Positions 1 to 64,000 of a DNA stretch of 64,000 bases are shown piece by piece (position 1 is the stretch's first letter; every line of letters begins with the position of its first letter). Both the position numbers and the translations under genes were made by a program. The notes under the pieces were generated by a model, which saw nothing but the letters and a program-made list of their open reading frames with translations, ran no database searches and had not been told where the DNA came from. The stretch comes from Thalassotalea marina (GTDB lineage Bacteria; Pseudomonadota; Gammaproteobacteria; Enterobacterales; Alteromonadaceae). The stretch spans positions 62,001-126,000 of the forward strand of contig NZ_BNCK01000003.1 of NCBI RefSeq assembly GCF_014656435.1. The letters run 5' to 3'.

Positions 1-1598
1 GTTACGTCTTTTTGTCTTAATATGGCAGGATATTGCCTGATGATTAGTTGGTTTTTTGCAACAACTTGTAAATGAATGCCAATCTTCTGCATTTCTAACT
101 CATGTGTTTTAACAAAGTTAACTAGCTCAGCACTAAGGTTAAGTTTTACTGGCAGCAATAATGGTTGACTGGTAATGCCTGTTGGCCACATCTGTTCAAT
201 GCGTTTTATAGCTATAAATTGGCTCAACTTTTTTAGTGATAAAAGACGACAGTTCTCTTCATCTGAATATATGGCATAACAAGGTGGAAAAAGCACCCAT
301 GGGCAGCTTTGTGAATTGTCATTGTGATCACTTTCCCGCCCAAGTGTAAAATAAGGCGTGCTCATTAACGCACTATATGCTGTTTTCTCTTGCGAGGACG
401 GCTTACTTGCATCAAAGTTGCCTCGATGCGAGCTCGCTGATGAATAGCCACTGGCAAAAGCAGCGTTACTTCTAAGCGGTTGAATATAATCTTGAACTTG
501 TTCAGTTGCTTGTGCAACAGCTTGATATTCAGCAGAGGTTGACTCTTGCGCTAAATAATCACTAGTCGAGTGTTCAACCACTTCTGCAAAAGCAGGCATT
601 GCTTGCTCAACTAAGGTTTTGTGACAAATAGAATAAATAAAGTCGTGAATATAGCGGCCATGATGAAACCTGACCTCATGTTTTGCCGGATGCACATTGA
701 CATCAACATCTTTAACATTTAGCTCCAAAAACAAGACAAAAGCAGGGTAATGGTCAGCCGGCAACATGTCTTGATAAGCTTGCCGTATAGCATGATTAAT
801 CAGCTTATCTCGCATCATTCGGCCATTTACGTAGCTATAACATAGATCATTTTGGCTGCGACTAAATTGTGGTGAAGCGATCCACCCAGACAAGGTTAAC
901 CCATCATGTTGACAATACACTTCATGTGCATGTTCGATAAAACCATTACCACATACTTGAGCCACTCTTTTTGCCTGCTTTTGAGGTGTATCAGCCAAGC
1001 GGAACTGTTTAACAACTTTACTGTTATGAACTAAGGTAAATGCGACATTGAACTTAGCAAGCGCGATGCGCTTAATCACTTCTTCAATATGAGAAAACTC
1101 GGTTTTTTCCGTCCGTAGAAACTTTCTTCTAGCAGGTGTATTAAAGAACAAATCGACCACATCAATTGTTGTTCCATTACCATGAGCTGCTGGCTGCACA
1201 GTTACTTCCATATCTCTGCCAAATGCTTGAGCCTGCCAAGCTTCCTCTTGCGCTTCAGGTTTTGATGTTAAAGTCAGTCGAGAAACCGAGCTAATACTGG
1301 CTAGTGCCTCACCACGAAACCCTAGCGATGAAATTCCCTCTAAGTCGTCTAAATCTTTTATTTTACTTGTAGCATGGCGACTTAGAGCAAGTGTTAATTC
1401 ATCTTTAGCAATGCCTGAACCATTGTCTGAAATTCTTATTCGTTTTGCGCCGCCTTTTTCTATTTCTATTTTGATAATAGTTGCGCCAGCATCTAAGCTG
1501 TTTTCAACAAGCTCTTTTACTACAGATGCAGGACGCTCTACTACCTCGCCAGCGGCTATTTGGTTGGCGAGACGAGCAGGAAGAATTTGAATGGTCAT
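1..1598 (-). CDS. mutL: DNA mismatch repair protein MutL (3' end beyond window)
   Basis: MutL is the dimeric ATPase that links MutS mismatch recognition to downstream MutH/UvrD steps. I translated the minus strand from the ATG at 1596-1598. The N-terminal GHKL ATPase motifs are clear: [14 protein letters not shown] (Glu29, Asn33), DNGSG (Asp58) and [10 protein letters not shown]. About 532 codons are visible, and the reading frame is still open where I read it at the window edge, so the end of the C-terminal dimerisation domain is missing because of the window and not because of a lesion. It starts three bases after the amiB stop codon. The order amiB-mutL on the same strand matches E. coli, where miaA and hfq follow. 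Confidence 0.96.
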
Positions 1599-1601
1599 AA
1601 C

Positions 1602-2918
1602 TTAATCCGCGCGGGGAATTTTTAATGTTTGTCCGATGTGAACAACGTCAGATGATAAATTGTTTAGCGATTTAATTTTACCGACGGAAACATTATACCG
1701 ATGAGCAACGACAGAAAGAGACTCACCACGACTAATTTTGTGCTGACGGTACCCTTGCGAAGCATAATAAGTACCACTTGGAGCGTTGGAGCTAAAGTAA
1801 CTGTCGATTGAGTTAAAAATAGCTCTGGCAAGCTTTTGTTGATGAGCGCTTGAGTTTAATCGCTTTTCCTCGCCAGGATTTGAAATAAAACCTGTTTCGA
1901 TCAACACGCTAGGAATATCAGAAGACTTCAAAACAGCTAAACTTAAACCTTCTGGCCTTTTTTTATGCAGTTTAGTCACTTTTTTCAGTTCTCGTAAAAC
2001 ATGCTCGGCAAAGGTGTAGCTACTTTCCATAGTGTATTCTTTTTTCATGTCTGCTAGTGTTAGCGCAAGGTTATGATCTTCTGTCATTTTGATAGTCTCA
2101 CCTGCTCCACCTAACAATTCAGACTCTTCTTGTCTATTAGCGATCCAACGGGTAAATTCTGAGTGAGCTCTGCGACTCGACTGTACTAGCACAGAAGCAC
2201 CACTAGGTTGAGGAGACGTAAAAGCATCGGCGTGTATTGAAACCAATAAATCAGCTTTATGCTTTCTTGCAATCACCGTTTTACGATTGTGGTTAACATA
2301 GTAGTCGCCCGTTCTCACCATTACAGCTTTTAAACCCGGTTGTTTATTAATAAGCGCAGTTAACTTTTTAGCGATCTTCAAGGTTACATGTTTTTCATAT
2401 GTTCCACGAGGTCCAATGGAACCTGGATCTTCACCACCGTGCCCCGCAACAACTGCAATAACAATATCTCTTTTGTTGTTTATTGTTGGAGTATCTTTTT
2501 GAGCTACTCGATCTTTATCGTATAAATCGACTACTAATCGGTCACCGTACTGCCCTGCTGGCGCCAATGCAAACACGTTTAGTTGATATGCTTCTGTTAA
2601 GTCGAGCACCAAACGTGTTGAATTTTTCTCTTTAGGTGAAGACAAGCGAATATTTTTAATGCGTTTATCTTTTGCAAGTAAATTTCTTAGCGATGCAACA
2701 TTTTGTGTATCTTTAAAATCAATCACCAACCGCTGAGGGTTGGTCAGCGAAAAATATGTAAACTCGGGGGTTGATTTTAGGTCAAATACCACACGGGTGT
2801 TTTCGGGTGAAGGCCAAACCCTCACACCATCAATTGAGTTCTTTGCAAACGCATACTGACTAATCGCTAACGCAATTACTGCGATAAAAATACGTAGATG
2901 CGCAACACACAACTGCAT
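1602..2918 (-). CDS. amiB: N-acetylmuramoyl-L-alanine amidase AmiB with AMIN and LysM domains
   Basis: A periplasmic zinc amidase that cleaves the stem peptide from peptidoglycan so that daughter cells can separate. The 438-residue protein has a signal peptide (about 1-25, ending AFA), an AMIN domain for septal targeting (about 30-135), and an Amidase_3 catalytic domain (about 152-370). Visible zinc and catalytic motifs are AGHGGEDPG, SIHADAF and VLIETGFISNPGEE. A single C-terminal LysM repeat (about 393-436) binds glycan. In E. coli, AmiB is activated by EnvC, and an envC gene lies at 27503-28669 in this window. It sits between tsaE and mutL as in E. coli and is probably co-transcribed with them. 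Confidence 0.95.
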   Translation of the reverse strand: MQLCVAHLRIFIAVIALAISQYAFAKNSIDGVRVWPSPENTRVVFDLKSTPEFTYFSLTNPQRLVIDFKDTQNVASLRNLLAKDKRIKNIRLSSPKEKNSTRLVLDLTEAYQLNVFALAPAGQYGDRLVVDLYDKDRVAQKDTPTINNKRDIVIAVVAGHGGEDPGSIGPRGTYEKHVTLKIAKKLTALINKQPGLKAVMVRTGDYYVNHNRKTVIARKHKADLLVSIHADAFTSPQPSGASVLVQSSRRAHSEFTRWIANRQEESELLGGAGETIKMTEDHNLALTLADMKKEYTMESSYTFAEHVLRELKKVTKLHKKRPEGLSLAVLKSSDIPSVLIETGFISNPGEEKRLNSSAHQQKLARAIFNSIDSYFSSNAPSGTYYASQGYRQHKISRGESLSVVAHRYNVSVGKIKSLNNLSSDVVHIGQTLKIPRAD

Positions 2919-2936
2919 CGGTAACTAATCCTCGTT

Positions 2937-3425
2937 TTAATCTTGCTCTAATAGTGCCAAAAGACTTTGTCCTTTGGAAGTGTGGGCTAACATTTCAACA
3001 GCCCGGGCTTGTCCTTGGTAACTCAAGTTCAATGTAATATCAGCATTTGGCAATACGCCAGCACCTTTTTCAGGCCATTCAACAAAACACGAAGCTTGTG
3101 CTGAAAAATAATCGCGAATTCCCATGAATTCTAGTTCCTCAGGATCAGCTAGCCTGTACAAATCAAAATGATAAGCCTGCCATTGCCCTAGGTCGTATGG
3201 CTCTACTAATGTATAAGTTGGACTTTTAACCTTACCTGAATGCCCTAAGCCCTGTATAAAGCCGCGTGTCAGCGTGGTTTTTCCGGCCCCCAAATCACCA
3301 TTTAAATAGACGACAATCCCCTGTTTTAGTTCATTTTTAATAGCATTAGCGATGCGATTACCCAAATTCACAGTAGCGTTTTCATCCGCCAATGATTGGT
3401 TAAATTCGGCTAGAATATCACTCAT
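2937..3425 (-). CDS. tsaE: tRNA threonylcarbamoyladenosine biosynthesis ATPase TsaE
   Basis: TsaE is the small P-loop ATPase that works with TsaB and TsaD to install t6A at position 37 of ANN-decoding tRNAs. The Walker A motif GDLGAGKTT lies at residues 43-51, and the family signature [10 protein letters not shown] and the segment HFDLYRL follow. At 162 residues it has the usual family length. Its start is four bases downstream of the nnr stop codon, and amiB begins 18 bases further on, so nnr-tsaE-amiB-mutL reads as one operon, as in E. coli. Confidence 0.95.
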
Positions 3426-3428
3426 AGA

Positions 3429-4955
3429 TTACATTTCATTTTCGTTTAAAAGTTGTTGAATATAAGGGTATAAATCACTGGCTAACATACCAATTTTCCC
3501 TTTTTCCTTTGCCACTTTGTCAGCAGCTTTACCATGCAAAAATACCGCGAGTCGAGTAGCATCAATAGCATGATCTAGCTGCATCATAAGCGCGGCAATT
3601 ATACCTGACAATACATCGCCCATGCCACCTGTCGCCATGCCTGAATTACCAGATGTATTAATCCATAAGTTGTTAGCATCAGCTATCAAAGAGCCTGCTC
3701 CTTTAAGAACGCAGATACCACCGTACTGCTCAACAATACGATTTATCGCTGCAAATCGGTCAGATTCAATTTCTTGAACAGTACAGCCTAATAATCTTGC
3801 GGCTTCTCCTGGATGTGGTGTTAACACCCAGTCATCACGTTTATGAGGGTGTTGTGCTAAAAGTTGAAGTGCATCGGCATCAAGCACTAGTTGCTTGTTG
3901 CTGTTGATAACTAGATCAAATAAAGCTTTTGACCACGGAGATTGCCCTAAGCCCGGCCCAATTAGTAGTACTTTAGCCTTTTCAAAAAACGGACTGTCTA
4001 ATAACTTATCTGCACTATCAGGTGCTAACATCAACTCAGGACGCCCGTTTAACACCAATTGTTGATTGTCTTGATGACAACTCACGGCAACCAAAGCCGC
4101 TCCTGAACGCAATGCAGATTCACTCGCCAAGCGAATTGCACCTGGCAAACCTTGGTTGCTACCAATGGCAAGTAATAAACCGATATGCCCCTTGTGACTT
4201 GCTTCATTGCGCTGAGGCTTTTTAGGAATAAATTCGCCACCTTGAATGGCGGCACTTTCAAGTATACTGTACTGAAAATCATCGTTGAGTGACAATGATG
4301 ATAGGAATAGTTCACCAACATGTTTAGCGGCTTGTCCAGACAACAAACCTTGTTTAGCAACAATAAAAGTGACGGTTTGATCAGCTATTACAGCAGTTGT
4401 TGGTACGTGCCCGGTACTGGCTTCTAATCCTGATGGTACATCCACACTAAACACTGGAATATCAACGTGATTTAGTACATTAACCGCTGTCGCTAGCGGT
4501 TCAGCCATATCTCCTTGATAGCCAATACCAAACAGTGCGTCGACGACAAGATCAAAGTTGTTGTCGGATAAAAAGTGTGGCGTTAGCTGCATTTCACTTT
4601 GATAAAGCACGCTAATATTGGTTTTTTGCAATTTTTCAAAGGCCTTGAGCGCATCACCTTTTAATTCATCGGCTTCACTGCAGAAATAAACAGTCACTTT
4701 TATTCCAGCTTCATATGCTAAACGAGCAATCACAAAACCGTCGCCACCATTATTTCCTTTGCCACAAACAACTAATAAGTTAGTTAAACCTGGCATCATT
4801 TTTCGCACATGGTTAAAAAATGATGAGCCGGCTTTTTCCATAAGTCGGTAAAGCGAAATCCCTACTTTTTCGGCTATTTCACCTTCGTGTTCTAGCACTT
4901 GTGTCGCGCTGTAAGCGCTTTGTGGTAAACTGTCTAATAATTTACAAACTGGCAT
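3429..4955 (-). CDS. nnr: Bifunctional NAD(P)H-hydrate epimerase / ADP-dependent dehydratase
   Basis: A metabolite-repair enzyme that converts both epimers of hydrated NAD(P)H back to NAD(P)H. The N-terminal YjeF_N epimerase half (about 1-225) carries GKGNNGGDGF at 65-74. The C-terminal ribokinase-like dehydratase half (about 240-505) carries GGMGDVLSG from residue 443, the ADP-binding signature. The total of 508 residues matches the fused E. coli enzyme. It is divergent from queG with only 17 bases between the start codons, so the two promoters must overlap the genes or share this short gap. Confidence 0.95.
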   Translation of the reverse strand: MPVCKLLDSLPQSAYSATQVLEHEGEIAEKVGISLYRLMEKAGSSFFNHVRKMMPGLTNLLVVCGKGNNGGDGFVIARLAYEAGIKVTVYFCSEADELKGDALKAFEKLQKTNISVLYQSEMQLTPHFLSDNNFDLVVDALFGIGYQGDMAEPLATAVNVLNHVDIPVFSVDVPSGLEASTGHVPTTAVIADQTVTFIVAKQGLLSGQAAKHVGELFLSSLSLNDDFQYSILESAAIQGGEFIPKKPQRNEASHKGHIGLLLAIGSNQGLPGAIRLASESALRSGAALVAVSCHQDNQQLVLNGRPELMLAPDSADKLLDSPFFEKAKVLLIGPGLGQSPWSKALFDLVINSNKQLVLDADALQLLAQHPHKRDDWVLTPHPGEAARLLGCTVQEIESDRFAAINRIVEQYGGICVLKGAGSLIADANNLWINTSGNSGMATGGMGDVLSGIIAALMMQLDHAIDATRLAVFLHGKAADKVAKEKGKIGMLASDLYPYIQQLLNENEM

Positions 4956-4972
4956 AATATTTTAACTTTTAG

Positions 4973-6118
4973 ATGGCAGTATCAACTATCAACTATCAAG
5001 AATTAGCGGAAAAAATCAAGTGTTGGGGTCAAGAACTTGGCTTTGCCGATATTGGGATAAGCGATATCGATCTGTCTGAACATAAAGACGATTTTACCAG
5101 CTGGCTGAAAAATAACTACCATGGTGACATGGAATATATGTCTCGCCATGAAGAAATGCGTTTTCACCCAGAGCAACTTGTTCCGGGAACACTTCGCGTG
5201 ATCAGTGTCAGAATGGATTATCTACCCACTGATGCTAAATTTGCAGCTACGTTAAAAAACAAAAATAAAGCCTATGTTAGTCGTTATGCTCTTGGACGCG
5301 ACTACCATAAGTTAATGCGTAAACGACTAAAACAATTGGGCGAGAAAATAAAGCTACACTGCGATACTTTAGAGTACCGTCCGTTTGTTGACTCAGCACC
5401 AATCCTTGAACGCCCTTTGGCTGAAAAGGCAGGTTTAGGCTGGACAGGCAAACATTCGTTGATACTGAGTAAAGAGGCTGGCTCTTGGTTTTTTTTAGGT
5501 GAACTGTTAGTTAACATTCCTTTACCCGTTGACGCACCTGTTGCTCATCAATGTGGCTCATGTGTCGCGTGCATAAAAATTTGCCCAACCCAAGCCATTG
5601 TTGAACCTTATGTAGTTGATGCACGAAAGTGTATCTCTTACCTTACTATTGAAAATAGAGCATCAATTCCAGAGCAATATAGAGCACTCATAGGCAATCG
5701 AGTATATGGCTGTGATGATTGCCAACTGATCTGTCCATGGAATAAATTTGCCAAACTATCAGTAGAAAGTGACTTTCAAGCTCGACAACAACTCGACGAT
5801 ACCAGCTTGTTAACCCTGTTTCATTGGAGCGAAAAAGAGTTTTTATCAAAAACCGAAGGATCTCCGATCAGAAGAATTGGCTTTGAATGTTGGCAACGTA
5901 ATATTGCTGTGGCGATTGGCAATGGTGATTACTCTGAGCAGGCCTTAACTAGCTTAACATCAGCACTAAATAAAGTAAGCCCTATGGTTGATGAACATAT
6001 CCAATGGGCAATTGAGCAACTAAAAGCGAAGCAGCAACTGATTGATGTTTCATTAAATGAACGGCTCACCGCAAGACTTGTGCGCTCAATTGAAAAAGGA
6101 TTGCCAAGAGACGCTTAG
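4973..6118 (+). CDS. queG: Epoxyqueuosine reductase QueG
   Basis: QueG reduces epoxyqueuosine to queuosine in the wobble position of GUN tRNAs, using cobalamin and two [4Fe-4S] clusters. Cluster-ligating cysteines are visible at 194, 197, 200 and 204 (CGSCVACIKICP) and at 247, 250 and 254 (CDDCQLIC), with a further Cys at 220. The conserved VDSAP motif contains Asp140, the proposed catalytic acid. The length of 381 residues is close to that of E. coli QueG. It is transcribed away from nnr, the arrangement also found in E. coli. Confidence 0.95.
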   Translation: MAVSTINYQELAEKIKCWGQELGFADIGISDIDLSEHKDDFTSWLKNNYHGDMEYMSRHEEMRFHPEQLVPGTLRVISVRMDYLPTDAKFAATLKNKNKAYVSRYALGRDYHKLMRKRLKQLGEKIKLHCDTLEYRPFVDSAPILERPLAEKAGLGWTGKHSLILSKEAGSWFFLGELLVNIPLPVDAPVAHQCGSCVACIKICPTQAIVEPYVVDARKCISYLTIENRASIPEQYRALIGNRVYGCDDCQLICPWNKFAKLSVESDFQARQQLDDTSLLTLFHWSEKEFLSKTEGSPIRRIGFECWQRNIAVAIGNGDYSEQALTSLTSALNKVSPMVDEHIQWAIEQLKAKQQLIDVSLNERLTARLVRSIEKGLPRDA

Positions 6119-6129
6119 TTGCCCCCGAG

Positions 6130-7800
6130 TTATTTTTCATTTTGGTTATCTTGTGGGTTTCTAAAAAAAGCCAACCAAGCTTCTTTCAATGGCTTTATCA
6201 CTTCCTCAGTTTTGCCATCAATCTTGGATTTATCAAACAGAGCAAGCGCCTTATCAGCATATTGGTAATCTTGCTCTGATAATACATCTTCTTCTTTAAG
6301 TGCGATCATAATTTTTAATAAACTGATCGAGAATCTGACACTGTTTGGCGCCAGCTGAATTGCTTGTAAAACCGTATCGAGTGCTGGTTTTGCACGTCCT
6401 TTTTGAAAATGCTCAAGCGCCATTTCGTGCAGCTGTTTTGGCGTGAAATGGATTTGACTGCGCTCGTCAATTTCCTGTTCAACATACCGACTAACCACCA
6501 AACTTGTCAACGAGTCACCCGAGATTTGATTCTTAATTGCCTCGAGCAAAAACATCGCCTCTTCACGCATACCCAACTCATGAAAAACCTTTACTTTATC
6601 TAAGTTATCTTCCAAATCAGGTGTCGGCCTGAGTGATACTTGATTTTCAACCAAGCGCAGTGCAAGCTTGGTTTGATTCCGAGCTTTAAGTAATCGCGCC
6701 TTTACTACCGTAATTTGTTCTTTAAATTCGCTGGCTTCTTTATAATCTTCACACAACTGTTGAATATAATGATCAGTTTGCTGAAGCAATTTGTCGGCAC
6801 TTCCATCGGTAATAGTCAAAGCCAAATCAATACCAGCTCTTATCACATTAAGCACTAACATTGGCGATTCATGAATCGAGTTCTTAGCATTGCTCACAAT
6901 GCTTTTTGTCGCCTGATATTGACCTATATGATCATGGTTTAGCCTAGCAAGATCCCAAGACTTTTTATTTCGGTCAATATTACGAGGAGAAAGTGCCGCC
7001 GCCTTTTTAATTTCTTCGTACGCTTGCTCAAATTCTTCATGTTCAATATGGTATTGAGCAAGCAGATCGTGCATAGCAAATCGAGTATCCGGTTTATCAG
7101 ATAACGTCTTTATTAGGTCGTTTATTTCATCGATTCTGCCCTGTTTTAAAAGTGCACGAACATAACCCAAATAGACCCAACCAAACTTGAATTTTTTTAA
7201 CAAACTTTGGTAAAACTTCTGCGCCTCTTCAAATTCTAAAAGGCTTTGTAAAGCTTCACCCCGCATTCTCAAAATATTTGGATGTAAACTTTTTATCGCT
7301 TTATTTTGCAAATGCCTGTCAGCAAAATAAATAACTTTCGAATACTCTTTACGGTCAATAGCTTGGTACATGTTGTACAGATGACTTTTAACTTTTAAGG
7401 TTTGTGCTAACCGCTCTTTAACGTACTTAGGTGTTAAAGGTTTCACCCAAAAGTCATCAGGTTGTAACTCAATAATTGAGTTAACGATTGCTTCACTCGT
7501 TTCCGTACTTAAGAAAATAACTACTGTTCGTTTAGTAACATGTCCTTTAAATTTAAGTTCTTCCAGCAGGTGAAAACCATCTTTGTCACTGTTGACATTA
7601 AACGCACAAATCACCACTTGAAACTGCATGTCATTGCAAAGCCTCAAACCATAATATGCATTTTGTGCACAACGAACTTCTCTTATTCCCACGTCATAAA
7701 AAGCTTTTTTCATGGTGTCATGAATCAATGTATTGTCATCAATCACCAATACCTGCAGATCTTCGTAGCTATCAAAAAAGTGTTTAACAGATGGTTCCAT
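6130..7800 (-). CDS. Receiver-like (phosphoacceptor-less) TPR protein
   Basis: A 556-residue soluble protein with an N-terminal CheY-like domain (about 13-135) followed by a long helical region with tetratricopeptide-like repeats (about 145-540). The acid pocket Asp21/Asp22 (VIDDN), the Ser98/Thr99 switch region and Lys120 (FWVKPL) are all kept. The residue at the end of strand 3, where the phosphorylated Asp normally sits, is Ala66 (VVICAFNV). It is therefore probably not phosphorylated in the usual way, unless Asp72 or Asp74 in the following loop substitutes. It is the last gene of a unit with a DUF1289 gene and a degenerate sensor kinase. The partner and output are unknown; protein-protein docking through the TPR region is an inference. 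Confidence 0.8.
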   Translation of the reverse strand: MEPSVKHFFDSYEDLQVLVIDDNTLIHDTMKKAFYDVGIREVRCAQNAYYGLRLCNDMQFQVVICAFNVNSDKDGFHLLEELKFKGHVTKRTVVIFLSTETSEAIVNSIIELQPDDFWVKPLTPKYVKERLAQTLKVKSHLYNMYQAIDRKEYSKVIYFADRHLQNKAIKSLHPNILRMRGEALQSLLEFEEAQKFYQSLLKKFKFGWVYLGYVRALLKQGRIDEINDLIKTLSDKPDTRFAMHDLLAQYHIEHEEFEQAYEEIKKAAALSPRNIDRNKKSWDLARLNHDHIGQYQATKSIVSNAKNSIHESPMLVLNVIRAGIDLALTITDGSADKLLQQTDHYIQQLCEDYKEASEFKEQITVVKARLLKARNQTKLALRLVENQVSLRPTPDLEDNLDKVKVFHELGMREEAMFLLEAIKNQISGDSLTSLVVSRYVEQEIDERSQIHFTPKQLHEMALEHFQKGRAKPALDTVLQAIQLAPNSVRFSISLLKIMIALKEEDVLSEQDYQYADKALALFDKSKIDGKTEEVIKPLKEAWLAFFRNPQDNQNEK

Positions 7801-7838
7801 ACTTTTTGCTTATATTATTAGACACATTAAGTGTAGTG

Positions 7839-8018
7839 TTATTTTTCTTTTTGCTCACGCAGATTACAATTTTCGATAATCTTACGTTTTTCTATTTCTG
7901 TCATTTTGCTCCAGCCGACAATTTCATCAATGTGGCGAAAGCATCCTAAACATATGTCGTTTTCATTTAAGCAACATTTACGCACACAAGGGCTGGGAGT
8001 TTCATTCTCTAAATTCAT
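7839..8018 (-). CDS. DUF1289 family small cysteine-rich protein
   Basis: A 59-residue protein read from the minus strand. It starts MNLENETPSPCVRKCCL and contains ENDICLGCFR followed by GWSKM. The Cys pattern C-x3-CC-x7-C-x2-C and the trailing Trp are typical of DUF1289 (sometimes annotated as a putative Fe-S or zinc protein of unknown function). It begins five bases after the stop codon of the upstream degenerate kinase gene and ends 38 bases before the receiver-TPR gene, so the three are probably co-transcribed. A role in metal binding is inferred from the cysteines only. Confidence 0.85.
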   Translation of the reverse strand: MNLENETPSPCVRKCCLNENDICLGCFRHIDEIVGWSKMTEIEKRKIIENCNLREQKEK

Positions 8019-8023
8019 AACTT

Positions 8024-11000
8024 CTATATAGCCAAACTATAAGCTTGTATTAATCCTAACTCTGCACGCAGCTGCAGCGTGGCATGTTCAAATGCTGATT
8101 GATTTGCATCATTTAATGTTTGCTGACATTCATTTACTGCAAGTTTAAAATCTTCAGCGGTCAAAATGCGCGCAATGATGCGCAGTTCGTCAATATGTAA
8201 TTGAGCTTGCTCTACCTGCTCAACACTAGTTTCTTCTAGCTGCGACAATGTCTGTTCTAACTGCAATAAATATTCATCTAACATAAAGGCCGCTAGTTCA
8301 GCTGAGCCTTGATTCTTAGCAAAGCCTGCTAAATTAAATGCTTTGTCGTTAGTTTCCTCATTATGCGCTGGATCTAGTTCTAACGCTGCTAATTGCTTTT
8401 CCGCAGGCTCATTTGTTGAAATGCTAGGCTGATGAACTTTGACTTTATTGTCAGTCAATACCGCTACTTGAGATAATTTAGTTAACCAAGGTTGTAATAC
8501 ATCGACTAGGCTGTCCACTTGATTAATACTTGGTAAGTGCTCAATCTTCCAGTGCGCTAGGTGCTTCGGTCGTTCTTTAATACTCAGTTCTTCATTGAGT
8601 AAAAACACACCTCGATAAAGCGGTTTACCCACATTCATATCAACAAACGGATCAAATTCAAGGTCGGTCACTAGTAGTTGATAACGGCCACTTTTCCACA
8701 ATTGTTGCGCCATGTCAGTATCAACTTCAACATTAACTTGCAGTCCCAACCAATGTAACTGCGCAATAAGTTCACTATGTTTTGTAACGTTTTTGATGAC
8801 CAATAACAGCTGAATGTTGGATTTTCTAAAATGATAATTTTGGTAACTTTGTTCAAAAATTACTTTGTTATTTATAACATCGCTTTGAATCAAATTATCG
8901 AGCGCTAACGCAAATTCGTGCAGATAAAAACATGAATCTGGAAAGCTAAAAACCCCCTGTCTCGAAATATGCTTTCCAAAGAGTGACTGAAGAACAAATA
9001 GTTTTGGTCTTATAGCGCTTGGCAGCCCTTCTAAATGCTGAACAATGCCATCTTGATCTGTTTTATAAATCTCGGGAGCAACAACAACGGCAGCTACCGG
9101 TTGAGCTTGCAGCGCTTTAATATGCAATGCCTTGAGCAAATGTTCAGCACTAAAAAACTTTTCAACTCGACCATTATTAGCGTTGATCTCATCACTAAGT
9201 GATTCTGCCAATTGCTCGTTGGGCGCAGCTAAGAATATTTGTCTATTGGAATAATCGACAGAGGGTAGCTGTTTATTATCTTTTTGCTCTGAAATTGCTA
9301 TCGGTAATTGGCAAACGACTTCATAGCCATAGTCTTTAGTTTCTGTTGACTCTACTTCGCCATGGATAAGTTGCAGCCCAGTAAACAGAGATTTAATTAG
9401 CATTGGACTTTGAGCATATTGAGGCTTCAATAATAATTGAACTAATTCAGGAAGAGCGCCTTTGTTATATTTTTGCATTACTTGCAAAGACAACTTAACA
9501 CGTTGTTGGCCTGGGTTGACATCAAGCAACTCTGCTTTAACCACTAGGGTTGCCGCCAGCTGCTCTTTCAACACAATATTCATCAAAGTGGCAATACAAT
9601 AACTAAAATAAGGCTGAGCAACTTTTACATTTGTTTTTAAATCCTGCTCAATCTCAAATAAAATTCTTAACCGTTGAGATTTAAGTGCAGCTACCGTGTT
9701 GTATGAGCACACCTGTAACAAGTCCATCAGATTAGCATTTAATAAATTTGCCGCTGTTGGTTGTTTTGCTTTTGCCAATAAAAGTGCCTGTTCACTCCAT
9801 TCAAGTAATTTTGCTTGCTGGCGATAAGATTGCTGACAAATATCTTCAAAACTCTTATTTGGATTTTGAGCTTGCACCATAGCTCTCGATATTGCTTGAT
9901 TTATCTCTTCGAGTTGCATCAAGTTATCTTGGTATAAAGAAACTTGGTTTTCTCGTGCAACTTGCAGTTCTTGTCGTATTGGCTGAAATTCTTCAATCAT
10001 TGATCTTTGATCAATAATCACACCATGGACCTGGTTGGCCTTTAATGTTAGCGATATTTGTAGGGGAGACGACCACACATTTTCAACAAAACAATGTACC
10101 TGTTTCTCGTTATTTAACGCACGACGCAAACATTGAAAAATTACATTTCGTGCATTTTTATCAAATGCTTTTCCCCAATTATCTTTAACTTGAGGGGCAC
10201 CAGAAAAAAGTAATTTCTTTGCATTATCATTCAAAACTATCGGTAGGGAGGACGATGTAAATAAAGCTATATGAGCCAGTTCATACAAGTCTTGTGCTGA
10301 TTGCTCAAATTTATCGGATAACGATTGATATTCAACTTCAGTATGTTCGGGTTGTTCGACAGTCTTTATGTTTTCTGCCAACTCATTTAAATCTCGATTC
10401 CACAATACACTGTCATCTAAAGCCTCTTTAGTCAAAAAGCTCCCTGTTACTTGTCTCATCGATTCACCATGACGTTTAATAGACAAGTAAATTCTATAAG
10501 CTAACAAACAACCTAAAAGGAAAAAGACACTCGCCAAGGCCAAAGTAGACATATAATACATTTCCCTTGAATGTCGGCCTGAGGTGTAAGGAATGTCGTT
10601 CAATATGCCTGGCAAGTTTTGCAGCTCAAAATCAGCTGCCTTCATCTTACCAATCACTTGGTTTATATCATGATAAATGCTTTGCATTTCTCCAAAATAC
10701 TCGCTTGCGACGCGAATGTGTCCTCGCCATTTGGCTATAGTATGTTGTTCTTCAAACAATAAGCCTTGCAGTGTTGAAAATACCAATAACAATTTATTAT
10801 CAGCGTCAGTTAACTGCTGATCATTTTGCCAATGTGCCATCCAATTTAAGAGCACTTGCTCAATTTGCTGGCTTTGATAGTTAAATTCATCGAGGTTAGT
10901 TTGTAGATTGAGGTTATCAAAAGTGACCAGCAAGTTATTTAAAGCTTCACGCGTGGATATTAGGTCGGTTAACTCTTTAGATAACACTAAATGTGCTTTT

Positions 11001-11536
11001 GCACGTGAAACTGTCACGCGGTCTGACACCTTATCAGTGATAATTTGTTGATATAACTTTTCGGCCTGAGGTTGTTTTTGTTTAATTGACAAGTCAATTT
11101 CGTTTAGTGACAAACGTAATTGCAACAAAACGCTTCTTTTAAGCAAAGCGTTGCGTTCAGAGTTTTCAGCTAATCCATTTACCGATAAATAAAGTTGTTC
11201 AAGACGATCATCGATTTGAAGGAGTTCAGACTTACCTATAGTAGATAAGTTTTTAATATCTAAGCTGTTCGCTTGTATTTTTTGGTGCAGCACTAAAACA
11301 TCTGGAGCGCTAGTACTTGTAACAAGCTGCGAGTAATCTGCATTTATTTGCCATGCTCGTCGATTCAATTCACTATACGATCTAAGCTCAGGCTGGATCT
11401 GCATAATAAACTTGTCGACATCTAACTCTCGGGAATATAGCAGATAACATAAAAACGCGATAACTGAAGAAAACAGCACCAAAATAACGCCTATTTTGCT
11501 TGATAGCTGTTTATGTAAAGGAATAGAGGGATCCAT
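8024..11536 (-). CDS. Large membrane sensor protein with degenerate histidine-kinase architecture
   Basis: Membrane segments lie at about residues 15-34 and 330-352, and the roughly 295 residues between them form a helical periplasmic sensor. The cytoplasmic part looks like a hybrid kinase that has lost its catalytic signatures: a PAS-like region, a dimerisation helix without the usual H-E/D-x-x-T/N-P box, an ATPase-like domain without recognisable N, G1 or G2 boxes, two receiver-like domains without clear acid pockets, and a C-terminal HPt-like helical bundle. The bundle has a His in QLHIDEL but no following Lys-Gly. I chose the ATG at 11534-11536; a TTG 33 bases upstream is in frame. It heads an operon with DUF1289 and the receiver-TPR gene. 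The assignment rests on fold-level resemblance only. Confidence 0.6.
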   Translation of the reverse strand: MDPSIPLHKQLSSKIGVILVLFSSVIAFLCYLLYSRELDVDKFIMQIQPELRSYSELNRRAWQINADYSQLVTSTSAPDVLVLHQKIQANSLDIKNLSTIGKSELLQIDDRLEQLYLSVNGLAENSERNALLKRSVLLQLRLSLNEIDLSIKQKQPQAEKLYQQIITDKVSDRVTVSRAKAHLVLSKELTDLISTREALNNLLVTFDNLNLQTNLDEFNYQSQQIEQVLLNWMAHWQNDQQLTDADNKLLLVFSTLQGLLFEEQHTIAKWRGHIRVASEYFGEMQSIYHDINQVIGKMKAADFELQNLPGILNDIPYTSGRHSREMYYMSTLALASVFFLLGCLLAYRIYLSIKRHGESMRQVTGSFLTKEALDDSVLWNRDLNELAENIKTVEQPEHTEVEYQSLSDKFEQSAQDLYELAHIALFTSSSLPIVLNDNAKKLLFSGAPQVKDNWGKAFDKNARNVIFQCLRRALNNEKQVHCFVENVWSSPLQISLTLKANQVHGVIIDQRSMIEEFQPIRQELQVARENQVSLYQDNLMQLEEINQAISRAMVQAQNPNKSFEDICQQSYRQQAKLLEWSEQALLLAKAKQPTAANLLNANLMDLLQVCSYNTVAALKSQRLRILFEIEQDLKTNVKVAQPYFSYCIATLMNIVLKEQLAATLVVKAELLDVNPGQQRVKLSLQVMQKYNKGALPELVQLLLKPQYAQSPMLIKSLFTGLQLIHGEVESTETKDYGYEVVCQLPIAISEQKDNKQLPSVDYSNRQIFLAAPNEQLAESLSDEINANNGRVEKFFSAEHLLKALHIKALQAQPVAAVVVAPEIYKTDQDGIVQHLEGLPSAIRPKLFVLQSLFGKHISRQGVFSFPDSCFYLHEFALALDNLIQSDVINNKVIFEQSYQNYHFRKSNIQLLLVIKNVTKHSELIAQLHWLGLQVNVEVDTDMAQQLWKSGRYQLLVTDLEFDPFVDMNVGKPLYRGVFLLNEELSIKERPKHLAHWKIEHLPSINQVDSLVDVLQPWLTKLSQVAVLTDNKVKVHQPSISTNEPAEKQLAALELDPAHNEETNDKAFNLAGFAKNQGSAELAAFMLDEYLLQLEQTLSQLEETSVEQVEQAQLHIDELRIIARILTAEDFKLAVNECQQTLNDANQSAFEHATLQLRAELGLIQAYSLAI

Positions 11537-11647
11537 ATTTCTATTTATTGACCCATTATAAGTGGGCAATTTAGTGAGTGTTATTTTTAGCTTACAGTGT
11601 ATGGAATTCTATTCGATTATCAAAGCCTTTTATCTGTTCACCTATAT

Positions 11648-12133
11648 TTAACGGCGTTTTTCTATCCAAGCCCATTCCATGTGGCACTCTAACGGTTGCT
11701 CACCTGACTCATCATGAATTTCAACTTTAATGAGCATTTCCCCCTTAAGAGATGACGATAGCTGTTGTTGCTGTTCGCCTGTGATATGAGCTATTGCGGT
11801 TAGATCTCCTTGCATGCGACGCTTGTAATTGATAGTCATTGTTTTTAACAGCGGTAAACAATCATCTCGGACATTCATGCCAAAAACAACACCTGTCGCG
11901 GATTCAGCAAGTACAGCGGCAGCAATAGCGTGAACACCACCAATGTGGTTTTGTACTTTTTTTCTGTTCTTTAATAAAAGTATTGCCTCATTTACTGTCA
12001 ATTTTTCAATGACGATACCCGTTGTTCCAGCATATTTAACTTTTGAACAAAAAGCTTTAGTTACTAGAAAGCGTCTTAGAGAAAACGGCAGTTTGTTGAG
12101 TCGATTAATTAACCTTGCAAGTTTATTAGTCAT
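11648..12133 (-). CDS. DUF4442 hotdog-fold protein
   Basis: A 161-residue cytoplasmic protein resembling the DUF4442 family, which has the hotdog fold of acyl-CoA thioesterases. Features that fit are the motif NHIGGVHAIAAAVLAE in the central helix (equivalent to the hotdog helix with its N-x-x-G-x-x-H pattern) and the strand-rich second half. The substrate is not known, and thioesterase activity is only an inference from fold. It follows orn on the same strand, but a terminator-like hairpin lies between them, so it may have its own promoter. Confidence 0.75.
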   Translation of the reverse strand: MTNKLARLINRLNKLPFSLRRFLVTKAFCSKVKYAGTTGIVIEKLTVNEAILLLKNRKKVQNHIGGVHAIAAAVLAESATGVVFGMNVRDDCLPLLKTMTINYKRRMQGDLTAIAHITGEQQQQLSSSLKGEMLIKVEIHDESGEQPLECHMEWAWIEKRR

Positions 12134-12174
12134 GATATTTTTTCTTTTTACTGGTCTGACCTCTAAACCCTATC

Positions 12175-12201
12175 AAATAAAAAAGCACTTGTCGTGCTTT
12201 T
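12175..12201 (-). terminator. Rho-independent terminator downstream of orn
   Basis: On the minus strand an eight-base-pair stem, AAAAGCAC/GTGCTTTT with loop GACAA, is followed by a T-rich tract (TTTTTTATTT). It lies about 20 bases after the orn stop codon. It would separate orn from the downstream DUF4442 gene. Confidence 0.75.
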
Positions 12202-12221
12202 ATTATCAAGTGCTATTAAAG

Positions 12222-12767
12222 CTACAGCTTAAAAAAGTGTTCTCTATATACTTTGAGCTCTTCGATAGATTCTCGAATATCATCTAGTGCTAAGTGCACA
12301 CCTGATTTAGACACCCGATTCAAAACTTCGGGCTTCCAGCGTCTTGCTAACTCTTTAACAGTACTCACATCTAGATTTCTATAATGAAAAAACTTTTCAA
12401 AATCAGGCATGTATTTATTAATAAATCGCCTATCTTGGCCAATGCTATTACCGCACATCGGTGAAGCACCTGCAGGTACATGTTGCAATAAAAAAGCTAA
12501 CGTTGCTTTTTCTGCCGCAGCTAAACTGACATCGCTTTCACGGCACCTTTGAGTTAAACCTGACTTACCATGAGTTTCAATACACCATGGGTTCATATTA
12601 TCTAACACATCGTTGGACTGATGAATGGCAAACACTGGTCCTTCAGCAATGATATTTAAATGACTATCTGTCACTATGGTGGCAATTTCTAAAATAACAT
12701 CGTCTTCGGGATCTAACCCTGTCATTTCCAGATCCAACCAGACCAAATTTGTCTCATTTGAAGACAT
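12222..12767 (-). CDS. orn: Oligoribonuclease
   Basis: A DEDDh 3'-5' exoribonuclease that degrades two- to five-nucleotide RNA fragments, including pGpG from cyclic di-GMP turnover. All five catalytic residues are at the positions expected for E. coli Orn: Asp12 and Glu14 (LDLEMTG), Asp112 (GQDRRF), His158 and Asp163 ([10 protein letters not shown]). The length of 181 residues equals the E. coli protein. It is divergent from rsgA, as in E. coli, with about 160 bases between the start codons for both promoters. Confidence 0.97.
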
Positions 12768-12926
12768 ACACTTCCCTTAACTTCTACACTGGTCAATTTA
12801 TCAGTTGTCGACAAGTGATAGCTGAAATATAAAATTCTACGTATAATACGTGACAAACTGTTTTGATTGAAACACTTTGTTCTCTAATCAACTATATATT
12901 AACTGCAACCATAATGAAAAATTCTA

Positions 12927-13961
12927 GTGGCAAAAGCTAAAAAACTCACAAAAGGCCAACAGCGTCGAATTAAAGCCAATCAGGCCAAAAAAATCAGACA
13001 AAGAACAGAATCAGTACACTGGCAAGATGATGAGCTTGGCAGTGCACAGCCTGGCGTAGTGATCAGTCGGTTTGGCCAACACGCAGACGTAGAAGACGAA
13101 AGCGGGACTATTTTTCGTTGTAATATTCGACGCTCTGTCGATTCCCTTGTTTGTGGTGATCGTGTGATATGGCGCCAAGGCAAAGAAACACAACACACAG
13201 TTTCAGGCGTTATTGAGGCCGTGGAAGAGAGACATTCAATGCTGTCTCGCCCAGATGTTTATGATGGCTTAAAACCTATCGCAGCTAATATCGATCAAAT
13301 CATTATTGTTAGTTCTGTATTACCGGCATTTAATGCCGATATTATTGACCGCTACTTAGTTGCTGCCGAACAAACAGGCATAAAGCCATTAATATTATTA
13401 AATAAAATAGACTTACTTTCTGATGAGTTAGAAGAGCTAATTGAAGAACAGTTACAAATTTATCGCGATATAGGCTATCAAATACTGTATCTTTCAAATC
13501 AAACAAAGCAAGGTATTGAGCAACTAAAAGAAATTTTATCAAACAGTACCAGTATTTTTGTTGGTCAATCGGGCGTTGGTAAGTCAACACTTACAAACTC
13601 TTTACTACCAGAAGCACAAGTTATTACGCAAGAAGTATCTGAGAATTCAGGGTTAGGGCAGCATACAACAACGGTAGCTCGCTTGTATCATTTTGAAAAT
13701 GGTGGAGATCTAATTGATTCTCCTGGTATTCGGGAGTTTGGTTTATGGCATTTAACCCCAGAACAAGTGTATCGAGGTTTTATCGAATTTGCCGATTATT
13801 TGGGCGGCTGTAAATTTCGCGATTGTAAACATCAAACAGATCCCGGTTGTGCACTTGTTGCAGCCGCAGAACAAGGGCAAATACACCCCGAGCGATTGGC
13901 AAGTTTTCAACGAATTCTCGACAGTCTCAACAGTAATACATTAACTTCACGATTTAATTAA
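12927..13961 (+). CDS. rsgA: Ribosome small-subunit biogenesis GTPase RsgA
   Basis: A circularly permuted GTPase that checks late maturation of the 30S subunit. The order of motifs shows the permutation: G4 NKID at 159-162, then G1 GQSGVGKS at 213-220, then G3 DSPG at 264-267. It has an N-terminal OB-fold (about 38-110) and a C-terminal zinc knuckle with Cys295, Cys300, His302 and Cys308. The start is GTG at 12927; the N-terminus [14 protein letters not shown] fits the family. An out-of-frame ATG 13 bases upstream opens a nine-codon reading frame (including its stop) that overlaps this start. Confidence 0.95.
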
Positions 13962-13977
13962 CCTAAGGAAAAAATGC

Positions 13978-14844
13978 GTGTCATTAGATAAAGTAAAAAT
14001 TGCCTTGCAATACGCCATGCCAAAACATGCCTTATCTCGTTTAGTCGGCAAATTTGCCGCGGCAGAAGCTGGTTGGTTAACCACTAGAGCTATAGAGTGG
14101 TTTATTAAGGCTTACAATATTAATATGGCAGAAGCCAAGCTAAAAGAAGCAAAAGATTTTAAAACGTTTAATGACTTTTTCACTCGAGAGCTGGAAGAAG
14201 GCGCTCGAAGCATAAATCCAGATCCTAAAGAAGTGTGTTATCCAGTTGATGGTGCTATTAGCCAGCAAGGAGATATCGTTGACGGTCAGTTGATTCAAGC
14301 AAAGGGGTTTAATTATAGTCTAGCTGGCTTACTAGGCGGTGATGAACAAACAGCGAAACCTTACCAAAACGGTAAGTTTTCCTGTATTTATCTTGCTCCC
14401 AAAGATTATCACAGAATTCATATGCCTATTGACGCGACCTTACGTGAAATGATTTACGTACCAGGCGAGCTGTTTTCAGTAAATCCATTAACGGCGAAAA
14501 ATGTACCTAATTTGTTTTCTCGCAATGAACGAGTTGTTGCTATATTTGACACAGCACATGGTGAAATGGCAATGGTGTTAGTTGGTGCTACTATTGTTGC
14601 TAGTATTGAAACAACTTGGGCTGGAACCATCACGCCACCAGCAGGTAAAGACATCTTTAAATGGCAATACCCTGCTGATGGGCCAACGGCTATTCACTTC
14701 AAAAAGGGAGATGAAATGGGTCGATTTAAACTGGGTTCAACTGTGATCACAACTTTTGCACCTGGAATGATTGATTTTGAGCCCAATGCTGGTCCTGAAA
14801 CAGTAACTCGTCTAGGCGAAACTTATGGATACATTAAAGAGTAA
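13978..14844 (+). CDS. psd: Phosphatidylserine decarboxylase proenzyme
   Basis: An inner-membrane enzyme that decarboxylates phosphatidylserine to phosphatidylethanolamine. The proenzyme self-cleaves at Gly253-Ser254 in LGST, and the serine becomes the pyruvoyl cofactor; the motif is at exactly the E. coli position. The GTG start at 13978 lies eight bases after AAGG (13965-13968). An ATG four bases upstream is in another frame and yields only five codons. It follows rsgA by 16 bases, as in E. coli. Confidence 0.95.
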
Positions 14845-15583
14845 CGCTCTTTCTGTAAAAATAATTGCTCATCGTGGAGCAAGCGGTGAATTTCCTGAAA
14901 ATTCATTGCTTGCTTTTGAGAACGCGATCTTACAACAAGCCGATGCCATAGAGCTGGACGTGCATTTTCATGAATCCAGTGGTCAATACGTTGTCATGCA
15001 TGACCACTATCTACCTAATGAATCTAATAATAAGAGACCTATTCAATCTTGTACCATAGATGAAATATTAAACTACTCTTTAGGTCAAGAACAGTTCATT
15101 ACAAACCTTCAACAGGTATTACAATGCATTGCAGGCAGAGTACCGGTAAACATTGAACTAAAATCATACAACGCTGATAGTCACGTTATTGATAGTGAAC
15201 TGACCGCATTAAAATCGATTTTAGAAAAATATAGTAAGAATTTTAATTTACCGAGTCGTGACGTTATTATTTCTTCTTTTAATCATAAGCTGCTTGTCCA
15301 TTGTAAACAGCTAATGCCTACCTATGAATACGGCGCCCTCATTGCTCACCTGCCAATCAATGTTATTGGCTTGCTAACCGCCTTACCCGTAAACTACTTG
15401 AATGTTGACATTAGTGCAGTAAATAGCGAGTTGGTGCAGTCGGCTCAAAACATAGGTATCAAGGTAAACGTGTATACTGTAGATGAAAACTACGATATTC
15501 AACGTTGTATTGAGTACGGCGTAGATGGGATTTTTACTAATTGGCCAGCCTCAATCCGACAGAAATTACAAACATTCAAATAA
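14825..15583 (+). CDS. Glycerophosphodiester phosphodiesterase family protein
   Basis: A 252-residue TIM-barrel phosphodiesterase expected to hydrolyse deacylated phospholipids such as glycerophosphoethanolamine to glycerol-3-phosphate and an alcohol. The GDPD signature is present: [17 protein letters not shown] with the catalytic His, then IELDVHF with metal-binding Glu and Asp, MHDH, and NIELK further on. There is no signal peptide, so it is cytoplasmic like UgpQ. Its ATG lies inside the end of psd with a 20-base overlap, so the two are probably translationally coupled, which places lipid synthesis and lipid turnover in one unit. Confidence 0.88.
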
Positions 15584-15689
15584 AAGTAGGTCATTGTAAA
15601 TTATTAATTTTTTTACTTTGATTAACTGAACATGAAAAATTTATGAATATTTTTGCACATTTTAGGTTGCTCATTTATTCCACAAGAGA

Positions 15690-15705
15690 TACGATTATAT
15701 TCGTA
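15690..15705. promoter_or_regulatory. Candidate BlaI-type operator
   Basis: A perfect inverted repeat TACGA-N6-TCGTA lies about 60 bases upstream of the blaI-like start codon. Related half-sites recur closer to the gene (TCGTA at 15733-15737 and TACG at 15745-15748). BlaI/MecI repressors bind short TACA/TGTA-type inverted repeats in their own promoters, so autoregulation is plausible. The site assignment is an inference. Confidence 0.4.
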
Positions 15706-15763
15706 ATAAAATAAGATTTAATATATAAGTTTTCGTAAAAATAATACGTGTTAAGGACTATCA

Positions 15764-16150
15764 ATGGCTCATGAAACTAATGGTGTTAAACCAACCGAAG
15801 CCGAATTAACGTTATTAAATATTTTGTGGAAAATAGGACCTGCGACAGTAAGGCAAGTGCATGCTGCCGTTAGTGAAACCCAAAAAACGGGTTATACTAC
15901 TGTACTAAAAATTCTACAAATCATGCACGACAAATCTTTAGTTATTCGTGATGAAACAAACCGCGCACATGTTTATGCTGCGGCAAATAGTGAGACACAT
16001 ACACAGTCTTCCTTAATAAAAGATTTGATTACTCGCGCTTTTGGCGGTTCAACGTCAAAACTAGTTATGCGAGCATTGAATGAGAACACCAGTAAGCAAG
16101 AAATCGAAGATATTCGCAACTTACTAAATCGATTAGAAAAGCAGGACTAG
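15764..16150 (+). CDS. BlaI/MecI/CopY family transcriptional repressor
   Basis: A 128-residue winged-helix repressor. The N-terminal DNA-binding domain (about 8-80) contains the family pattern PTEAELTLLNILWKIGPATV and the recognition helix segment TGYTTVLKIL. The C-terminal part (about 90-128) is the helical dimerisation region that the partner protease cleaves in the beta-lactamase systems. It lies 22 bases upstream of a membrane M56 peptidase gene, the standard repressor-sensor arrangement. No beta-lactamase is adjacent, so the regulated genes are unknown. Confidence 0.88.
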   Translation: MAHETNGVKPTEAELTLLNILWKIGPATVRQVHAAVSETQKTGYTTVLKILQIMHDKSLVIRDETNRAHVYAAANSETHTQSSLIKDLITRAFGGSTSKLVMRALNENTSKQEIEDIRNLLNRLEKQD

Positions 16151-16172
16151 TACCGCAAACTAAATTTGCCCA

Positions 16173-18089
16173 ATGAGTACAGAGTTAATAGAAAACAGCG
16201 CAACGCTATACCATTTAGCCCTAACTTTGATCCATTTCATATGGCAAGGTGGCTTGATCGCGTTTGCTCTAAAGCTGACCTTGCTCTTTACATCTTTTAA
16301 ACAAGTACAGTTTAGATATTTTGCCTCATGTACAGCAATGTTGGCTTGCCTTCTTGCCCCTATCGCTACTTTTACTTACATCTACCAGCCAGAGATTAAT
16401 TCGTCTGCGTTGTTTTTAAGTAATAATCTTTTTGTCGATCTAGAAAATGCAGCATTACATTCAACCCAATCAGCTTGGTACGATGAATTTGTGATCACAT
16501 TGCCTTATGTGTCGATAATTTGGCTAACCGTTGTTTTGTTACTGAGCAGCAAGTTGCTGACTGAGCTACATCAAATAAAACGTTTATCTCAAGTTGGTAC
16601 AGTTCAACCTTCAGATCAATTACAACAGCGATTTGAACAACTCATTGAAAAAGTAGGCGCCAGCAAAAATACCCGTCTGTTCATCACACTAAAAACTAGT
16701 GTACCTATGGCTTTAGGTTGGTTAAGACCAGTTGTACTTATTCCAGCGAGTATGGTGACAGGCTTAACACCACAACAGCTCGACATGCTGCTGTTGCATG
16801 AACTTGCCCATGTTAGACGCCATGATTATCTAGTTAATTTTATTCAAACTTTGGTAGAAACCTTATTGTTTTTTCATCCAGCGGTACGCTGGATATCCAA
16901 ACAAATAAGAAATGAACGTGAATATTGTAGTGATGATATTGCCGTTGAACATGCAGGGTGCGCAGTTGCTTATGCACATACCTTAGCTGATACCGCAAGC
17001 TTATGCCGTCAACATAGGCATAACGCAATACCATCAATGGCCATGGCAGCTTCTGGTGGCGACCTAAAACAACGAGTTGTTCGACTGGTTGACCAACATC
17101 ACTGTTCTACAACAGACGATTCAGGCAAGTTTTTAGCTTCAAGTTTAATTATTATTTCAATGTTAGCTCTTGCAGCCAAACCATACATAAACTTACCATT
17201 TATCGACTTGTCATCAGGTTATATTTTCTTTTCAGATCAGTCTAAAGATCAGGTACTAGCGCCTAATTTTGACAAAGTATCTGTATCTGACAGTTCTTTA
17301 GCTAGCTTGCTGTTAAATCAGGAAAACCCCTTACAGCAAGAACAACATAAGCCTGAAAAAATAGAAGTTTCTGTGCTTAATCGACCGGAAAAAAATCCTT
17401 TTGAACTTCAAACAACGGCCCGTGCACAGCAAACAATATCCGAGAAAAAAGCGACCTTGTTGAAATCAAGCAACGTCGTAGAAAAACAATTGGAAGTTAA
17501 GGTTACAAGTAGAAAAAGCAATAGCGTTAATAAATTAGCTGCAACAAATAACACCGTTGTAGCAAATAACAAAGCACCACATATCGTATTGGACAAACCG
17601 ATGTTGGAAAGAAGCAGTTCTGATATTGCTTTTGAAAAAACTGACTCAGCAAATTCAAATTCAGGTTTGAAAAACCCATATGCAAATGATATTGCTGCAC
17701 TTATAGAAGAGCCACAAGCTCGTATAGTTGACGAATATAATACAGATTGGGGTCAACCTGCTAAGACTGCGGAACCAATAGCTATTAAATCTAAGGCCAA
17801 TAACCAAGATCATGCGCTGATAAATGCTAAAGCTATTGTGTCGCCAGATCCTCGCTATCCATCAACTGCAAAACGCAGAGGATTAGAGCTAGATATCAAG
17901 GTACACTTCACTATTGATGAAAATGGCCGTGTTAAGAACTTAGAGTTCGAGAAAAAAAGTAAAGTAAACTATTTTAGAAGTGCAATTAGAGATGCCATGT
18001 CAAAATGGCGCTTCCTACCGGCTAAATTAAACGGCCAGCCGGTAGAGAGCCATATGTCGAAGATATTTTCATTTAACCTAATGCAATAA
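16173..18089 (+). CDS. M56 family membrane peptidase (BlaR1/MecR1-like) with C-terminal TonB domain
   Basis: A 638-residue membrane protein. Hydrophobic segments lie at about 15-40, 50-71, 108-126 and 324-341. The cytoplasmic zinc peptidase motif HELAH is at 209-213, and NEREYCSDD (Glu250) supplies the third ligand. The usual penicillin-binding sensor domain of BlaR1 is absent. Instead a long low-complexity linker (about 360-530) leads to a TonB C-terminal-like domain (about 540-638; PRYPSTAKRRG, KWRFLPAKLNG). It probably cleaves the upstream BlaI-like repressor in response to an envelope signal that it senses by a different route. Its last 12 bases overlap the end of the convergent cpxP-like gene. 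Confidence 0.85.
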   Translation: MSTELIENSATLYHLALTLIHFIWQGGLIAFALKLTLLFTSFKQVQFRYFASCTAMLACLLAPIATFTYIYQPEINSSALFLSNNLFVDLENAALHSTQSAWYDEFVITLPYVSIIWLTVVLLLSSKLLTELHQIKRLSQVGTVQPSDQLQQRFEQLIEKVGASKNTRLFITLKTSVPMALGWLRPVVLIPASMVTGLTPQQLDMLLLHELAHVRRHDYLVNFIQTLVETLLFFHPAVRWISKQIRNEREYCSDDIAVEHAGCAVAYAHTLADTASLCRQHRHNAIPSMAMAASGGDLKQRVVRLVDQHHCSTTDDSGKFLASSLIIISMLALAAKPYINLPFIDLSSGYIFFSDQSKDQVLAPNFDKVSVSDSSLASLLLNQENPLQQEQHKPEKIEVSVLNRPEKNPFELQTTARAQQTISEKKATLLKSSNVVEKQLEVKVTSRKSNSVNKLAATNNTVVANNKAPHIVLDKPMLERSSSDIAFEKTDSANSNSGLKNPYANDIAALIEEPQARIVDEYNTDWGQPAKTAEPIAIKSKANNQDHALINAKAIVSPDPRYPSTAKRRGLELDIKVHFTIDENGRVKNLEFEKKSKVNYFRSAIRDAMSKWRFLPAKLNGQPVESHMSKIFSFNLMQ

Positions 18090-18536
18090 AGCTCTGCGCT
18101 TCCCTTTAGCGCTCTTCAGTTTTTCTCTTTGCTCTTCAGTTAACGTATGATATATCGCATGTTTTGTTTTTGCTCTGGATAGAGCAGCCTCACTAAATGT
18201 TACCGCATAAGTTTGACGCAATGATGCAAACGCTTCTTCATCAAAATCTTTTGCAGCCATGATTTGCTCCAATTGTGTTTTATAAGCTTGACGACTTTCT
18301 TTATAAACAACATTATCTTCACGTGCTTGCTGATAGATATCCTTAATCTTGGTTTTTTGTTCGTCACTCAACTCTAAATAGCGTGCCATCTTATGCATAC
18401 TGCGATGTTTCTTATGTGACTTTTTCACCTCGCTTTTTCCAGCTTCATTTAGCAATGGATTGGCATTTACATTCATTACCTGCAAGGGTAATGATAAACC
18501 TAAAAGTATCACAAACGTTTTGGTAATTTCTCTCAT
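18078..18536 (-). CDS. cpxP: Periplasmic CpxP/Spy-like LTxxQ protein
   Basis: A 152-residue secreted protein with a signal peptide (about 1-25), a basic stretch, and an all-helical domain carrying the two family repeats LELSDEQKTKI and LTEEQREKL. CpxP proteins bind misfolded proteins and the CpxA sensor domain, damping the envelope stress response. The gene is divergent from cpxRA, the same arrangement as in E. coli, and CpxR-like boxes lie in the shared intergenic region. The name cpxP rests on this context; by sequence alone Spy is equally possible. Confidence 0.8.
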   Translation of the reverse strand: MREITKTFVILLGLSLPLQVMNVNANPLLNEAGKSEVKKSHKKHRSMHKMARYLELSDEQKTKIKDIYQQAREDNVVYKESRQAYKTQLEQIMAAKDFDEEAFASLRQTYAVTFSEAALSRAKTKHAIYHTLTEEQREKLKSAKGKRRALLH

Positions 18537-18603
18537 GTCATTTCTCCATTTCTGATTGACAGCTTAATCTTAACCAACCCTACGCAAAGAAACGCAAAGC
18601 AAT

Positions 18604-18626
18604 GTAAATGTTGTGTAAATAGTAAA
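18604..18626. promoter_or_regulatory. CpxR-like box between cpxP and cpxR
   Basis: Three GTAAA direct repeats lie at 18604-18608, 18615-18619 and 18622-18626. The first pair is separated by six bases, fitting the established CpxR consensus GTAAA-N(4-8)-GTAAA. The site is about 65 bases from each start codon, suitable for controlling both cpxP and cpxRA. Assignment by consensus only. Confidence 0.6.
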
Positions 18627-18688
18627 TTTTGCGCATTAGGCTAAGTTATGATAAATACCATGGGTACAGAAAAAACGACCAGTAACTT

Positions 18689-19393
18689 ATGACAAATGCT
18701 CCTTCACCACACATTCTTATCATCGACGACGATAGAGAACTTACAAGTTTGCTAAAGGACTACCTTTCACTTGAAGGTTTTATCATTACTACGTGCCATG
18801 ACGGCATGACAGGTCTTGAACAAGCAAAAGATAGTCGTTACAACCTTATCCTGCTTGACGTTATGATGCCCGGCTTAACTGGATTTGAGCTGTTAAAGTC
18901 ACTAGGTGGAAAACATACAACTCCTATTTTAATGTTAACGGCTAAAGGTGATGCCGCTGACAAGATACTTGGCTTAGAACTAGGTGCAGATGACTATTTA
19001 GCCAAACCTTTCCAACACCGAGAGTTACTCGCTCGTATTAACGCTATTTTAAGGCGAATTGAAATCATCAAAGGAACTCAGCATCAAGGTCACCAAGACG
19101 AGATAAACCACATTCTCATTAATCACGCCATACGTGAAGTTCAGTGCCATGGTCAGCATGTTGAACTAACAGGCACAGAATTCCAAGTGTTAACACTATT
19201 AACGGCCAATGTAGGCAATATCGTCAGCAAAGAAGAAATCTCTGAACAAGTGCTTCAACGCAAACTCAGCCCTTTTGACCGCAGCATTGACATGCATGTC
19301 AGTAATATACGACGCAAATTTTCAGCGATTAATGACAGCGATAAAATTAAAACTGTTCGCGGCGCTGGTTACATTTTCTTATCGGGCGAGTAG
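18689..19393 (+). CDS. cpxR: Response regulator CpxR
   Basis: An OmpR-type two-component regulator of 234 residues. The receiver domain (about 8-120) has acid pocket Asp13/Asp14, phosphoacceptor Asp57 (LILLDVMMPG) and the conserved Lys in YLAKPF. The winged-helix DNA-binding domain (about 135-232) has VELTGTEFQVL and the C-terminal GAGYIF. CpxR activates envelope stress genes. It is followed by the sensor kinase gene after one base and is divergent from a CpxP-like gene, which supports the Cpx assignment over other OmpR paralogues. Confidence 0.88.
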   Translation: MTNAPSPHILIIDDDRELTSLLKDYLSLEGFIITTCHDGMTGLEQAKDSRYNLILLDVMMPGLTGFELLKSLGGKHTTPILMLTAKGDAADKILGLELGADDYLAKPFQHRELLARINAILRRIEIIKGTQHQGHQDEINHILINHAIREVQCHGQHVELTGTEFQVLTLLTANVGNIVSKEEISEQVLQRKLSPFDRSIDMHVSNIRRKFSAINDSDKIKTVRGAGYIFLSGE

Positions 19394-19394
19394 C

Positions 19395-20777
19395 ATGAAG
19401 TTGCAAGTTGCAAAACGTTTTTTTTCATCGGTTGGCGTAAAGCTATTTTTATCTTTTTGGCTGATCACTATCACCTCGATTGCGATCACTAGTGCAGTGA
19501 CCTACCAACTTGCCCAAGAGAGCATTATCGTACCTCTAGATCACAAAGATATTAAACGATTAGAGTTTATTAAGAACAAGCTCATGTCTGATAATCCACA
19601 ATCAATCAAACGCGTACTAAAACGCAGTGCAGAAAGAATGAACGCGGTGTTATTTATTAAGCACGTGGAGTCTGGTGAGGTTTTGTATCACCACAAACAG
19701 TTTTTTAATCCGTTTGGCACATTTTTGAAAAAAAATGACTTTTCGAATCAAACAACCATTCAATTTCCATACTTTAGAATTACAGGCCCTGCACATGCTG
19801 AAGTTGCAGGCCAAAATTATCAATTATTTATTGGCAATAAAACACACCATGTAAACTTCAGCTCGATCATTTTACAACTACCAAGGTGGGCACGGTTTAT
19901 TATACCGATTATCGTCAGTATGCTGCTTTGTTGGTTATTGGCAAAATACTTAACAAAACCAGTGATGGCGATAAAGTTAGCCGCGCAAAAAATTGGTGAT
20001 GGTGACTATAAAACCCGAGTAGATAAAGACGCTAATCGCGAAGATGAATTAGGTCAGTTAGCGCGAAGCTTTAACTTAATGGCCGAAAAACTTGAGAACA
20101 ATATTCATGCCCACCAAAGGCTAATGGCAGATGTATCACACGAATTAAGATCTCCTCTAACGCGACTGCACATCACGCTTGGTTTAATGGAAAAAACATT
20201 ACCAAGCGATGAAAAATCACAAGCCCTGTTAGAGCGATGTGAACGGGAAATTTCTCGCTTAGACGACATGATAAATAACGTGTTAACACTTTCAAAGCAA
20301 GAAAACAGTATTCAAACTTTATCGCTTCAACAGTGCAATTTATCAAAATTATTGGTAGATATCTGTGATGATGCCAAACTCATCGCTAATGACAAACGAG
20401 TCTCTATCAGCATAGAGATTGAAGAAGATGTGATAATCGACGCTGATGAAGCCCTATTAGCTGGCGCAGTAAACAACGTGTTAACCAATGCCATTAAATA
20501 CAGTGAACAGGATAAAAACGTACTGTTAACTTTGACTAAGCAAAACCACAACCTGTTAGTTCAAGTCATTGATCAAGGCATAGGTGTTGAACCTGCACAT
20601 TTAAGCAAACTTTTTGAACCCTTTTATCGTGTATCAGATGCAAGAGACAGAGAAAGCGGTGGAACGGGCCTAGGCTTAGCCATAGCCAAACAAGCTATCG
20701 ATGCACATAAAGGTGAAATCAGTGCAATGAATAACAATTTAGGTGGCTTAACGGTTGAAATTAGGCTGCCTCTATAA
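19395..20777 (+). CDS. cpxA: Envelope stress sensor histidine kinase CpxA
   Basis: An inner-membrane sensor kinase, 460 residues from the ATG at 19395. Earlier in-frame starts overlap cpxR and would place foreign sequence before the first membrane helix, so I rejected them. Membrane segments are at about 15-38 and 168-185 around a periplasmic sensor domain of about 130 residues. A HAMP domain (about 186-240), the phosphorylated His249 (ADVSHELRSPL), the N-box NVLTNAIKYS and the G-boxes DQGIGV and GTGLGLAIA follow. It phosphorylates CpxR and is presumably inhibited by the periplasmic CpxP-like protein. Confidence 0.9.
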   Translation: MKLQVAKRFFSSVGVKLFLSFWLITITSIAITSAVTYQLAQESIIVPLDHKDIKRLEFIKNKLMSDNPQSIKRVLKRSAERMNAVLFIKHVESGEVLYHHKQFFNPFGTFLKKNDFSNQTTIQFPYFRITGPAHAEVAGQNYQLFIGNKTHHVNFSSIILQLPRWARFIIPIIVSMLLCWLLAKYLTKPVMAIKLAAQKIGDGDYKTRVDKDANREDELGQLARSFNLMAEKLENNIHAHQRLMADVSHELRSPLTRLHITLGLMEKTLPSDEKSQALLERCEREISRLDDMINNVLTLSKQENSIQTLSLQQCNLSKLLVDICDDAKLIANDKRVSISIEIEEDVIIDADEALLAGAVNNVLTNAIKYSEQDKNVLLTLTKQNHNLLVQVIDQGIGVEPAHLSKLFEPFYRVSDARDRESGGTGLGLAIAKQAIDAHKGEISAMNNNLGGLTVEIRLPL

Positions 20778-20865
20778 AAGGTATGAACAAGACTGAATTT
20801 AAAAATGCAAGGTTTGTTCATGTGGCATAAAATAAAGCCGATGCTAGCAACTCGTAATTTACTTG

Positions 20866-21864
20866 ATGACACAAAAAGGTAAAACAACTTTAGTAACTGC
20901 CCAAGCGATAAGTGAAATATGGCAGCATGGCGAATTCTCTACCCTAACCACACCTGATGGTGTGCATATAGCCTATTGCAGTTTTGTTCATGAAAAACCA
21001 AAGGCTGATATCGTTATTTCTTCTGGTCGATGTGAGAGTTATTTAAAATATCAAGAGCTCATTGTTGAGCTCTATCAGCGGGGATGTAATGTATTTGCGC
21101 TTGATCACAGAGGGCAAGGCTTATCTGAACGCCTATTGAACAATCCACACAAAGGCTATGTTAACCATTTCGATGACTATGCCAACGATCTAGGAATGTT
21201 TGTCTCACAGATAGTTAAACCTCGTTGTTATAACCAATCAAAGCTAATTGCACTAGGACACTCAATGGGCAGTGCTATTGCTATTAGGTTAATGCAGAAA
21301 AAGCCTTCGCTCTTTAAAGCCGCGTTATTGTCTTCACCAATGATAGCGATAAACACCGGAAAATTACCTTTTAAGATGGCCTTACCCATTGCAAAATCCA
21401 TACGCTTTATCAATAACCTGTTAAGCAACACTCCGTGGTATTTTTTAGGCCAGAATAACTACCAAGCAAAACCCTTCGATAACAATCCATTGATGGCAGA
21501 TCTGCACAGGTATGAGAATTTTATTCAGTTATATCAAGTTAAACCAGAGTTGCAACTAGGTGGAGTGACGGTTCACTGGCTTGTAGAGGCGCTCGAAAAT
21601 ACAGAACGCTTAATGAGAGATCTAACGAAATTAAAAACAAACATCGTGCTACTACAAGCAGAATTAGACACCATAGTAGAAAATAAGGCGCAAGACATTT
21701 TTTGCCAACAGCTGCACCGATTAAGCCCTCACCTAATCAACAAAAAACCTGTCGTTATGGCTAGAGCAAAACACGAGATATTGTTTGAAACTGACGATAT
21801 TAGAAGCACTGCACTTTCGGCGTTAGATCAACTAATAAAGCAAACCACAGACGACAACATTTAA
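20866..21864 (+). CDS. Alpha/beta hydrolase, lysophospholipase (PldB-like)
   Basis: A 332-residue cytoplasmic serine hydrolase. The nucleophile elbow GHSMGSA places Ser133. FALDHRGQGLSER is typical of the lysophospholipase/monoglyceride lipase family. The likely acid is Asp in QAELDTIVEN and the likely base is His in RAKHEIL near the C-terminus. I start at the ATG at 20866 instead of the TTG three bases upstream. The last four bases overlap the end of convergent fieF. The substrate is probably a lysophospholipid or monoacylglycerol, inferred from family resemblance. Confidence 0.85.
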   Translation: MTQKGKTTLVTAQAISEIWQHGEFSTLTTPDGVHIAYCSFVHEKPKADIVISSGRCESYLKYQELIVELYQRGCNVFALDHRGQGLSERLLNNPHKGYVNHFDDYANDLGMFVSQIVKPRCYNQSKLIALGHSMGSAIAIRLMQKKPSLFKAALLSSPMIAINTGKLPFKMALPIAKSIRFINNLLSNTPWYFLGQNNYQAKPFDNNPLMADLHRYENFIQLYQVKPELQLGGVTVHWLVEALENTERLMRDLTKLKTNIVLLQAELDTIVENKAQDIFCQQLHRLSPHLINKKPVVMARAKHEILFETDDIRSTALSALDQLIKQTTDDNI

Positions 21865-22748
21865 TGTTTATGTACAACTCTACACCAAGGGTCAAGGTGC
21901 ACCAGTACTTCACACGGCGATAAAGCCTCTTCAATTTGGTGCTTTATCTGCTCTCCTATGTCGTGAGCTTCAACCAAATTTAAATTATCATCGAGCTCTA
22001 GATGAAACTGAACAAACTTGACAGGCCCTGACTGACGAGTTCTTAAATCATGTAACCCTTTAACATCATTATGTGCATTAACAATATTTTCAACCAATCG
22101 TGTTTCAGCATCATCAAGCTCGTGATCCATCAACTGATCTACACTTTGTTTTAAAATTTTTACCGCGCCAGAAATTAAAATTACAGCCACTATGACAGTA
22201 AATACACCATCGGCTTGAGGAAACAAGTAAGTCGTTGCAGGTAAAGAAACTAATACGCCCAAATTAAGCAAGATGTCTGACTGATAGTGAAGTGAATCTG
22301 CCTCTATTGCGACAGACTTGGTTTTATGGACGACAATTCGTTGCAGTATCACCAATACAATAGTCAAGACTAACGAAATGATAGTGACATAAACCCCTAA
22401 CTCCATTTGTTTAATTTCTTTGGGATTGATCATTTGCTCAACGCCTTGCATGACCAACAACATAGCTGCACCAAAAATAAAGGCAGATTGAAAAAGTGCA
22501 GCTAAACTTTCAGCTTTGCCATGACCAAATTTATGGTTGTCATCGGCGGGTAGCAGGGCAATAGATAACAAAATTAGATTGACGGATGAAGTTGCTAAAT
22601 CAAGTAATGAGTCAGTAGCTGAGGCTAAGAGCGCACTTGCTCCGGTTTCACTCCAAGCAAAAAACTTTAAAACGATTTGTACTAAAGCAAAAGCAACAGC
22701 GCTATATGCTGCCGCTTTAACCAAAAAGCGATATTGATGTTCCGCCAT
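21861..22748 (-). CDS. fieF: Cation diffusion facilitator FieF
   Basis: An inner-membrane divalent metal/proton antiporter that exports zinc or iron. The 295-residue protein has six predicted membrane helices in the first 210 residues and a cytoplasmic C-terminal domain. The metal site residues are visible in SATDSLLDLATS on helix 2 and in EADSLHYQSD on helix 5. HKFGHGKAESLAALFQS is the family signature. The C-terminal domain contains HDLRTRQSG and ends in a His-containing tail. It stands alone, convergent with the hydrolase gene. Confidence 0.93.
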   Translation of the reverse strand: MAEHQYRFLVKAAAYSAVAFALVQIVLKFFAWSETGASALLASATDSLLDLATSSVNLILLSIALLPADDNHKFGHGKAESLAALFQSAFIFGAAMLLVMQGVEQMINPKEIKQMELGVYVTIISLVLTIVLVILQRIVVHKTKSVAIEADSLHYQSDILLNLGVLVSLPATTYLFPQADGVFTVIVAVILISGAVKILKQSVDQLMDHELDDAETRLVENIVNAHNDVKGLHDLRTRQSGPVKFVQFHLELDDNLNLVEAHDIGEQIKHQIEEALSPCEVLVHLDPWCRVVHKH

Positions 22749-22866
22749 AGTGGGAAAATTTAGAAAATAGTGACCAATTGCTGGCTATCATATCGATTTC
22801 AACGCTCGATTTCATCAATGTAGTTAGTATAAAATTACCTTCTTGTTAATAAAAAGGTGTTTCATC

Positions 22867-23331
22867 ATGTTAGATGTTGTTTTATTCCAGCCGCAAATTC
22901 CCCCTAATACGGGTAACATTATCCGTTTATGTGCCAATACAGGCTTTCGATTGCATCTAATAGAGCCACTTGGCTTTGATCTTGATGATAAAAAGCTCAA
23001 ACGAGCAGGCTTAGACTACCATGAGTTTGCTGCGATCAAACGTCACGCTAGTTACGAAGATTTTGTCGCGACAGAAAAGCCAAAGCGCGTTTTAGCCATT
23101 ACAACTAAAGCAACAAACTATTATGGCGATGTGAGTTTTCAAAAAGGTGATTATATTTTGATGGGGTCAGAAACTGCGGGTTTAACTGAAGAAGTTAGGC
23201 AACAAATTCCAGACGAAGACAAAATAAGGATCCCTATGTTACCAGACAGCCGCAGCATGAATTTATCAAATGCTACGGCAGTAATTGTATTTGAAGCATG
23301 GCGTCAATTGGGTTTTCAGCACGCGATCTAA
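22867..23331 (+). CDS. trmL: tRNA (cytidine/uridine-2'-O-)-methyltransferase TrmL
   Basis: A SPOUT methyltransferase that 2'-O-methylates the wobble base of tRNA-Leu isoacceptors using S-adenosylmethionine. The start is the ATG at 22867, preceded by AAAAGG about nine bases upstream; a TTG 24 bases earlier is in frame but less likely. The 154-residue protein begins [17 protein letters not shown] and carries the C-terminal knot motifs MGSETAGL and [10 protein letters not shown]. It is convergent with gpsA with nine bases between stop codons. In E. coli trmL is also near gpsA-secB-grxC. Confidence 0.94.
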
Positions 23332-23340
23332 GTAAAACTC

Positions 23341-24351
23341 TTACTCGCCTTTTCGCTCGCGAGATAAGAGATCTGATGCAGCTAATTTAGCATCTTTACC
23401 GCAATAAAGTACTTGATATACTTGCTCGACGATAGGCATTTCTACACCAGTTCTTTGGGCAAGCATATACACTTCTTTGGTGTTGCGATAACCTTCAACA
23501 ACTTGACCTATATCTTTCATCGCCTGCTCAACAGAGATACCTTGGCCCAATGCAAGGCCAAATCGACGATTTCTCGATTGATTATCGGTACAAGTCAGCA
23601 CCAAATCGCCTAAACCAGCCATGCCCATAAACGTGGTTGGCTCTGCATTTAAGGCTGTTCCTAACCTAGTTAACTCAACTAACCCACGAGTGATCAAAGC
23701 CGTTCTAGCGTTGGCACCAAAGCCAATGCCGTCAGCCATTCCAGCACCTATTGCGATGACGTTTTTTACCGCACCACCGAGCTGAACCCCGATAAAATCG
23801 GAATTAGAGTAGACTCGAAAAGACCTTTCGCAGTGTAATAATGCTGATAAATCATTAACAAAATCATCATCAGTTGAGGATAACGAAATAGCCGTTGGCA
23901 TACCCGCCGCCATTTCTTTAGCAAACGTTGGACCCGATAAAACCGCTAAAGAAAAACTATCGCCTAATATTTTTTTAGCAACGTCTTGCAGTAAACAGCC
24001 GGTATCAGGATCTAAACCTTTGGTTGCCCAAGCAATACGTTGCGAGCTGTTTAAATCAGACTTAATCGACTTTAGTAGGTCGCCAAATGCGTGACTTGGC
24101 ACTACCACCAAGACATCTTTTGCGTTTTTAACTACCCAAGATAAATCGTCAGCTATTTCTAGAGTATCTGGAAACTTGGCACCAGGAAGATATTTTTCAT
24201 TGGCACCTTGCTGCTTGAGTTGTGCCACATGCTCTTTATCGCGGCCCCAAAGAAGTACACGATGGCCATTACGTGCCAAACAAATAGCAAGGGCGGTGCC
24301 ATAAGACCCCGCCCCTAATACTGCAATAGCTGCTTGCGCCGCACTAGTCAT
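23341..24351 (-). CDS. gpsA: Glycerol-3-phosphate dehydrogenase [NAD(P)+] GpsA
   Basis: It reduces dihydroxyacetone phosphate to sn-glycerol-3-phosphate, the first step of phospholipid synthesis. The Rossmann dinucleotide motif [13 protein letters not shown] lies at the N-terminus, SGPTFAKE is in the middle, and the catalytic Lys is in [14 protein letters not shown]. The 336-residue length is typical. The start overlaps the secB stop codon by one base (TAATG), so translation is probably coupled. Confidence 0.96.
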
Positions 24352-24854
24352 TAGTGAGTTTCTTGGCTCGCAGCCGCTTGTTGAGCTTCTGCAGCACGTT
24401 GTTGCATGTAAGAAGCAAATAACGCATCAAAATTAACTGGCGCTAAGTTTACTTGTGGGAATGAGCCTCGATTAACTAAACTTGCCACGGCTTCACGCGC
24501 ATATGGGAACAATTGAGTCGGACAAAATGCTCCAACAGTGTGAGCAAGTTGTGCTTCTGGCAGGTTACCAATAGTAAAAATACCTGCTTGTTGAACTTCT
24601 GCTAAAAACGCAGTTTGGCCTTCAACTGTTGCTGTAACAGTTAGCGCAAGTACTACTTCATAAGTGTCTTCACCTAACTTAGAAGAACGAGTATCTAAGT
24701 CTAACTTTAACTCTGGTTGCCATTCTTTTTGAAAAATTGCTGGTGAATTTGGTGTTTCAAAAGATACGTCTTTTACATATACACGTTGAATTGCAAATTG
24801 TGGTGCCGCTTGTTGTTCACCGGCTTCTGTGCTGCTTTGATTTTCATCAGCCAT
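24351..24854 (-). CDS. secB: Protein-export chaperone SecB
   Basis: A tetrameric cytoplasmic chaperone that holds presecretory proteins unfolded and delivers them to SecA. The 167-residue protein has the family core: [16 protein letters not shown] near the start and the hallmark [14 protein letters not shown] in the second half. The C-terminal tail is rich in Ala and Gln instead of ending in the short basic motif of some species. It lies between grxC and gpsA, as in E. coli. Confidence 0.97.
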
Positions 24855-24904
24855 AATATTTTTCCTTAGTTTTATGCGTTAAGCATGTATAGTAATCAAT
24901 AAAA

Positions 24905-25162
24905 TTAATTATTATTCAATAGATTGTCTAGTTTACCCTGCGCATGTAATGCAAACAAATCGTCACAACCGCCCACATGGTGATCATGAATGAATATTTG
25001 CGGCACAGTGTAACCACCGTTGGCGCGTTTTATCATTTCCTCACGCTTATCAGCATCACCATCAATTTTAATTTCATGGTAATCAACCTGCTTTTGATCT
25101 AACAACATTTTTGCACGCATGCAAAAACCACAGGTCATTTTGGTATAGATTTCAACTGCCAT
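24905..25162 (-). CDS. grxC: Glutaredoxin 3
   Basis: A small thioredoxin-fold disulfide oxidoreductase that is reduced by glutathione. The 85-residue protein has the active site Cys11-Gly-Phe-Cys14, followed by the cis-Pro segment TVPQIFIHDHHVGGCDD typical of Grx3. The active site CGFC differs from the usual CPYC of E. coli GrxC and resembles a dithiol variant of the CGFS class, which may change redox potential. It lies 26 bases after the rhodanese gene, in the conserved order yibN-grxC-secB-gpsA. Confidence 0.93.
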   Translation of the reverse strand: MAVEIYTKMTCGFCMRAKMLLDQKQVDYHEIKIDGDADKREEMIKRANGGYTVPQIFIHDHHVGGCDDLFALHAQGKLDNLLNNN

Positions 25163-25188
25163 TACAATACCTTGATTGAGTTACAAGA

Positions 25189-25617
25189 TTATTTCTTTGC
25201 TACTGGCAAACCTGCACCAGTCCATGAGTTCATGCCACCTTTAAGTATGCTAACTTTTTCAAAGCCTGCTTTTGATAACTTAGTAGCAACCCCAGATGCA
25301 GAAACGCCAGCAGCGCATACAACGATAATGGGTTTGTTTTTAAATTTTTCAAGGGTAGAAAACTCTCCCTTGTTGGCTTTATCGCTTGGTAAGTGTTTTG
25401 CGTCAAGAATTCGCGCCGTGCGATACTCTTTTTCTGTGCGAATATCTACCACAATCGCATCTTCTTTATTCATAGAAAATGTCACATCTTGTGGCGATAA
25501 CTGTTTGATTGGAGATAGCTTAATGCGAACACTGATCACAATAATAGCGAAAAATATACCAAACCAAGCAGCCGTCAATAATGGGTTGTTGGCAAGAAAC
25601 GCAGTAAATTGGTCCAT
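25189..25617 (-). CDS. yibN: Membrane-anchored rhodanese-like protein (YibN-like)
   Basis: A 142-residue protein with one N-terminal membrane helix (about 14-33) and a single rhodanese domain (about 40-140). The putative catalytic cysteine is Cys101 in VVCAAGVSASG, and VVDIRTEKEY is the substrate-fold signature. The anchor orientation suggests a cytoplasmic domain. Sulfur transfer is the family activity, but the acceptor is unknown. It heads the minus-strand operon grxC-secB-gpsA, the E. coli order. The name follows that synteny. Confidence 0.88.
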   Translation of the reverse strand: MDQFTAFLANNPLLTAAWFGIFFAIIVISVRIKLSPIKQLSPQDVTFSMNKEDAIVVDIRTEKEYRTARILDAKHLPSDKANKGEFSTLEKFKNKPIIVVCAAGVSASGVATKLSKAGFEKVSILKGGMNSWTGAGLPVAKK

Positions 25618-25924
25618 AACTGTTTATATATCTAAATAAAAATTTTGCCGACAGTATACATATTACCAGTATTTTTTACAGAGTTTATTGGAGTGAATAC
25701 ACAAATCTATATGCAAAAATGGCAAGATTTTTTGTACAACTACTTATGAAATACAACTCAAATTATGTAGAAGGTAATAACCAAACCAAATCACAAGCAA
25801 ACTTGCTATTTTGATAGAACGATTTTGTCTAGTTTGTTTGCAGCTTTTCTTATTCGCTATTGATATACTTGCGGTTATTATGAGCGCCACTAATGGCTGT
25901 TGTTAGATTAAGTTAGGACGTGAT
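25618..25924. other. Divergent intergenic region upstream of yibN and gpmI
   Basis: An AT-rich spacer with no supported gene. It must hold the promoters of both divergent operons. A TATACT hexamer at 25864-25869 could be a -10 element for gpmI, but I see no convincing -35 at proper spacing. A purine-rich sequence (TTAGGA) a few bases before the gpmI ATG serves as ribosome binding site. Confidence 0.5.
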
Positions 25925-27469
25925 ATGTCGAGCAAAAAACCTACTGTATTGATCATTTTGGATGGCTGGGGCTATCGAGAAAATGAAGAGTCTAATGCAA
26001 TATTTCATGCTAATACCCCGGTGTTAGATAACTTAAAACAACAATACCCAAATATGTTAATTAATACTTCTGGTATGGCAGTTGGCCTACCAGATGGGCA
26101 AATGGGTAATTCAGAAGTAGGACATGTCAATATTGGTGCAGGACGTATTGTTTACCAAGACTTTACTCGCATTACTAAATCAATAGAAGATAAAGAGTTT
26201 TATAACATTTCGGCTTTTACTAAAGCAATCGATGCATCTGTTGCTGAAAATAAAGCGGTTCATATCTGCGGCCTTTTATCGCCTGGTGGTGTTCATAGCC
26301 ATGAGGATCATATTTTCGCCATGATTGACTTAGCTCATCAACGTGGTGCTAAACATATTTATTTACATGCCTTTTTAGATGGCCGCGACACTCCACCTAG
26401 AAGTGCAGAAGCATCTTTAAAAAGGGCACAAGAAAAATTTGCTCAAATAGGTGTTGGTCAAATAGCGTCAGTTATTGGTCGTTATTATGCGATGGATAGA
26501 GACCAGCGCTGGGATCGTGTTGAACAAGCGTACAATTTGATGGTTGACGGAATAGCAAATTATCAAGCAAATGACGCCGTTAGTGCACTGCATGCAGCGT
26601 ATGAACGTGATGAAAACGATGAGTTTGTAAAAGCCACAGCGATCGTCAATTCCGATGGTAATGCTATTACAATCAACGACGGCGACACTATGTTGTTCAT
26701 GAACTTCAGGGCTGATAGAGCAAGACAATTTACCCGTGCTTTTGTTGATTCTGATTTCAAAGGATTTGCCAGGAAGCGTACGCCTGCATTAACAGATTTT
26801 GTCATGTTAACGGAATATGCTGCCGACATTAAAACAACCTGCGCTTATCCGCCAGTTGAGTTGCGCAATGTTTTAGGTGAATGGTTAGAAAAGCAAAACA
26901 AAACTCAATTGCGAATTTCTGAAACCGAAAAGTATGCCCATGTAACCTTCTTTTTTAGTGGTGGTCGTGAAGATACCTTTAAAGGTGAAGAGCGTGTTTT
27001 AATTCCTTCACCTCAAGTGGCAACTTACGATTTGCAGCCTGAAATGAACTCAACGCTATTAACCGACAAACTGGTTGATGCCATTGAAAAACAAGCATTT
27101 GATTTTATCGTTTGTAACTACCCTAATGGTGATATGGTCGGCCACACTGGTAAATATGATGCTGCTGTTAAAGCTTGTGAAGCTGTTGACAACTGTATAG
27201 GTAGAGTTATTGCTGCACTAGATAAAGTAGGCGGCGAATGTTTAATCACAGCAGATCATGGCAACGCGGAACAAATGGTCGATAACTCGACAGGCCAAGC
27301 GCATACCGCACATACCTGTGAACCCGTACCACTAATTTATTACGGCCGTTCAGCAACACCTGCTACGTCAGGATCTTTGCAAGATTTAGCTCCTACCATT
27401 CTTAATTTAATGGGGCTTGAACAACCTGCAGAAATGACCGGTTCAAATTTAATGGAGCTTACTTCATAA
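25925..27469 (+). CDS. gpmI: 2,3-bisphosphoglycerate-independent phosphoglycerate mutase
   Basis: A manganese-dependent glycolytic enzyme interconverting 3- and 2-phosphoglycerate. The 514-residue protein carries LDGWG (metal-binding Asp) at the N-terminus, the phosphorylated Ser63 in [22 protein letters not shown], and the second metal cluster in [12 protein letters not shown] and [10 protein letters not shown]. It is the first gene of gpmI-envC-yibQ, the same trio as in E. coli. Confidence 0.97.
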
Positions 27470-27502
27470 TAGTCTCGATTGATTTATCAACGAGTTATAA
27501 AA

Positions 27503-28669
27503 ATGAGTGGTCAAATAACAAGAACATTAACCCAAGGCATGGATGTTTTCTCCATGCCTATTGTTGGCATTGTTTTTCTGATCGCTTTTCTCTCTTTTGA
27601 CTTACATGCACAAGAGCAAGCAACTGATAAAAAGTTAGATGATGTTAAAAAGGCGATTGTCTCGGAACAATCATCAATAAAACAAACTAATCAAAAGCGA
27701 CAACAACTACTTGACCAGCTTAAACAAGACGAACTGGCGATAGCTTCAAATGCTAAAAAACTAAATCAATTGTCGGGCGATTTAACAGCAAGTGAACAAA
27801 AGCTCAATCAGTTAGCAAAAGAGAAAGTATTGCTTAATAAACAAAAAAAGCGTCAGGAAACCATCCTCGCTGATCAACTACGTGCAGCCTATAGTTCAGG
27901 CCATAATGATTACTTAAAACTTATACTCAACCAACAAAAGCCAAGTACAGTTCAGCGCACAATCAGTTATTATCAATATTTAAATACTGCACGAATTAAA
28001 GAGATAGAAAACTTTAAAGAAACTATCGCACAACTCACAGAAAATGAGCGTTTACAAGCTGTTGAAAATGAAAAGCTAACCGTTTTAAAGCAACAGCAAC
28101 AACAACAATTAACCTCACTTGAGCAAAACAAAAATCAACGAGAAAAAACCGTTGCGGTATTGAGTAAAGAACTATTATCTTCGCAGCAATTGCTAGAAAA
28201 ACTCCAGCAAGAAGAAGCAAATTTAAAAGAAGCCCTTGAACGCTTAGCGAGATTGCGTAAACAAGAATTTGATTTAACGGGTTTAAAAAACTATCGTAAT
28301 AAACTGAATTGGCCAGTTAAAGGTAGAGTTTTACGTAATTTTGGCTCGGCAAAACAGGGCTACCTCAAATGGAAAGGCATGCTAATTGATGCGCCTATTG
28401 GTAAGACGGTTACTACGGTACACAATGGTGTTGTTTTATTTTCAGATTGGTTAAAAGGCTACGGCTTAGTTACCGTCATTGACCATGGAGAAGGTTATAT
28501 GAGTTTATACGGACATAATCAGGCATTACTTAAATCAGTGGGGGAGCGAGTGGAAACCGGTGAGCCTATTGCTTTAGTTGGACAAAGTGGTGGGCAATCT
28601 AGACCTGCTTTATATTTTGAAATCCGCCATAATGGAAAAGCGGCTAACCCTAAACTATGGCTCAGATAG
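27503..28669 (+). CDS. envC: Murein hydrolase activator EnvC
   Basis: A periplasmic protein that activates amidases AmiA and AmiB at the division septum. From the ATG at 27503 it has 388 residues: a signal peptide ending near DLHAQ, a long coiled coil (about 40-260) rich in Gln, Lys and Leu, and a C-terminal LytM domain (about 285-388). The LytM domain lacks the metal-binding HxxxD and HxH motifs, having KGMLIDAP and LYFEIRHNG instead. That is the known non-catalytic form. A TTG 24 bases earlier is in frame but would lengthen the n-region without benefit. AmiB, its expected client, is encoded at 1602-2918. Confidence 0.92.
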   Translation: MSGQITRTLTQGMDVFSMPIVGIVFLIAFLSFDLHAQEQATDKKLDDVKKAIVSEQSSIKQTNQKRQQLLDQLKQDELAIASNAKKLNQLSGDLTASEQKLNQLAKEKVLLNKQKKRQETILADQLRAAYSSGHNDYLKLILNQQKPSTVQRTISYYQYLNTARIKEIENFKETIAQLTENERLQAVENEKLTVLKQQQQQQLTSLEQNKNQREKTVAVLSKELLSSQQLLEKLQQEEANLKEALERLARLRKQEFDLTGLKNYRNKLNWPVKGRVLRNFGSAKQGYLKWKGMLIDAPIGKTVTTVHNGVVLFSDWLKGYGLVTVIDHGEGYMSLYGHNQALLKSVGERVETGEPIALVGQSGGQSRPALYFEIRHNGKAANPKLWLR

Positions 28670-28732
28670 CCACATAATGTGTTAACTAACTTGTACTTTT
28701 CTATCAAACGCCGCTACGCTAAAACATTATCA

Positions 28733-29497
28733 ATGCATGTTGTAACTAAAATTGCGACTGCGTTACTGACTTTATTGATTGCAACCACTTGTTTGGCCAA
28801 TTCAGCCCAAGTTGCCATTATTATTGACGACATTGGTTATCGCAAAACAGACAGTGACGTATTAAACCTGCCAGGCGATATCACATTTGCCGTATTACCT
28901 CACACGCCATTTGGACAAACCATCGCGAATCAAGCACACCTCGCCAACAAAGATGTCATCATTCATATGCCGATGGAAGCGAGTTCAGGTAAAGCGCTTG
29001 GTCCTGGCGGGCTCACTAGTTCAATGGATGAAGGAGAAGTAAGACACGCCCTATTGCAGGCCTATCAAGAGTTACCTTTTGCCATAGGTTTAAATAACCA
29101 TATGGGCAGTAAATTAACGGCACAATATTCCCCCATGGTTTGGACGATGCGTTTTTTAAAAGAAAAACAGTTAATGTTTATCGACAGCGTGACCACGGAA
29201 CGTTCAAAAGCGAGACAATTAGCAGAGCGATTTGATGTACCAAGTTTAAGCAGACATTTGTTTCTTGATAATGAACTGAGTTCTGAATACATTGGTCAGC
29301 AATTTTCATTGTTAATTGCACAGGCCAAAAAAAACAGGCGTGTAGTAGCCATTGCACACCCTCACCCCGAAACCGTGAAGGCTTTGTTAGAGTTAATCCC
29401 GCTGCTAAAAGAACACGATATTGAATTAGTCAGCGTGTCTGATATGTTAGACGCTAAGAAGTCAGCATCAAACCTCCAACAACACGCCGTAGAGTAG
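28733..29497 (+). CDS. yibQ: Divergent polysaccharide deacetylase family protein (YibQ-like)
   Basis: A secreted protein of 254 residues from the ATG at 28733, with a signal peptide ending near CLANS. A GTG 54 bases upstream is also in frame and would give 272 residues. The domain is the divergent polysaccharide deacetylase fold (DUF610/PF04748): IIIDDIGYR at the start, VIIHMPMEA, GLNNHMGSK and VVAIAHPHPET. Conserved Asp and His residues could bind a metal. Its substrate is not established. It follows envC by about 60 bases, in the conserved gpmI-envC-yibQ order. Confidence 0.88.
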   Translation: MHVVTKIATALLTLLIATTCLANSAQVAIIIDDIGYRKTDSDVLNLPGDITFAVLPHTPFGQTIANQAHLANKDVIIHMPMEASSGKALGPGGLTSSMDEGEVRHALLQAYQELPFAIGLNNHMGSKLTAQYSPMVWTMRFLKEKQLMFIDSVTTERSKARQLAERFDVPSLSRHLFLDNELSSEYIGQQFSLLIAQAKKNRRVVAIAHPHPETVKALLELIPLLKEHDIELVSVSDMLDAKKSASNLQQHAVE

Positions 29498-29515
29498 TTC
29501 CATCAAGGGGTAAAG

Positions 29516-30283
29516 CTATTTGACTTTATTTTTTTTCAGCAATGCCAGTACATGTTTAACCGGAATTGCGTAAGTGATACCACTTGGTTTACTTATCACC
29601 CCTTCTTTAGTTTCTTGAACAAACACTTTATTAATAACGCCTATTACAACACCTGTGTCAGCTTCATATAGGGCGCTACCACTGTTACCAGGATAGGCAG
29701 TGGCGTCTAGTTGGTAAACTAAATAGGGATCTCGTAATCTTTTTAACATGGCTATGTTAATTTGTTTAGCAGCATCTACTGGCGTAATTGTTGGAGTTAT
29801 TGCGGCGACAATACCCCTGTGTGTCGCGGGATAAAGACCAAGGGCAGCACCAATTGGAAAGCCAGTAAATGCGATTTCACTCCCTTCATCAATAAACTTT
29901 TCACTACCTAACTTCATTGCCGGTAAAGCTTTACCCTCAATTTTTAAGAGCGCTAGATCATATTTAGCTGACCAGTCAATCAAAGTAGCTTTGCGCACTA
30001 TAGTCTCTTTACCAGCAACAACAAATACCGCAAGTTCCTGTAACAAATCACGCTTTAGCTCTTTAGGCACAACATGATGATTGGTAACAATAAACTGACC
30101 ATTTCCTACAACAAATCCTGTGCCATGAAGGGTATTTTTAGGGCGCCCCGTTGGAGTATAAACACCTATGCCGACCACGGAAGGTTTTATTTTTTTTATT
30201 GTTTGAATCAATTCATTAGCAGAAAGATTACCAACAAAGAAAAAGCAGCAAAGTATGAGCAATTTTTTCATTATTTTTTCCAA
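29516..30283 (-). CDS. Secreted S1C-like (trypsin-fold) serine protease without PDZ domain
   Basis: A 255-residue protein with a signal peptide (about 1-22, ending SAN; Met5 could be the true start) and a single trypsin-like domain. The catalytic triad is intact: His70 in VTNHHVV, Asp109 in YDLALLK and Ser201 in PGNSGSAL. Unlike DegP, DegQ or DegS it has no PDZ domain and no room for one. Periplasmic protein quality control or a specific cleavage role is possible, but the substrate is unknown. It is divergent from the patatin-like gene with 105 bases between the starts. Confidence 0.85.
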   Translation of the reverse strand: MEKIMKKLLILCCFFFVGNLSANELIQTIKKIKPSVVGIGVYTPTGRPKNTLHGTGFVVGNGQFIVTNHHVVPKELKRDLLQELAVFVVAGKETIVRKATLIDWSAKYDLALLKIEGKALPAMKLGSEKFIDEGSEIAFTGFPIGAALGLYPATHRGIVAAITPTITPVDAAKQINIAMLKRLRDPYLVYQLDATAYPGNSGSALYEADTGVVIGVINKVFVQETKEGVISKPSGITYAIPVKHVLALLKKNKVK

Positions 30284-30339
30284 AGACTATTGTTTGAGCA
30301 AAATCAAACTATAATTTGATAAAGGTATTATAGTGGGTA

Positions 30340-30361
30340 TTATCCATAATTATACGGATAA
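30340..30361. promoter_or_regulatory. Inverted repeat between protease and patatin genes
   Basis: TTATCC-N10-GGATAA forms a dyad about 57 bases from the protease start and 28 bases before the patatin start. Size and position suit an operator for a dimeric regulator. No regulator gene is adjacent, so this is speculative. Confidence 0.3.
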
Positions 30362-30388
30362 CAATAAGTTAGTTTTTGATTTAGCACT

Positions 30389-31243
30389 ATGACAGCAAAT
30401 AAAATAGTTCCAATATTAGCAGGCGGTGGCACTCGCTTACCTGCACACGTAGGCATATTACAAGCGCTAGACGAATACAACATTCCCTTCGACACTATAG
30501 TTGGTGTATCGGGAGGTAGTATTATAAGCAGCTTATTTGCTTCAGGCTTGTCATTAGCCGAAGTTAAACACATTGCCTTAAACACAGACTACTCTCAGTT
30601 TAGAGGGTTTTCTCTGGTCAAATTGATACGAAATGGCGGTTTAAGCTCTGGAGATGTGTTTGAACGATGGATAGATCGTTTATTAAATGGCAAAACCTTT
30701 AAAGAAATGAAATACGATTTACACGTCGTGGCAACTGACGTAGCACGAGGTAAACCTGTTATTTTTAACAAAGAAAAAACGCCAGACGTGAAAGTATCGC
30801 TTGCCGTTAGGTTTTCTATGTCTATTCCTTTAGTATTTAGCTTCAAAAAATTTGATGAACACCTGATGGTTGATGGCAGTATTTTGTCAGAAGATGCTTT
30901 ACATCGAGACTGGGCAAATGATGGCACTCCTGTTATTTGTTTTCGCCTAAAAGGTGACTATGAATATGACGATATTAAAATTAAAGGCTTATTCCCTATA
31001 GTGCAATATGTGAGCCTATTGATCAGAACTTTTATGACAACGATTTCACGGGAATATATCAACGAAGCGTTTTGGCACAATACCGTGGTAGTTAACACTG
31101 GAACATCTTCAGCAGTAGACTTCAATATGACTACAGAACAAAAAGAAGCTCTGTACTTTAAAGGCTATCATACGGCATTAAAAATACTGCCCATTAAAGT
31201 TAAAGCGCTTAATATTGATAATTTAGCCGCTAAAACGATGTGA
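30389..31243 (+). CDS. Patatin-like phospholipase
   Basis: A 284-residue lipid acyl hydrolase of the patatin family with an intact Ser-Asp dyad. The oxyanion-hole loop is AGGGTRLPAH (residues 11-20), the nucleophile Ser41 is in GVSGGS, and the catalytic Asp162 is in VDGS. There is no signal peptide, so it acts in the cytoplasm or at the inner membrane, as in the RssA/YchK-type subgroup. It precedes the ligase operon by 118 bases on the same strand and could supply or remove acyl chains for it, but co-transcription is unproven. Confidence 0.88.
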   Translation: MTANKIVPILAGGGTRLPAHVGILQALDEYNIPFDTIVGVSGGSIISSLFASGLSLAEVKHIALNTDYSQFRGFSLVKLIRNGGLSSGDVFERWIDRLLNGKTFKEMKYDLHVVATDVARGKPVIFNKEKTPDVKVSLAVRFSMSIPLVFSFKKFDEHLMVDGSILSEDALHRDWANDGTPVICFRLKGDYEYDDIKIKGLFPIVQYVSLLIRTFMTTISREYINEAFWHNTVVVNTGTSSAVDFNMTTEQKEALYFKGYHTALKILPIKVKALNIDNLAAKTM

Positions 31244-31361
31244 GCTTCCTTGCAAAGGTTTGCAAAAATAAACATTTATTAAACATTCTTGTTCTGGCAA
31301 ACGATTGTTGTTTCATATTAACATGTGCAAATAAAACGTTACGCTACTTTCAGGATGAATA

Positions 31362-32966
31362 ATGATCAACCTCGTGCATCAGCTTATCGAAGATAGTGTT
31401 AAACACTACCCGGATAAATTGGCGCTTATAACTAATAAAAAGTCCACTACCTACCAAGAACTCAACACAAATGTTGAGCAAATAAGCAGAGGTTTGCAGC
31501 GCTACACTACCGGCCGTCACGCTCGCATTGGTATTTATCTACACAAAACCGAAGAAGCTGTTATTTCTATGCTGGGAACAAGTCGCTGTCAGCGAATATT
31601 TGTGCCTATTAATCCGATATTAAAGTCAGCTCAGGTATCACACATTATTAATGACTGTGATATTGAATTATTAATCACTAATAAAGCACGGTTAATGGCG
31701 CTAGAGACAATGTTGACTCAACTACCATCATTAAAGTTTATTATTTTAATCGATGATTTTGATAGCAAAATAGCATTACCAGCAAGTATTCAAATAGTAA
31801 CTTGGTCTTCGCTGCTAGTTGAACAAGGAAATAGTCCGTCAATCACATCAACAGGAAGTGATGTTGCTGCTATTTTTTATACCTCCGGTAGTACAGGAAA
31901 GCCTAAAGGTGTGGTGTTATCTCATCAAAACATCGTATTAGGTGCAAATTCTGTCGCAACCTACTTAAAAAATACAAGTGATGATACTATCCTCGCCGCA
32001 CTGCCCTTTAGTTTTGATTATGGTTTTAGCCAACTGACTACCAGCTTACTTGTTGGCGCTACCTGTGTGTTATTAGATTACTTATTACCTCGAGATGTGC
32101 TTAAAGCTATTGATAGCTACAAAATTACGGGGTTAGCCGCTGTTCCGCCATTGTGGGCGCAGCTTTGCAGTATTGACTGGAACAAATACGATGTCAGTAG
32201 CGTAAGGTATTTTACAAACAGTGGGGGTGTGTTAGCTCAAGCCAATCTCAATACCTTAAGACAGCACTTACCAAATGCCAAGCCCTATTTGATGTATGGC
32301 TTAACTGAAGCATTTCGCTCTACTTACCTTTGCCCTGAGCAGATTGATCATCGCCCAACCTCCATAGGTAAAGCCATCCCCAATGCGGAAATTCTTGTAC
32401 TCGATTCAAATGGCAACGAGTGCCCTGCAAATCAGCCTGGCGAATTAGTGCATTTGGGGCCATTGGTTTCTCTTGGTTATTGGAACGACATTAAACGCAC
32501 AGAAATAAGATTCAAACCAAGTCCGCTGCAACCCAGCGGTATACCAATTAATCAAAAGGCGGTTTGGTCAGGTGACTCTGTGTACAGAGACGAAGAAGGC
32601 TATTTGTATTTTGTCGCTAGGCAAGATGAAATGATTAAAACGTCAGGTTACCGTGTCAGCCCTGCTGAAATCGAAGAGTGCATATATCAACATCCAAACA
32701 TCGTCGAAGTAGCGGTAGTCGGCGCATACGATGCTGATTTAGGGCAGGCGATTTTGGTGTTAGTTTCAACAAATAATGAACAAAGCGTAGAATCGATTAG
32801 CAATAACATCACGCAGCTTTGTTTAAAAGAATTACCCAACTACATGAAGCCTAAACAAGTGCTTGTAGTTGATCAGCTTCCTAAAAATGCTAATGGGAAG
32901 ATTGATCGTAGTTTGTTAAACAGCAAATATAAAAACCATTTTTTGGATAAAGAAACGCATGATTAA
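31362..32966 (+). CDS. AMP-forming acyl/amino-acid ligase, exosortase-A-associated type
   Basis: A 534-residue member of the ANL adenylating superfamily. Motifs visible in order are the P-loop YTSGSTGKPKG (173-183), MYGLTEAFRS, WSGDSVYRDEEGYLYFVAR, the hinge DEMIKTSGYRVSP, and the C-terminal catalytic Lys513 (NANGKIDRS). It would activate a carboxylate as an acyl-adenylate and pass it to CoA or a carrier. From memory it most resembles the ligase family found beside exosortase A genes (TIGR03098-type), which is normally paired with a PLP decarboxylase, exactly as here. The natural substrate is unknown. Its stop codon overlaps the start of the next gene by eight bases. Confidence 0.82.
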   Translation: MINLVHQLIEDSVKHYPDKLALITNKKSTTYQELNTNVEQISRGLQRYTTGRHARIGIYLHKTEEAVISMLGTSRCQRIFVPINPILKSAQVSHIINDCDIELLITNKARLMALETMLTQLPSLKFIILIDDFDSKIALPASIQIVTWSSLLVEQGNSPSITSTGSDVAAIFYTSGSTGKPKGVVLSHQNIVLGANSVATYLKNTSDDTILAALPFSFDYGFSQLTTSLLVGATCVLLDYLLPRDVLKAIDSYKITGLAAVPPLWAQLCSIDWNKYDVSSVRYFTNSGGVLAQANLNTLRQHLPNAKPYLMYGLTEAFRSTYLCPEQIDHRPTSIGKAIPNAEILVLDSNGNECPANQPGELVHLGPLVSLGYWNDIKRTEIRFKPSPLQPSGIPINQKAVWSGDSVYRDEEGYLYFVARQDEMIKTSGYRVSPAEIEECIYQHPNIVEVAVVGAYDADLGQAILVLVSTNNEQSVESISNNITQLCLKELPNYMKPKQVLVVDQLPKNANGKIDRSLLNSKYKNHFLDKETHD

Positions 32967-34191
32967 TCATCACGAAAAACAAAATCACTTTGGCAGTCTC
33001 AACAACCAATTAATGGTGCAAGATAAAAACTTAACAGACATTGACGCGATCGTCGGGCAGACACCTTTTTACGTTTATGATTCCAGTATTGTTCAACAGC
33101 GCATAACAACACTGGTTGAGCAGTTGCCAAAACGCATCAATCTACATTATGCAATTAAAGCAAATCCTTATTTACCTTTGGTGCACTTTATAAAGCCTTT
33201 AGTTAAAGGGTTTGATGTTGCATCTAAAAAAGAAATGTTACTGGCATTAGAGTCAGGAATGCCAGCAAACCACATTAGCTTTGCGGGCCCTGGTAAATCT
33301 GATGGAGATTTAACAGCGGCAATATTAACAGGCGTTATTTTGCATGCAGAGTCGCTCAACGAAATAAAACGCGCTATCGCTATTGGCAAATCTGTCAACC
33401 GCAAGCCTAATATCGCTATTAGAGTCAATCCAGCATTTGAGTTAAAAGCTTCCGGCATGAAAATGGCGGGCGGTGCCAAGCCTTTTGGTGTTGATGAAGA
33501 GGTCGTGTTATCCGCTCTGCCTTCGCTCGACTATGAAAATATGACCTTCAAAGGTTTTCATATTTACGCAGGTTCACAAAATCTAGACGCAAACGCTATC
33601 ATCGACATGCATAATCAAACTTTTGAACTTGCCCTGAAGCTTGTTGATGCAACACCTGTCCCAATTTCACACATTAATTTAGGTGGTGGCTTTGGTGTTC
33701 CTTATTTTGCCAAAGAAAAAGCACTAAACATTGATCCAATCGCAAATAACTTACATAAATTATGTAACAATAGCGATAAATTGGCAGGCATAGATTTAAT
33801 TGTTGAATTAGGTAGATATTTGGTGGCAGAAGCTGGGCTTTATGTCTGCAAGGTCGTTGATAAGAAAGTCTCTCGTGACAAAACTTATTTAGTATGTGAC
33901 GGAGGCCTACATCATCATTTGGCTAATTCAGGTAATTTTGGGCAGGTGATCAGAAAAAACTACCCTCTTGCCATAGGTAATAAGCTAGTAGATACAGCTG
34001 AATCTCCTATGGAAAAAGTAGATATTGTGGGCCCACTTTGCACACCTTTAGATATCATAGGGCAAGCGGTTGAGCTACCCAAAGCTGATGTTGGCGACTA
34101 TATAGTAGTATTCCAATCAGGAGCTTATGGAGCTTCAGCTAGCCCAAAAGATTTTCTTAGCCAGCCACATTTAAGTGAAATATTATTTTAA
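32959..34191 (+). CDS. PLP-dependent decarboxylase (fold III), exosortase-A-associated type
   Basis: A 410-residue alanine-racemase-fold decarboxylase related to diaminopimelate and ornithine decarboxylases. PLP-binding Lys67 lies in LHYAIKANP. The glycine-rich phosphate loop LGGGFGVPY is in the middle. Cys361 in GPLCTPLD and the Tyr in SGAYGAS complete the active site across the dimer. It resembles the decarboxylase that accompanies the exosortase-A ligase (TIGR03099-type, from memory). The eight-base overlap with the ligase gene implies coupled translation and a shared pathway. The amino-acid substrate cannot be read from the sequence. Confidence 0.85.
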   Translation: MINHHEKQNHFGSLNNQLMVQDKNLTDIDAIVGQTPFYVYDSSIVQQRITTLVEQLPKRINLHYAIKANPYLPLVHFIKPLVKGFDVASKKEMLLALESGMPANHISFAGPGKSDGDLTAAILTGVILHAESLNEIKRAIAIGKSVNRKPNIAIRVNPAFELKASGMKMAGGAKPFGVDEEVVLSALPSLDYENMTFKGFHIYAGSQNLDANAIIDMHNQTFELALKLVDATPVPISHINLGGGFGVPYFAKEKALNIDPIANNLHKLCNNSDKLAGIDLIVELGRYLVAEAGLYVCKVVDKKVSRDKTYLVCDGGLHHHLANSGNFGQVIRKNYPLAIGNKLVDTAESPMEKVDIVGPLCTPLDIIGQAVELPKADVGDYIVVFQSGAYGASASPKDFLSQPHLSEILF

Positions 34192-34278
34192 CGAAAAATT
34201 AACATTGAAATAAGTAATGAAATTTCACCATATGCTGTTATATTTAATGATAGGTTTTACAAGGCGCAAATAAAAAAA

Positions 34279-35079
34279 ATGAGTGGATATTCAATAGCTA
34301 AGAATTTTGATCAATATTTTAGGATCAAATTCGCCAGTACCAAGGAGCTACAGCAGGAAGCTTACAAAATAAGGTACAGTGTTTATGCCGACGAACTCGG
34401 CTGGGAACCTAGCAACGACGATAAGATAGAAACCGACGAATGTGATGATTATGCGTATCACTGCTTGTTGGAGCATAGACGAACTGGTACCTATGCTGGC
34501 TGTATTCGTTTGATTATTCCACCTGGTGAAAACCCACAATATTTATTGCCATTTGAACAACACTGCATGGACAGCTTAAAGCGCGAAGTGTTAGATACCA
34601 ATACCTTACCGCGAGGTGGCTTTGGTGAAATCTCGCGACTTGCCGTACTTTCTTCGTTTAGACGACGTGAACAAGAAAAAAACAAACCTTATATCTTGGC
34701 TAATGTAAATCCAGATACCATGTATTCAGAGGAAGAGCGCCGAAACTTTCCTAATATTGCCATCGGCTTGTATTTAGGCGGCTTAGCGCTAGCAGCCATG
34801 TGCAATCACGTGGGTATAATGGTGATGATGGAGACTCGCCTAAACCGGAGACTACAACGATTCGGTCTTCCCTTTGACCAAATTGGTGAAGAAACTGATT
34901 ATCATGGGCGTCGTGCTATGTTTTATTTGCGCAAAGAAAATTTCTACCGAGAACTCAATGAACAAATGCGCGAACTTTATGACATCATAGAAAAAGAGCT
35001 ACTCACGCAAATTTCACTGCATGATTATAGTGCAGATAACACATTTAAAATTCCTGAAATTTATCGAAACCCTAAATAA
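34279..35079 (+). CDS. FeeM-like N-acyl amino acid synthase, PEP-CTERM/exosortase-associated type
   Basis: A 266-residue acyltransferase of the autoinducer-synthase/GNAT fold. The N-terminal IRYSVYADELGWE (31-43) matches the entry motif of this superfamily. GFGEISRLAVL (115-124) holds the conserved Glu117 and Arg120 near the catalytic centre. It belongs with the long-chain N-acyl amino acid synthases linked to PEP-CTERM/exosortase loci; those make N-acyl amino acids from acyl-ACP. No exosortase is visible here. It lies 87 bases after the decarboxylase and 12 bases before the ThiF gene. A LuxI-type homoserine lactone synthase is unlikely because the sequence lacks the LuxI C-terminal pattern and no LuxR is adjacent. 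Confidence 0.82.
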   Translation: MSGYSIAKNFDQYFRIKFASTKELQQEAYKIRYSVYADELGWEPSNDDKIETDECDDYAYHCLLEHRRTGTYAGCIRLIIPPGENPQYLLPFEQHCMDSLKREVLDTNTLPRGGFGEISRLAVLSSFRRREQEKNKPYILANVNPDTMYSEEERRNFPNIAIGLYLGGLALAAMCNHVGIMVMMETRLNRRLQRFGLPFDQIGEETDYHGRRAMFYLRKENFYRELNEQMRELYDIIEKELLTQISLHDYSADNTFKIPEIYRNPK

Positions 35080-35091
35080 TAAGGCTTATAC

Positions 35092-35952
35092 ATGTCACAT
35101 CAATTTGATTACGACCTGGCGTTTTCTCGTAATATTGGGTGGTTTACAGAAGAAGAACAACATCAACTTAAAAACAAATGTATTGCTATTGCTGGAATGG
35201 GCGGAGTTGGCGGAGATCATTTTTTAACGCTAGTAAGAATTGGCATTGGCAAATTTCACGTATCAGATTTTGACGAATTTGGCTGTGAAAACACAAATCG
35301 CCAAGTTGGTGCCAATATCAATACTTACGGTGCACCTAAGTTAGATACTATGGTGAAAATGGCATTGGACATTAATCCAGAGCTAGAAATTAAAACGTTT
35401 GAACAAGGTATTAACGAAGATAACATTCACGACTTTTTAGACGGCGTTGATTGTTATGTTGATTCGTTAGACTTTTTCGCTGTAGATGCTAGAAGACTGG
35501 TTTTTGATCAGTGTGCTAAAAAACAAATTCCTGCCACTACAGCTGCACCTATTGGTATGGGCACGGCTTATCTAAACTTTCTCCCCGGACAAATGACCTT
35601 TGAAGAATACTTTAGGTTAGAAGGTCACACAGAAAATGAACAATACTTAAAGTTTTTCCTTGGCTTAACTCCTGCTGCTTTACAAAGTAGCTATTTAGTT
35701 GACCCAACAAGGTTAGATCTTGCCAATAAAAAAGGCCCATCAACGTTTGTTGGCTGCCAATTAGCTGCAGGTGTTGCCGCAGCTCAAGTGGTGAAAATTT
35801 TTCTCAATCGTGGTGATGTATTAAACGTGCCTTGGGGTTTACATTTTGACGCCTATCGTAATAAATTCAAAAAAACTTGGCGTCCGGGTGGCAATAACAA
35901 CCCTATTCAAAAGTTGGCTTATCATATTGCTAAGCGCAAAATGGGAATTTGA
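35092..35952 (+). CDS. ThiF/MoeB/E1-like adenylyltransferase without zinc cysteines
   Basis: A 286-residue Rossmann protein of the E1-like activating family. The ATP-binding loop GMGGVGG is at 35-41. The motif SDFDEFGCENTNRQ (58-71) has the Asp, Asn, Arg and Gln residues that bind ATP and magnesium in MoeB and ThiF. The paired CxxC zinc motifs and the usual C-terminal catalytic Cys are absent. Such enzymes adenylate a carboxyl terminus; here the acceptor could be a small molecule or a peptide. From memory, ThiF and nitroreductase domains are fused in mycobacterial MoeY/Rv1355c-like proteins; here the equivalent genes are adjacent but separate. Confidence 0.8.
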   Translation: MSHQFDYDLAFSRNIGWFTEEEQHQLKNKCIAIAGMGGVGGDHFLTLVRIGIGKFHVSDFDEFGCENTNRQVGANINTYGAPKLDTMVKMALDINPELEIKTFEQGINEDNIHDFLDGVDCYVDSLDFFAVDARRLVFDQCAKKQIPATTAAPIGMGTAYLNFLPGQMTFEEYFRLEGHTENEQYLKFFLGLTPAALQSSYLVDPTRLDLANKKGPSTFVGCQLAAGVAAAQVVKIFLNRGDVLNVPWGLHFDAYRNKFKKTWRPGGNNNPIQKLAYHIAKRKMGI

Positions 35953-35981
35953 TTTAAATCTTTTAGTTAGGATGTTTAGCT

Positions 35982-37043
35982 ATGCTAAGTCAACAAGACG
36001 TAAATGCCATTATTGAAGCGGCGATTTTTGCTCCATCAGCCGACAATAGTTTACCTTTTTTATTTGATTACGATGGTCAAAACACAATAAAGTTTTTTAC
36101 CGATGAAACACGTTCGGGAAAAGCGACAGATCAAGGTTTTGCATTATCTGATATAGCACTCGGTGCAGTGCTTGAAAATGCGATTATTAAAGGTAGCTCG
36201 TTAGGTTATGACTGTGATATTCAATATTTTCCTGATATCGAACATCAACCTAGACATATAGCAAACGTCACTTTTACCAAAGCCGCAACACCCATTCAGC
36301 CAAACCCGCTTGTTCAAGCAATTACTGAGCGCTGTACCGATCGTAGGTTTCCTTTTAAAGGCCCAGTTCAACAAGAGGTAATAACTCGCTTACAACAAGC
36401 TGCCGAGTTTCATCAATGTGAGCTTGCCATTTATGACAACAAGGCAAGTAAACAAAAGGTGTTGCCTGTCATTCAAAAAGCGGAAACCATCCGCTTTGAG
36501 AGCCAGTTACTTCATCAAGAGCTATTTTCAACAGTCGACTTTGAAAATCCAACACCCGCCGAAGGTATGCCAGTATCAACCTTAGCCATTGAAGCGCCAG
36601 CCAGACCATTTTTTAAGTTAATGTCTAAATGGAAATATATGAACTTCTTTAATAAATTAGGCGGTTCAAAAATGTTAGGCTTGCGCTCGGTTAAAGTACC
36701 AATTGCATTCTCACCGTTACTTGTATTATTAAAAATTCCAAGTAATAGCCGTCGTGATGTAATTCGTGGTGGGCAAGCGCTTCAGCGTATTTGGTTACAA
36801 GCAGCTGCAGATAAGCTAGCGGTGCAACCTTATGCTGCTCCGGGCGTATTTTCATTAGGGCATTTACAAATTGAAGAGCCCTTGATGCCAAGATTAGCAG
36901 CGGTTCAACAGGAGATGGCAAACATTGTAGAAAACAAAGGTTATGGCTTAATGTTTTTGCGCATGGGCTATAATTCACCAGTGACTAATCGTACCTTACG
37001 CAGACCACTCGAAAGTTATCGAATGACGCAAAGTAACAGCTAA
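35982..37043 (+). CDS. Nitroreductase-like flavoprotein
   Basis: A 353-residue protein with nitroreductase-family features: the N-terminal FMN-binding segment IIEAAIFAPSADNS, RCTDRRFPFKGP near one-third, and a C-terminal region with GYGLMFLRMGYNS. FMN-dependent reduction or dehydrogenation is the family chemistry; in azole-forming peptide pathways, related domains oxidise azolines made by a ThiF-like partner. It is 29 bases after the ThiF gene and is the last gene of the operon, 30 bases before a strong terminator. Its substrate is unknown. Confidence 0.75.
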   Translation: MLSQQDVNAIIEAAIFAPSADNSLPFLFDYDGQNTIKFFTDETRSGKATDQGFALSDIALGAVLENAIIKGSSLGYDCDIQYFPDIEHQPRHIANVTFTKAATPIQPNPLVQAITERCTDRRFPFKGPVQQEVITRLQQAAEFHQCELAIYDNKASKQKVLPVIQKAETIRFESQLLHQELFSTVDFENPTPAEGMPVSTLAIEAPARPFFKLMSKWKYMNFFNKLGGSKMLGLRSVKVPIAFSPLLVLLKIPSNSRRDVIRGGQALQRIWLQAAADKLAVQPYAAPGVFSLGHLQIEEPLMPRLAAVQQEMANIVENKGYGLMFLRMGYNSPVTNRTLRRPLESYRMTQSNS

Positions 37044-37073
37044 CAATTGAATTACAACTTTATACTTCCAAAG

Positions 37074-37102
37074 AAAAAGGTAGCTTATGAGCTACCTTTT
37101 TT
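37074..37102. terminator. Bidirectional terminator between the ligase operon and trpS
   Basis: A perfect 12-base-pair stem (AAAAAGGTAGCT/AGCTACCTTTTT) with loop TATG is flanked by A and T tracts. It works in both directions and serves the nitroreductase-like gene on the plus strand and trpS on the minus strand. Confidence 0.9.
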
Positions 37103-37130
37103 AATGCATCTGTCTTAGATTGTTATCTTA

Positions 37131-38135
37131 TTAAGGTTTGCCCACAAAGCCTATTGCATCGTATACCGCTTTAAGAACTCCTGAAGCACGTTCTGAAGCT
37201 TTATCAGCGCCGTTACGCATCACTTCATTTAAATACGCCTGGTCATTACGGTATTGATTAAATCGCTCTTGGATAGGTTCTAACATTGAAACTACCGCGT
37301 CGGCAACATCACCTTTTAAGTGGCCATACATTTTATCTTCATATTGTGGTACTAATTCAGCGACAGATTGATTTGTCGTGCACGACAATAGCGATAATAG
37401 GTTTGACACACCTGGTTTTTCTGCGACGTCAAAGAAGATTCGCGCTTGCTCATCTGAATCAGTCACTGCACGTTTTATTTTCTTAGCGATCTTTTTCGGA
37501 TCTTCTAACAAGCCAATAAAATTGCCAGGATTATCGTCTGATTTAGACATTTTCTTCAGCGGATCTTGTAGGCTCATAATACGAGCGCCAAATTCTGGAA
37601 TATGTGGCTCAGGCACTACAAAAATGTCACCGTAAAGGTTATTAAAGCGAGTCGCCACATCTCGCGCTAATTCTAAGTGTTGCTTTTGATCATCGCCAAC
37701 AGGCACATGGTTTGCTGCGTATAACAGTATATCTGCCGCCATCAAAACAGGATAAGTAAATAAACCAGCATTCATATTTGCTTCTGATTTTTGTGACTTA
37801 TCCTTGTACTGCGTCATGCGGTTTAATTCACCCATTTGCGTATAGCAATTTAGTACCCAGCTCAATTGTGAGTGCTCAGGCACATGAGATTGAATGAAAA
37901 TAGTACTTTTTTCAGGGTCCACACCACAAGCAAGGTACAAGGCTAAACCATCGAGTGTTGCTTTATGTAGTGCTGCAGGATCAGGGCGAACTGTAATTGC
38001 ATGCTGATCAACCAGCATGTAATAACAATGATGGCTTTCTTGCATATTGACCCACTGTTTCAGAGCGCCTAAATAATTTCCTATCGTTAGTTCACCTGAA
38101 GGCTGACAGCCACTTAATACAACGGGTTTATTCAT
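37131..38135 (-). CDS. trpS: Tryptophanyl-tRNA synthetase
   Basis: A class Ic aminoacyl-tRNA synthetase charging tRNA-Trp. The HIGH-equivalent TIGN is at 17-20 and KMSKS at 195-199. [13 protein letters not shown] and [15 protein letters not shown] form the active-site and dimer segments. The 334-residue length is standard. It follows rpe by 25 bases; in E. coli a phosphoglycolate phosphatase gene (gph) lies between them and is missing here. Confidence 0.97.
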
Positions 38136-38160
38136 TATTAATCTACCTATAACTCTCTTT

Positions 38161-38829
38161 TTAAATGCTAGCTAACGCTTGACGCATTTCGTCAATCGCT
38201 ACTTTGTAATCTGGTTTTGAGAAAATCGCAGAGCCGGCAACAAACATATCGGCGCCCGCCTTGGCAATTTCAGCAATGTTGTCTGCTTTGACACCACCAT
38301 CAACTTCTAAACGAATATCGCGGCCACTCTCTACAATGCGCTGTTTTACTAATTTTATTTTATCGATAGTCCCCGGAATAAATGACTGGCCACCAAAACC
38401 TGGGTTTACCGACATTAATAAGATGACATCGACTTTATCCATGACAAAATCTAAGACAGACAACGGCGTTGCAGGGTTTAATACTAGCCCGGCTTTACAG
38501 CCACTATCTTTAATCAGCTGTATGCTGCGATCAACATGTTCACTTGCTTCCGGATGAAAGGTGATAATGTCAGCCCCTGCTTCGGCAAATGCAGGAATCA
38601 GTGTATCAACTGGCTTAATCATTAAATGAACGTCTATTGGAGCCGTAATACCGTAGTCACGCAACGACTTACATACCATAGGACCAAAGGTTAAGTTTGG
38701 TACATAGTGATTATCCATTACATCAAAATGAATAACATCTGCTCCTGCGGCAAGAACGTTATCAACGTCTTCCCCAAGTCGAGCGAAATCTGCGGATAAA
38801 ATAGATGGTGCAATTAAAAATGATGACAT
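38161..38829 (-). CDS. rpe: Ribulose-phosphate 3-epimerase
   Basis: A TIM-barrel metalloenzyme of the pentose phosphate pathway that interconverts ribulose-5-phosphate and xylulose-5-phosphate. The 222-residue protein has metal-binding [12 protein letters not shown], the phosphate loop VNPGFGGQ and the catalytic strand LEVDGGVK. It is upstream of trpS on the same strand. In E. coli dam precedes it; here two unrelated plus-strand genes lie between dam and rpe. Confidence 0.96.
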
Positions 38830-39104
38830 GCTGATTTTCTCTTAAAAAAACAGCGCTACTTTATACTAAATGTTCAAAATAATCGACCACTACTAGCTGC
38901 ACTTTTTTTGAACAACACAGTTTATTTTTGCACCAAACTTGTTCGTGTATTTAACTGCCGCCGCTTACCAATTAATCCACAACACCCTATCTAACTGTTT
39001 TATATAGCTTTAACAAGAAACACAGTGAATTGTCTATAACAGGCATTGGTTTTGCAACTGCCAATTGTACCCTCTGTAACTACACAACCAAGAAGAGTAA
39101 TTAT

Positions 39105-39773
39105 ATGAAATACAATAAAAATACTTTAACTGTTTCCACGCTTATATGTTGTTCTGCTTTACATATGAACTCAGCCCTTGCCGGTGAGCTAAGTGCCAAT
39201 GTAGCTGCGACCAGCAATTACCTATGGCGAGGCTTAGAGCAAACCCAAGGTAAAGCTGCTATTTCAGGAGGCTTAGACTTGTCCTATGATAGTGGTTTTT
39301 ACATGGGCACATGGGCGTCGAATGCTGACTGGGCCGAAGGAATGACCTATGAGCTGGATTTATATGCCGGCTTTAGTGGTAGTTTAAACGATAGTATTGG
39401 GTATGATTTTGGATTTATTTATTTTGCATACCCAGATGAAGCTTCCGGCGATGCCGATTTTTCTGAAATTTATGCTAACTTTTCTATTCAAAGGCTCAGC
39501 GTCGGCGTCGCTGTATTAGCAGATGGCGAAGGTGGTGATTTTGGTGATTCATTGTATGTTTCAGCAGACTACAGTGTTCCTGTCGCTCATGATGCTGAAT
39601 TGGGTTTCCATGTAGGATCGTACACTGGTGACTGGCTGGCCGAAGAAACAATGGATTTTGGCATAAATCTAAACAAAAATGGATTTACGTTTGGTTTATC
39701 AAAAACTGATGCCGATGGCTCAGCAGGTGATCTAAAAGTATATTTAACCTACGCAATTGATATTTCGCTATAG
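39105..39773 (+). CDS. TorF family putative porin
   Basis: A secreted outer-membrane beta-barrel candidate of 223 residues from the ATG at 39105, which follows an AGAAGAG ribosome binding site by about seven bases. A signal peptide (about 1-27, ending SALA) is followed by GELSANVAATSNYLWRGLEQ, the typical start of the TorF/gcw_chp family (TIGR02001). Alternating aromatic strands such as GFYMGTWASNADW and a C-terminal aromatic-aliphatic strand follow. Transport of small solutes is only inferred. It is a single gene on the strand opposite its neighbours. Confidence 0.85.
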   Translation: MKYNKNTLTVSTLICCSALHMNSALAGELSANVAATSNYLWRGLEQTQGKAAISGGLDLSYDSGFYMGTWASNADWAEGMTYELDLYAGFSGSLNDSIGYDFGFIYFAYPDEASGDADFSEIYANFSIQRLSVGVAVLADGEGGDFGDSLYVSADYSVPVAHDAELGFHVGSYTGDWLAEETMDFGINLNKNGFTFGLSKTDADGSAGDLKVYLTYAIDISL

Positions 39774-39860
39774 AATCCCTAGCAGGAGTTGGTTATTTTT
39801 TTACCAATTTCTACATTCTCATGTTAGGGTATAGGGAGTGTCATTGAAGGATTGATAACT

Positions 39861-40052
39861 ATGTTTCTTGCGCTCCCTATTAAGGATACCATTAAAAGTG
39901 TTGCTTCGGCTTTACTTGGCGTTCAGAGCAACAAAAATAGGCAAAGAGATTTTTCGTCTGGAAAGTTTTCCCATTTTGTTATTATTGGGTTAATTTTTGT
40001 TGTGCTTTTTGTACTAACATTAATGGCAATTGTTTCGCTGGTTGTCAGCTAA
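39861..40052 (+). CDS. DUF2970 family small membrane protein
   Basis: A 63-residue protein from the ATG at 39861. An amphipathic N-terminus with LLGVQSNKNRQRDF is followed by one membrane helix (about 41-62; IIGLIFVVLFVLTLMAIVSL). The segment GVQS-x-KNRQRDF and length match DUF2970, a family common in gammaproteobacteria with no known function. It follows the TorF-like gene by 87 bases on the same strand; whether they share a transcript is unclear. Confidence 0.8.
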   Translation: MFLALPIKDTIKSVASALLGVQSNKNRQRDFSSGKFSHFVIIGLIFVVLFVLTLMAIVSLVVS

Positions 40053-40194
40053 CTCAATTAGTAGTAGTTGTTTAACCTCAGGTTTATTTCAGAAATAGTA
40101 CTACATCAAACAAAATAATAACTTAGCAAACTCTTATATTTCTAACTCGATATTGTTGTCTGAATTCGAGGCATTTTGGAGCTGGATTAATTAA

Positions 40195-41022
40195 CTATTT
40201 CGCTGGCTTATACAAGGCTAATAGTTCACCAACTTTTTTTCGATTACTGCCTTTTTGGCTAATCGTGCGGGCAACTTGTATTGCTTTACGTTTGTTTGCG
40301 CCTTGATAAATCTTACGCGTCCATATGGTATTGTGGTTACTGATCAGCACGGTCGCTTTTTTATCGGCTACCGTTTCTTCCGCCGCATTTGCCAAGTCGG
40401 CTTGTTCATCTAAGCCAAAACCATTACCTGCATAGCTAGTAAAACTTGCCGTTTTGCTTAATGGTACATACGGTGGGTCACAATAAATAACATCATTATT
40501 TTGCACACGAGCAAAGGTCTGGCGATAGCCTTCACAAATGAAGATAGCTTTTTGTGCTTTTTCAGCGAAGAATTCAATTTCTGCTTCAGGGAAATATGGT
40601 TTTTTGTATTTACCAAAAGGTACATTATAACCACCTGACTTGTTATAGCGGCATAAGCCGTTATAACCGTGACGGTTCATATAAAGAAATAATAACGAGC
40701 GGTAGTAACTATCAACACTTGCATTAAATTCACTTCTTAAATGGTAGTATGCTTCTGCTTGATTACATTGCTCAGTAAAAAACGCTTTTGCGTCTTCGAT
40801 AAAAGACTGTGGTTTCTTTTGTATAGCTTGATAAAGGTTAATTAAATCTTTATTGATGTCATTCAATAAATACTCATCATAATCGGTATTCAAAAACACT
40901 GAGCCAGCACCAACAAACGGTTCAATTAAACGATCGCCATCGGGCAATAGTTTATTGATTTCTTCAATTAGGCTGTACTTTCCTCCAGCCCATTTTAAAA
41001 ATGCTCGTTGCTTTTTTACCAT
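40195..41022 (-). CDS. dam: DNA adenine methylase Dam
   Basis: An orphan methyltransferase that modifies adenine N6 in GATC, guiding mismatch repair (with MutL in this window) and replication timing. The 275-residue protein carries the SAM-binding motif FVGAGSVF from residue 36 and the catalytic DPPY at 182-185. LKWAGGKYSLI at the N-terminus is typical. It follows damX, as in E. coli, within the aroK-aroB-damX-dam run. Confidence 0.96.
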   Translation of the reverse strand: MVKKQRAFLKWAGGKYSLIEEINKLLPDGDRLIEPFVGAGSVFLNTDYDEYLLNDINKDLINLYQAIQKKPQSFIEDAKAFFTEQCNQAEAYYHLRSEFNASVDSYYRSLLFLYMNRHGYNGLCRYNKSGGYNVPFGKYKKPYFPEAEIEFFAEKAQKAIFICEGYRQTFARVQNNDVIYCDPPYVPLSKTASFTSYAGNGFGLDEQADLANAAEETVADKKATVLISNHNTIWTRKIYQGANKRKAIQVARTISQKGSNRKKVGELLALYKPAK

Positions 41023-41063
41023 TTAGAAAAATAACCCTAACATGGCAATAAAGCCACCTGTGT

Positions 41064-42473
41064 TTAAGAGGTGGGGATTGTAACTTGATTTGCGTCAGAT
41101 TGGGAGCGCTCAAAGGCACTGATTTCAGCTTTTATTGCGCTTAATGACTTAATAAAACCACCACCCGATGCAAATTCCTCAGGTAATGTTTGACGAAAGC
41201 TTTCCGCCTGTTGACGAGTCTCAAATACTGGAGAGGTGAATACCGTCATCGTTTTATTACCAACTAGCTTGTCATAAGTTAAAACACCATAAACCTTTAA
41301 CCTAGAACGCAGTTGCTCAATTACTTTACTATCGCTCACTACGCTTAACTGTATAACAAGTCCTTCTTGATTAGCAAAAGCAGAAGGCTCTTTTACTTCT
41401 TTTTGTTCAGCTATTACTTCTTGTGAATTTTGACTAGGTGAAATTTGAACTTCACTTTCAGTGTCTAATGTCGTTTCAATTGGAGTAACAGCAGGTTCTG
41501 GTTGCGCAAAAGACACAGATAAGCTTTGAATTATGTCAATCGGAGCCGCTGGAAGCTCAACCTTTTCCGTAATAGTGTTATCCACACTTTTTTGCAATTC
41601 TTGGCCATTTACACCTGATAACGCTTGATAAATATCTATTGGGTTTGCTTTACTGCCTACAACATCGATTTGCTCTTCCTTTTTAGTAATAGCTTTATCG
41701 TCAGTGATAGTTAAAGCAGCTAAGTCGCTTATTTCTACAGATTTTGATTGCACTGTCGTTTCGGCAGCTACTGGAAGCTGACTAAATTTAAAGGTTTCCA
41801 TTTGATAAAGCTGATAAATTACTACCGCTGAAATAACCACTAGTAACATAAACGCCGCAAGCCATTTCAACAGCACGGCGTAGCGCTCGCTAGACTTTTT
41901 ATACTGGAAAGACTTGTCAGATAAAGGAATTAGTTGTCCAGATACTGCAGAAATAATAGACAACTTCTTATGAAACAGCAGTGTATGCTGGTTCATTTTG
42001 ATTGCCACTTCAGGTTGAGCCAACATAACAACCTGAATATCCAAACTTGCCTTTTTACCTATTTCAGCAAGCTGACACAACTCATGAAGTAGCTGGAAAG
42101 ATAAATGATGTGCGTGTTCTACAACAATGGTTAACGGTTGTTGATGTTGTTTGAGTAAATTTACTACACTAACCGCTAACGACTGTTCAGGGTCAAACAA
42201 AACTTGTCCAAACAATTGCTCAACTAAGCGACAACGAATTTGAACGTCGTCTAATTTAGTTGATACCGTCAAATAAGCGGCGTTTCGTTCAACTGATAAA
42301 TTCGCTAGAAATTGGCTACCAACCGCAGAATACTCTGAATAATTTTCATCAACAACGACCACGGCATGTTTAGAAAACCTGAGAATGTAATCTACACGTG
42401 CTACAGAACTAATTGCTGTAACTTGTGAGTTGTCGGATTGTTTAGTTTGAAGAGATTGTGCCAATGCTGACAT
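41064..42473 (-). CDS. damX: Cell-division protein DamX with SPOR domain
   Basis: A bitopic inner-membrane protein of 469 residues that localises to the septum. The N-terminal cytoplasmic part (about 1-200) resembles a degenerate ATPase-type domain without a Walker motif. A single membrane helix (about 206-225) is followed by a long acidic, Val/Ser/Gln-rich linker and a C-terminal SPOR domain (about 375-450; VIQLSVVSDSKVIEQL) that binds denuded glycan. It sits between aroB and dam, the conserved position. The linker is low in sequence conservation, so the name relies on domain order and synteny. Confidence 0.85.
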   Translation of the reverse strand: MSALAQSLQTKQSDNSQVTAISSVARVDYILRFSKHAVVVVDENYSEYSAVGSQFLANLSVERNAAYLTVSTKLDDVQIRCRLVEQLFGQVLFDPEQSLAVSVVNLLKQHQQPLTIVVEHAHHLSFQLLHELCQLAEIGKKASLDIQVVMLAQPEVAIKMNQHTLLFHKKLSIISAVSGQLIPLSDKSFQYKKSSERYAVLLKWLAAFMLLVVISAVVIYQLYQMETFKFSQLPVAAETTVQSKSVEISDLAALTITDDKAITKKEEQIDVVGSKANPIDIYQALSGVNGQELQKSVDNTITEKVELPAAPIDIIQSLSVSFAQPEPAVTPIETTLDTESEVQISPSQNSQEVIAEQKEVKEPSAFANQEGLVIQLSVVSDSKVIEQLRSRLKVYGVLTYDKLVGNKTMTVFTSPVFETRQQAESFRQTLPEEFASGGGFIKSLSAIKAEISAFERSQSDANQVTIPTS

Positions 42474-42492
42474 GTTTCACCTACTCTGCGAT

Positions 42493-43557
42493 TTACAGAA
42501 TTTGCTGAAGCATGTCCTCACTGATGTCATCATGCATAACCGCTTGGCCAATTGCATGAGGGACAATTAAACGTAATTTACCTGCTACGTTTTTCTTATC
42601 GCGACGCATATGTTTGATAAAACTATCAAAACCCATACTTTCCGGCGCTGATAATGGTAAATTGAACGAAGATAATAAATCTTCAATTCGTCGTAGTTCT
42701 GACACTTCCAGCAAATTCAACTGAACTGCAAGTTTAGCAGCAAGTACCATGCCAGTTGCTACTGCCTCACCATGGAGCCAGTTGCCATACCCCATTTCAG
42801 CTTCAATTGCATGGCCAAAGGTATGCCCCAAGTTGAGTAATGCTCGTATGCCAGCTTCGGTTTCATCGGCAGAAACAATGTCTGCTTTACATTGACAGCA
42901 TCGCTCGATCATCGCAATTAATGTGTCTTTGTCAGCAGATTTTATTTGTTCTTGATTTTGCTCTAACCAATCAAAAAATGCAGCATCACCTAAAATGCCA
43001 TATTTAATAACTTCTGCCATGCCTGCTGCAAATTCGCGAGCTGGTAAGGAAGACAGGCTATTAATATCTATGATAACCGCTTTAGGCTGATAAAAAGCGC
43101 CAATCATGTTTTTGCCCAACGGATGATTAACAGCAGTTTTTCCACCCACTGAAGAATCTACTTGTGAAAGCAAAGTTGTTGGTATTTGAATAAAATCAAT
43201 ACCACGTTGATAACATGCTGCTGCAAACCCTGTGATATCGCCAATAACACCACCACCTAGGGCAATAAGTGTTGAGTCTCTGCCATGAGTATTTGCAAGC
43301 AAGTGTGACATAATGCGCTCAAAATTAGCTAAGCTTTTTTGTGCTTCGCCATCGGGCAATATGATTACGTCAACGTCAAAATCAGTGAGTTGCAATTGCA
43401 ACTGTTCAAGATACAGCGCTGCAACAACATCATTCGTGACAATACACACCCTTTTACCACGAATATGTTGAGACAATAAGTCACCTGAAGTTAGTAGGTG
43501 ACTATCTATGTAGATGGGGTAGCTACGCTCTGCGAGGTCGAGCTGCAATGTAGCCAT
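42493..43557 (-). CDS. aroB: 3-dehydroquinate synthase
   Basis: The second enzyme of the shikimate pathway, converting DAHP to 3-dehydroquinate with NAD+ and a divalent metal. The 354-residue protein shows the NAD-binding GGGVIGD, the substrate loop [14 protein letters not shown], and the metal ligands Glu in [10 protein letters not shown] and His in NLGHTFGHA and [10 protein letters not shown]. It starts one base after the aroK stop codon. The pair feeds aromatic amino acid synthesis. Confidence 0.97.
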
Positions 43558-43558
43558 T

Positions 43559-44077
43559 TTAGAACTCTAAACGCTCAACGATTTTGTTAGCAACGATTTT
43601 AGCACTCTGATCATCTGTTTGAACGATCACGTCAGCAACCTCTTCATAAAGAGGGTTGCGCTCAACGGCTAATTTTTCCAATACGCTGCGTGGCTCTTCC
43701 GATGTTTGAAGTAATGGACGACGACGATCTCTCTGTGTGCGGGCGACTTGTTTGTCGATAGTTGTTTCTAGATAAACAACGATTCCGCGAGCAGATAAAC
43801 GATTGCGTACATGGTTACTAATCACTGAACCACCACCTGTTGCTAATACAATACCTTGCAACTCGGTTAAATCATCAATAACTTGCTCTTCTCTTTTGCG
43901 GAAGCCTTCTTCACCTTCCAGATCGAAAACCCAAGAAATATCAGCACCTGTGCGACGCTCGATTTCCTGATCTGAATCATAAAAATCTAAATGAAGTTTA
44001 TCAGCTAACTCTCTACCTATGGTGCTTTTACCGGCGCCCATAGGGCCAACCAAGAAAATGTTACGTTTTTCTGCCAT
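43559..44077 (-). CDS. aroK: Shikimate kinase I
   Basis: A P-loop kinase phosphorylating shikimate at the 3-hydroxyl. The Walker A motif GPMGAGKST is at 11-19, [11 protein letters not shown] binds shikimate, FRKREEQV and ATGGGSVI follow, and RDRRRPLL belongs to the lid. The 172-residue length matches E. coli AroK. It follows pilQ by about 150 bases and precedes aroB, the usual pilMNOPQ-aroK-aroB order of gammaproteobacteria. Confidence 0.97.
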
Positions 44078-44223
44078 GAGACTAACTTAATACTCGTTAA
44101 TAAATAGGTTTACGGGTAAGAGGGAACCTCCCTCGAAAATTTTAAGGGCGTAATTATCGCAATTGTTAGCAGCAGATTGCAAGTAAGCAATGTACAAAAA
44201 CATAGCTTACTCGCAAAAATCTT

Positions 44224-46239
44224 TTAAAATCTTTCAGTTACGATCCTAGGTGTAACGAAAATAAGCAGCTCTTTTTTCTCATTAAAGTTATTACTGTTAC
44301 GGAACATCCAACCAAAATATGGAATATCACCTAAAACAGGCACTTTAGACACGCTGTTTATTACCGATTGTTGATAAATTCCACCTAGCACAATGGTCTC
44401 ACCATTATTAACTAAAACTTGTGTACCGATGCGTTGCGTATCAATTGCGGGTGCAGAACCATTAGTAACTTCTGAAACTGTATCCTGCGTAACCACTAAA
44501 TCTAAGATTATGCGATTATCTGGCGTAATTTGAGGCGTTACCTTTAAACTTAATACCGCCTTTTTAAACTGGGTTGACGTTGCACCACTTGATGCAGCCT
44601 CTTGGTATGGAATTTCCACACCCTGTTCAATATATGCTTCTTTTTGATTGGCTGTGGTAATACGCGGACTAGCAATAATTTCGCCTTTGTTTTCCTTTTC
44701 TAAAGCACTTAACTCTAGATCTAAGATAGTGCCATCAGCAAGTCTAGCTACTTGAAACGCTAAGCTACCTGCAGGACTAGCGACTGGTAAGTTTACATTC
44801 AATCTATCATTTAAATTAGGAACAACACCTGTTCTTGCCGTGTTACTCCCCGTTAAGTTTCCTGAGGTTGAATATTCGCCATCAGTATCGGTAACACCCC
44901 AACGTATACCTAACTCTTCGTTTAGGTTGTCCTTCACAGTGACCATTCTAGATTCTATGACCACTTGTCTGACTGGAATATCTAACACCGTTACCATGCG
45001 TTTAATGTCTTCAATACTCTGTGCGGTATCTCTCACTAAAAGCGTATTTGTGCGTTCATCAACACTGACACTGCCACGCGGCGACAAAATACTGTTGTCT
45101 TCATTTTTAACTAAATCAGCAAATTCAGACGCTTTGGCGTAGTTAACTTGAATATACTCTGAATATAAAGGCGCAAGTTCTGCAACTTGCTGCAAAGCTT
45201 GTAATTCCTTAGCTTCTCTGGCGGCCAATTCATCGCCAGGAGCAACCATCAAAATGTTACCTTCCATGCGTTTATCTAACCCTTTAACTTTCAGGATAAT
45301 ATCCAAAGCCTGATCCCATGGCACACCATCTAATCTAAGAGTTATATTACCGGTTACGGTATCACTGGTTACTAAGTTAAAACCATTAAGATCGGCGATA
45401 ATTTGTAAAACCGTGCGCACCGAAATATCTTGGAAGTTTAAAGAGATAGCTCGACCAGAAAAATCTTCAGCGTCACCTAAATATCCCGGTGTCTTAACAT
45501 CTTCGGTCACAGTCAAAACAAACACATTATTTCGTTGTTCATGATCAAAGGTAAAGTTACCTTCAATATCTATCACCAATCGCGCGTTATTGCCTTCTCG
45601 AAATGTTTCTATCGACTCCACTTTTGTTCCGAAGTCAGTAACATCAAGAGTGTACAGCATATCTTCATCAATCTTAGTATTATGAAATTCGATAAAAACT
45701 TTACCTAGCCTATCGCTAACATCAACGGCTACCATACTATCGTTCAAATCGACCAAAATCTGAGCTTCATCTTTGTTGTTACGACGAAAATCAATTTTCT
45801 CGATACTATTGATAAACTCACTATTGACTGGCATGAGGTTGCCAAGTGCCTTAGGTGTGTTGTTTTTATTTAGGATTAAAGAAAATGCATTATCTTTAGA
45901 GCGGACGTCAAATACAGCTAAACGATCTAAATGAACCGTAGCGACAACTTTTCCTGCAAGCTTCGTCACAGTAACTTTTTCAACACCAGCATGCGCTATG
46001 CTAGTTTCGGCGAGGCTTTGAGCAAACACCTCAGCGTCAAAGGTGATATCTATTTTTGCAGGGTTCATTGAAGTTTTCACTTCAGGTTGAGACGAAATTT
46101 GATCTTTCATCAGAAAAACCAGTTCTATTTCATCATTTTGAATAGTGTTGTACCGAATCGTCGTAAGTTCTTGAGCAAAAGAAACTAAAGATATTAATGA
46201 TAAAACAATCCCAATGGTTGCCTTTGTCAAAACGTTCAT
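44224..46239 (-). CDS. pilQ: Type IV pilus secretin PilQ
   Basis: An outer-membrane secretin forming the pore for type IV pili or DNA-uptake pili. I start at the ATG at 46237-46239, which gives a clean signal peptide (MNVLTKATIGIVLSLIS, cleaved near FAQ). An ATG 33 bases upstream is in frame and also preceded by a purine tract. The 671-residue protein has two AMIN-type domains (about 25-240), an STN-type N0 domain (ISLNFQDISVRTVL), N1 and the secretin core (GEIIASPRITT, VETIVLGGI-like VLGGIYQQS). It is the last gene of pilMNOPQ. Confidence 0.93.
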   Translation of the reverse strand: MNVLTKATIGIVLSLISLVSFAQELTTIRYNTIQNDEIELVFLMKDQISSQPEVKTSMNPAKIDITFDAEVFAQSLAETSIAHAGVEKVTVTKLAGKVVATVHLDRLAVFDVRSKDNAFSLILNKNNTPKALGNLMPVNSEFINSIEKIDFRRNNKDEAQILVDLNDSMVAVDVSDRLGKVFIEFHNTKIDEDMLYTLDVTDFGTKVESIETFREGNNARLVIDIEGNFTFDHEQRNNVFVLTVTEDVKTPGYLGDAEDFSGRAISLNFQDISVRTVLQIIADLNGFNLVTSDTVTGNITLRLDGVPWDQALDIILKVKGLDKRMEGNILMVAPGDELAAREAKELQALQQVAELAPLYSEYIQVNYAKASEFADLVKNEDNSILSPRGSVSVDERTNTLLVRDTAQSIEDIKRMVTVLDIPVRQVVIESRMVTVKDNLNEELGIRWGVTDTDGEYSTSGNLTGSNTARTGVVPNLNDRLNVNLPVASPAGSLAFQVARLADGTILDLELSALEKENKGEIIASPRITTANQKEAYIEQGVEIPYQEAASSGATSTQFKKAVLSLKVTPQITPDNRIILDLVVTQDTVSEVTNGSAPAIDTQRIGTQVLVNNGETIVLGGIYQQSVINSVSKVPVLGDIPYFGWMFRNSNNFNEKKELLIFVTPRIVTERF

Positions 46240-46280
46240 ACACTTCTTATTAATATATATAAATTGCAGCATTGTTTCCC

Positions 46281-46811
46281 TTACCCCTCACTATTTGCTT
46301 CGACCATAGTAACGGTGGTTTCTCGTTCAACCCAGCAGCCTGCGCCATCAGGAATTAGCTCGATTACTTTTACTTGGTTTTGATTCACTTCAGCCACTCG
46401 CCCGTTGTACAGCCCAACATAGTTGCCAACACCAACTCTATGTAGTGTAGCATCTGACGCCTCAACGAGCGCCCAGATAATGTCTAGTTCTCCGAGTGTT
46501 CCACGCATCGTTAGGTCACTCAGTGCATATTTCTCAAGTGGTTGTTTTCTACGCCTTGGGTCTGGGCTTAAGCACCCTGACATCTGTTGAATCTTTTCTT
46601 GGATCGCTTCCGGTTTAGGTGCGTCAAATGGGCTTCTTAACGAAGCTGCCTCATAATTTATGTGATTGAACACCGGAACCGCTGGCATTGGTTCAATGGT
46701 ATTTGGTGTGTTTGCCTTTACTTTGTCAATATAGGCATTGAGATCACTTGTATCATCGAAGCAACCTGCTAAACAACACGCCAACGATACCGAAATGACT
46801 AACTTTTTCAT
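46281..46811 (-). CDS. pilP: Type IV pilus assembly lipoprotein PilP
   Basis: A periplasmic lipoprotein of 176 residues that links the inner-membrane PilMNO platform to the PilQ secretin. The lipobox LAGC at 14-17 gives lipidation at Cys17. The C-terminal domain (about 90-165) is a beta-sandwich with the family pattern LTMRGTLG and RVGVGNYVG. Its start overlaps the pilO stop by four bases. Confidence 0.93.
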   Translation of the reverse strand: MKKLVISVSLACCLAGCFDDTSDLNAYIDKVKANTPNTIEPMPAVPVFNHINYEAASLRSPFDAPKPEAIQEKIQQMSGCLSPDPRRRKQPLEKYALSDLTMRGTLGELDIIWALVEASDATLHRVGVGNYVGLYNGRVAEVNQNQVKVIELIPDGAGCWVERETTVTMVEANSEG

Positions 46812-47404
46812 TGTTCACTTGTCTCCCGGTATCGATAAGTTTTTGCTTGCAACTTCAAGTTTAACTCACCATTTAGCCCCTGGGCCATGTTGATATCAAA
46901 GTCATGTAGCGTCACAATTCTCGGTAGCCCCGCAATTTTACTGACAAAATTACCAAAATCGTGGTAGGTACCTATAACTTCAATATCGATAGGAAGTTCA
47001 ATATAGATTTCTTGAACAATTTCTGGTTGCCAATTGAGTTTAACAAAGTTCAGCCCACTGGTGGTGCCAACAAAAGTAATATCATCAAGCAAGCCTGGTG
47101 TTTCGTGGCTTTCAGGTAAGCTCTTTAATTGTTTGGCAAATAATGATTCCGCTTCAATCATTTGTTGTTGAAACAGCTCCAAATTTGCTGCGACGTAATA
47201 TTTACTTTGATATTGGGTTTTGAGCTCTGATTCCTGAGCAACAACTCGGTTTAATTTATCTATTTTATTGCTTACGATTAGCACGTAACCTAAACCTAAC
47301 ACAACAATAGACAGAAATATCGCAAAGACGGCTTTTGGTAGAAATGGCCAATTGCCAATGTCGTCAAGCTCAAGGTTATCAAATTGGGAAACGTCTATTT
47401 TCAT
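46808..47404 (-). CDS. pilO: Type IV pilus assembly protein PilO
   Basis: A bitopic inner-membrane protein of 198 residues. One membrane helix (about 26-46) follows the short cytoplasmic N-terminus with LDDIGNWPFLPK. A coiled coil (about 50-95) leads to a ferredoxin-like periplasmic domain. It dimerises with PilN. Four-base overlaps on both sides (with pilN and pilP) show tight translational coupling. Confidence 0.93.
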   Translation of the reverse strand: MKIDVSQFDNLELDDIGNWPFLPKAVFAIFLSIVVLGLGYVLIVSNKIDKLNRVVAQESELKTQYQSKYYVAANLELFQQQMIEAESLFAKQLKSLPESHETPGLLDDITFVGTTSGLNFVKLNWQPEIVQEIYIELPIDIEVIGTYHDFGNFVSKIAGLPRIVTLHDFDINMAQGLNGELNLKLQAKTYRYRETSEQ

Positions 47405-47979
47405 TTATTTTCCCCTGACTCATTCGTTGGTTGCGCTACTAAACTTTTAATCGTGACACGCATTTTGAAATCACTTAATAGTTTACTTTGTGCATCGGTT
47501 GCAGTGATCGATTCCAGTATTGCATTAGAAAAAAAGTCAGAGTTTTCGATTTGTCTGATCATGTTTGCTAAATGGTTATTAGATTCACTTTTACCAATCA
47601 ATTGAATAATGCCACCTTGCTTTTCCATTTTCACTAAGTAAACGCCTGAAGGGACAATTTTAGCAATTTCATCAAGAACTTGAGTTCCAACGTTACGTTG
47701 CAACTGTAGCTGTTCAATTACTGCGATTCTGGTTTTTAGCTCTTCTTTCTTTTCATTAAGTGTTTTAATTTCACTTATTCTAGCGTCAAGAATAGTGATC
47801 TCATTCTGCAAATATTGGTTTCGTGCAACTTGTCCATCAATACGTAATTGATAAAATTGCCCAACCAAAAAAACAACGGCAAATGTGGCTAATGCAACAA
47901 AAGCAAGCAAGGTAAAATATGCACGCTGTTTTGTTTTTTCGGCCTCTTCACGCCATGGAAGCAGGTTTATATGTGCCAT
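47401..47979 (-). CDS. pilN: Type IV pilus assembly protein PilN
   Basis: A bitopic inner-membrane protein of 192 residues. The N-terminus INLLPWREE is the conserved PilM-binding motif. A membrane helix (about 22-43) and a periplasmic coiled coil plus ferredoxin-like fold follow. It connects the cytoplasmic ring of PilM to PilO and PilP. It overlaps pilM by 13 bases. Confidence 0.95.
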   Translation of the reverse strand: MAHINLLPWREEAEKTKQRAYFTLLAFVALATFAVVFLVGQFYQLRIDGQVARNQYLQNEITILDARISEIKTLNEKKEELKTRIAVIEQLQLQRNVGTQVLDEIAKIVPSGVYLVKMEKQGGIIQLIGKSESNNHLANMIRQIENSDFFSNAILESITATDAQSKLLSDFKMRVTIKSLVAQPTNESGENK

Positions 47980-49046
47980 GGTGTAAAACTCCTTAGTGCC
48001 AAGCCCGCGGCAACAACAAACTGAGGTGCAGTTTTAGCAAGTTTTTCACTATCCACACTTGGCGCGATTTGCATGTGCTTAAACGGATTAGCAATAACCG
48101 TATGAATACCGAGTTCTTCATTCAGCAGCTGTTCAATACCTTCAACTTGCGCACAACCGCCAGAAATCAATAAATAATCAATTCTTTCTTTGCCACTTGA
48201 AGTTAAAAACATTTGAATTGCTCGTCGTATTTGTTGAACAAATATCGTATGAAACGGCGCTAAAACTTCAAAGGTGTAATTAGGAGGGAGCTCATTAGCA
48301 ACTTTTGCAATTTCTGCTTCTTCAAAGGATTGATTGTAATACGAGACAATCGAGCGAGTGTACTGTTCGCCACCAAACAATTGGTCACGACTATACAAGT
48401 GTGTACCTTTCTCTGTCACAGAAAAAAGCGTCATTGATGCTCCGACATCAACCATGGCAACCACTTTTTCACTTGCATCATCGGGTAATTGGGCAAGCAA
48501 AAGGTCATATGAGCGACTAATTGCGTAAGATTCAACGTCGATTACTTTTGTCGTAAAACCACCGGCTTCAAGAGCGGAGACTCTAGCTTCAACCGATTCA
48601 GTCCTCGCCGCACTGAGTAATACATTTATCTTAGAGGGATCAGATTCGTTCACTTCTAAGGGTTCAAAATCAAGACTAACTTCATCAAGAGGGTACGGAA
48701 TCAAACTATCCGCTTCAATTTCAATCTGGCTAGCGAGTTCTTGCTCAGTGAGCGCTACGTCCATATAAATAACTTTAGTGATAACTGTTTGTCCTGAAAC
48801 AGCTGCTGCAGCCAGAGAGGCAGAAGACGAAATATTGGTGCGAAGTTTCGCGATCACTTTACCCACCGCTTCAATATCTTGAATTTCTCGGTCAATAATA
48901 GCGCCACGAGGCATTGCTTCACTAGCAACTGCTTCTAGCAGATAACCATCAGCACCTTGACTGATTAATACAGCTTTCGCTGCATGTGAACCAATATCAA
49001 TTCCGACGATCAGTGATGTTTTCTTTTTCCATAAGTTACTGAGCAT
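47967..49046 (-). CDS. pilM: Type IV pilus assembly protein PilM
   Basis: A cytoplasmic actin-like (FtsA-like) ATPase of 359 residues that binds PilN. The nucleotide-binding motifs are visible: VGIDIGSHAAKAVLI at the N-terminus, VAMVDVGASMTLFSV in the second half, and LLISGGCAQVEG near the C-terminus. It is the first gene of pilMNOPQ and is divergent from mrcA with 130 bases between the starts, as in E. coli and Pseudomonas. Confidence 0.95.
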   Translation of the reverse strand: MLSNLWKKKTSLIVGIDIGSHAAKAVLISQGADGYLLEAVASEAMPRGAIIDREIQDIEAVGKVIAKLRTNISSSASLAAAAVSGQTVITKVIYMDVALTEQELASQIEIEADSLIPYPLDEVSLDFEPLEVNESDPSKINVLLSAARTESVEARVSALEAGGFTTKVIDVESYAISRSYDLLLAQLPDDASEKVVAMVDVGASMTLFSVTEKGTHLYSRDQLFGGEQYTRSIVSYYNQSFEEAEIAKVANELPPNYTFEVLAPFHTIFVQQIRRAIQMFLTSSGKERIDYLLISGGCAQVEGIEQLLNEELGIHTVIANPFKHMQIAPSVDSEKLAKTAPQFVVAAGLALRSFTPWHI

Positions 49047-49176
49047 AACTTCTCACTAAATCATTTTGTTATAATAATATAGATATAATTTCCACATAAA
49101 TACATTTATTACATGCTTTTAAAGGATATACTAGTAGTATTATCTATTTTTGCTAATTTTTATTGGGTCTTGATCA

Positions 49177-51711
49177 TTGTTGTCATTAAAGAAAACGTTT
49201 AAGTTCGTTACCGTTGCTTTTGTTGCAGGTGTTTTGCTATTGATTGGCCTATACCTTGCTCTACGCAGCGATTTACCAAGCGTTCAGTCGTTAAAAAATG
49301 TCCGTTGGCAAACGCCAATGATGATTTATAGCGCTGATGGAAGATTAATGAACCAATTTGGTGAAAAAAAACGTTTACCTCTTCCATTAAACGAAATGCC
49401 ACAACAATTGATAGATGCAATTCTAGCCACGGAAGATGATCGCTTTTACCTTCATTTTGGTGTTGACCCTATCGGTATGAGTCGTGCTGTACTTGGCCAA
49501 ATTATCGGTCAAAACAAAGGCGGCGCTAGTACAATCACCATGCAGGTTGCACGTAACTTTTTCCTTACCCGCGAGCAAACCTATATCCGTAAGCTTCGAG
49601 AAATTTTTACAGCCTTTCATATTGAATATCTGTTAACAAAAGACGAAATTTTAGAGCTGTATCTTAATAAAATTCCTTTAGGACATCGGTCCTTTGGTTT
49701 TGGTGCTGCCGCACAAGTGTATTACAACAAAGATCTCAAAGATTTGACCTTAGCACAAATTGCAGTTTTAGCAGGTTTACCTAAGGCACCTTCTACTCTT
49801 AATCCAATCAGTAATCCTGAGCGGGCTAAAGCAAGAAGAGCTGTTGTATTAGGTCGTATGTTAGCCACAGGTTACATAACACAAGAAGAATATCTAACAG
49901 CAAAAAATGCCCCTATTACTGCGCAAAAACATGGCGCAGAAATTGAGTTAGACGCGCCTTACGCTGCAGAAATTGCCCATCAAAAGCTAATTGAAAAGTA
50001 CGGTTCAGAAGAAGCGTATACAGGTGGCTATAAAGTATTTACTACGGTTACTTCCACGCTACAAAATGCTGCCAAAGCCGCAGTTATTGATAATTTATTA
50101 GCATACGATCAGCGCCACGGTTATCGAGGGCCAATCCAGCAGTTACGTAAAATTACGGAAGACGAATCTGCAGAAGAGGTTGATCCACTCACCAGTGAAG
50201 AGATTAGTAACACACTTAAAACAGTCGAGCATTATGACCCTCTTATTCCGGCCGTGATCACAAAAGTAGATATGCAATCTGCAGAAGTCACTTTTGAAAA
50301 TTTAGAAAAACAAACAATTGATTGGACTGGAATGTCTTGGGCCAGAGAATATTTTACCGACGATAAACAAGGTGCAGCTCCTGAAACCGCAGCAGATGTG
50401 GTTTCATATGGCGATGTGGTCTATGTGACGCTATCAGGTGAAGGCTATCGACTTGCACAACTTCCATCAGCTAGCTCTGCTCTTGTATCTCTGTCGCCAG
50501 ATGACGGCGCTATGCTTGCAGTTGTTGGTGGCTTTAGCTATAAACAGTCGCAATTTAACCGTGTAACTCAAGCTAAACGCCAAGTCGGTTCAAATATAAA
50601 ACCTTTTGTTTATTCTGCAGCGTTAGAAAATAATTTTACCTTGGCTTCTTTAGTTAATGACGTACCTATCAATCAGTGGGATAGAAGCACAGGCGTGGTT
50701 TGGCGCCCTAAAAACTCGCCCGAAGAATATAGCGGAGAAATTCGTGTAAAAAGAGCTTTAGCCCAATCGAAAAACGTAGTTGCTGTGCGTTTATTGCGCT
50801 CTGTTGGCTTAGACAAAGTAGTCAATCACTTGGCTAGTTTTGGTTTTGCGCCAAGCGACTTACCTAAAGATGAATCATTGGCGCTAGGTTCAGCCTCTTT
50901 AACCCCACTTGAAGTAGCGACTGGGTTCGCCGCTTTTGCAAATGGTGGTTTTCTTGTAGAGCCTTATATCGTAGAACGAATTGAAGATAGTTTTGGCAAT
51001 ATTGTTTACCAAGCTAATCCTAAGATGGCGTGCGACCCGTGTAACCAGTTTGAAAATGATCCAACACTTACTGCTGATACTCAACCGACAAACCAACTTA
51101 TCAAACAATCCGATTTTAAAGAGGAAATTCCGCGCATAAAAGCAGAGCGAGTCATTAGCCCACAGAATGCTTTTTTAATAACACAGGCATTGAACGAAGC
51201 AATTTGGGGAGCAGACTGGTCGATTAAACCTGGTTGGCAAGGCACTGGCTTTAGAGGCCGAGTACTAGAACGTCGTGATATTGCAGGTAAAACAGGTACT
51301 ACAAACGAAGCTAAAGATGCTTGGTTTTCAGGATACAGTAGGCGCTTAGTTACTACCTCATGGATAGGTTTTGATGACCCGTCTCGAAACCTAGGAAAAA
51401 CAGCATGGAACAAAAATTTAGGCAAAGACCAGGTCATTGGTAAAGAGTTTGGTGCAAAATCAGCTCAGCCAGCTTGGATCTCGTTTATGGATGTTGCCCT
51501 AAAACAGTATCCTTATGAGCCGTTTATGCAACCAGAAGATGTTGTCTCAGTTCGTATAGACAAGGCAACCGGTAAGCTGACAACACGCACAGACAAAAGC
51601 AGTACTTTTGAGTTTTTTAAACTAGGTACAGCGCCAACAGAATATGTGACCAAAGACAATAGTCATGAAATTTTCGACAGTAAAACCTCTGAGTTAAGCG
51701 AAATTTTCTAA
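49177..51711 (+). CDS. mrcA: Penicillin-binding protein 1A
   Basis: A bifunctional class A PBP that polymerises and crosslinks peptidoglycan. After one membrane anchor (about 10-29), the glycosyltransferase GT51 domain (about 55-225) shows catalytic Glu86 in ATEDDRFYLHFG. The transpeptidase domain has the nucleophile Ser472 in GSNIKPF, SKN in AQSKNVVAV and Lys705 in KTGTT. The 844-residue length matches E. coli PBP1A with its OB-like insertion. The start is TTG; an in-frame TGA two codons upstream rules out an earlier start. Confidence 0.95.
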   Translation: MLSLKKTFKFVTVAFVAGVLLLIGLYLALRSDLPSVQSLKNVRWQTPMMIYSADGRLMNQFGEKKRLPLPLNEMPQQLIDAILATEDDRFYLHFGVDPIGMSRAVLGQIIGQNKGGASTITMQVARNFFLTREQTYIRKLREIFTAFHIEYLLTKDEILELYLNKIPLGHRSFGFGAAAQVYYNKDLKDLTLAQIAVLAGLPKAPSTLNPISNPERAKARRAVVLGRMLATGYITQEEYLTAKNAPITAQKHGAEIELDAPYAAEIAHQKLIEKYGSEEAYTGGYKVFTTVTSTLQNAAKAAVIDNLLAYDQRHGYRGPIQQLRKITEDESAEEVDPLTSEEISNTLKTVEHYDPLIPAVITKVDMQSAEVTFENLEKQTIDWTGMSWAREYFTDDKQGAAPETAADVVSYGDVVYVTLSGEGYRLAQLPSASSALVSLSPDDGAMLAVVGGFSYKQSQFNRVTQAKRQVGSNIKPFVYSAALENNFTLASLVNDVPINQWDRSTGVVWRPKNSPEEYSGEIRVKRALAQSKNVVAVRLLRSVGLDKVVNHLASFGFAPSDLPKDESLALGSASLTPLEVATGFAAFANGGFLVEPYIVERIEDSFGNIVYQANPKMACDPCNQFENDPTLTADTQPTNQLIKQSDFKEEIPRIKAERVISPQNAFLITQALNEAIWGADWSIKPGWQGTGFRGRVLERRDIAGKTGTTNEAKDAWFSGYSRRLVTTSWIGFDDPSRNLGKTAWNKNLGKDQVIGKEFGAKSAQPAWISFMDVALKQYPYEPFMQPEDVVSVRIDKATGKLTTRTDKSSTFEFFKLGTAPTEYVTKDNSHEIFDSKTSELSEIF

Positions 51712-51785
51712 TTTACCGTTTCAGTTATTCAAAATGTTTTTTGTCTGGTAAAAGTTTCTTTCGTTTCGACACTTTGATTAAAAGA

Positions 51786-51822
51786 AAAGCGATACATTAA
51801 ACATAATGTATCGCTTTTTTTG
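51786..51822 (+). terminator. Rho-independent terminator of mrcA
   Basis: A perfect 15-base-pair stem (AAAAGCGATACATTA paired with TAATGTATCGCTTTT) with a four-base loop AACA is followed by further T residues. It lies about 75 bases after the mrcA stop codon. Confidence 0.9.
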
Positions 51823-51938
51823 TATGAATTCCTACATTTCCAATTACTTTTCTATATTGGCTGCCCTAATAAAATCAAGCTCTGCCAAGAATAAGCTATA
51901 TTTTTCTCTTAAATCTTTAGCGCTTGGCACTTAAAAAA

Positions 51939-51962
51939 TGAAAGTTATTATGAAAACTTTCA
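51939..51962. promoter_or_regulatory. Inverted repeat upstream of pckA
   Basis: TGAAAGTT-N8-AACTTTCA is a perfect eight-base dyad about 115 bases before the pckA start. It could be an operator or a hairpin in the leader RNA. No matching regulator is known to me, so the function is open. Confidence 0.35.
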
Positions 51963-52075
51963 GATCGAAAGAAATAATCCTTTAGTTTTGTTTCAGAATC
52001 GCCTAAAATTGCGCCCGAATTCTACTTTTGAACACTTTTTGATTATAACGTCATACTTTCAGGAGCTAACTTGCT

Positions 52076-53686
52076 ATGACTGCTTTGAACAAAACCATTG
52101 ATTTAACTCAATATGGCATTACAGATACAACTGAAGTGGTTTATAACCCTTCATATGATGTGCTATTTGAAGAAGAAACTAAAGCAAGTCTAGAAGGCTA
52201 TGACAAAGGTGTTGTAACGGAATTAGGTGCCGTTTCAGTAGATACTGGTATTTTTACAGGCCGCTCTCCAAAAGATAAATACATCGTTCGTGATAACACG
52301 ACACGTGATACGGTGTGGTGGTCTGATCAAGGTAAAAATGATAACAAACCAATGTCCGAAGAAACTTGGGCACACCTTAAAGGTTTAGTTACTACACGTC
52401 TTTCAGGTCAACGTCTTTTTGTAGTTGATACTTTCTGTGGTGCCAATGAAGATACTCGTTTAAAAGTTCGCTTCATTACAGAGGTTGCTTGGCAGGCTCA
52501 CTTTGTTAAAAACATGTTTATCCGCCCAACGGATGAAGAACTTGAAAGCTACGAGCCAGATTTTGTTGTAATGAACGGCGCTAAAACGACTAACGACAAG
52601 TGGCAAGAACAAGGTCTTAACTCTGAAAACTTTGTTGCATTTAACTTAACTGAAAAAATGCAGCTGATTGGCGGTACTTGGTACGGCGGTGAAATGAAAA
52701 AAGGTATGTTCTCAATGATGAACTACCTTTTACCATTGAAAGGCATAGCGTCAATGCATTGTAGCGCTAACGTTGGTAAAGAAGGCGATGTTGCTATTTT
52801 CTTTGGTCTTTCTGGTACAGGTAAAACCACTCTTTCAACAGATCCAAAACGTGAACTTATTGGTGATGATGAGCACGGCTGGGATGACAATGGTATTTTT
52901 AACTTCGAAGGTGGTTGTTATGCAAAAACCATCAATTTGAGCAAAGAGAACGAGCCTGATATTTACAATGCAATCCGTCGTGATGCCTTATTGGAAAACG
53001 TAACGGTTGACGAAAACGGCAAAATTGATTTTGACGACAACTCAAAAACTGAAAACACACGTGTTTCTTACCCAATTCATCATATTGACAACATTGTTAA
53101 GCCAATTTCACGTGCAGGTCATGCTAAAAAAGTGATTTTCTTAACAGCTGATGCATTTGGTGTTTTACCTCCTGTTGCCAAGTTAACACCTGAACAGACA
53201 GAGTATTATTTCCTATCTGGTTTTACAGCAAAACTAGCTGGTACAGAACGTGGAATTACTGAACCAACACCAACTTTCTCTAGCTGTTTTGGCGCAGCGT
53301 TTTTAAGTTTACATCCAACTCAGTATGCTGAAGTATTGCGCAAACGCATGCAAGCTGTTGGTGCAGAAGCTTACTTAGTCAATACAGGTTGGAATGGTAG
53401 CGGTAAGCGTATTTCAATTAAAGCGACACGAGCCATTATTGATGCAATATTGGATGGCTCTATTGATGATGCAGAAACTCACGTTTTACCTATGTTTAAC
53501 TTAGATATTCCTAAGCACATCGAAGGCGTTGAAGACGGTATATTAGATCCTCGTGATACTTACCAAGAAGCTGCTGAGTGGCACACTAAAGCGGTAGATT
53601 TAGCCAATCGCTTTGTAAACAACTTTGATAAGTTTACAGATACTGATAACGGCAAAGCTTTAGTAAAAGCTGGCCCAATACTTTAA
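52076..53686 (+). CDS. pckA: Phosphoenolpyruvate carboxykinase (ATP)
   Basis: It converts oxaloacetate and ATP to phosphoenolpyruvate and CO2, the committed gluconeogenic step. The 536-residue protein shows the substrate-binding [10 protein letters not shown] (from 61), the metal and Lys region [11 protein letters not shown], the kinase-1a loop [10 protein letters not shown] (243-252) and kinase-2 [10 protein letters not shown]. It is flanked by terminators on both sides and so forms a single-gene unit. envZ-ompR follow on the other strand, as in E. coli. Confidence 0.97.
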
Positions 53687-53700
53687 CAAACAGTATTACT

Positions 53701-53729
53701 AAAAAACCGGACATTAGTCCGGTTTTTTT
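53701..53729. terminator. Bidirectional terminator between pckA and envZ
   Basis: The stem AAAAAACCGGAC/GTCCGGTTTTTT with loop ATTA is flanked by A and T runs, so it can terminate both pckA and the convergent envZ transcript. Confidence 0.9.
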
Positions 53730-53740
53730 GTTTTTAACAA

Positions 53741-55039
53741 TTAAATTCGAGTCACAGGAAGCCGAACCTTCGCCGACAAGCCCCCTTGCTCTCGGTTACT
53801 TAACAGAACTTGCCCACCATGTGTATCAACGATACGTTTGATAATTGCTAAGCCTAAACCGCTTCCTTCTGCCCCCCTCGCTTTATCACCTTGAACAAAG
53901 GGTTGAAACAACCTATCTATATCAGCTTCAGGAATACCGGGCCCAGAGTCGTCAACGGTTATTTCTACAAACTGCTTACTAGCATCTAATCCAGTACTAA
54001 TAAGTATGTCTCCTTCAGAATAACGTACCGCATTTTCGATTAAATTAGCCATTACGCGTTTTATTGCTACATAGCGAATGGGAATTTCAGGTAACGTCCC
54101 TGCAGTAAAAGTAATAATGCGTTCATTAATTGACTCTGCATTGACCACTTCACTTACTAAAACATTTACATCTGCTGGTTCAGCTTTGTCTTTACCATCT
54201 TGTCGAATATAGTCGATGAATTGATCGATAATAGTATTCATATCGTCAATATCACCTTCTATGCCTTCTTTTAAAAATTCATCTTCATGAGACATCATTT
54301 CTGTCGCTAAACGAATTCTGGTTAATGGTGTTCGAAGGTCATGCGATATGCCAGCCATGAGCAGGTTTCTGTCTTCCTCAAGCTGCTTAATACCTTTAGA
54401 CATATGATTAAACGCTTGGGTTACTGCTACTATTTCAGTGGTTCCACGTTCCCTAAGTGGCTCAGGAAACTCACCTCTTCCGACTTGATGTGCAGCAGAT
54501 TGCAAAGCTCGTAATGGCCGATTTAACTGTCTGACGAATAGCCATCCACCAATTACACTTAATCCCCCAAGAATCATCAATACAATAATCAAAGGTGTAT
54601 AATTGGCTTCTTCTAGGCTATTGAGTGGAATTTTTACCCAAAGATCTGGTGCTTGTGGAGGGCGAATCCAAAATAGAAACTCGTCACTTTGCGTAAAACG
54701 CACTTCGGCAGGTCCACCTAGCAACGCTGACATATTACGTGAACTCATTTCACGGTAAATAGCACCATCTAAGCCTTCTTGCATGGCATCTTTTTCTAGA
54801 TAGACGCCAATTCCAGTTTCTTTCTGGAAAGCCTTGACCATTTTAGTGCTGACAGCAGGCTCCTCAACTTCAATGAACATGACGCGGATCTGCTTGGCGA
54901 GTAATTGTTCAACCTGATCTGAATTAGGTTGAACAATATAAATCATGATAGATATCAGTGATACAGCCTGATTGATCAGTAACAAGACACCAATCAATAA
55001 AATGGTTTGCCCAAATGCACTTCGTGGCAAAATTCTCAT
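53741..55039 (-). CDS. envZ: Osmosensor histidine kinase EnvZ
   Basis: An inner-membrane kinase of 432 residues partnered with OmpR. Membrane helices lie at about 12-35 and 148-168 around a periplasmic domain of about 110 residues. HAMP follows, then the phosphorylated His233 in [13 protein letters not shown], the N-box [11 protein letters not shown], and G-boxes DDSGPGIP and GSGLGLAII. It starts six bases after the ompR stop codon. The order ompR-envZ next to pckA is conserved with E. coli. Confidence 0.94.
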
Positions 55040-55045
55040 ATAGAT

Positions 55046-55771
55046 TTAAGCAACAGCCTTACCTTCAGGAACAAATACATAACCAAGCCCCCAAACAGTT
55101 TGAATATACCTTGGCTTAGCGGGATCTTCCTCAAGCATTCTACGTAAGCGAGATACTTGTACATCGATACTGCGTTCAAGCGCTGAATAATCCCTTCCTC
55201 TAGCTAAGTTCATTAGCTTATCACGTGAAAGAGGCTCTCTTGGATGAGTGATCAAAGCTTTTAATACAGCAAACTCACCACTCGTTAATGGCATATTAAG
55301 ATCGCCCTTAGTCATTTCACGAGTTGCTAGGTTTAAGCGGTACTCGCCAAATTCAACAATATTTTCTTCTTGTGATGGAGCACCTGGCGCTTCTGTTACT
55401 CTTCTACGTAATACTGCTTTTATACGCGCTAATAACTCTCTTGGGTTAAACGGCTTAGGCATATAATCATCGGCACCTAACTCAAGGCCGATGATTCGGT
55501 CTACTTCATCACCTTTTGCCGTTAACATAACAATTGGAATATCGTTGTTTGTTTGACGTAACCGTCGGCAAATAGATAATCCATCTTCACCGGGCAACAT
55601 GAGATCTAAGACCAACAAATGAAAATTTTCACGCTCAAGTAAACGATCCATTTGCTCTGAATTTGCAGCACTACGAACAACAAAACCTTGTTCAACAAGG
55701 TAACGCTCTAATAAAGCTCGTAAACGCATATCGTCGTCAACCACGAGCACTTTAGGTGTTTCTTGTCCCAT
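55046..55771 (-). CDS. ompR: Response regulator OmpR
   Basis: A DNA-binding regulator of porin and envelope genes, 241 residues. The receiver domain has acid-pocket Asp12/Asp13, phosphoacceptor Asp56 (LVLDLMLPGEDG) and Lys in YMPKPF. The winged-helix domain contains MPLTSGEFAVLKAL, ALERSIDVQVSRLR and VWGLGYVFVP, all close to E. coli OmpR. A perfect 12-base palindrome lies about 42 bases upstream of the start. Confidence 0.96.
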   Translation of the reverse strand: MGQETPKVLVVDDDMRLRALLERYLVEQGFVVRSAANSEQMDRLLERENFHLLVLDLMLPGEDGLSICRRLRQTNNDIPIVMLTAKGDEVDRIIGLELGADDYMPKPFNPRELLARIKAVLRRRVTEAPGAPSQEENIVEFGEYRLNLATREMTKGDLNMPLTSGEFAVLKALITHPREPLSRDKLMNLARGRDYSALERSIDVQVSRLRRMLEEDPAKPRYIQTVWGLGYVFVPEGKAVA

Positions 55772-56129
55772 ACATCACCTTTAATTTATTTTTTGACTGA
55801 TGACTACTATAAGCCAATATTGGCAAATTTCACAAAGGAAGTATGTGACATTTTTCCTCGTTTTGTTACAAATTATGATATTTCATCATTAGGACGCTTA
55901 TTATTTAAACCATTGTTTTTAGTAAGTTACCCTCAGCTTATCTTCGATAGAATTAAATGACGATGAAGTAATTCAACATGTTATCGTTACTAGTGACTAT
56001 TAAAATATGAATTTCAGCACGTCACATATACAAAGGTTTCATCTGTATAGCACCAATATTTTAATTTATGACAAAAGAGTAATATTTAACTGATAGTAAA
56101 ACATACGAAAAACAGGGTAGAATGGCGAC
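55772..56129. other. Divergent intergenic region upstream of ompR
   Basis: No supported gene; an open frame reading into it from the ompR start region has no codon or protein support. It is AT-rich and should contain the ompR-envZ promoter and the promoter of the LETM1-like gene. The only structured element I see is the palindrome at 55813-55824. Confidence 0.5.
55813..55824. promoter_or_regulatory. Palindrome GCCAATATTGGC upstream of ompR
   Basis: A perfect 12-base palindrome, 42 bases before the ompR start codon, in a position where a regulator could overlap the promoter. Function inferred only from symmetry and place. Confidence 0.3.
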
Positions 56130-56537
56130 ATGAAAATTTGGACCCATTTTTTTAAAGCCCCTATCAGGGTGCTTTCAATCTCTCGTCGCCAGCATCTCAG
56201 TAAGCTCAAGCGACAGTTAGTGCTGATTAAAAATGCGCTTGCCCAAGAAAAAAATGGCACGAAAGAAATGCTCGCCATTTATCGTAGATATACTTTACGC
56301 CAAGCAACGATTGAAGAGATGAAACAGGCGAACAAACAATTTGTTGATCTGTTAAAGGGATTAGGGCTAGGGGTATTTGTGGTGCTGCCTTTTGCACCAA
56401 TTACCATACCTTTGGCGATAAAATTAGGAAAATGGGTTGGTGTAGATATTTTGCCTAAGTCTTTTAGTCAGCTGGGTAACAAAGCAGTAAAAGTTACTTT
56501 AGATAAGAAACTGCCTGATCAGTCACGCAATGAGTAA
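56130..56537 (+). CDS. LETM1-like domain protein
   Basis: A 135-residue basic protein. The second half (about 60-118) resembles the LETM1 domain of mitochondrial inner-membrane proteins: QFVDLLKGLGLGVFVVLPFAP, ITIPLAIKLGKW and DILPKSF match the conserved membrane segment and the L-P-x-S-F motif. One hydrophobic helix (about 75-95) is predicted. In mitochondria LETM1 acts in cation/proton exchange and ribosome binding; a function for the short bacterial versions is not established. Its 3' end overlaps the convergent next gene by 44 bases. Confidence 0.7.
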   Translation: MKIWTHFFKAPIRVLSISRRQHLSKLKRQLVLIKNALAQEKNGTKEMLAIYRRYTLRQATIEEMKQANKQFVDLLKGLGLGVFVVLPFAPITIPLAIKLGKWVGVDILPKSFSQLGNKAVKVTLDKKLPDQSRNE

Positions 56538-56955
56538 AGGATTTTTGTCTATCTTGTTTTGAAAGCTTAGCTATCGCTTGTACTACCAGCTTCTTTTTGA
56601 CTTTTAACTCTTCAGCAGGTAACCCTTTTAACTGCTCATGGAAGCAACCTATTAATCCAAAGTTTAATGCCGTATCTGAGTTAGGTGGCTCGCCTTTTAA
56701 ACATTCTCTAAGTTTGTCGGCTAATGCTTGTCGATCCATCACAGTTATCATCTGCTTAACCGACGGATTACTTGCATCAATTTTTCGCTCCAAATTACAA
56801 CCATAAAACATATCAGCGACGGCGACTACGGGTAGAAGTTGTTCATGTTGCTTTTTGAACTTATCTTTTAGCCACTGATCGTAATCCACCCCTTGTTCTT
56901 GAGCAAAACTCGATAAAGATATGAAACCAATGAGTAGAGCAACAGCGCTTTTCAT
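56494..56955 (-). CDS. Secreted protein of unknown function with four conserved-looking cysteines
   Basis: A 153-residue protein with a signal peptide (about 1-18, ending SFAQ). The mature part is mostly helical and charged and contains four cysteines (FYGCNL, RECLKG, IGCFHE and THCVTD), an even number compatible with two disulfide bonds in the periplasm. I do not recognise the family. It overlaps the end of the LETM1-like gene on the opposite strand by 44 bases, so the two transcripts are antisense at their 3' ends. The signal peptide and uninterrupted length support a real gene. Confidence 0.7.
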   Translation of the reverse strand: MKSAVALLIGFISLSSFAQEQGVDYDQWLKDKFKKQHEQLLPVVAVADMFYGCNLERKIDASNPSVKQMITVMDRQALADKLRECLKGEPPNSDTALNFGLIGCFHEQLKGLPAEELKVKKKLVVQAIAKLSKQDRQKSFTHCVTDQAVSYLK

Positions 56956-57117
56956 GTTTTAAAAATCTCTGTTTGAAAAATAAGCATTGAATAATTGTAA
57001 TATTCTACACATTGTTGTCAGGCCAGTAACTATGTTTTGTTGTAAAACATCGTAATCAACTGTTTAGAATATTGTAAGAATACGTAAATTATATTTACTA
57101 GAGTTTAACTGAATATA

Positions 57118-57141
57118 GATAAAAGCCCCCGCTAAGGGGCT
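57118..57141 (-). terminator. Rho-independent terminator of the molybdenum hydroxylase operon
   Basis: On the minus strand AGCCCC-TTAGCG-GGGGCT is followed by TTTTAT. It lies about 15 bases after the stop codon of the large subunit gene. Confidence 0.85.
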
Positions 57142-57155
57142 AGTGTTTATCAAAA

Positions 57156-59336
57156 CTAAATTGACATTGGCTTAAATGGTAAGTCTCTGTAACGTTTTCC
57201 AGAAGCAGCATAAACAGCATTACCTAACGCGGGAGCAAAAGGTGCTACGCCAGGTTCTCCAAGTCCAGTAGGTTTATGGCCAGAGTTATGTATATGAACA
57301 TTAACTTTAGGCATTTCGTTGATGCGAAGTACTGGGTAATCATGAAAGTTAGAGTTTACCACTGCACCATCTCTGAAGGTTATTTCTGTGCGTAGTGCTA
57401 AACCCATGCCCATCACAACAGCACCTTCCATCTGTGCCGTGGCACCATTGATATTAAGTACTTGACCACAATCAATCGCACAATCAACTTCCAGCACCTT
57501 GATGTCTTCACCATTCACTTCAACCTTTACAGCCATCGCCACATAAGTTGAAAAACTAAAATGAACCGCTAAACCTATACCTTGATTTTTAGGCAGCTTG
57601 TCACGATTGTGCCAATTGGCTTTTTCTGCGACTAGATTTAACACAGCCTTCGAACGTTTAGCTTGTTCCTGCTGATCCGGATTATTATTTGCGTCATAAA
57701 GCTGATTTAAATAGCTCAATGGATCTTTATTGGCAGCATAAGCCAATTCGTCAGAAAATGAACTAAAGCTAAAGCCATAAAAAATGGCATAAACCGCACG
57801 GTACCAACCGATACGGGTATGGGCTGGCGCCTCACCACTTTCGCTACGAAAATTTTCAATGCCGTACGGATAATTATCTACCGCACTGAGCTCTCCCTTG
57901 CCAGCGCGTTGCTGCGCTGGGTTAAACAAAGTACCAATCGCTGGAAACGCTACTCGATGTAACCACCCTTGAATAGCACCGTGTTCATCAATCCCCGCTT
58001 CAATGTGCTGAGCGCTAATCGAGTGGTAATAACCCGTGCGCATGTCTTCCTCACGCGTCCAAGTTAATTGAACAGGAGCATTGATGTGCTGTGATATAAC
58101 GGCAGCTTCATGTACATAGTCACATTTAAACTTACGTCCAAAAGCACCACCGGCCATTGTGACATGAACAAGAATATCTTTTGCATCTCGTTTTAGATAT
58201 GCAGCCAGCGTATCTTGAATTGCTTTTGGTGCTTGTGTAGCAGCCCAAACCTCACAGCTGTCTTTTTGCACCCATACAACACTGGCATTTGGCTCCATAG
58301 GGGAATGAGCGATGTGCCCTCCGGTATACGTGGCTTTAACCACCTTACTGGCATTTTTTAGGCCAGTAGTAACATCACCTCTCTCAGAAACAAGCTCTGC
58401 TGGCGATTCAACGTTCTTCACTAGCTGAGCTTTATATGACTTAGTGTCATAACTGCCATGAGGCCCTCTTTCCCACTCTATTTTTAGTAATTTAGCTGCC
58501 TTTTGTGCCGTCCATGAGTTGTCTGCGACGACTGCAACGCCACCAAGTGAGCCGAAAGGCATTTCCAAACGCTCAATCACGATAACATCAAGTACACCTT
58601 TAATAGCCAGTGCTTCACTTTTGTCTAATGATTTAAGTTTACCGCCATAAACAGGGCAATGGACAACACTCGCATATTTGAGCCCTGGCAATTTGGTATC
58701 AACACCGTATGTCAATTCGCCTTTGATTATTTGGTGAATATTTTGGTTAGGAATAAATTTACCGACATATTTAAAATCGTCTACTGACTTTAACGTTGGT
58801 TTAGTTGGAACTTCTAATGTAGCTGCTATATTCGCTAACTGTCCAAAGGACAATTTTTTGCCTGATGGTTGATGATAAACAAAGTGATTTTCAGCCTGGC
58901 ACTCCTCAGGCGGTACCTTCCATACTTTAGCTGCTGCAGCAATCAACATTAATTTTGCCGAAGCTCCTGCCTTTCGCATCGGTTCAAACATAATGTTGAT
59001 ACTTCGGGAACCACCAGTGCCCTGTGGACCGTATTTCTCTTCATCGCCATCAGCTTGCCTAACAGTAACTCTTTGCCAATCAGCTTCCATCTCATCAGCA
59101 ACCGCTGCTGGCAAAGCGGTATTGATCCCTTGTCCCATCTCACAGCGCCCACAATAGATCAGTAAATCACCGTTATCTTGTAAATGAACAAAGGCATTAG
59201 GATTAAATGTAGCATTGTCGACATGAGCGTCTGATGCGCTAGCCATTGGTGGTAAAGTGACACCAATGATTAAGCCACCTGTGGCGAGGCCGGAAGTTTT
59301 AATAAAATCTCTGCGCGATACATTGGCAATAGTCAT
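57156..59336 (-). CDS. Xanthine dehydrogenase family molybdopterin-binding subunit (IorB/aldehyde oxidase-like)
   Basis: A 726-residue catalytic subunit of a molybdenum hydroxylase. A twin-arginine signal (SRRDFIK at 7-13 plus a hydrophobic stretch) sends it to the periplasm, presumably folded with its cofactor and its partner. Family motifs are CGRCEMGQGINTALP, the glycine loop AGGAFGRKF and, near the C-terminus, GLGEPGVAPFAPALGNA, whose Glu is the catalytic base. It resembles the isoquinoline 1-oxidoreductase/aldehyde dehydrogenase type. The substrate is not predictable; an aldehyde or N-heterocycle is likely. Its start overlaps the small-subunit stop by one base. Confidence 0.88.
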   Translation of the reverse strand: MTIANVSRRDFIKTSGLATGGLIIGVTLPPMASASDAHVDNATFNPNAFVHLQDNGDLLIYCGRCEMGQGINTALPAAVADEMEADWQRVTVRQADGDEEKYGPQGTGGSRSINIMFEPMRKAGASAKLMLIAAAAKVWKVPPEECQAENHFVYHQPSGKKLSFGQLANIAATLEVPTKPTLKSVDDFKYVGKFIPNQNIHQIIKGELTYGVDTKLPGLKYASVVHCPVYGGKLKSLDKSEALAIKGVLDVIVIERLEMPFGSLGGVAVVADNSWTAQKAAKLLKIEWERGPHGSYDTKSYKAQLVKNVESPAELVSERGDVTTGLKNASKVVKATYTGGHIAHSPMEPNASVVWVQKDSCEVWAATQAPKAIQDTLAAYLKRDAKDILVHVTMAGGAFGRKFKCDYVHEAAVISQHINAPVQLTWTREEDMRTGYYHSISAQHIEAGIDEHGAIQGWLHRVAFPAIGTLFNPAQQRAGKGELSAVDNYPYGIENFRSESGEAPAHTRIGWYRAVYAIFYGFSFSSFSDELAYAANKDPLSYLNQLYDANNNPDQQEQAKRSKAVLNLVAEKANWHNRDKLPKNQGIGLAVHFSFSTYVAMAVKVEVNGEDIKVLEVDCAIDCGQVLNINGATAQMEGAVVMGMGLALRTEITFRDGAVVNSNFHDYPVLRINEMPKVNVHIHNSGHKPTGLGEPGVAPFAPALGNAVYAASGKRYRDLPFKPMSI

Positions 59337-59815
59337 TATGACACCTCCTTGGCAAGCTCATCTGCCGCCTCAGCAACCGCTTTTTTGATACGTTGATATG
59401 TCCCGCATCGGCAGATATTTCCTTGCATGGCGTTATCAATATCGTCAGCAGAAGGATTTGGATTTTGCTTTAAAAAGCTAGCCGCATTCATAATTTGGCC
59501 AGCTTGACAGTAACCACATTGTGGCACGTTGTTAGCGACCCACGCTTTTTGTAATGGGTGATCACCGTTTTCAGATAAGCCCTCTATTGTCGTAATAGCT
59601 CTGCCCGCTAAAGTGCCAACAGGTGTTATGCACGCTCTGGTAGCAACACCGTCTATGTGCACAGTGCAAGCTCCACACAGACCAGCACCACAGCCAAATT
59701 TAGTACCAGTCTTTTCTAAATGATCGCGTAAGAACCACAATAACGGCATGTCGCTCTCAACATCAATCGGATATTTTTCACCATTTATAATTATTGATTT
59801 ATCCATAATAGCCAC
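59336..59815 (-). CDS. (2Fe-2S)-binding small subunit of molybdenum hydroxylase (IorA-like)
   Basis: A 159-residue electron-transfer subunit with two [2Fe-2S] clusters. The plant-ferredoxin-type cluster uses Cys42, Cys47, Cys50 and Cys62 ([11 protein letters not shown]). The second uses Cys100, Cys103, Cys135 and Cys137 (PQCGYCQAG and NICRCGTY). It has no signal peptide and is probably carried across the membrane by the twin-arginine signal of the large subunit. No FAD subunit gene is adjacent, which fits the two-component periplasmic type that passes electrons to a cytochrome. Confidence 0.92.
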
Positions 59816-60067
59816 TTGATTGTTGTTTGAAATTTCAGCATATGTAATATAGCAAATGTAAGTGTTTTCGTTACGACTAACTGCTTAATTAATGCGATGA
59901 ATACCAATATTTTTATATCTTGTTACACAGGGAAACAAGATATACGAATTTCATCGTATCAAATCCATAGTACATCAAAGATGTCTAACATCAAAATGCG
60001 CACACTTTTGTTAAACTATTTGATAAGCTATTCCAGTGTGCACAAACCTATATTGAGATTATGGAAT

Positions 60068-60520
60068 ATGTTAAAAAAGTTAATGGTAGGTACTTTATTG
60101 GTTTTTAGTCTCGTTACTAACGCGAATGAGACATTAACTGAGTTTGATGCACTGATTCAATCGAACAAAGGGAAAGTGATATACGTCGATTTTTGGGCCT
60201 CTTGGTGTATACCATGTAAAAAGTCATTTCCTTGGATGAACGAAATGCAGGCGAAGTATAAAAATACCGATTTTACCGTATTGAGCGTCAATCTTGATGC
60301 CAATAAAAGCCACGCGTTGACGTTTCTTGAAGAAATACCTGCGACATTCCCAGTATTTTATGATCCCAAAGGAAGAGTCGCAAAAGCGTTTAAATTAAAA
60401 GGCATGCCTAGTAGTTTTATCGTTGATAAAGCAGGAAACATTGTGAGCTCACATGTTGGTTTTAATGAGACAAAAAAAGTTAGCTATCAAACTGAAATAG
60501 AAGCGCTTATTAAACAATAA
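60068..60520 (+). CDS. TlpA/thioredoxin-like secreted disulfide reductase
   Basis: A 150-residue protein from the ATG at 60068, which starts a signal peptide (MLKKLMVGTLLVFSLVTNAN). Longer in-frame starts add an improbable N-terminus and were not used. The thioredoxin fold has the active site Cys47-Ile-Pro-Cys50 in DFWASWCIPC and the cis-Pro segment KGMPSSFIVD. A periplasmic role in reducing protein disulfides or in cytochrome c maturation is likely from family knowledge. It is divergent from the molybdenum hydroxylase operon, and its transcript converges on the rpsQ terminator. Confidence 0.87.
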   Translation: MLKKLMVGTLLVFSLVTNANETLTEFDALIQSNKGKVIYVDFWASWCIPCKKSFPWMNEMQAKYKNTDFTVLSVNLDANKSHALTFLEEIPATFPVFYDPKGRVAKAFKLKGMPSSFIVDKAGNIVSSHVGFNETKKVSYQTEIEALIKQ

Positions 60521-60615
60521 TCAAAAGTTGATCAAAACAGATAAGCTTTAAAGTAACATCACAAAACCAAAAATGACAACCACCAACTGAAGTAAGTGAT
60601 GTAGAACCAAAAACA

Positions 60616-60647
60616 AAAAGGCCCTGCTATTGCTAGCAGAGCCTTTT
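60616..60647. terminator. Terminator after rpsQ (S10 operon end)
   Basis: A 14-base stem with one mismatch pairs AAAAGGC-CCTGCTA with TAGCAGAGCCTTTT around loop TTGC. On the minus strand it is followed by TTTTTGTTTTT, a strong terminator about 35 bases after the rpsQ stop codon. It may also stop the convergent thioredoxin-like transcript. Confidence 0.9.
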
Positions 60648-60678
60648 CTACGTATTTATTGTGACGTTAAATCAGCTA

Positions 60679-60927
60679 TTAAGCTTTTTCAACTACGTCT
60701 ACTAATGTCCAAGACTTAGTCTTAGAAATTGGAGCGCATTCACGAATAGTTACGATATCACCCAAGTTACATACGTTTTCTTCATCGTGTGCTTTCAACT
60801 TAGTTGAACGCGAAATGAATTTACCGTAGATAGGGTGCTTAACACGACGCTCGATCAGGACAGTGATAGACTTATCCATTTTGTCACTGACAACGCGACC
60901 TTGTAGAGTACGAATTTTATCGCTCAT
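60679..60927 (-). CDS. rpsQ: 30S ribosomal protein S17
   Basis: A primary 16S rRNA-binding protein, 82 residues, with the OB-fold family sequence [15 protein letters not shown] and [16 protein letters not shown]. It overlaps the rpmC stop by one base. It is the last gene of the S10 operon here and is followed by a terminator; rplN and the spc operon are not adjacent. Confidence 0.98.
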
Positions 60928-61118
60928 TACTTACCAGCCTTCTCAGTTATGATAGTCTTCACACGTGCAATATTGCGACGTACCGTTCTTAGCAAGTGAG
61001 TTTGTGCTAACTGACCTGTGCTTGCTTGCATGCGATAGTTAAACTGTTCGCGAAGAAGCTCAAGTAATTCAGCATTTAACTCTTCAATGCTCTTTTCTCT
61101 TAAATCGCTAGCTTTCAT
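60927..61118 (-). CDS. rpmC: 50S ribosomal protein L29
   Basis: A 63-residue two-helix protein near the peptide exit tunnel. [18 protein letters not shown] at the start and [15 protein letters not shown] near the end are typical of L29. One-base overlaps with rplP and rpsQ indicate translational coupling in the S10 operon. Confidence 0.98.
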
Positions 61119-61531
61119 TACATCACCGTTCTAGTTACGAAGGTTGTTTTGAACGGAAGTTTAGCAGCAGCTAAAGCAAATGCTTCGCGAGCTAAATCTT
61201 CAGAAACACCTTCCATTTCATAAAGAACACGACCTGGTAGAATTTGACATACCCAATATTCTACAGAACCTTTACCTTTACCCATACGAACCTCAAGAGG
61301 TTTCTTAGTAATTGGCTTGTCTGGGAATACACGGATCCAAATTTTACCTTGACGCTTAACGTGACGTGTCATTGCACGACGAGCAGCTTCAATTTGACGC
61401 GCAGTCATACGACCACGTTCAACTGATTTTAAGCCGTAAGTACCGAAGCTTACAGTGCTACCAGTGTTCGCAAGACCACGGTTACGCAATTTAAATTGCT
61501 TACGGAATTTAGTACGTTTTGGTTGTAACAT
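61118..61531 (-). CDS. rplP: 50S ribosomal protein L16
   Basis: A 137-residue protein at the tRNA-binding face of the 50S subunit. [19 protein letters not shown] and [15 protein letters not shown] are diagnostic, and [12 protein letters not shown] contains the conserved central strand. It contains the Arg81 region (RMGKGKG) that is hydroxylated by YcfD in some bacteria. It lies ten bases after rpsC. Confidence 0.98.
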
Positions 61532-61541
61532 TACTTATCCC

Positions 61542-62234
61542 CTACTTGCTCTTACGGTTTGATCTTTTCTTAGGCTTAGCTGGTGCTTCAACCTGTGCAG
61601 GCATACCACCGATAACTTCACCTTTGAAGATCCACACTTTAATACCGATAACACCATAAGTAGTGTCAGCACGTGCAATTGCGTAATCGATATCAGCGCG
61701 CAATGTGTGAAGAGGTACACGACCTTCACGATACCACTCAGAACGAGCGATGTCTGCGCCGCCTAAACGACCGCTAACTTCTACTTTGATACCTTTAGCA
61801 CCTAAACGCATAGCATTTTGTACTGCACGCTTCATTGCACGACGGAACATAACACGACGCTCTAATTGGCTCGCGATGCTGTCAGCAACTAATTGTGCAT
61901 CCATTTCTGGCTTACGTACTTCTGCAATGTTAATTTGAGCAGGAACACCAGCAATTTTAGATACTTTTACACGTAATTTTTCTACGTCTTCGCCTTTCTT
62001 ACCGATAACAACACCTGGACGAGCAGTGTGAATAGTTACACGGATAGATTTAGCAGGACGCTCAATCACGATTTTTGATAATGATGCACGCTTAAGCTTT
62101 TCAGATAAAAATGCACGAACTAAGTGATCGCCGTGTAAGTTATCTGCAAATTCTTTGCTACTTGCATACCAAGTAGACGCGAAAGGTTTAGTGATACCTA
62201 AGCGAATACCATTTGGATGGACTTTTTGACCCAT
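61542..62234 (-). CDS. rpsC: 30S ribosomal protein S3
   Basis: A 230-residue protein at the mRNA entry channel with helicase function. The N-terminus [14 protein letters not shown], the KH-domain motif [15 protein letters not shown] and the C-terminal [13 protein letters not shown] are typical. It lies 11 bases after rplV in the standard S10 order. Confidence 0.98.
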
Positions 62235-62245
62235 TCTAATATCTC

Positions 62246-62578
62246 CTAGCTATCAGCTACAATCACAGTGATGTGACTTGTACGCTTAAGGATACGATCC
62301 GCGCGACCTTTCGCACGAGGCTTAATACGCTTCATTGTCGGACCATCGTCAACAAAAATTGTTTTAACGAATAATTCATCAATGTCTGCACCTTCGTTGT
62401 GCTCTGCGTTAGCAATAGCTGAGTTAAGTACTTTCTTAACTAAAACAGCAGCTGATTTGTTGCTGAATTCTAAGATTTCAAGTGCTTTCTCAACGTGTAA
62501 GCCGCGGATTTGATCCACAACTAAACGTGCTTTTTGAGCAGAACCACGGGCAAATTTATGTTTAGCAATAGCTTCCAT
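62246..62578 (-). CDS. rplV: 50S ribosomal protein L22
   Basis: A 110-residue protein lining the peptide exit tunnel; its beta-hairpin is the site of macrolide-resistance mutations. Recognisable segments are [28 protein letters not shown] and the hairpin [15 protein letters not shown]. It lies 11 bases after rpsS. Confidence 0.98.
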
Positions 62579-62589
62579 TTAACTTCCCC

Positions 62590-62883
<294 letters not shown>

Positions 62884-62898
62884 TTAATTAAGTACTAA

Positions 62899-63723
62899 TT
62901 ACTTAGTACGACGACGTACGATGAACTTGTCAGTACGCTTGTTCTTACGAGTCTTATAACCCTTAGTAGGTACACCCCAAGGTGTAACTGGGTGACGACC
63001 ACCTGAAGTTCTACCTTCACCACCACCGTGCGGGTGATCAACTGGGTTCATGGCAACACCACGAACAGTTGGGCGAACACCTCTCCAACGCTGTGCACCA
63101 GCTTTACCCAATGAGCGAAGCATGTGTTCTGCGTTGCCAATTTCACCTAAAGTTGCACGACAGTCAGCTTCGATTTTACGCATTTCGCCTGAACGAAGAC
63201 GTAAAGTTACATAAGCGCCATCTTTAGCAACTAGCTGAGCGTAAGTACCCGCTGCACGAGCGATTTGAGCACCTTTGCCTGGCTTAAGTTCGATTGCGTG
63301 AATAACACTACCTAATGGTGTGTTACGTAATGGTAACGTGTTACCTACTTTAATCGGTGCATCTACACCTGACTGGATTGAATCACCAGCGTTTAGGCCT
63401 TTCGGCGCTAAGATGTAGCGACGCTCGCCGTCTGCATATAATACTAACGCGATGTTAGCAGAACGGTTTGGATCATATTCCAAACGCTCAACTTTTGCAG
63501 GGATACCGTCTTTAGTACGCTTAAAGTCAATTACGCGATAGTGATGCTTGTGACCACCACCAACGTGACGAACAGTAATACGACCCGTGTTGTTACGACC
63601 ACCTGACTTAGAGTTTTTCTCTAAAAGAGGTGCGTAAGGCTTACCTTTGTAAAGGTCCGGGTTAACCACTTTAACTACGTGGCGACGACCCGGAGAAGTT
63701 GGTTTACATTTAACAACTGCCAT
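62899..63723 (-). CDS. rplB: 50S ribosomal protein L2
   Basis: A 274-residue protein needed for subunit association and peptidyl transfer. I start at the ATG at 63721-63723 ([19 protein letters not shown]), which matches L2 orthologues; the in-frame upstream codons give a spurious nine-residue extension that runs into rplW. Conserved parts are [17 protein letters not shown] and, near the C-terminus, [14 protein letters not shown] with the functionally important His. It lies ten bases after rplW. Confidence 0.98.
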
Positions 63724-63733
63724 TTTGCTTCTC

Positions 63734-64000
63734 CTATGCTTCTGCGCCAACGAAGTCGATGTCGCTACCTTCCGCTAGAGTAACGTAAGCTTTTTTCCAG
63801 TCGCTACGACGACCCATACGCATACCAGTGCGCTTTTGCTTACCTTTAACGTTAAGAGTACGAACACCGTCAACTTTTACGTCGAAAAGTTTTTCAACTG
63901 CCGCTTTGATTTCAGCTTTCTTAGCGTTTGTTGCTACTTTGAAAACGATCGTGTTGTTCGCTTCAGCAGTCAACGTTGCTTTTTCAGAAATGTTTGGTGC
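63734..64000 (-). CDS. rplW: 50S ribosomal protein L23 (5' end beyond window)
   Basis: The protein at the tunnel exit that docks trigger factor and SRP. Its reading frame is open to the window edge: the first visible residues, APNISEKAT, fit the L23 start region (usually RAPHISEKAT), so about a dozen N-terminal residues are missing. [20 protein letters not shown] is the rRNA-binding loop. In the S10 operon it follows rplC-rplD, which would lie beyond the window. Confidence 0.96.

What the first reader, a model, noticed from the sequence alone, without database searches (positions are those of the whole stretch)
31362..37102. Compact five-gene operon: ligase, PLP decarboxylase, FeeM-like N-acyltransferase, ThiF-like enzyme, nitroreductase-like enzyme
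Seen: five co-directional genes with an eight-base overlap and gaps of 87, 12 and 29 bases, closed by a perfect bidirectional terminator, inserted between the conserved yibQ and trpS blocks. Known: the ligase and decarboxylase resemble the exosortase-A-associated pair (TIGR03098/TIGR03099-type), and the acyltransferase resembles PEP-CTERM-linked N-acyl amino acid synthases. Inferred: the biosynthetic half of a PEP-CTERM-type locus appears here without exosortase or sorted substrate, and with ThiF and nitroreductase chemistry added. The likely product is a modified N-acyl amino acid or N-acyl amine, possibly a lipid signal or surface lipid, which I do not know to be described.
Basis: partly seen in the sequence, partly recalled or inferred. 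Interest (0 to 1): 0.85.

Follow-up and report, generated by a model that had tools for sequence, protein, structure and literature searches.

The report
Acyl-tyrosine operon with displaced exosortase genes
A marine bacterium carries a compact operon whose last three genes match a known recipe for fatty-acyl dehydro-amino acids and whose first two belong to a protein-sorting and surface-polysaccharide system encoded elsewhere in its genome; most parts are known, but their close tie to that sorting system is a testable lead.

Summary
In detail: five co-directional genes with the stated spacing and terminator. [quoted passage not shown] The reading changes. (1) The same order occurs in Thalassotalea sp. 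PP2-459, whose synthase-ThiF-nitroreductase trio was proposed in 2025 as the thalassotalic-acid cluster, so that half is described. (2) The genome does have exosortase A with PrsT, PrsK/PrsR, a hydrolase and a carrier protein on contig 7, and PEP-CTERM proteins; ligase and decarboxylase are displaced parts. (3) The decarboxylase is closest to BtrK, which acts on an aminoacyl carrier protein. Apparently new: in 246 family genomes ThiF never occurs without an exosortase (107 of 107, against 69 of 139 lacking ThiF), and ligase and ThiF, when both present, lie within 20 kb in 27 of 30. Likely product: a surface N-acyl dehydro-aromatic amino acid or oxazolone, plus a decarboxylated aminoacyl group, serving the exosortase/exopolysaccharide system. 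No product has been measured.

The parts
30389..31243 (+). patatin-like acyl hydrolase, probable sixth (first) gene of the unit
   Evidence: Pfam Patatin 1.1e-29; homologue within 5 kb of ThiF in 29 of 55 loci; directly upstream of ligase in L071-L073, L075-L079, L090, L104
31362..32966 (+). amino-acid-type adenylation enzyme (ligase_PEP_1)
   Evidence: TIGR03098 723.4 bits, cut-off 592.35; best PDB hits are NRPS adenylation domains; D219 aligned with the FSFD aspartate of LgrA and present in 28 of 28 aligned homologues
32959..34191 (+). fold-type III PLP decarboxylase, probably on an aminoacyl-ACP
   Evidence: TIGR03099 573 bits, cut-off 478.45; best PDB hit BtrK 7ru7 E 4.5e-73 with shared GPLCTP-D motif
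34279..35079 (+). N-acyl amino acid synthase (AHL-synthase/FeeM fold)
   Evidence: TIGR03694 269 bits, cut-off 111.95; AlphaFold pLDDT 85, Foldseek hits TofI, LasI, FeeM 2g0b
35092..35952 (+). ThiF-like adenylating cyclase
   Evidence: NF006077 410.3 bits, cut-off 266; GxGGVG, R70, K83 and D127 kept in at least 49 of 50 aligned homologues; D127 aligned with the DCTDN aspartate of E. coli ThiF
35982..37043 (+). flavin-dependent oxidase of the nitroreductase superfamily (Acg-like)
   Evidence: NF005901 (Rv1355c family) E 1.2e-42, below cut-off; model matches Acg 2ymv
37074..37101 (.). bidirectional intrinsic terminator
   Evidence: 12-base arms, loop TATG, A and T runs; z -5.09

Best explanation
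This is the Thalassotalea thalassotalic-acid-type cassette joined to two displaced accessory genes of the exosortase A system. Inferred chemistry: the synthase (P3) puts a fatty acyl chain on an aromatic amino acid (Tyr or Phe); the flavin oxidase (P5) uses O2 to desaturate it to the 2,3-dehydro form and the ThiF enzyme (P4) adenylates the carboxylate so that it closes to an oxazolone, which can stay closed or open to the free N-acyl dehydro-amino acid. Alongside, the ligase (P1) adenylates an amino acid and loads it on the carrier protein encoded at the exosortase locus (C7:57425-57673), and the decarboxylase (P2) removes its carboxylate as BtrK does, leaving an amine-bearing acyl group on the carrier. 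Both outputs serve the exosortase/PEP-CTERM/exopolysaccharide surface system. Shown here: gene identity, folds, conserved residues, synteny with the known producer, exosortase and carrier protein elsewhere in the genome, and statistical linkage. Inferred: every substrate, product and biological role.
For: (families, motifs, folds). Thalassotalea sp. PP2-459 (L154; contig length equals that of G283:C34, fetched as L072) has patatin-ligase-decarboxylase-synthase-ThiF-nitroreductase-trpS in the same order; the window synthase, ThiF and nitroreductase are sister to that group (support 98-100/99); exosortase A, PEP-CTERM proteins, carrier protein, hydrolase 1, PrsT, PrsK, PrsR. ThiF with exosortase in 107 of 107 family genomes, against 69 of 139 without ThiF (Fisher 1.7e-22; genus level 6.6e-6); order sample 29 of 29 over-cut-off ThiF genomes; ligase within 20 kb and same strand as ThiF in 27 of 30; in 55 ThiF loci, synthase within 3 kb in 49, PrsT within 10 kb in 45; in 71 named loci, nitroreductase within 3 kb or fused in 64, PrsT within 10 kb in 50. 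Literature: PMC10404671, PMC12856293, PMC12479983; a disrupted exosortase-linked synthase in Methylomonas LW13 no longer gave the distinct polysaccharide band, restored by complementation, though the mutant also failed to grow in that device (PMC11072679, passages).
Against: No product is measured. In Stieleria neptunia deleting the clustered synthase gene did not lower stieleriacine; an unlinked copy did, so clustering alone does not prove the pathway. 37 of 55 ThiF loci show no nitroreductase within 3 kb, so the desaturation step is not general. The operon is far from exosortase A (ligase 129-135 kb away in three congeners, other contig here). It has no sigma-54-like promoter such as those before PEP-CTERM genes. 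The window ligase and decarboxylase do not group with the congeners' copies. Ligase does not need an exosortase: in the order sample only 10 of 24 genomes with an over-cut-off ligase have an exosortase hit, the 14 others being mostly one genus of family f7; in the family sample 58 of 61 do. Presence of ligase and of ThiF are not associated as such (30 of 61 against 77 of 185, p 0.37).
Confidence: 0.66

Rival explanations
1. A stand-alone secondary-metabolite cluster with no exosortase role: all five genes make one diffusible compound (an N-acyl dehydrotyrosine or a derived amide/amine), and the exosortase link is historical.
For: In this genus the operon is far from exosortase A, lacks a sigma-54-like promoter, and PP2-459 is a producer of thalassotalic acids (PMC12479983). 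Four Pseudoalteromonas loci (L161, L162, L166, L220) carry synthase + fused ThiF-nitroreductase with no PrsT in the stretch held. Ligase occurs without exosortase in 14 of 24 genomes of the order sample.
Against: ThiF occurs with an exosortase in 107 of 107 family genomes; in the family, ligase co-occurs with exosortase A over cut-off in 57 of 61; the carrier protein stays at the exosortase locus.
Confidence: 0.2
2. Two pairs of independent function share one operon: ligase/decarboxylase make an exopolysaccharide substituent or other aminoacyl group and the trio makes a lipid, without chemical contact. This overlaps with the best explanation and differs from the novel case.
For: The two halves have different tree histories; ligase-decarboxylase-synthase occurs without ThiF in the stretches of G134, G316, G354, G389 and G404.
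Against: Linkage within 20 kb on the same strand in 27 of 30 genomes with both; by arithmetic, two random genes in a 4 Mb genome lie that close about 1% of the time.
Confidence: 0.35
3. Ordinary primary metabolism: acyl-CoA ligase, diaminopimelate decarboxylase and sulfur-carrier adenylyltransferase.
For: Superfamily similarity to fatty acyl-CoA ligase, LysA and ThiF/MoeB models.
Against: The models of that kind listed are below their cut-offs, while the exosortase-associated models are exceeded.
Confidence: 0.02

Closest known systems
Thalassotalic-acid cluster of Thalassotalea sp. PP2-459 (PMC12479983)
   Same: Same genus; same gene order; ThiF 88%, synthase 78%, nitroreductase 55% identity (L072).
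   Different: The paper's main text has 0 occurrences of ligase, decarboxylase and exosortase; window ligase and decarboxylase are only 54% and 59% identical to its copies.
Oxazolone synthetases OxzAB and TyzABC/TrzAS
   Same: Synthase + ThiF cyclase + flavin oxidase; ThiF adenylation aspartate kept.
   Different: OxzB and TrzS are fusions, here the two are separate genes; the 2025 paper says no oxazolone was observed for the thalassotalic, kyonggic and stieleriacine families.
Exosortase A accessory ligase and decarboxylase, TIGR03098/TIGR03099
   Same: Both over cut-off; exosortase A present in the genome.
   Different: Displaced from the exosortase locus; the carrier protein stays there.
BtrK/BtrI and VinN/VinO aminoacyl-ACP decarboxylation (VinN and VinO recalled)
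   Same: BtrK is the best PDB match of the decarboxylase; the ligase resembles amino-acid adenylation enzymes, beta-aminoacyl-ACP synthetases among them.
   Different: Substrate unknown; carrier protein encoded elsewhere.
N-acyl amino acid synthases linked to PEP-CTERM/exosortase (Craig 2011, seen only as cited)
   Same: The synthase here is of TIGR03694, the exosortase-associated family.
   Different: The passages I saw do not mention ThiF, ligase or decarboxylase.

Membership tests
N-acyl dehydro-amino acid / oxazolone cassette (OxzAB, TyzABC type) | co-located N-acyl amino acid synthase, ThiF protein and nitroreductase-type oxidase | tested here: met
N-acyl dehydro-amino acid / oxazolone cassette (OxzAB, TyzABC type) | ThiF adenylation motif and aspartate | tested here: met
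   GxGGVG and D127 in at least 49 of 50 homologues; aligned to E. coli ThiF
N-acyl dehydro-amino acid / oxazolone cassette (OxzAB, TyzABC type) | product is an oxazolone or N-acyl dehydro-amino acid | not testable with these tools
   needs LC-MS
Thalassotalic-acid cluster | orthologous and syntenic with PP2-459 | tested here: met
   for synthase, ThiF and nitroreductase; ligase and decarboxylase do not group with the PP2-459 copies
Exosortase A accessory genes | ligase and decarboxylase over TIGR03098/TIGR03099 cut-offs | tested here: met
Exosortase A accessory genes | exosortase A in the same genome | tested here: met
   334.5 bits at C7:85836-86609
Complete exosortase locus at this site | exosortase and PrsT nearby | tested here: not met
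   only genome match of exosortase is on contig 7; no exosortase, PrsT or carrier-protein hit in the window
PrsK/PrsR sigma-54 regulon | -24/-12 promoter upstream | tested here: not met
   no site of 9 or more of 11 within 300 bases upstream of any of the six genes; 8 of 11 at best
BtrK-type aminoacyl-ACP decarboxylase | acts on an amino acid bound to a carrier protein | not testable with these tools
   sequence similarity only; carrier homologue at C7

The most novel reading that the evidence does not exclude
The two halves meet chemically: the ThiF enzyme makes an activated oxazolone of an N-acyl aromatic amino acid, and the amine of the decarboxylated aminoacyl-carrier protein opens it, giving a lipid-amide that decorates the exopolysaccharide or serves as the amine-bearing lipid acceptor to which exosortase attaches PEP-CTERM proteins, a bacterial counterpart of archaetidylethanolamine as proposed for archaeosortase anchoring (PMC7157517, passages). 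That would give ThiF its missing role and name the exosortase acceptor.
Probability: 0.1. Interest if true: 0.88.

Novelty: new variant of a known kind. Interest (0 to 1): 0.5.

Why it matters
The role of the ThiF protein in N-acyl dehydrotyrosine producers is called enigmatic in the 2025 paper, and what exosortase attaches PEP-CTERM proteins to is, as far as I recall, open (no search of mine was aimed at that). That this ThiF family is not found without an exosortase in the 246 family genomes sampled, and that an aminoacyl ligase and an ACP-type decarboxylase often travel with it, makes both questions testable in one small operon of a culturable genus. The link of synthases to exosortase is itself published (Craig 2011, as cited in PMC4897644, PMC7293339 and PMC11072679), so the new part is ThiF, ligase and decarboxylase.

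Tried and rejected
Rejected: ordinary primary-metabolism enzymes; exosortase-less genome; control by the PrsR/sigma-54 regulon (three PEP-CTERM genes on C7 have such sites, this operon does not); general conservation of the five-gene order (5 contiguous cases found among 246 family genomes: G000, G252, G283, G311, G258; in G335 the nitroreductase is 4 kb off on the other strand).

Led nowhere: promoter and terminator scan (counts at chance level); whether ligase and decarboxylase of the window came by transfer (long branches, unresolved); ligase function from f7 loci without exosortase (L091-L093; the neighbour of L091 is PlsB, those of L092 and L093 were not profiled).

Counting limits. Synthase counts (27 of 71 within 3 kb) are too low, because my profile misses the divergent Massilia synthases, one of which matches the N-terminal part of PRK14852. 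My ThiF profile also scores stand-alone nitroreductases, since fusions entered it; the best-scoring hit was taken as ThiF anchor, and nitroreductase counts use the other profile, which may miss divergent ones. The 55 loci are 52 of the family and 3 of other families (L098, L099, L105), one per genome, the window not included; they are not a random sample: the first batch was picked because ligase and ThiF were near each other, the second roughly one per genus. Dropped there: loci under 10 kb, and L106, whose stretch missed ThiF. One search did not list all exosortase places. Order and family samples share 14 genomes. The 57 of 61 given to one search was counted by eye.

Papers: PMC12479983 (abstract, passages, sections on comparative genomics and on deletion mutants); PMC10404671 (abstract, section on TyzABC, discussion, passages); PMC12856293, PMC9850573, PMC4897644, PMC7293339, PMC11072679 (passages only); PMC7157517 (abstract, outline, passages); PMC8776678 and PMC7962754 (search listing only). 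Craig 2011, Haft 2006, de Rond 2021 and Deering 2016: not read, cited through others or recalled.
Full report
Observation. A patatin-like gene 118 bases upstream on the same strand (30389-31243) belongs to the recurrent neighbourhood, so the unit may be six genes.

What the proteins are. P1 matches ligase_PEP_1 (TIGR03098, 723.4 bits, cut-off 592.35) and P2 dCO2ase_PEP1 (TIGR03099, 573, cut-off 478.45). P1's best solved relatives are NRPS adenylation domains, with beta-aminoacyl-ACP synthetases also listed; the aspartate D219 that aligns with the FSFD aspartate of LgrA is present in 28 of 28 aligned homologues. That this position binds the substrate amino group in amino-acid adenylation enzymes is recalled; it fits amino-acid rather than fatty-acid activation. 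P2's best PDB match is BtrK, L-glutamyl-[ACP] decarboxylase (E 4.5e-73), sharing the GPLCTP-D motif. [quoted passage not shown] its model resembles AHL synthases and FeeM. P4 is NF006077, a ThiF protein with its adenylation residues kept. P5 is a flavin oxidase of the nitroreductase superfamily, closest in fold to Acg; it meets no NCBIfam cut-off, so its subfamily is open.

Known chemistry. Synthase + ThiF + nitroreductase make acyl-oxazolones: OxzAB of Pseudoalteromonas rubra (as cited), TyzABC and TrzAS of mycobacteria (PMC10404671, PMC12856293). [quoted passage not shown] The genome scan with P4 returned Thalassotalea sp. PP2-459 itself (L154), and its locus has patatin, ligase, decarboxylase, synthase, ThiF, nitroreductase and trpS in the same order (the contig length equals that of G283:C34, fetched as L072). 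Synthase, ThiF and nitroreductase of the window are sister to that group (support 98-100/99); ligase and decarboxylase are not, and sit on long branches.

Is there an exosortase? Not in the window, but in the genome: XrtA lies at C7:85836-86609 (334.5 bits, cut-off 208). On the same contig are PrsT (589.8 bits), PrsK, PrsR, hydrolase 1 (282.6, cut-off 168.45), a hydrolase-2-like protein (114.3, below its cut-off of 202.75) and a carrier protein at C7:57425-57673 with a DSM motif. 18 PEP-CTERM motif matches pass the cut-off over several contigs, four of them in a row at C7:41911-45104; the motif also passes its cut-off in 2 of 14 control genomes, so single hits are weak. No ligase or decarboxylase was seen among the ORFs of the stretches that cover C7:46100-124900, and the genome has one TIGR03098 hit and one TIGR03099 hit over cut-off, both in the window.

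How general is the link? In 246 genomes of the family, ThiF (NF006077) is in 107 and an exosortase hit (TIGR03109, E <= 1e-25) in 176; 107 of 107 ThiF genomes have it, against 69 of 139 others (Fisher 1.7e-22). By genus, all 35 ThiF genera are among the 43 exosortase genera of 52 (6.6e-6). In the order sample 29 of 29 ThiF genomes over cut-off have an exosortase (58 of 197 overall); the two ThiF hits below cut-off, G087 and G103, do not. In 55 ThiF loci of at least 10 kb (52 of the family, 3 of others, not a random sample) the synthase lies within 3 kb in 49, PrsT within 10 kb in 45, patatin within 5 kb in 29 and the nitroreductase within 3 kb in only 18. In 71 named loci, mostly Beta- and Gammaproteobacteria by their titles, the nitroreductase is within 3 kb or fused in 64 and PrsT within 10 kb in 50; one Massilia PrsT was checked at 885.1 bits.

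Ligase. In the family sample ligase occurs in 61 genomes at E <= 1e-140 (60 over cut-off); 58 of 61 have an exosortase hit and 57 of 61 exosortase A over cut-off, against 72 of 185 without ligase. Where ligase and ThiF co-occur (30 genomes) they are within 20 kb on the same strand in 27. In 6 of the 10 loci L080-L089 a carrier protein stands beside the ligase, and PrsT and PEP-CTERM-type proteins lie between ligase and ThiF in several. But presence of ligase and of ThiF are not associated as such (30 of 61 against 77 of 185; p 0.37), and in the order sample only 10 of 24 genomes with an over-cut-off ligase have an exosortase hit; 12 of the 14 others are one genus of family f7.

Against the link. 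The ligase is 129-135 kb from exosortase A in three congeners and on another contig here. The operon lacks the sigma-54-like sites found 81-84 bases before three PEP-CTERM genes of this genome (10 of 11 matches; background 6 such sites in 325,610 nt), though in Aquincola RpoN dependence was shown for pepA and not for prsT (PMC9850573). Congener G214 has synthase and ThiF with PrsT beside a different exosortase (177.7 bits, below the XrtA cut-off) and lacks ligase and decarboxylase; no nitroreductase shows in its 20 kb stretch.

Site. In L095 and L097 (related genera) the gene clusters c12-c11-c10-c6-patatin that also flank the window operon are followed directly by synthase-ThiF-PrsT; in L095 an exosortase follows at once, in L097 it lies about 11 kb from ThiF. 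The window operon thus sits where these relatives keep an exosortase locus, which suggests, but does not prove, a partial locus at an old site.

Verdict. The acyl-amino-acid half is a known cassette and the ligase/decarboxylase half belongs to an exosortase system present in the same genome. Beyond the published synthase-exosortase link (Craig 2011, seen only as cited), the points that appear new are the co-occurrence of this ThiF family with exosortases, the linkage of a BtrK-like decarboxylase and aminoacyl ligase to it, and their union in one operon in a thalassotalic-acid genus. Literature searches for these points returned 0, 1, 1 and 1 paper; the two papers behind those hits were seen as listings only and look unrelated by title. 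Subscription journals are mostly not held, so this is weak evidence of absence.

Noticed in passing
G000 C7:43021-45104 (L110-L112): Tandem, nearly identical PEP-CTERM genes of 241 aa; three examined each have a sigma-54-like -24/-12 site (10 of 11) 81-84 bases upstream.
   Followed up: partly
L074, L095, L096, L148: A second exosortase type (178-183 bits to XrtA, below cut-off; the L095 protein is over the TIGR02602 cut-off) at the end of a run synthase-ThiF-PrsT-exosortase without nitroreductase (one gene between synthase and ThiF in L074).
   Followed up: partly
window 31362-34191: Ligase and decarboxylase are only 54% and 59% identical to the PP2-459 copies while ThiF is 88% and patatin 87%; different history or fast change, unresolved.
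   Followed up: partly
L091-L093: Ligase-decarboxylase pair in family f7 genomes without an exosortase hit, followed in L091 by plsB; L092 and L093 have a gene of similar length there, not profiled.
   Followed up: partly
L102, L103: Ligase-decarboxylase near a carrier protein and an ABC transporter (MsbA by profile in L102, not profiled in L103) in two genomes without an exosortase hit.
   Followed up: no
55 ThiF loci: 37 of 55 show no nitroreductase within 3 kb, so ThiF without an adjacent desaturase is common in this family; divergent ones could be missed by my profile.
   Followed up: partly
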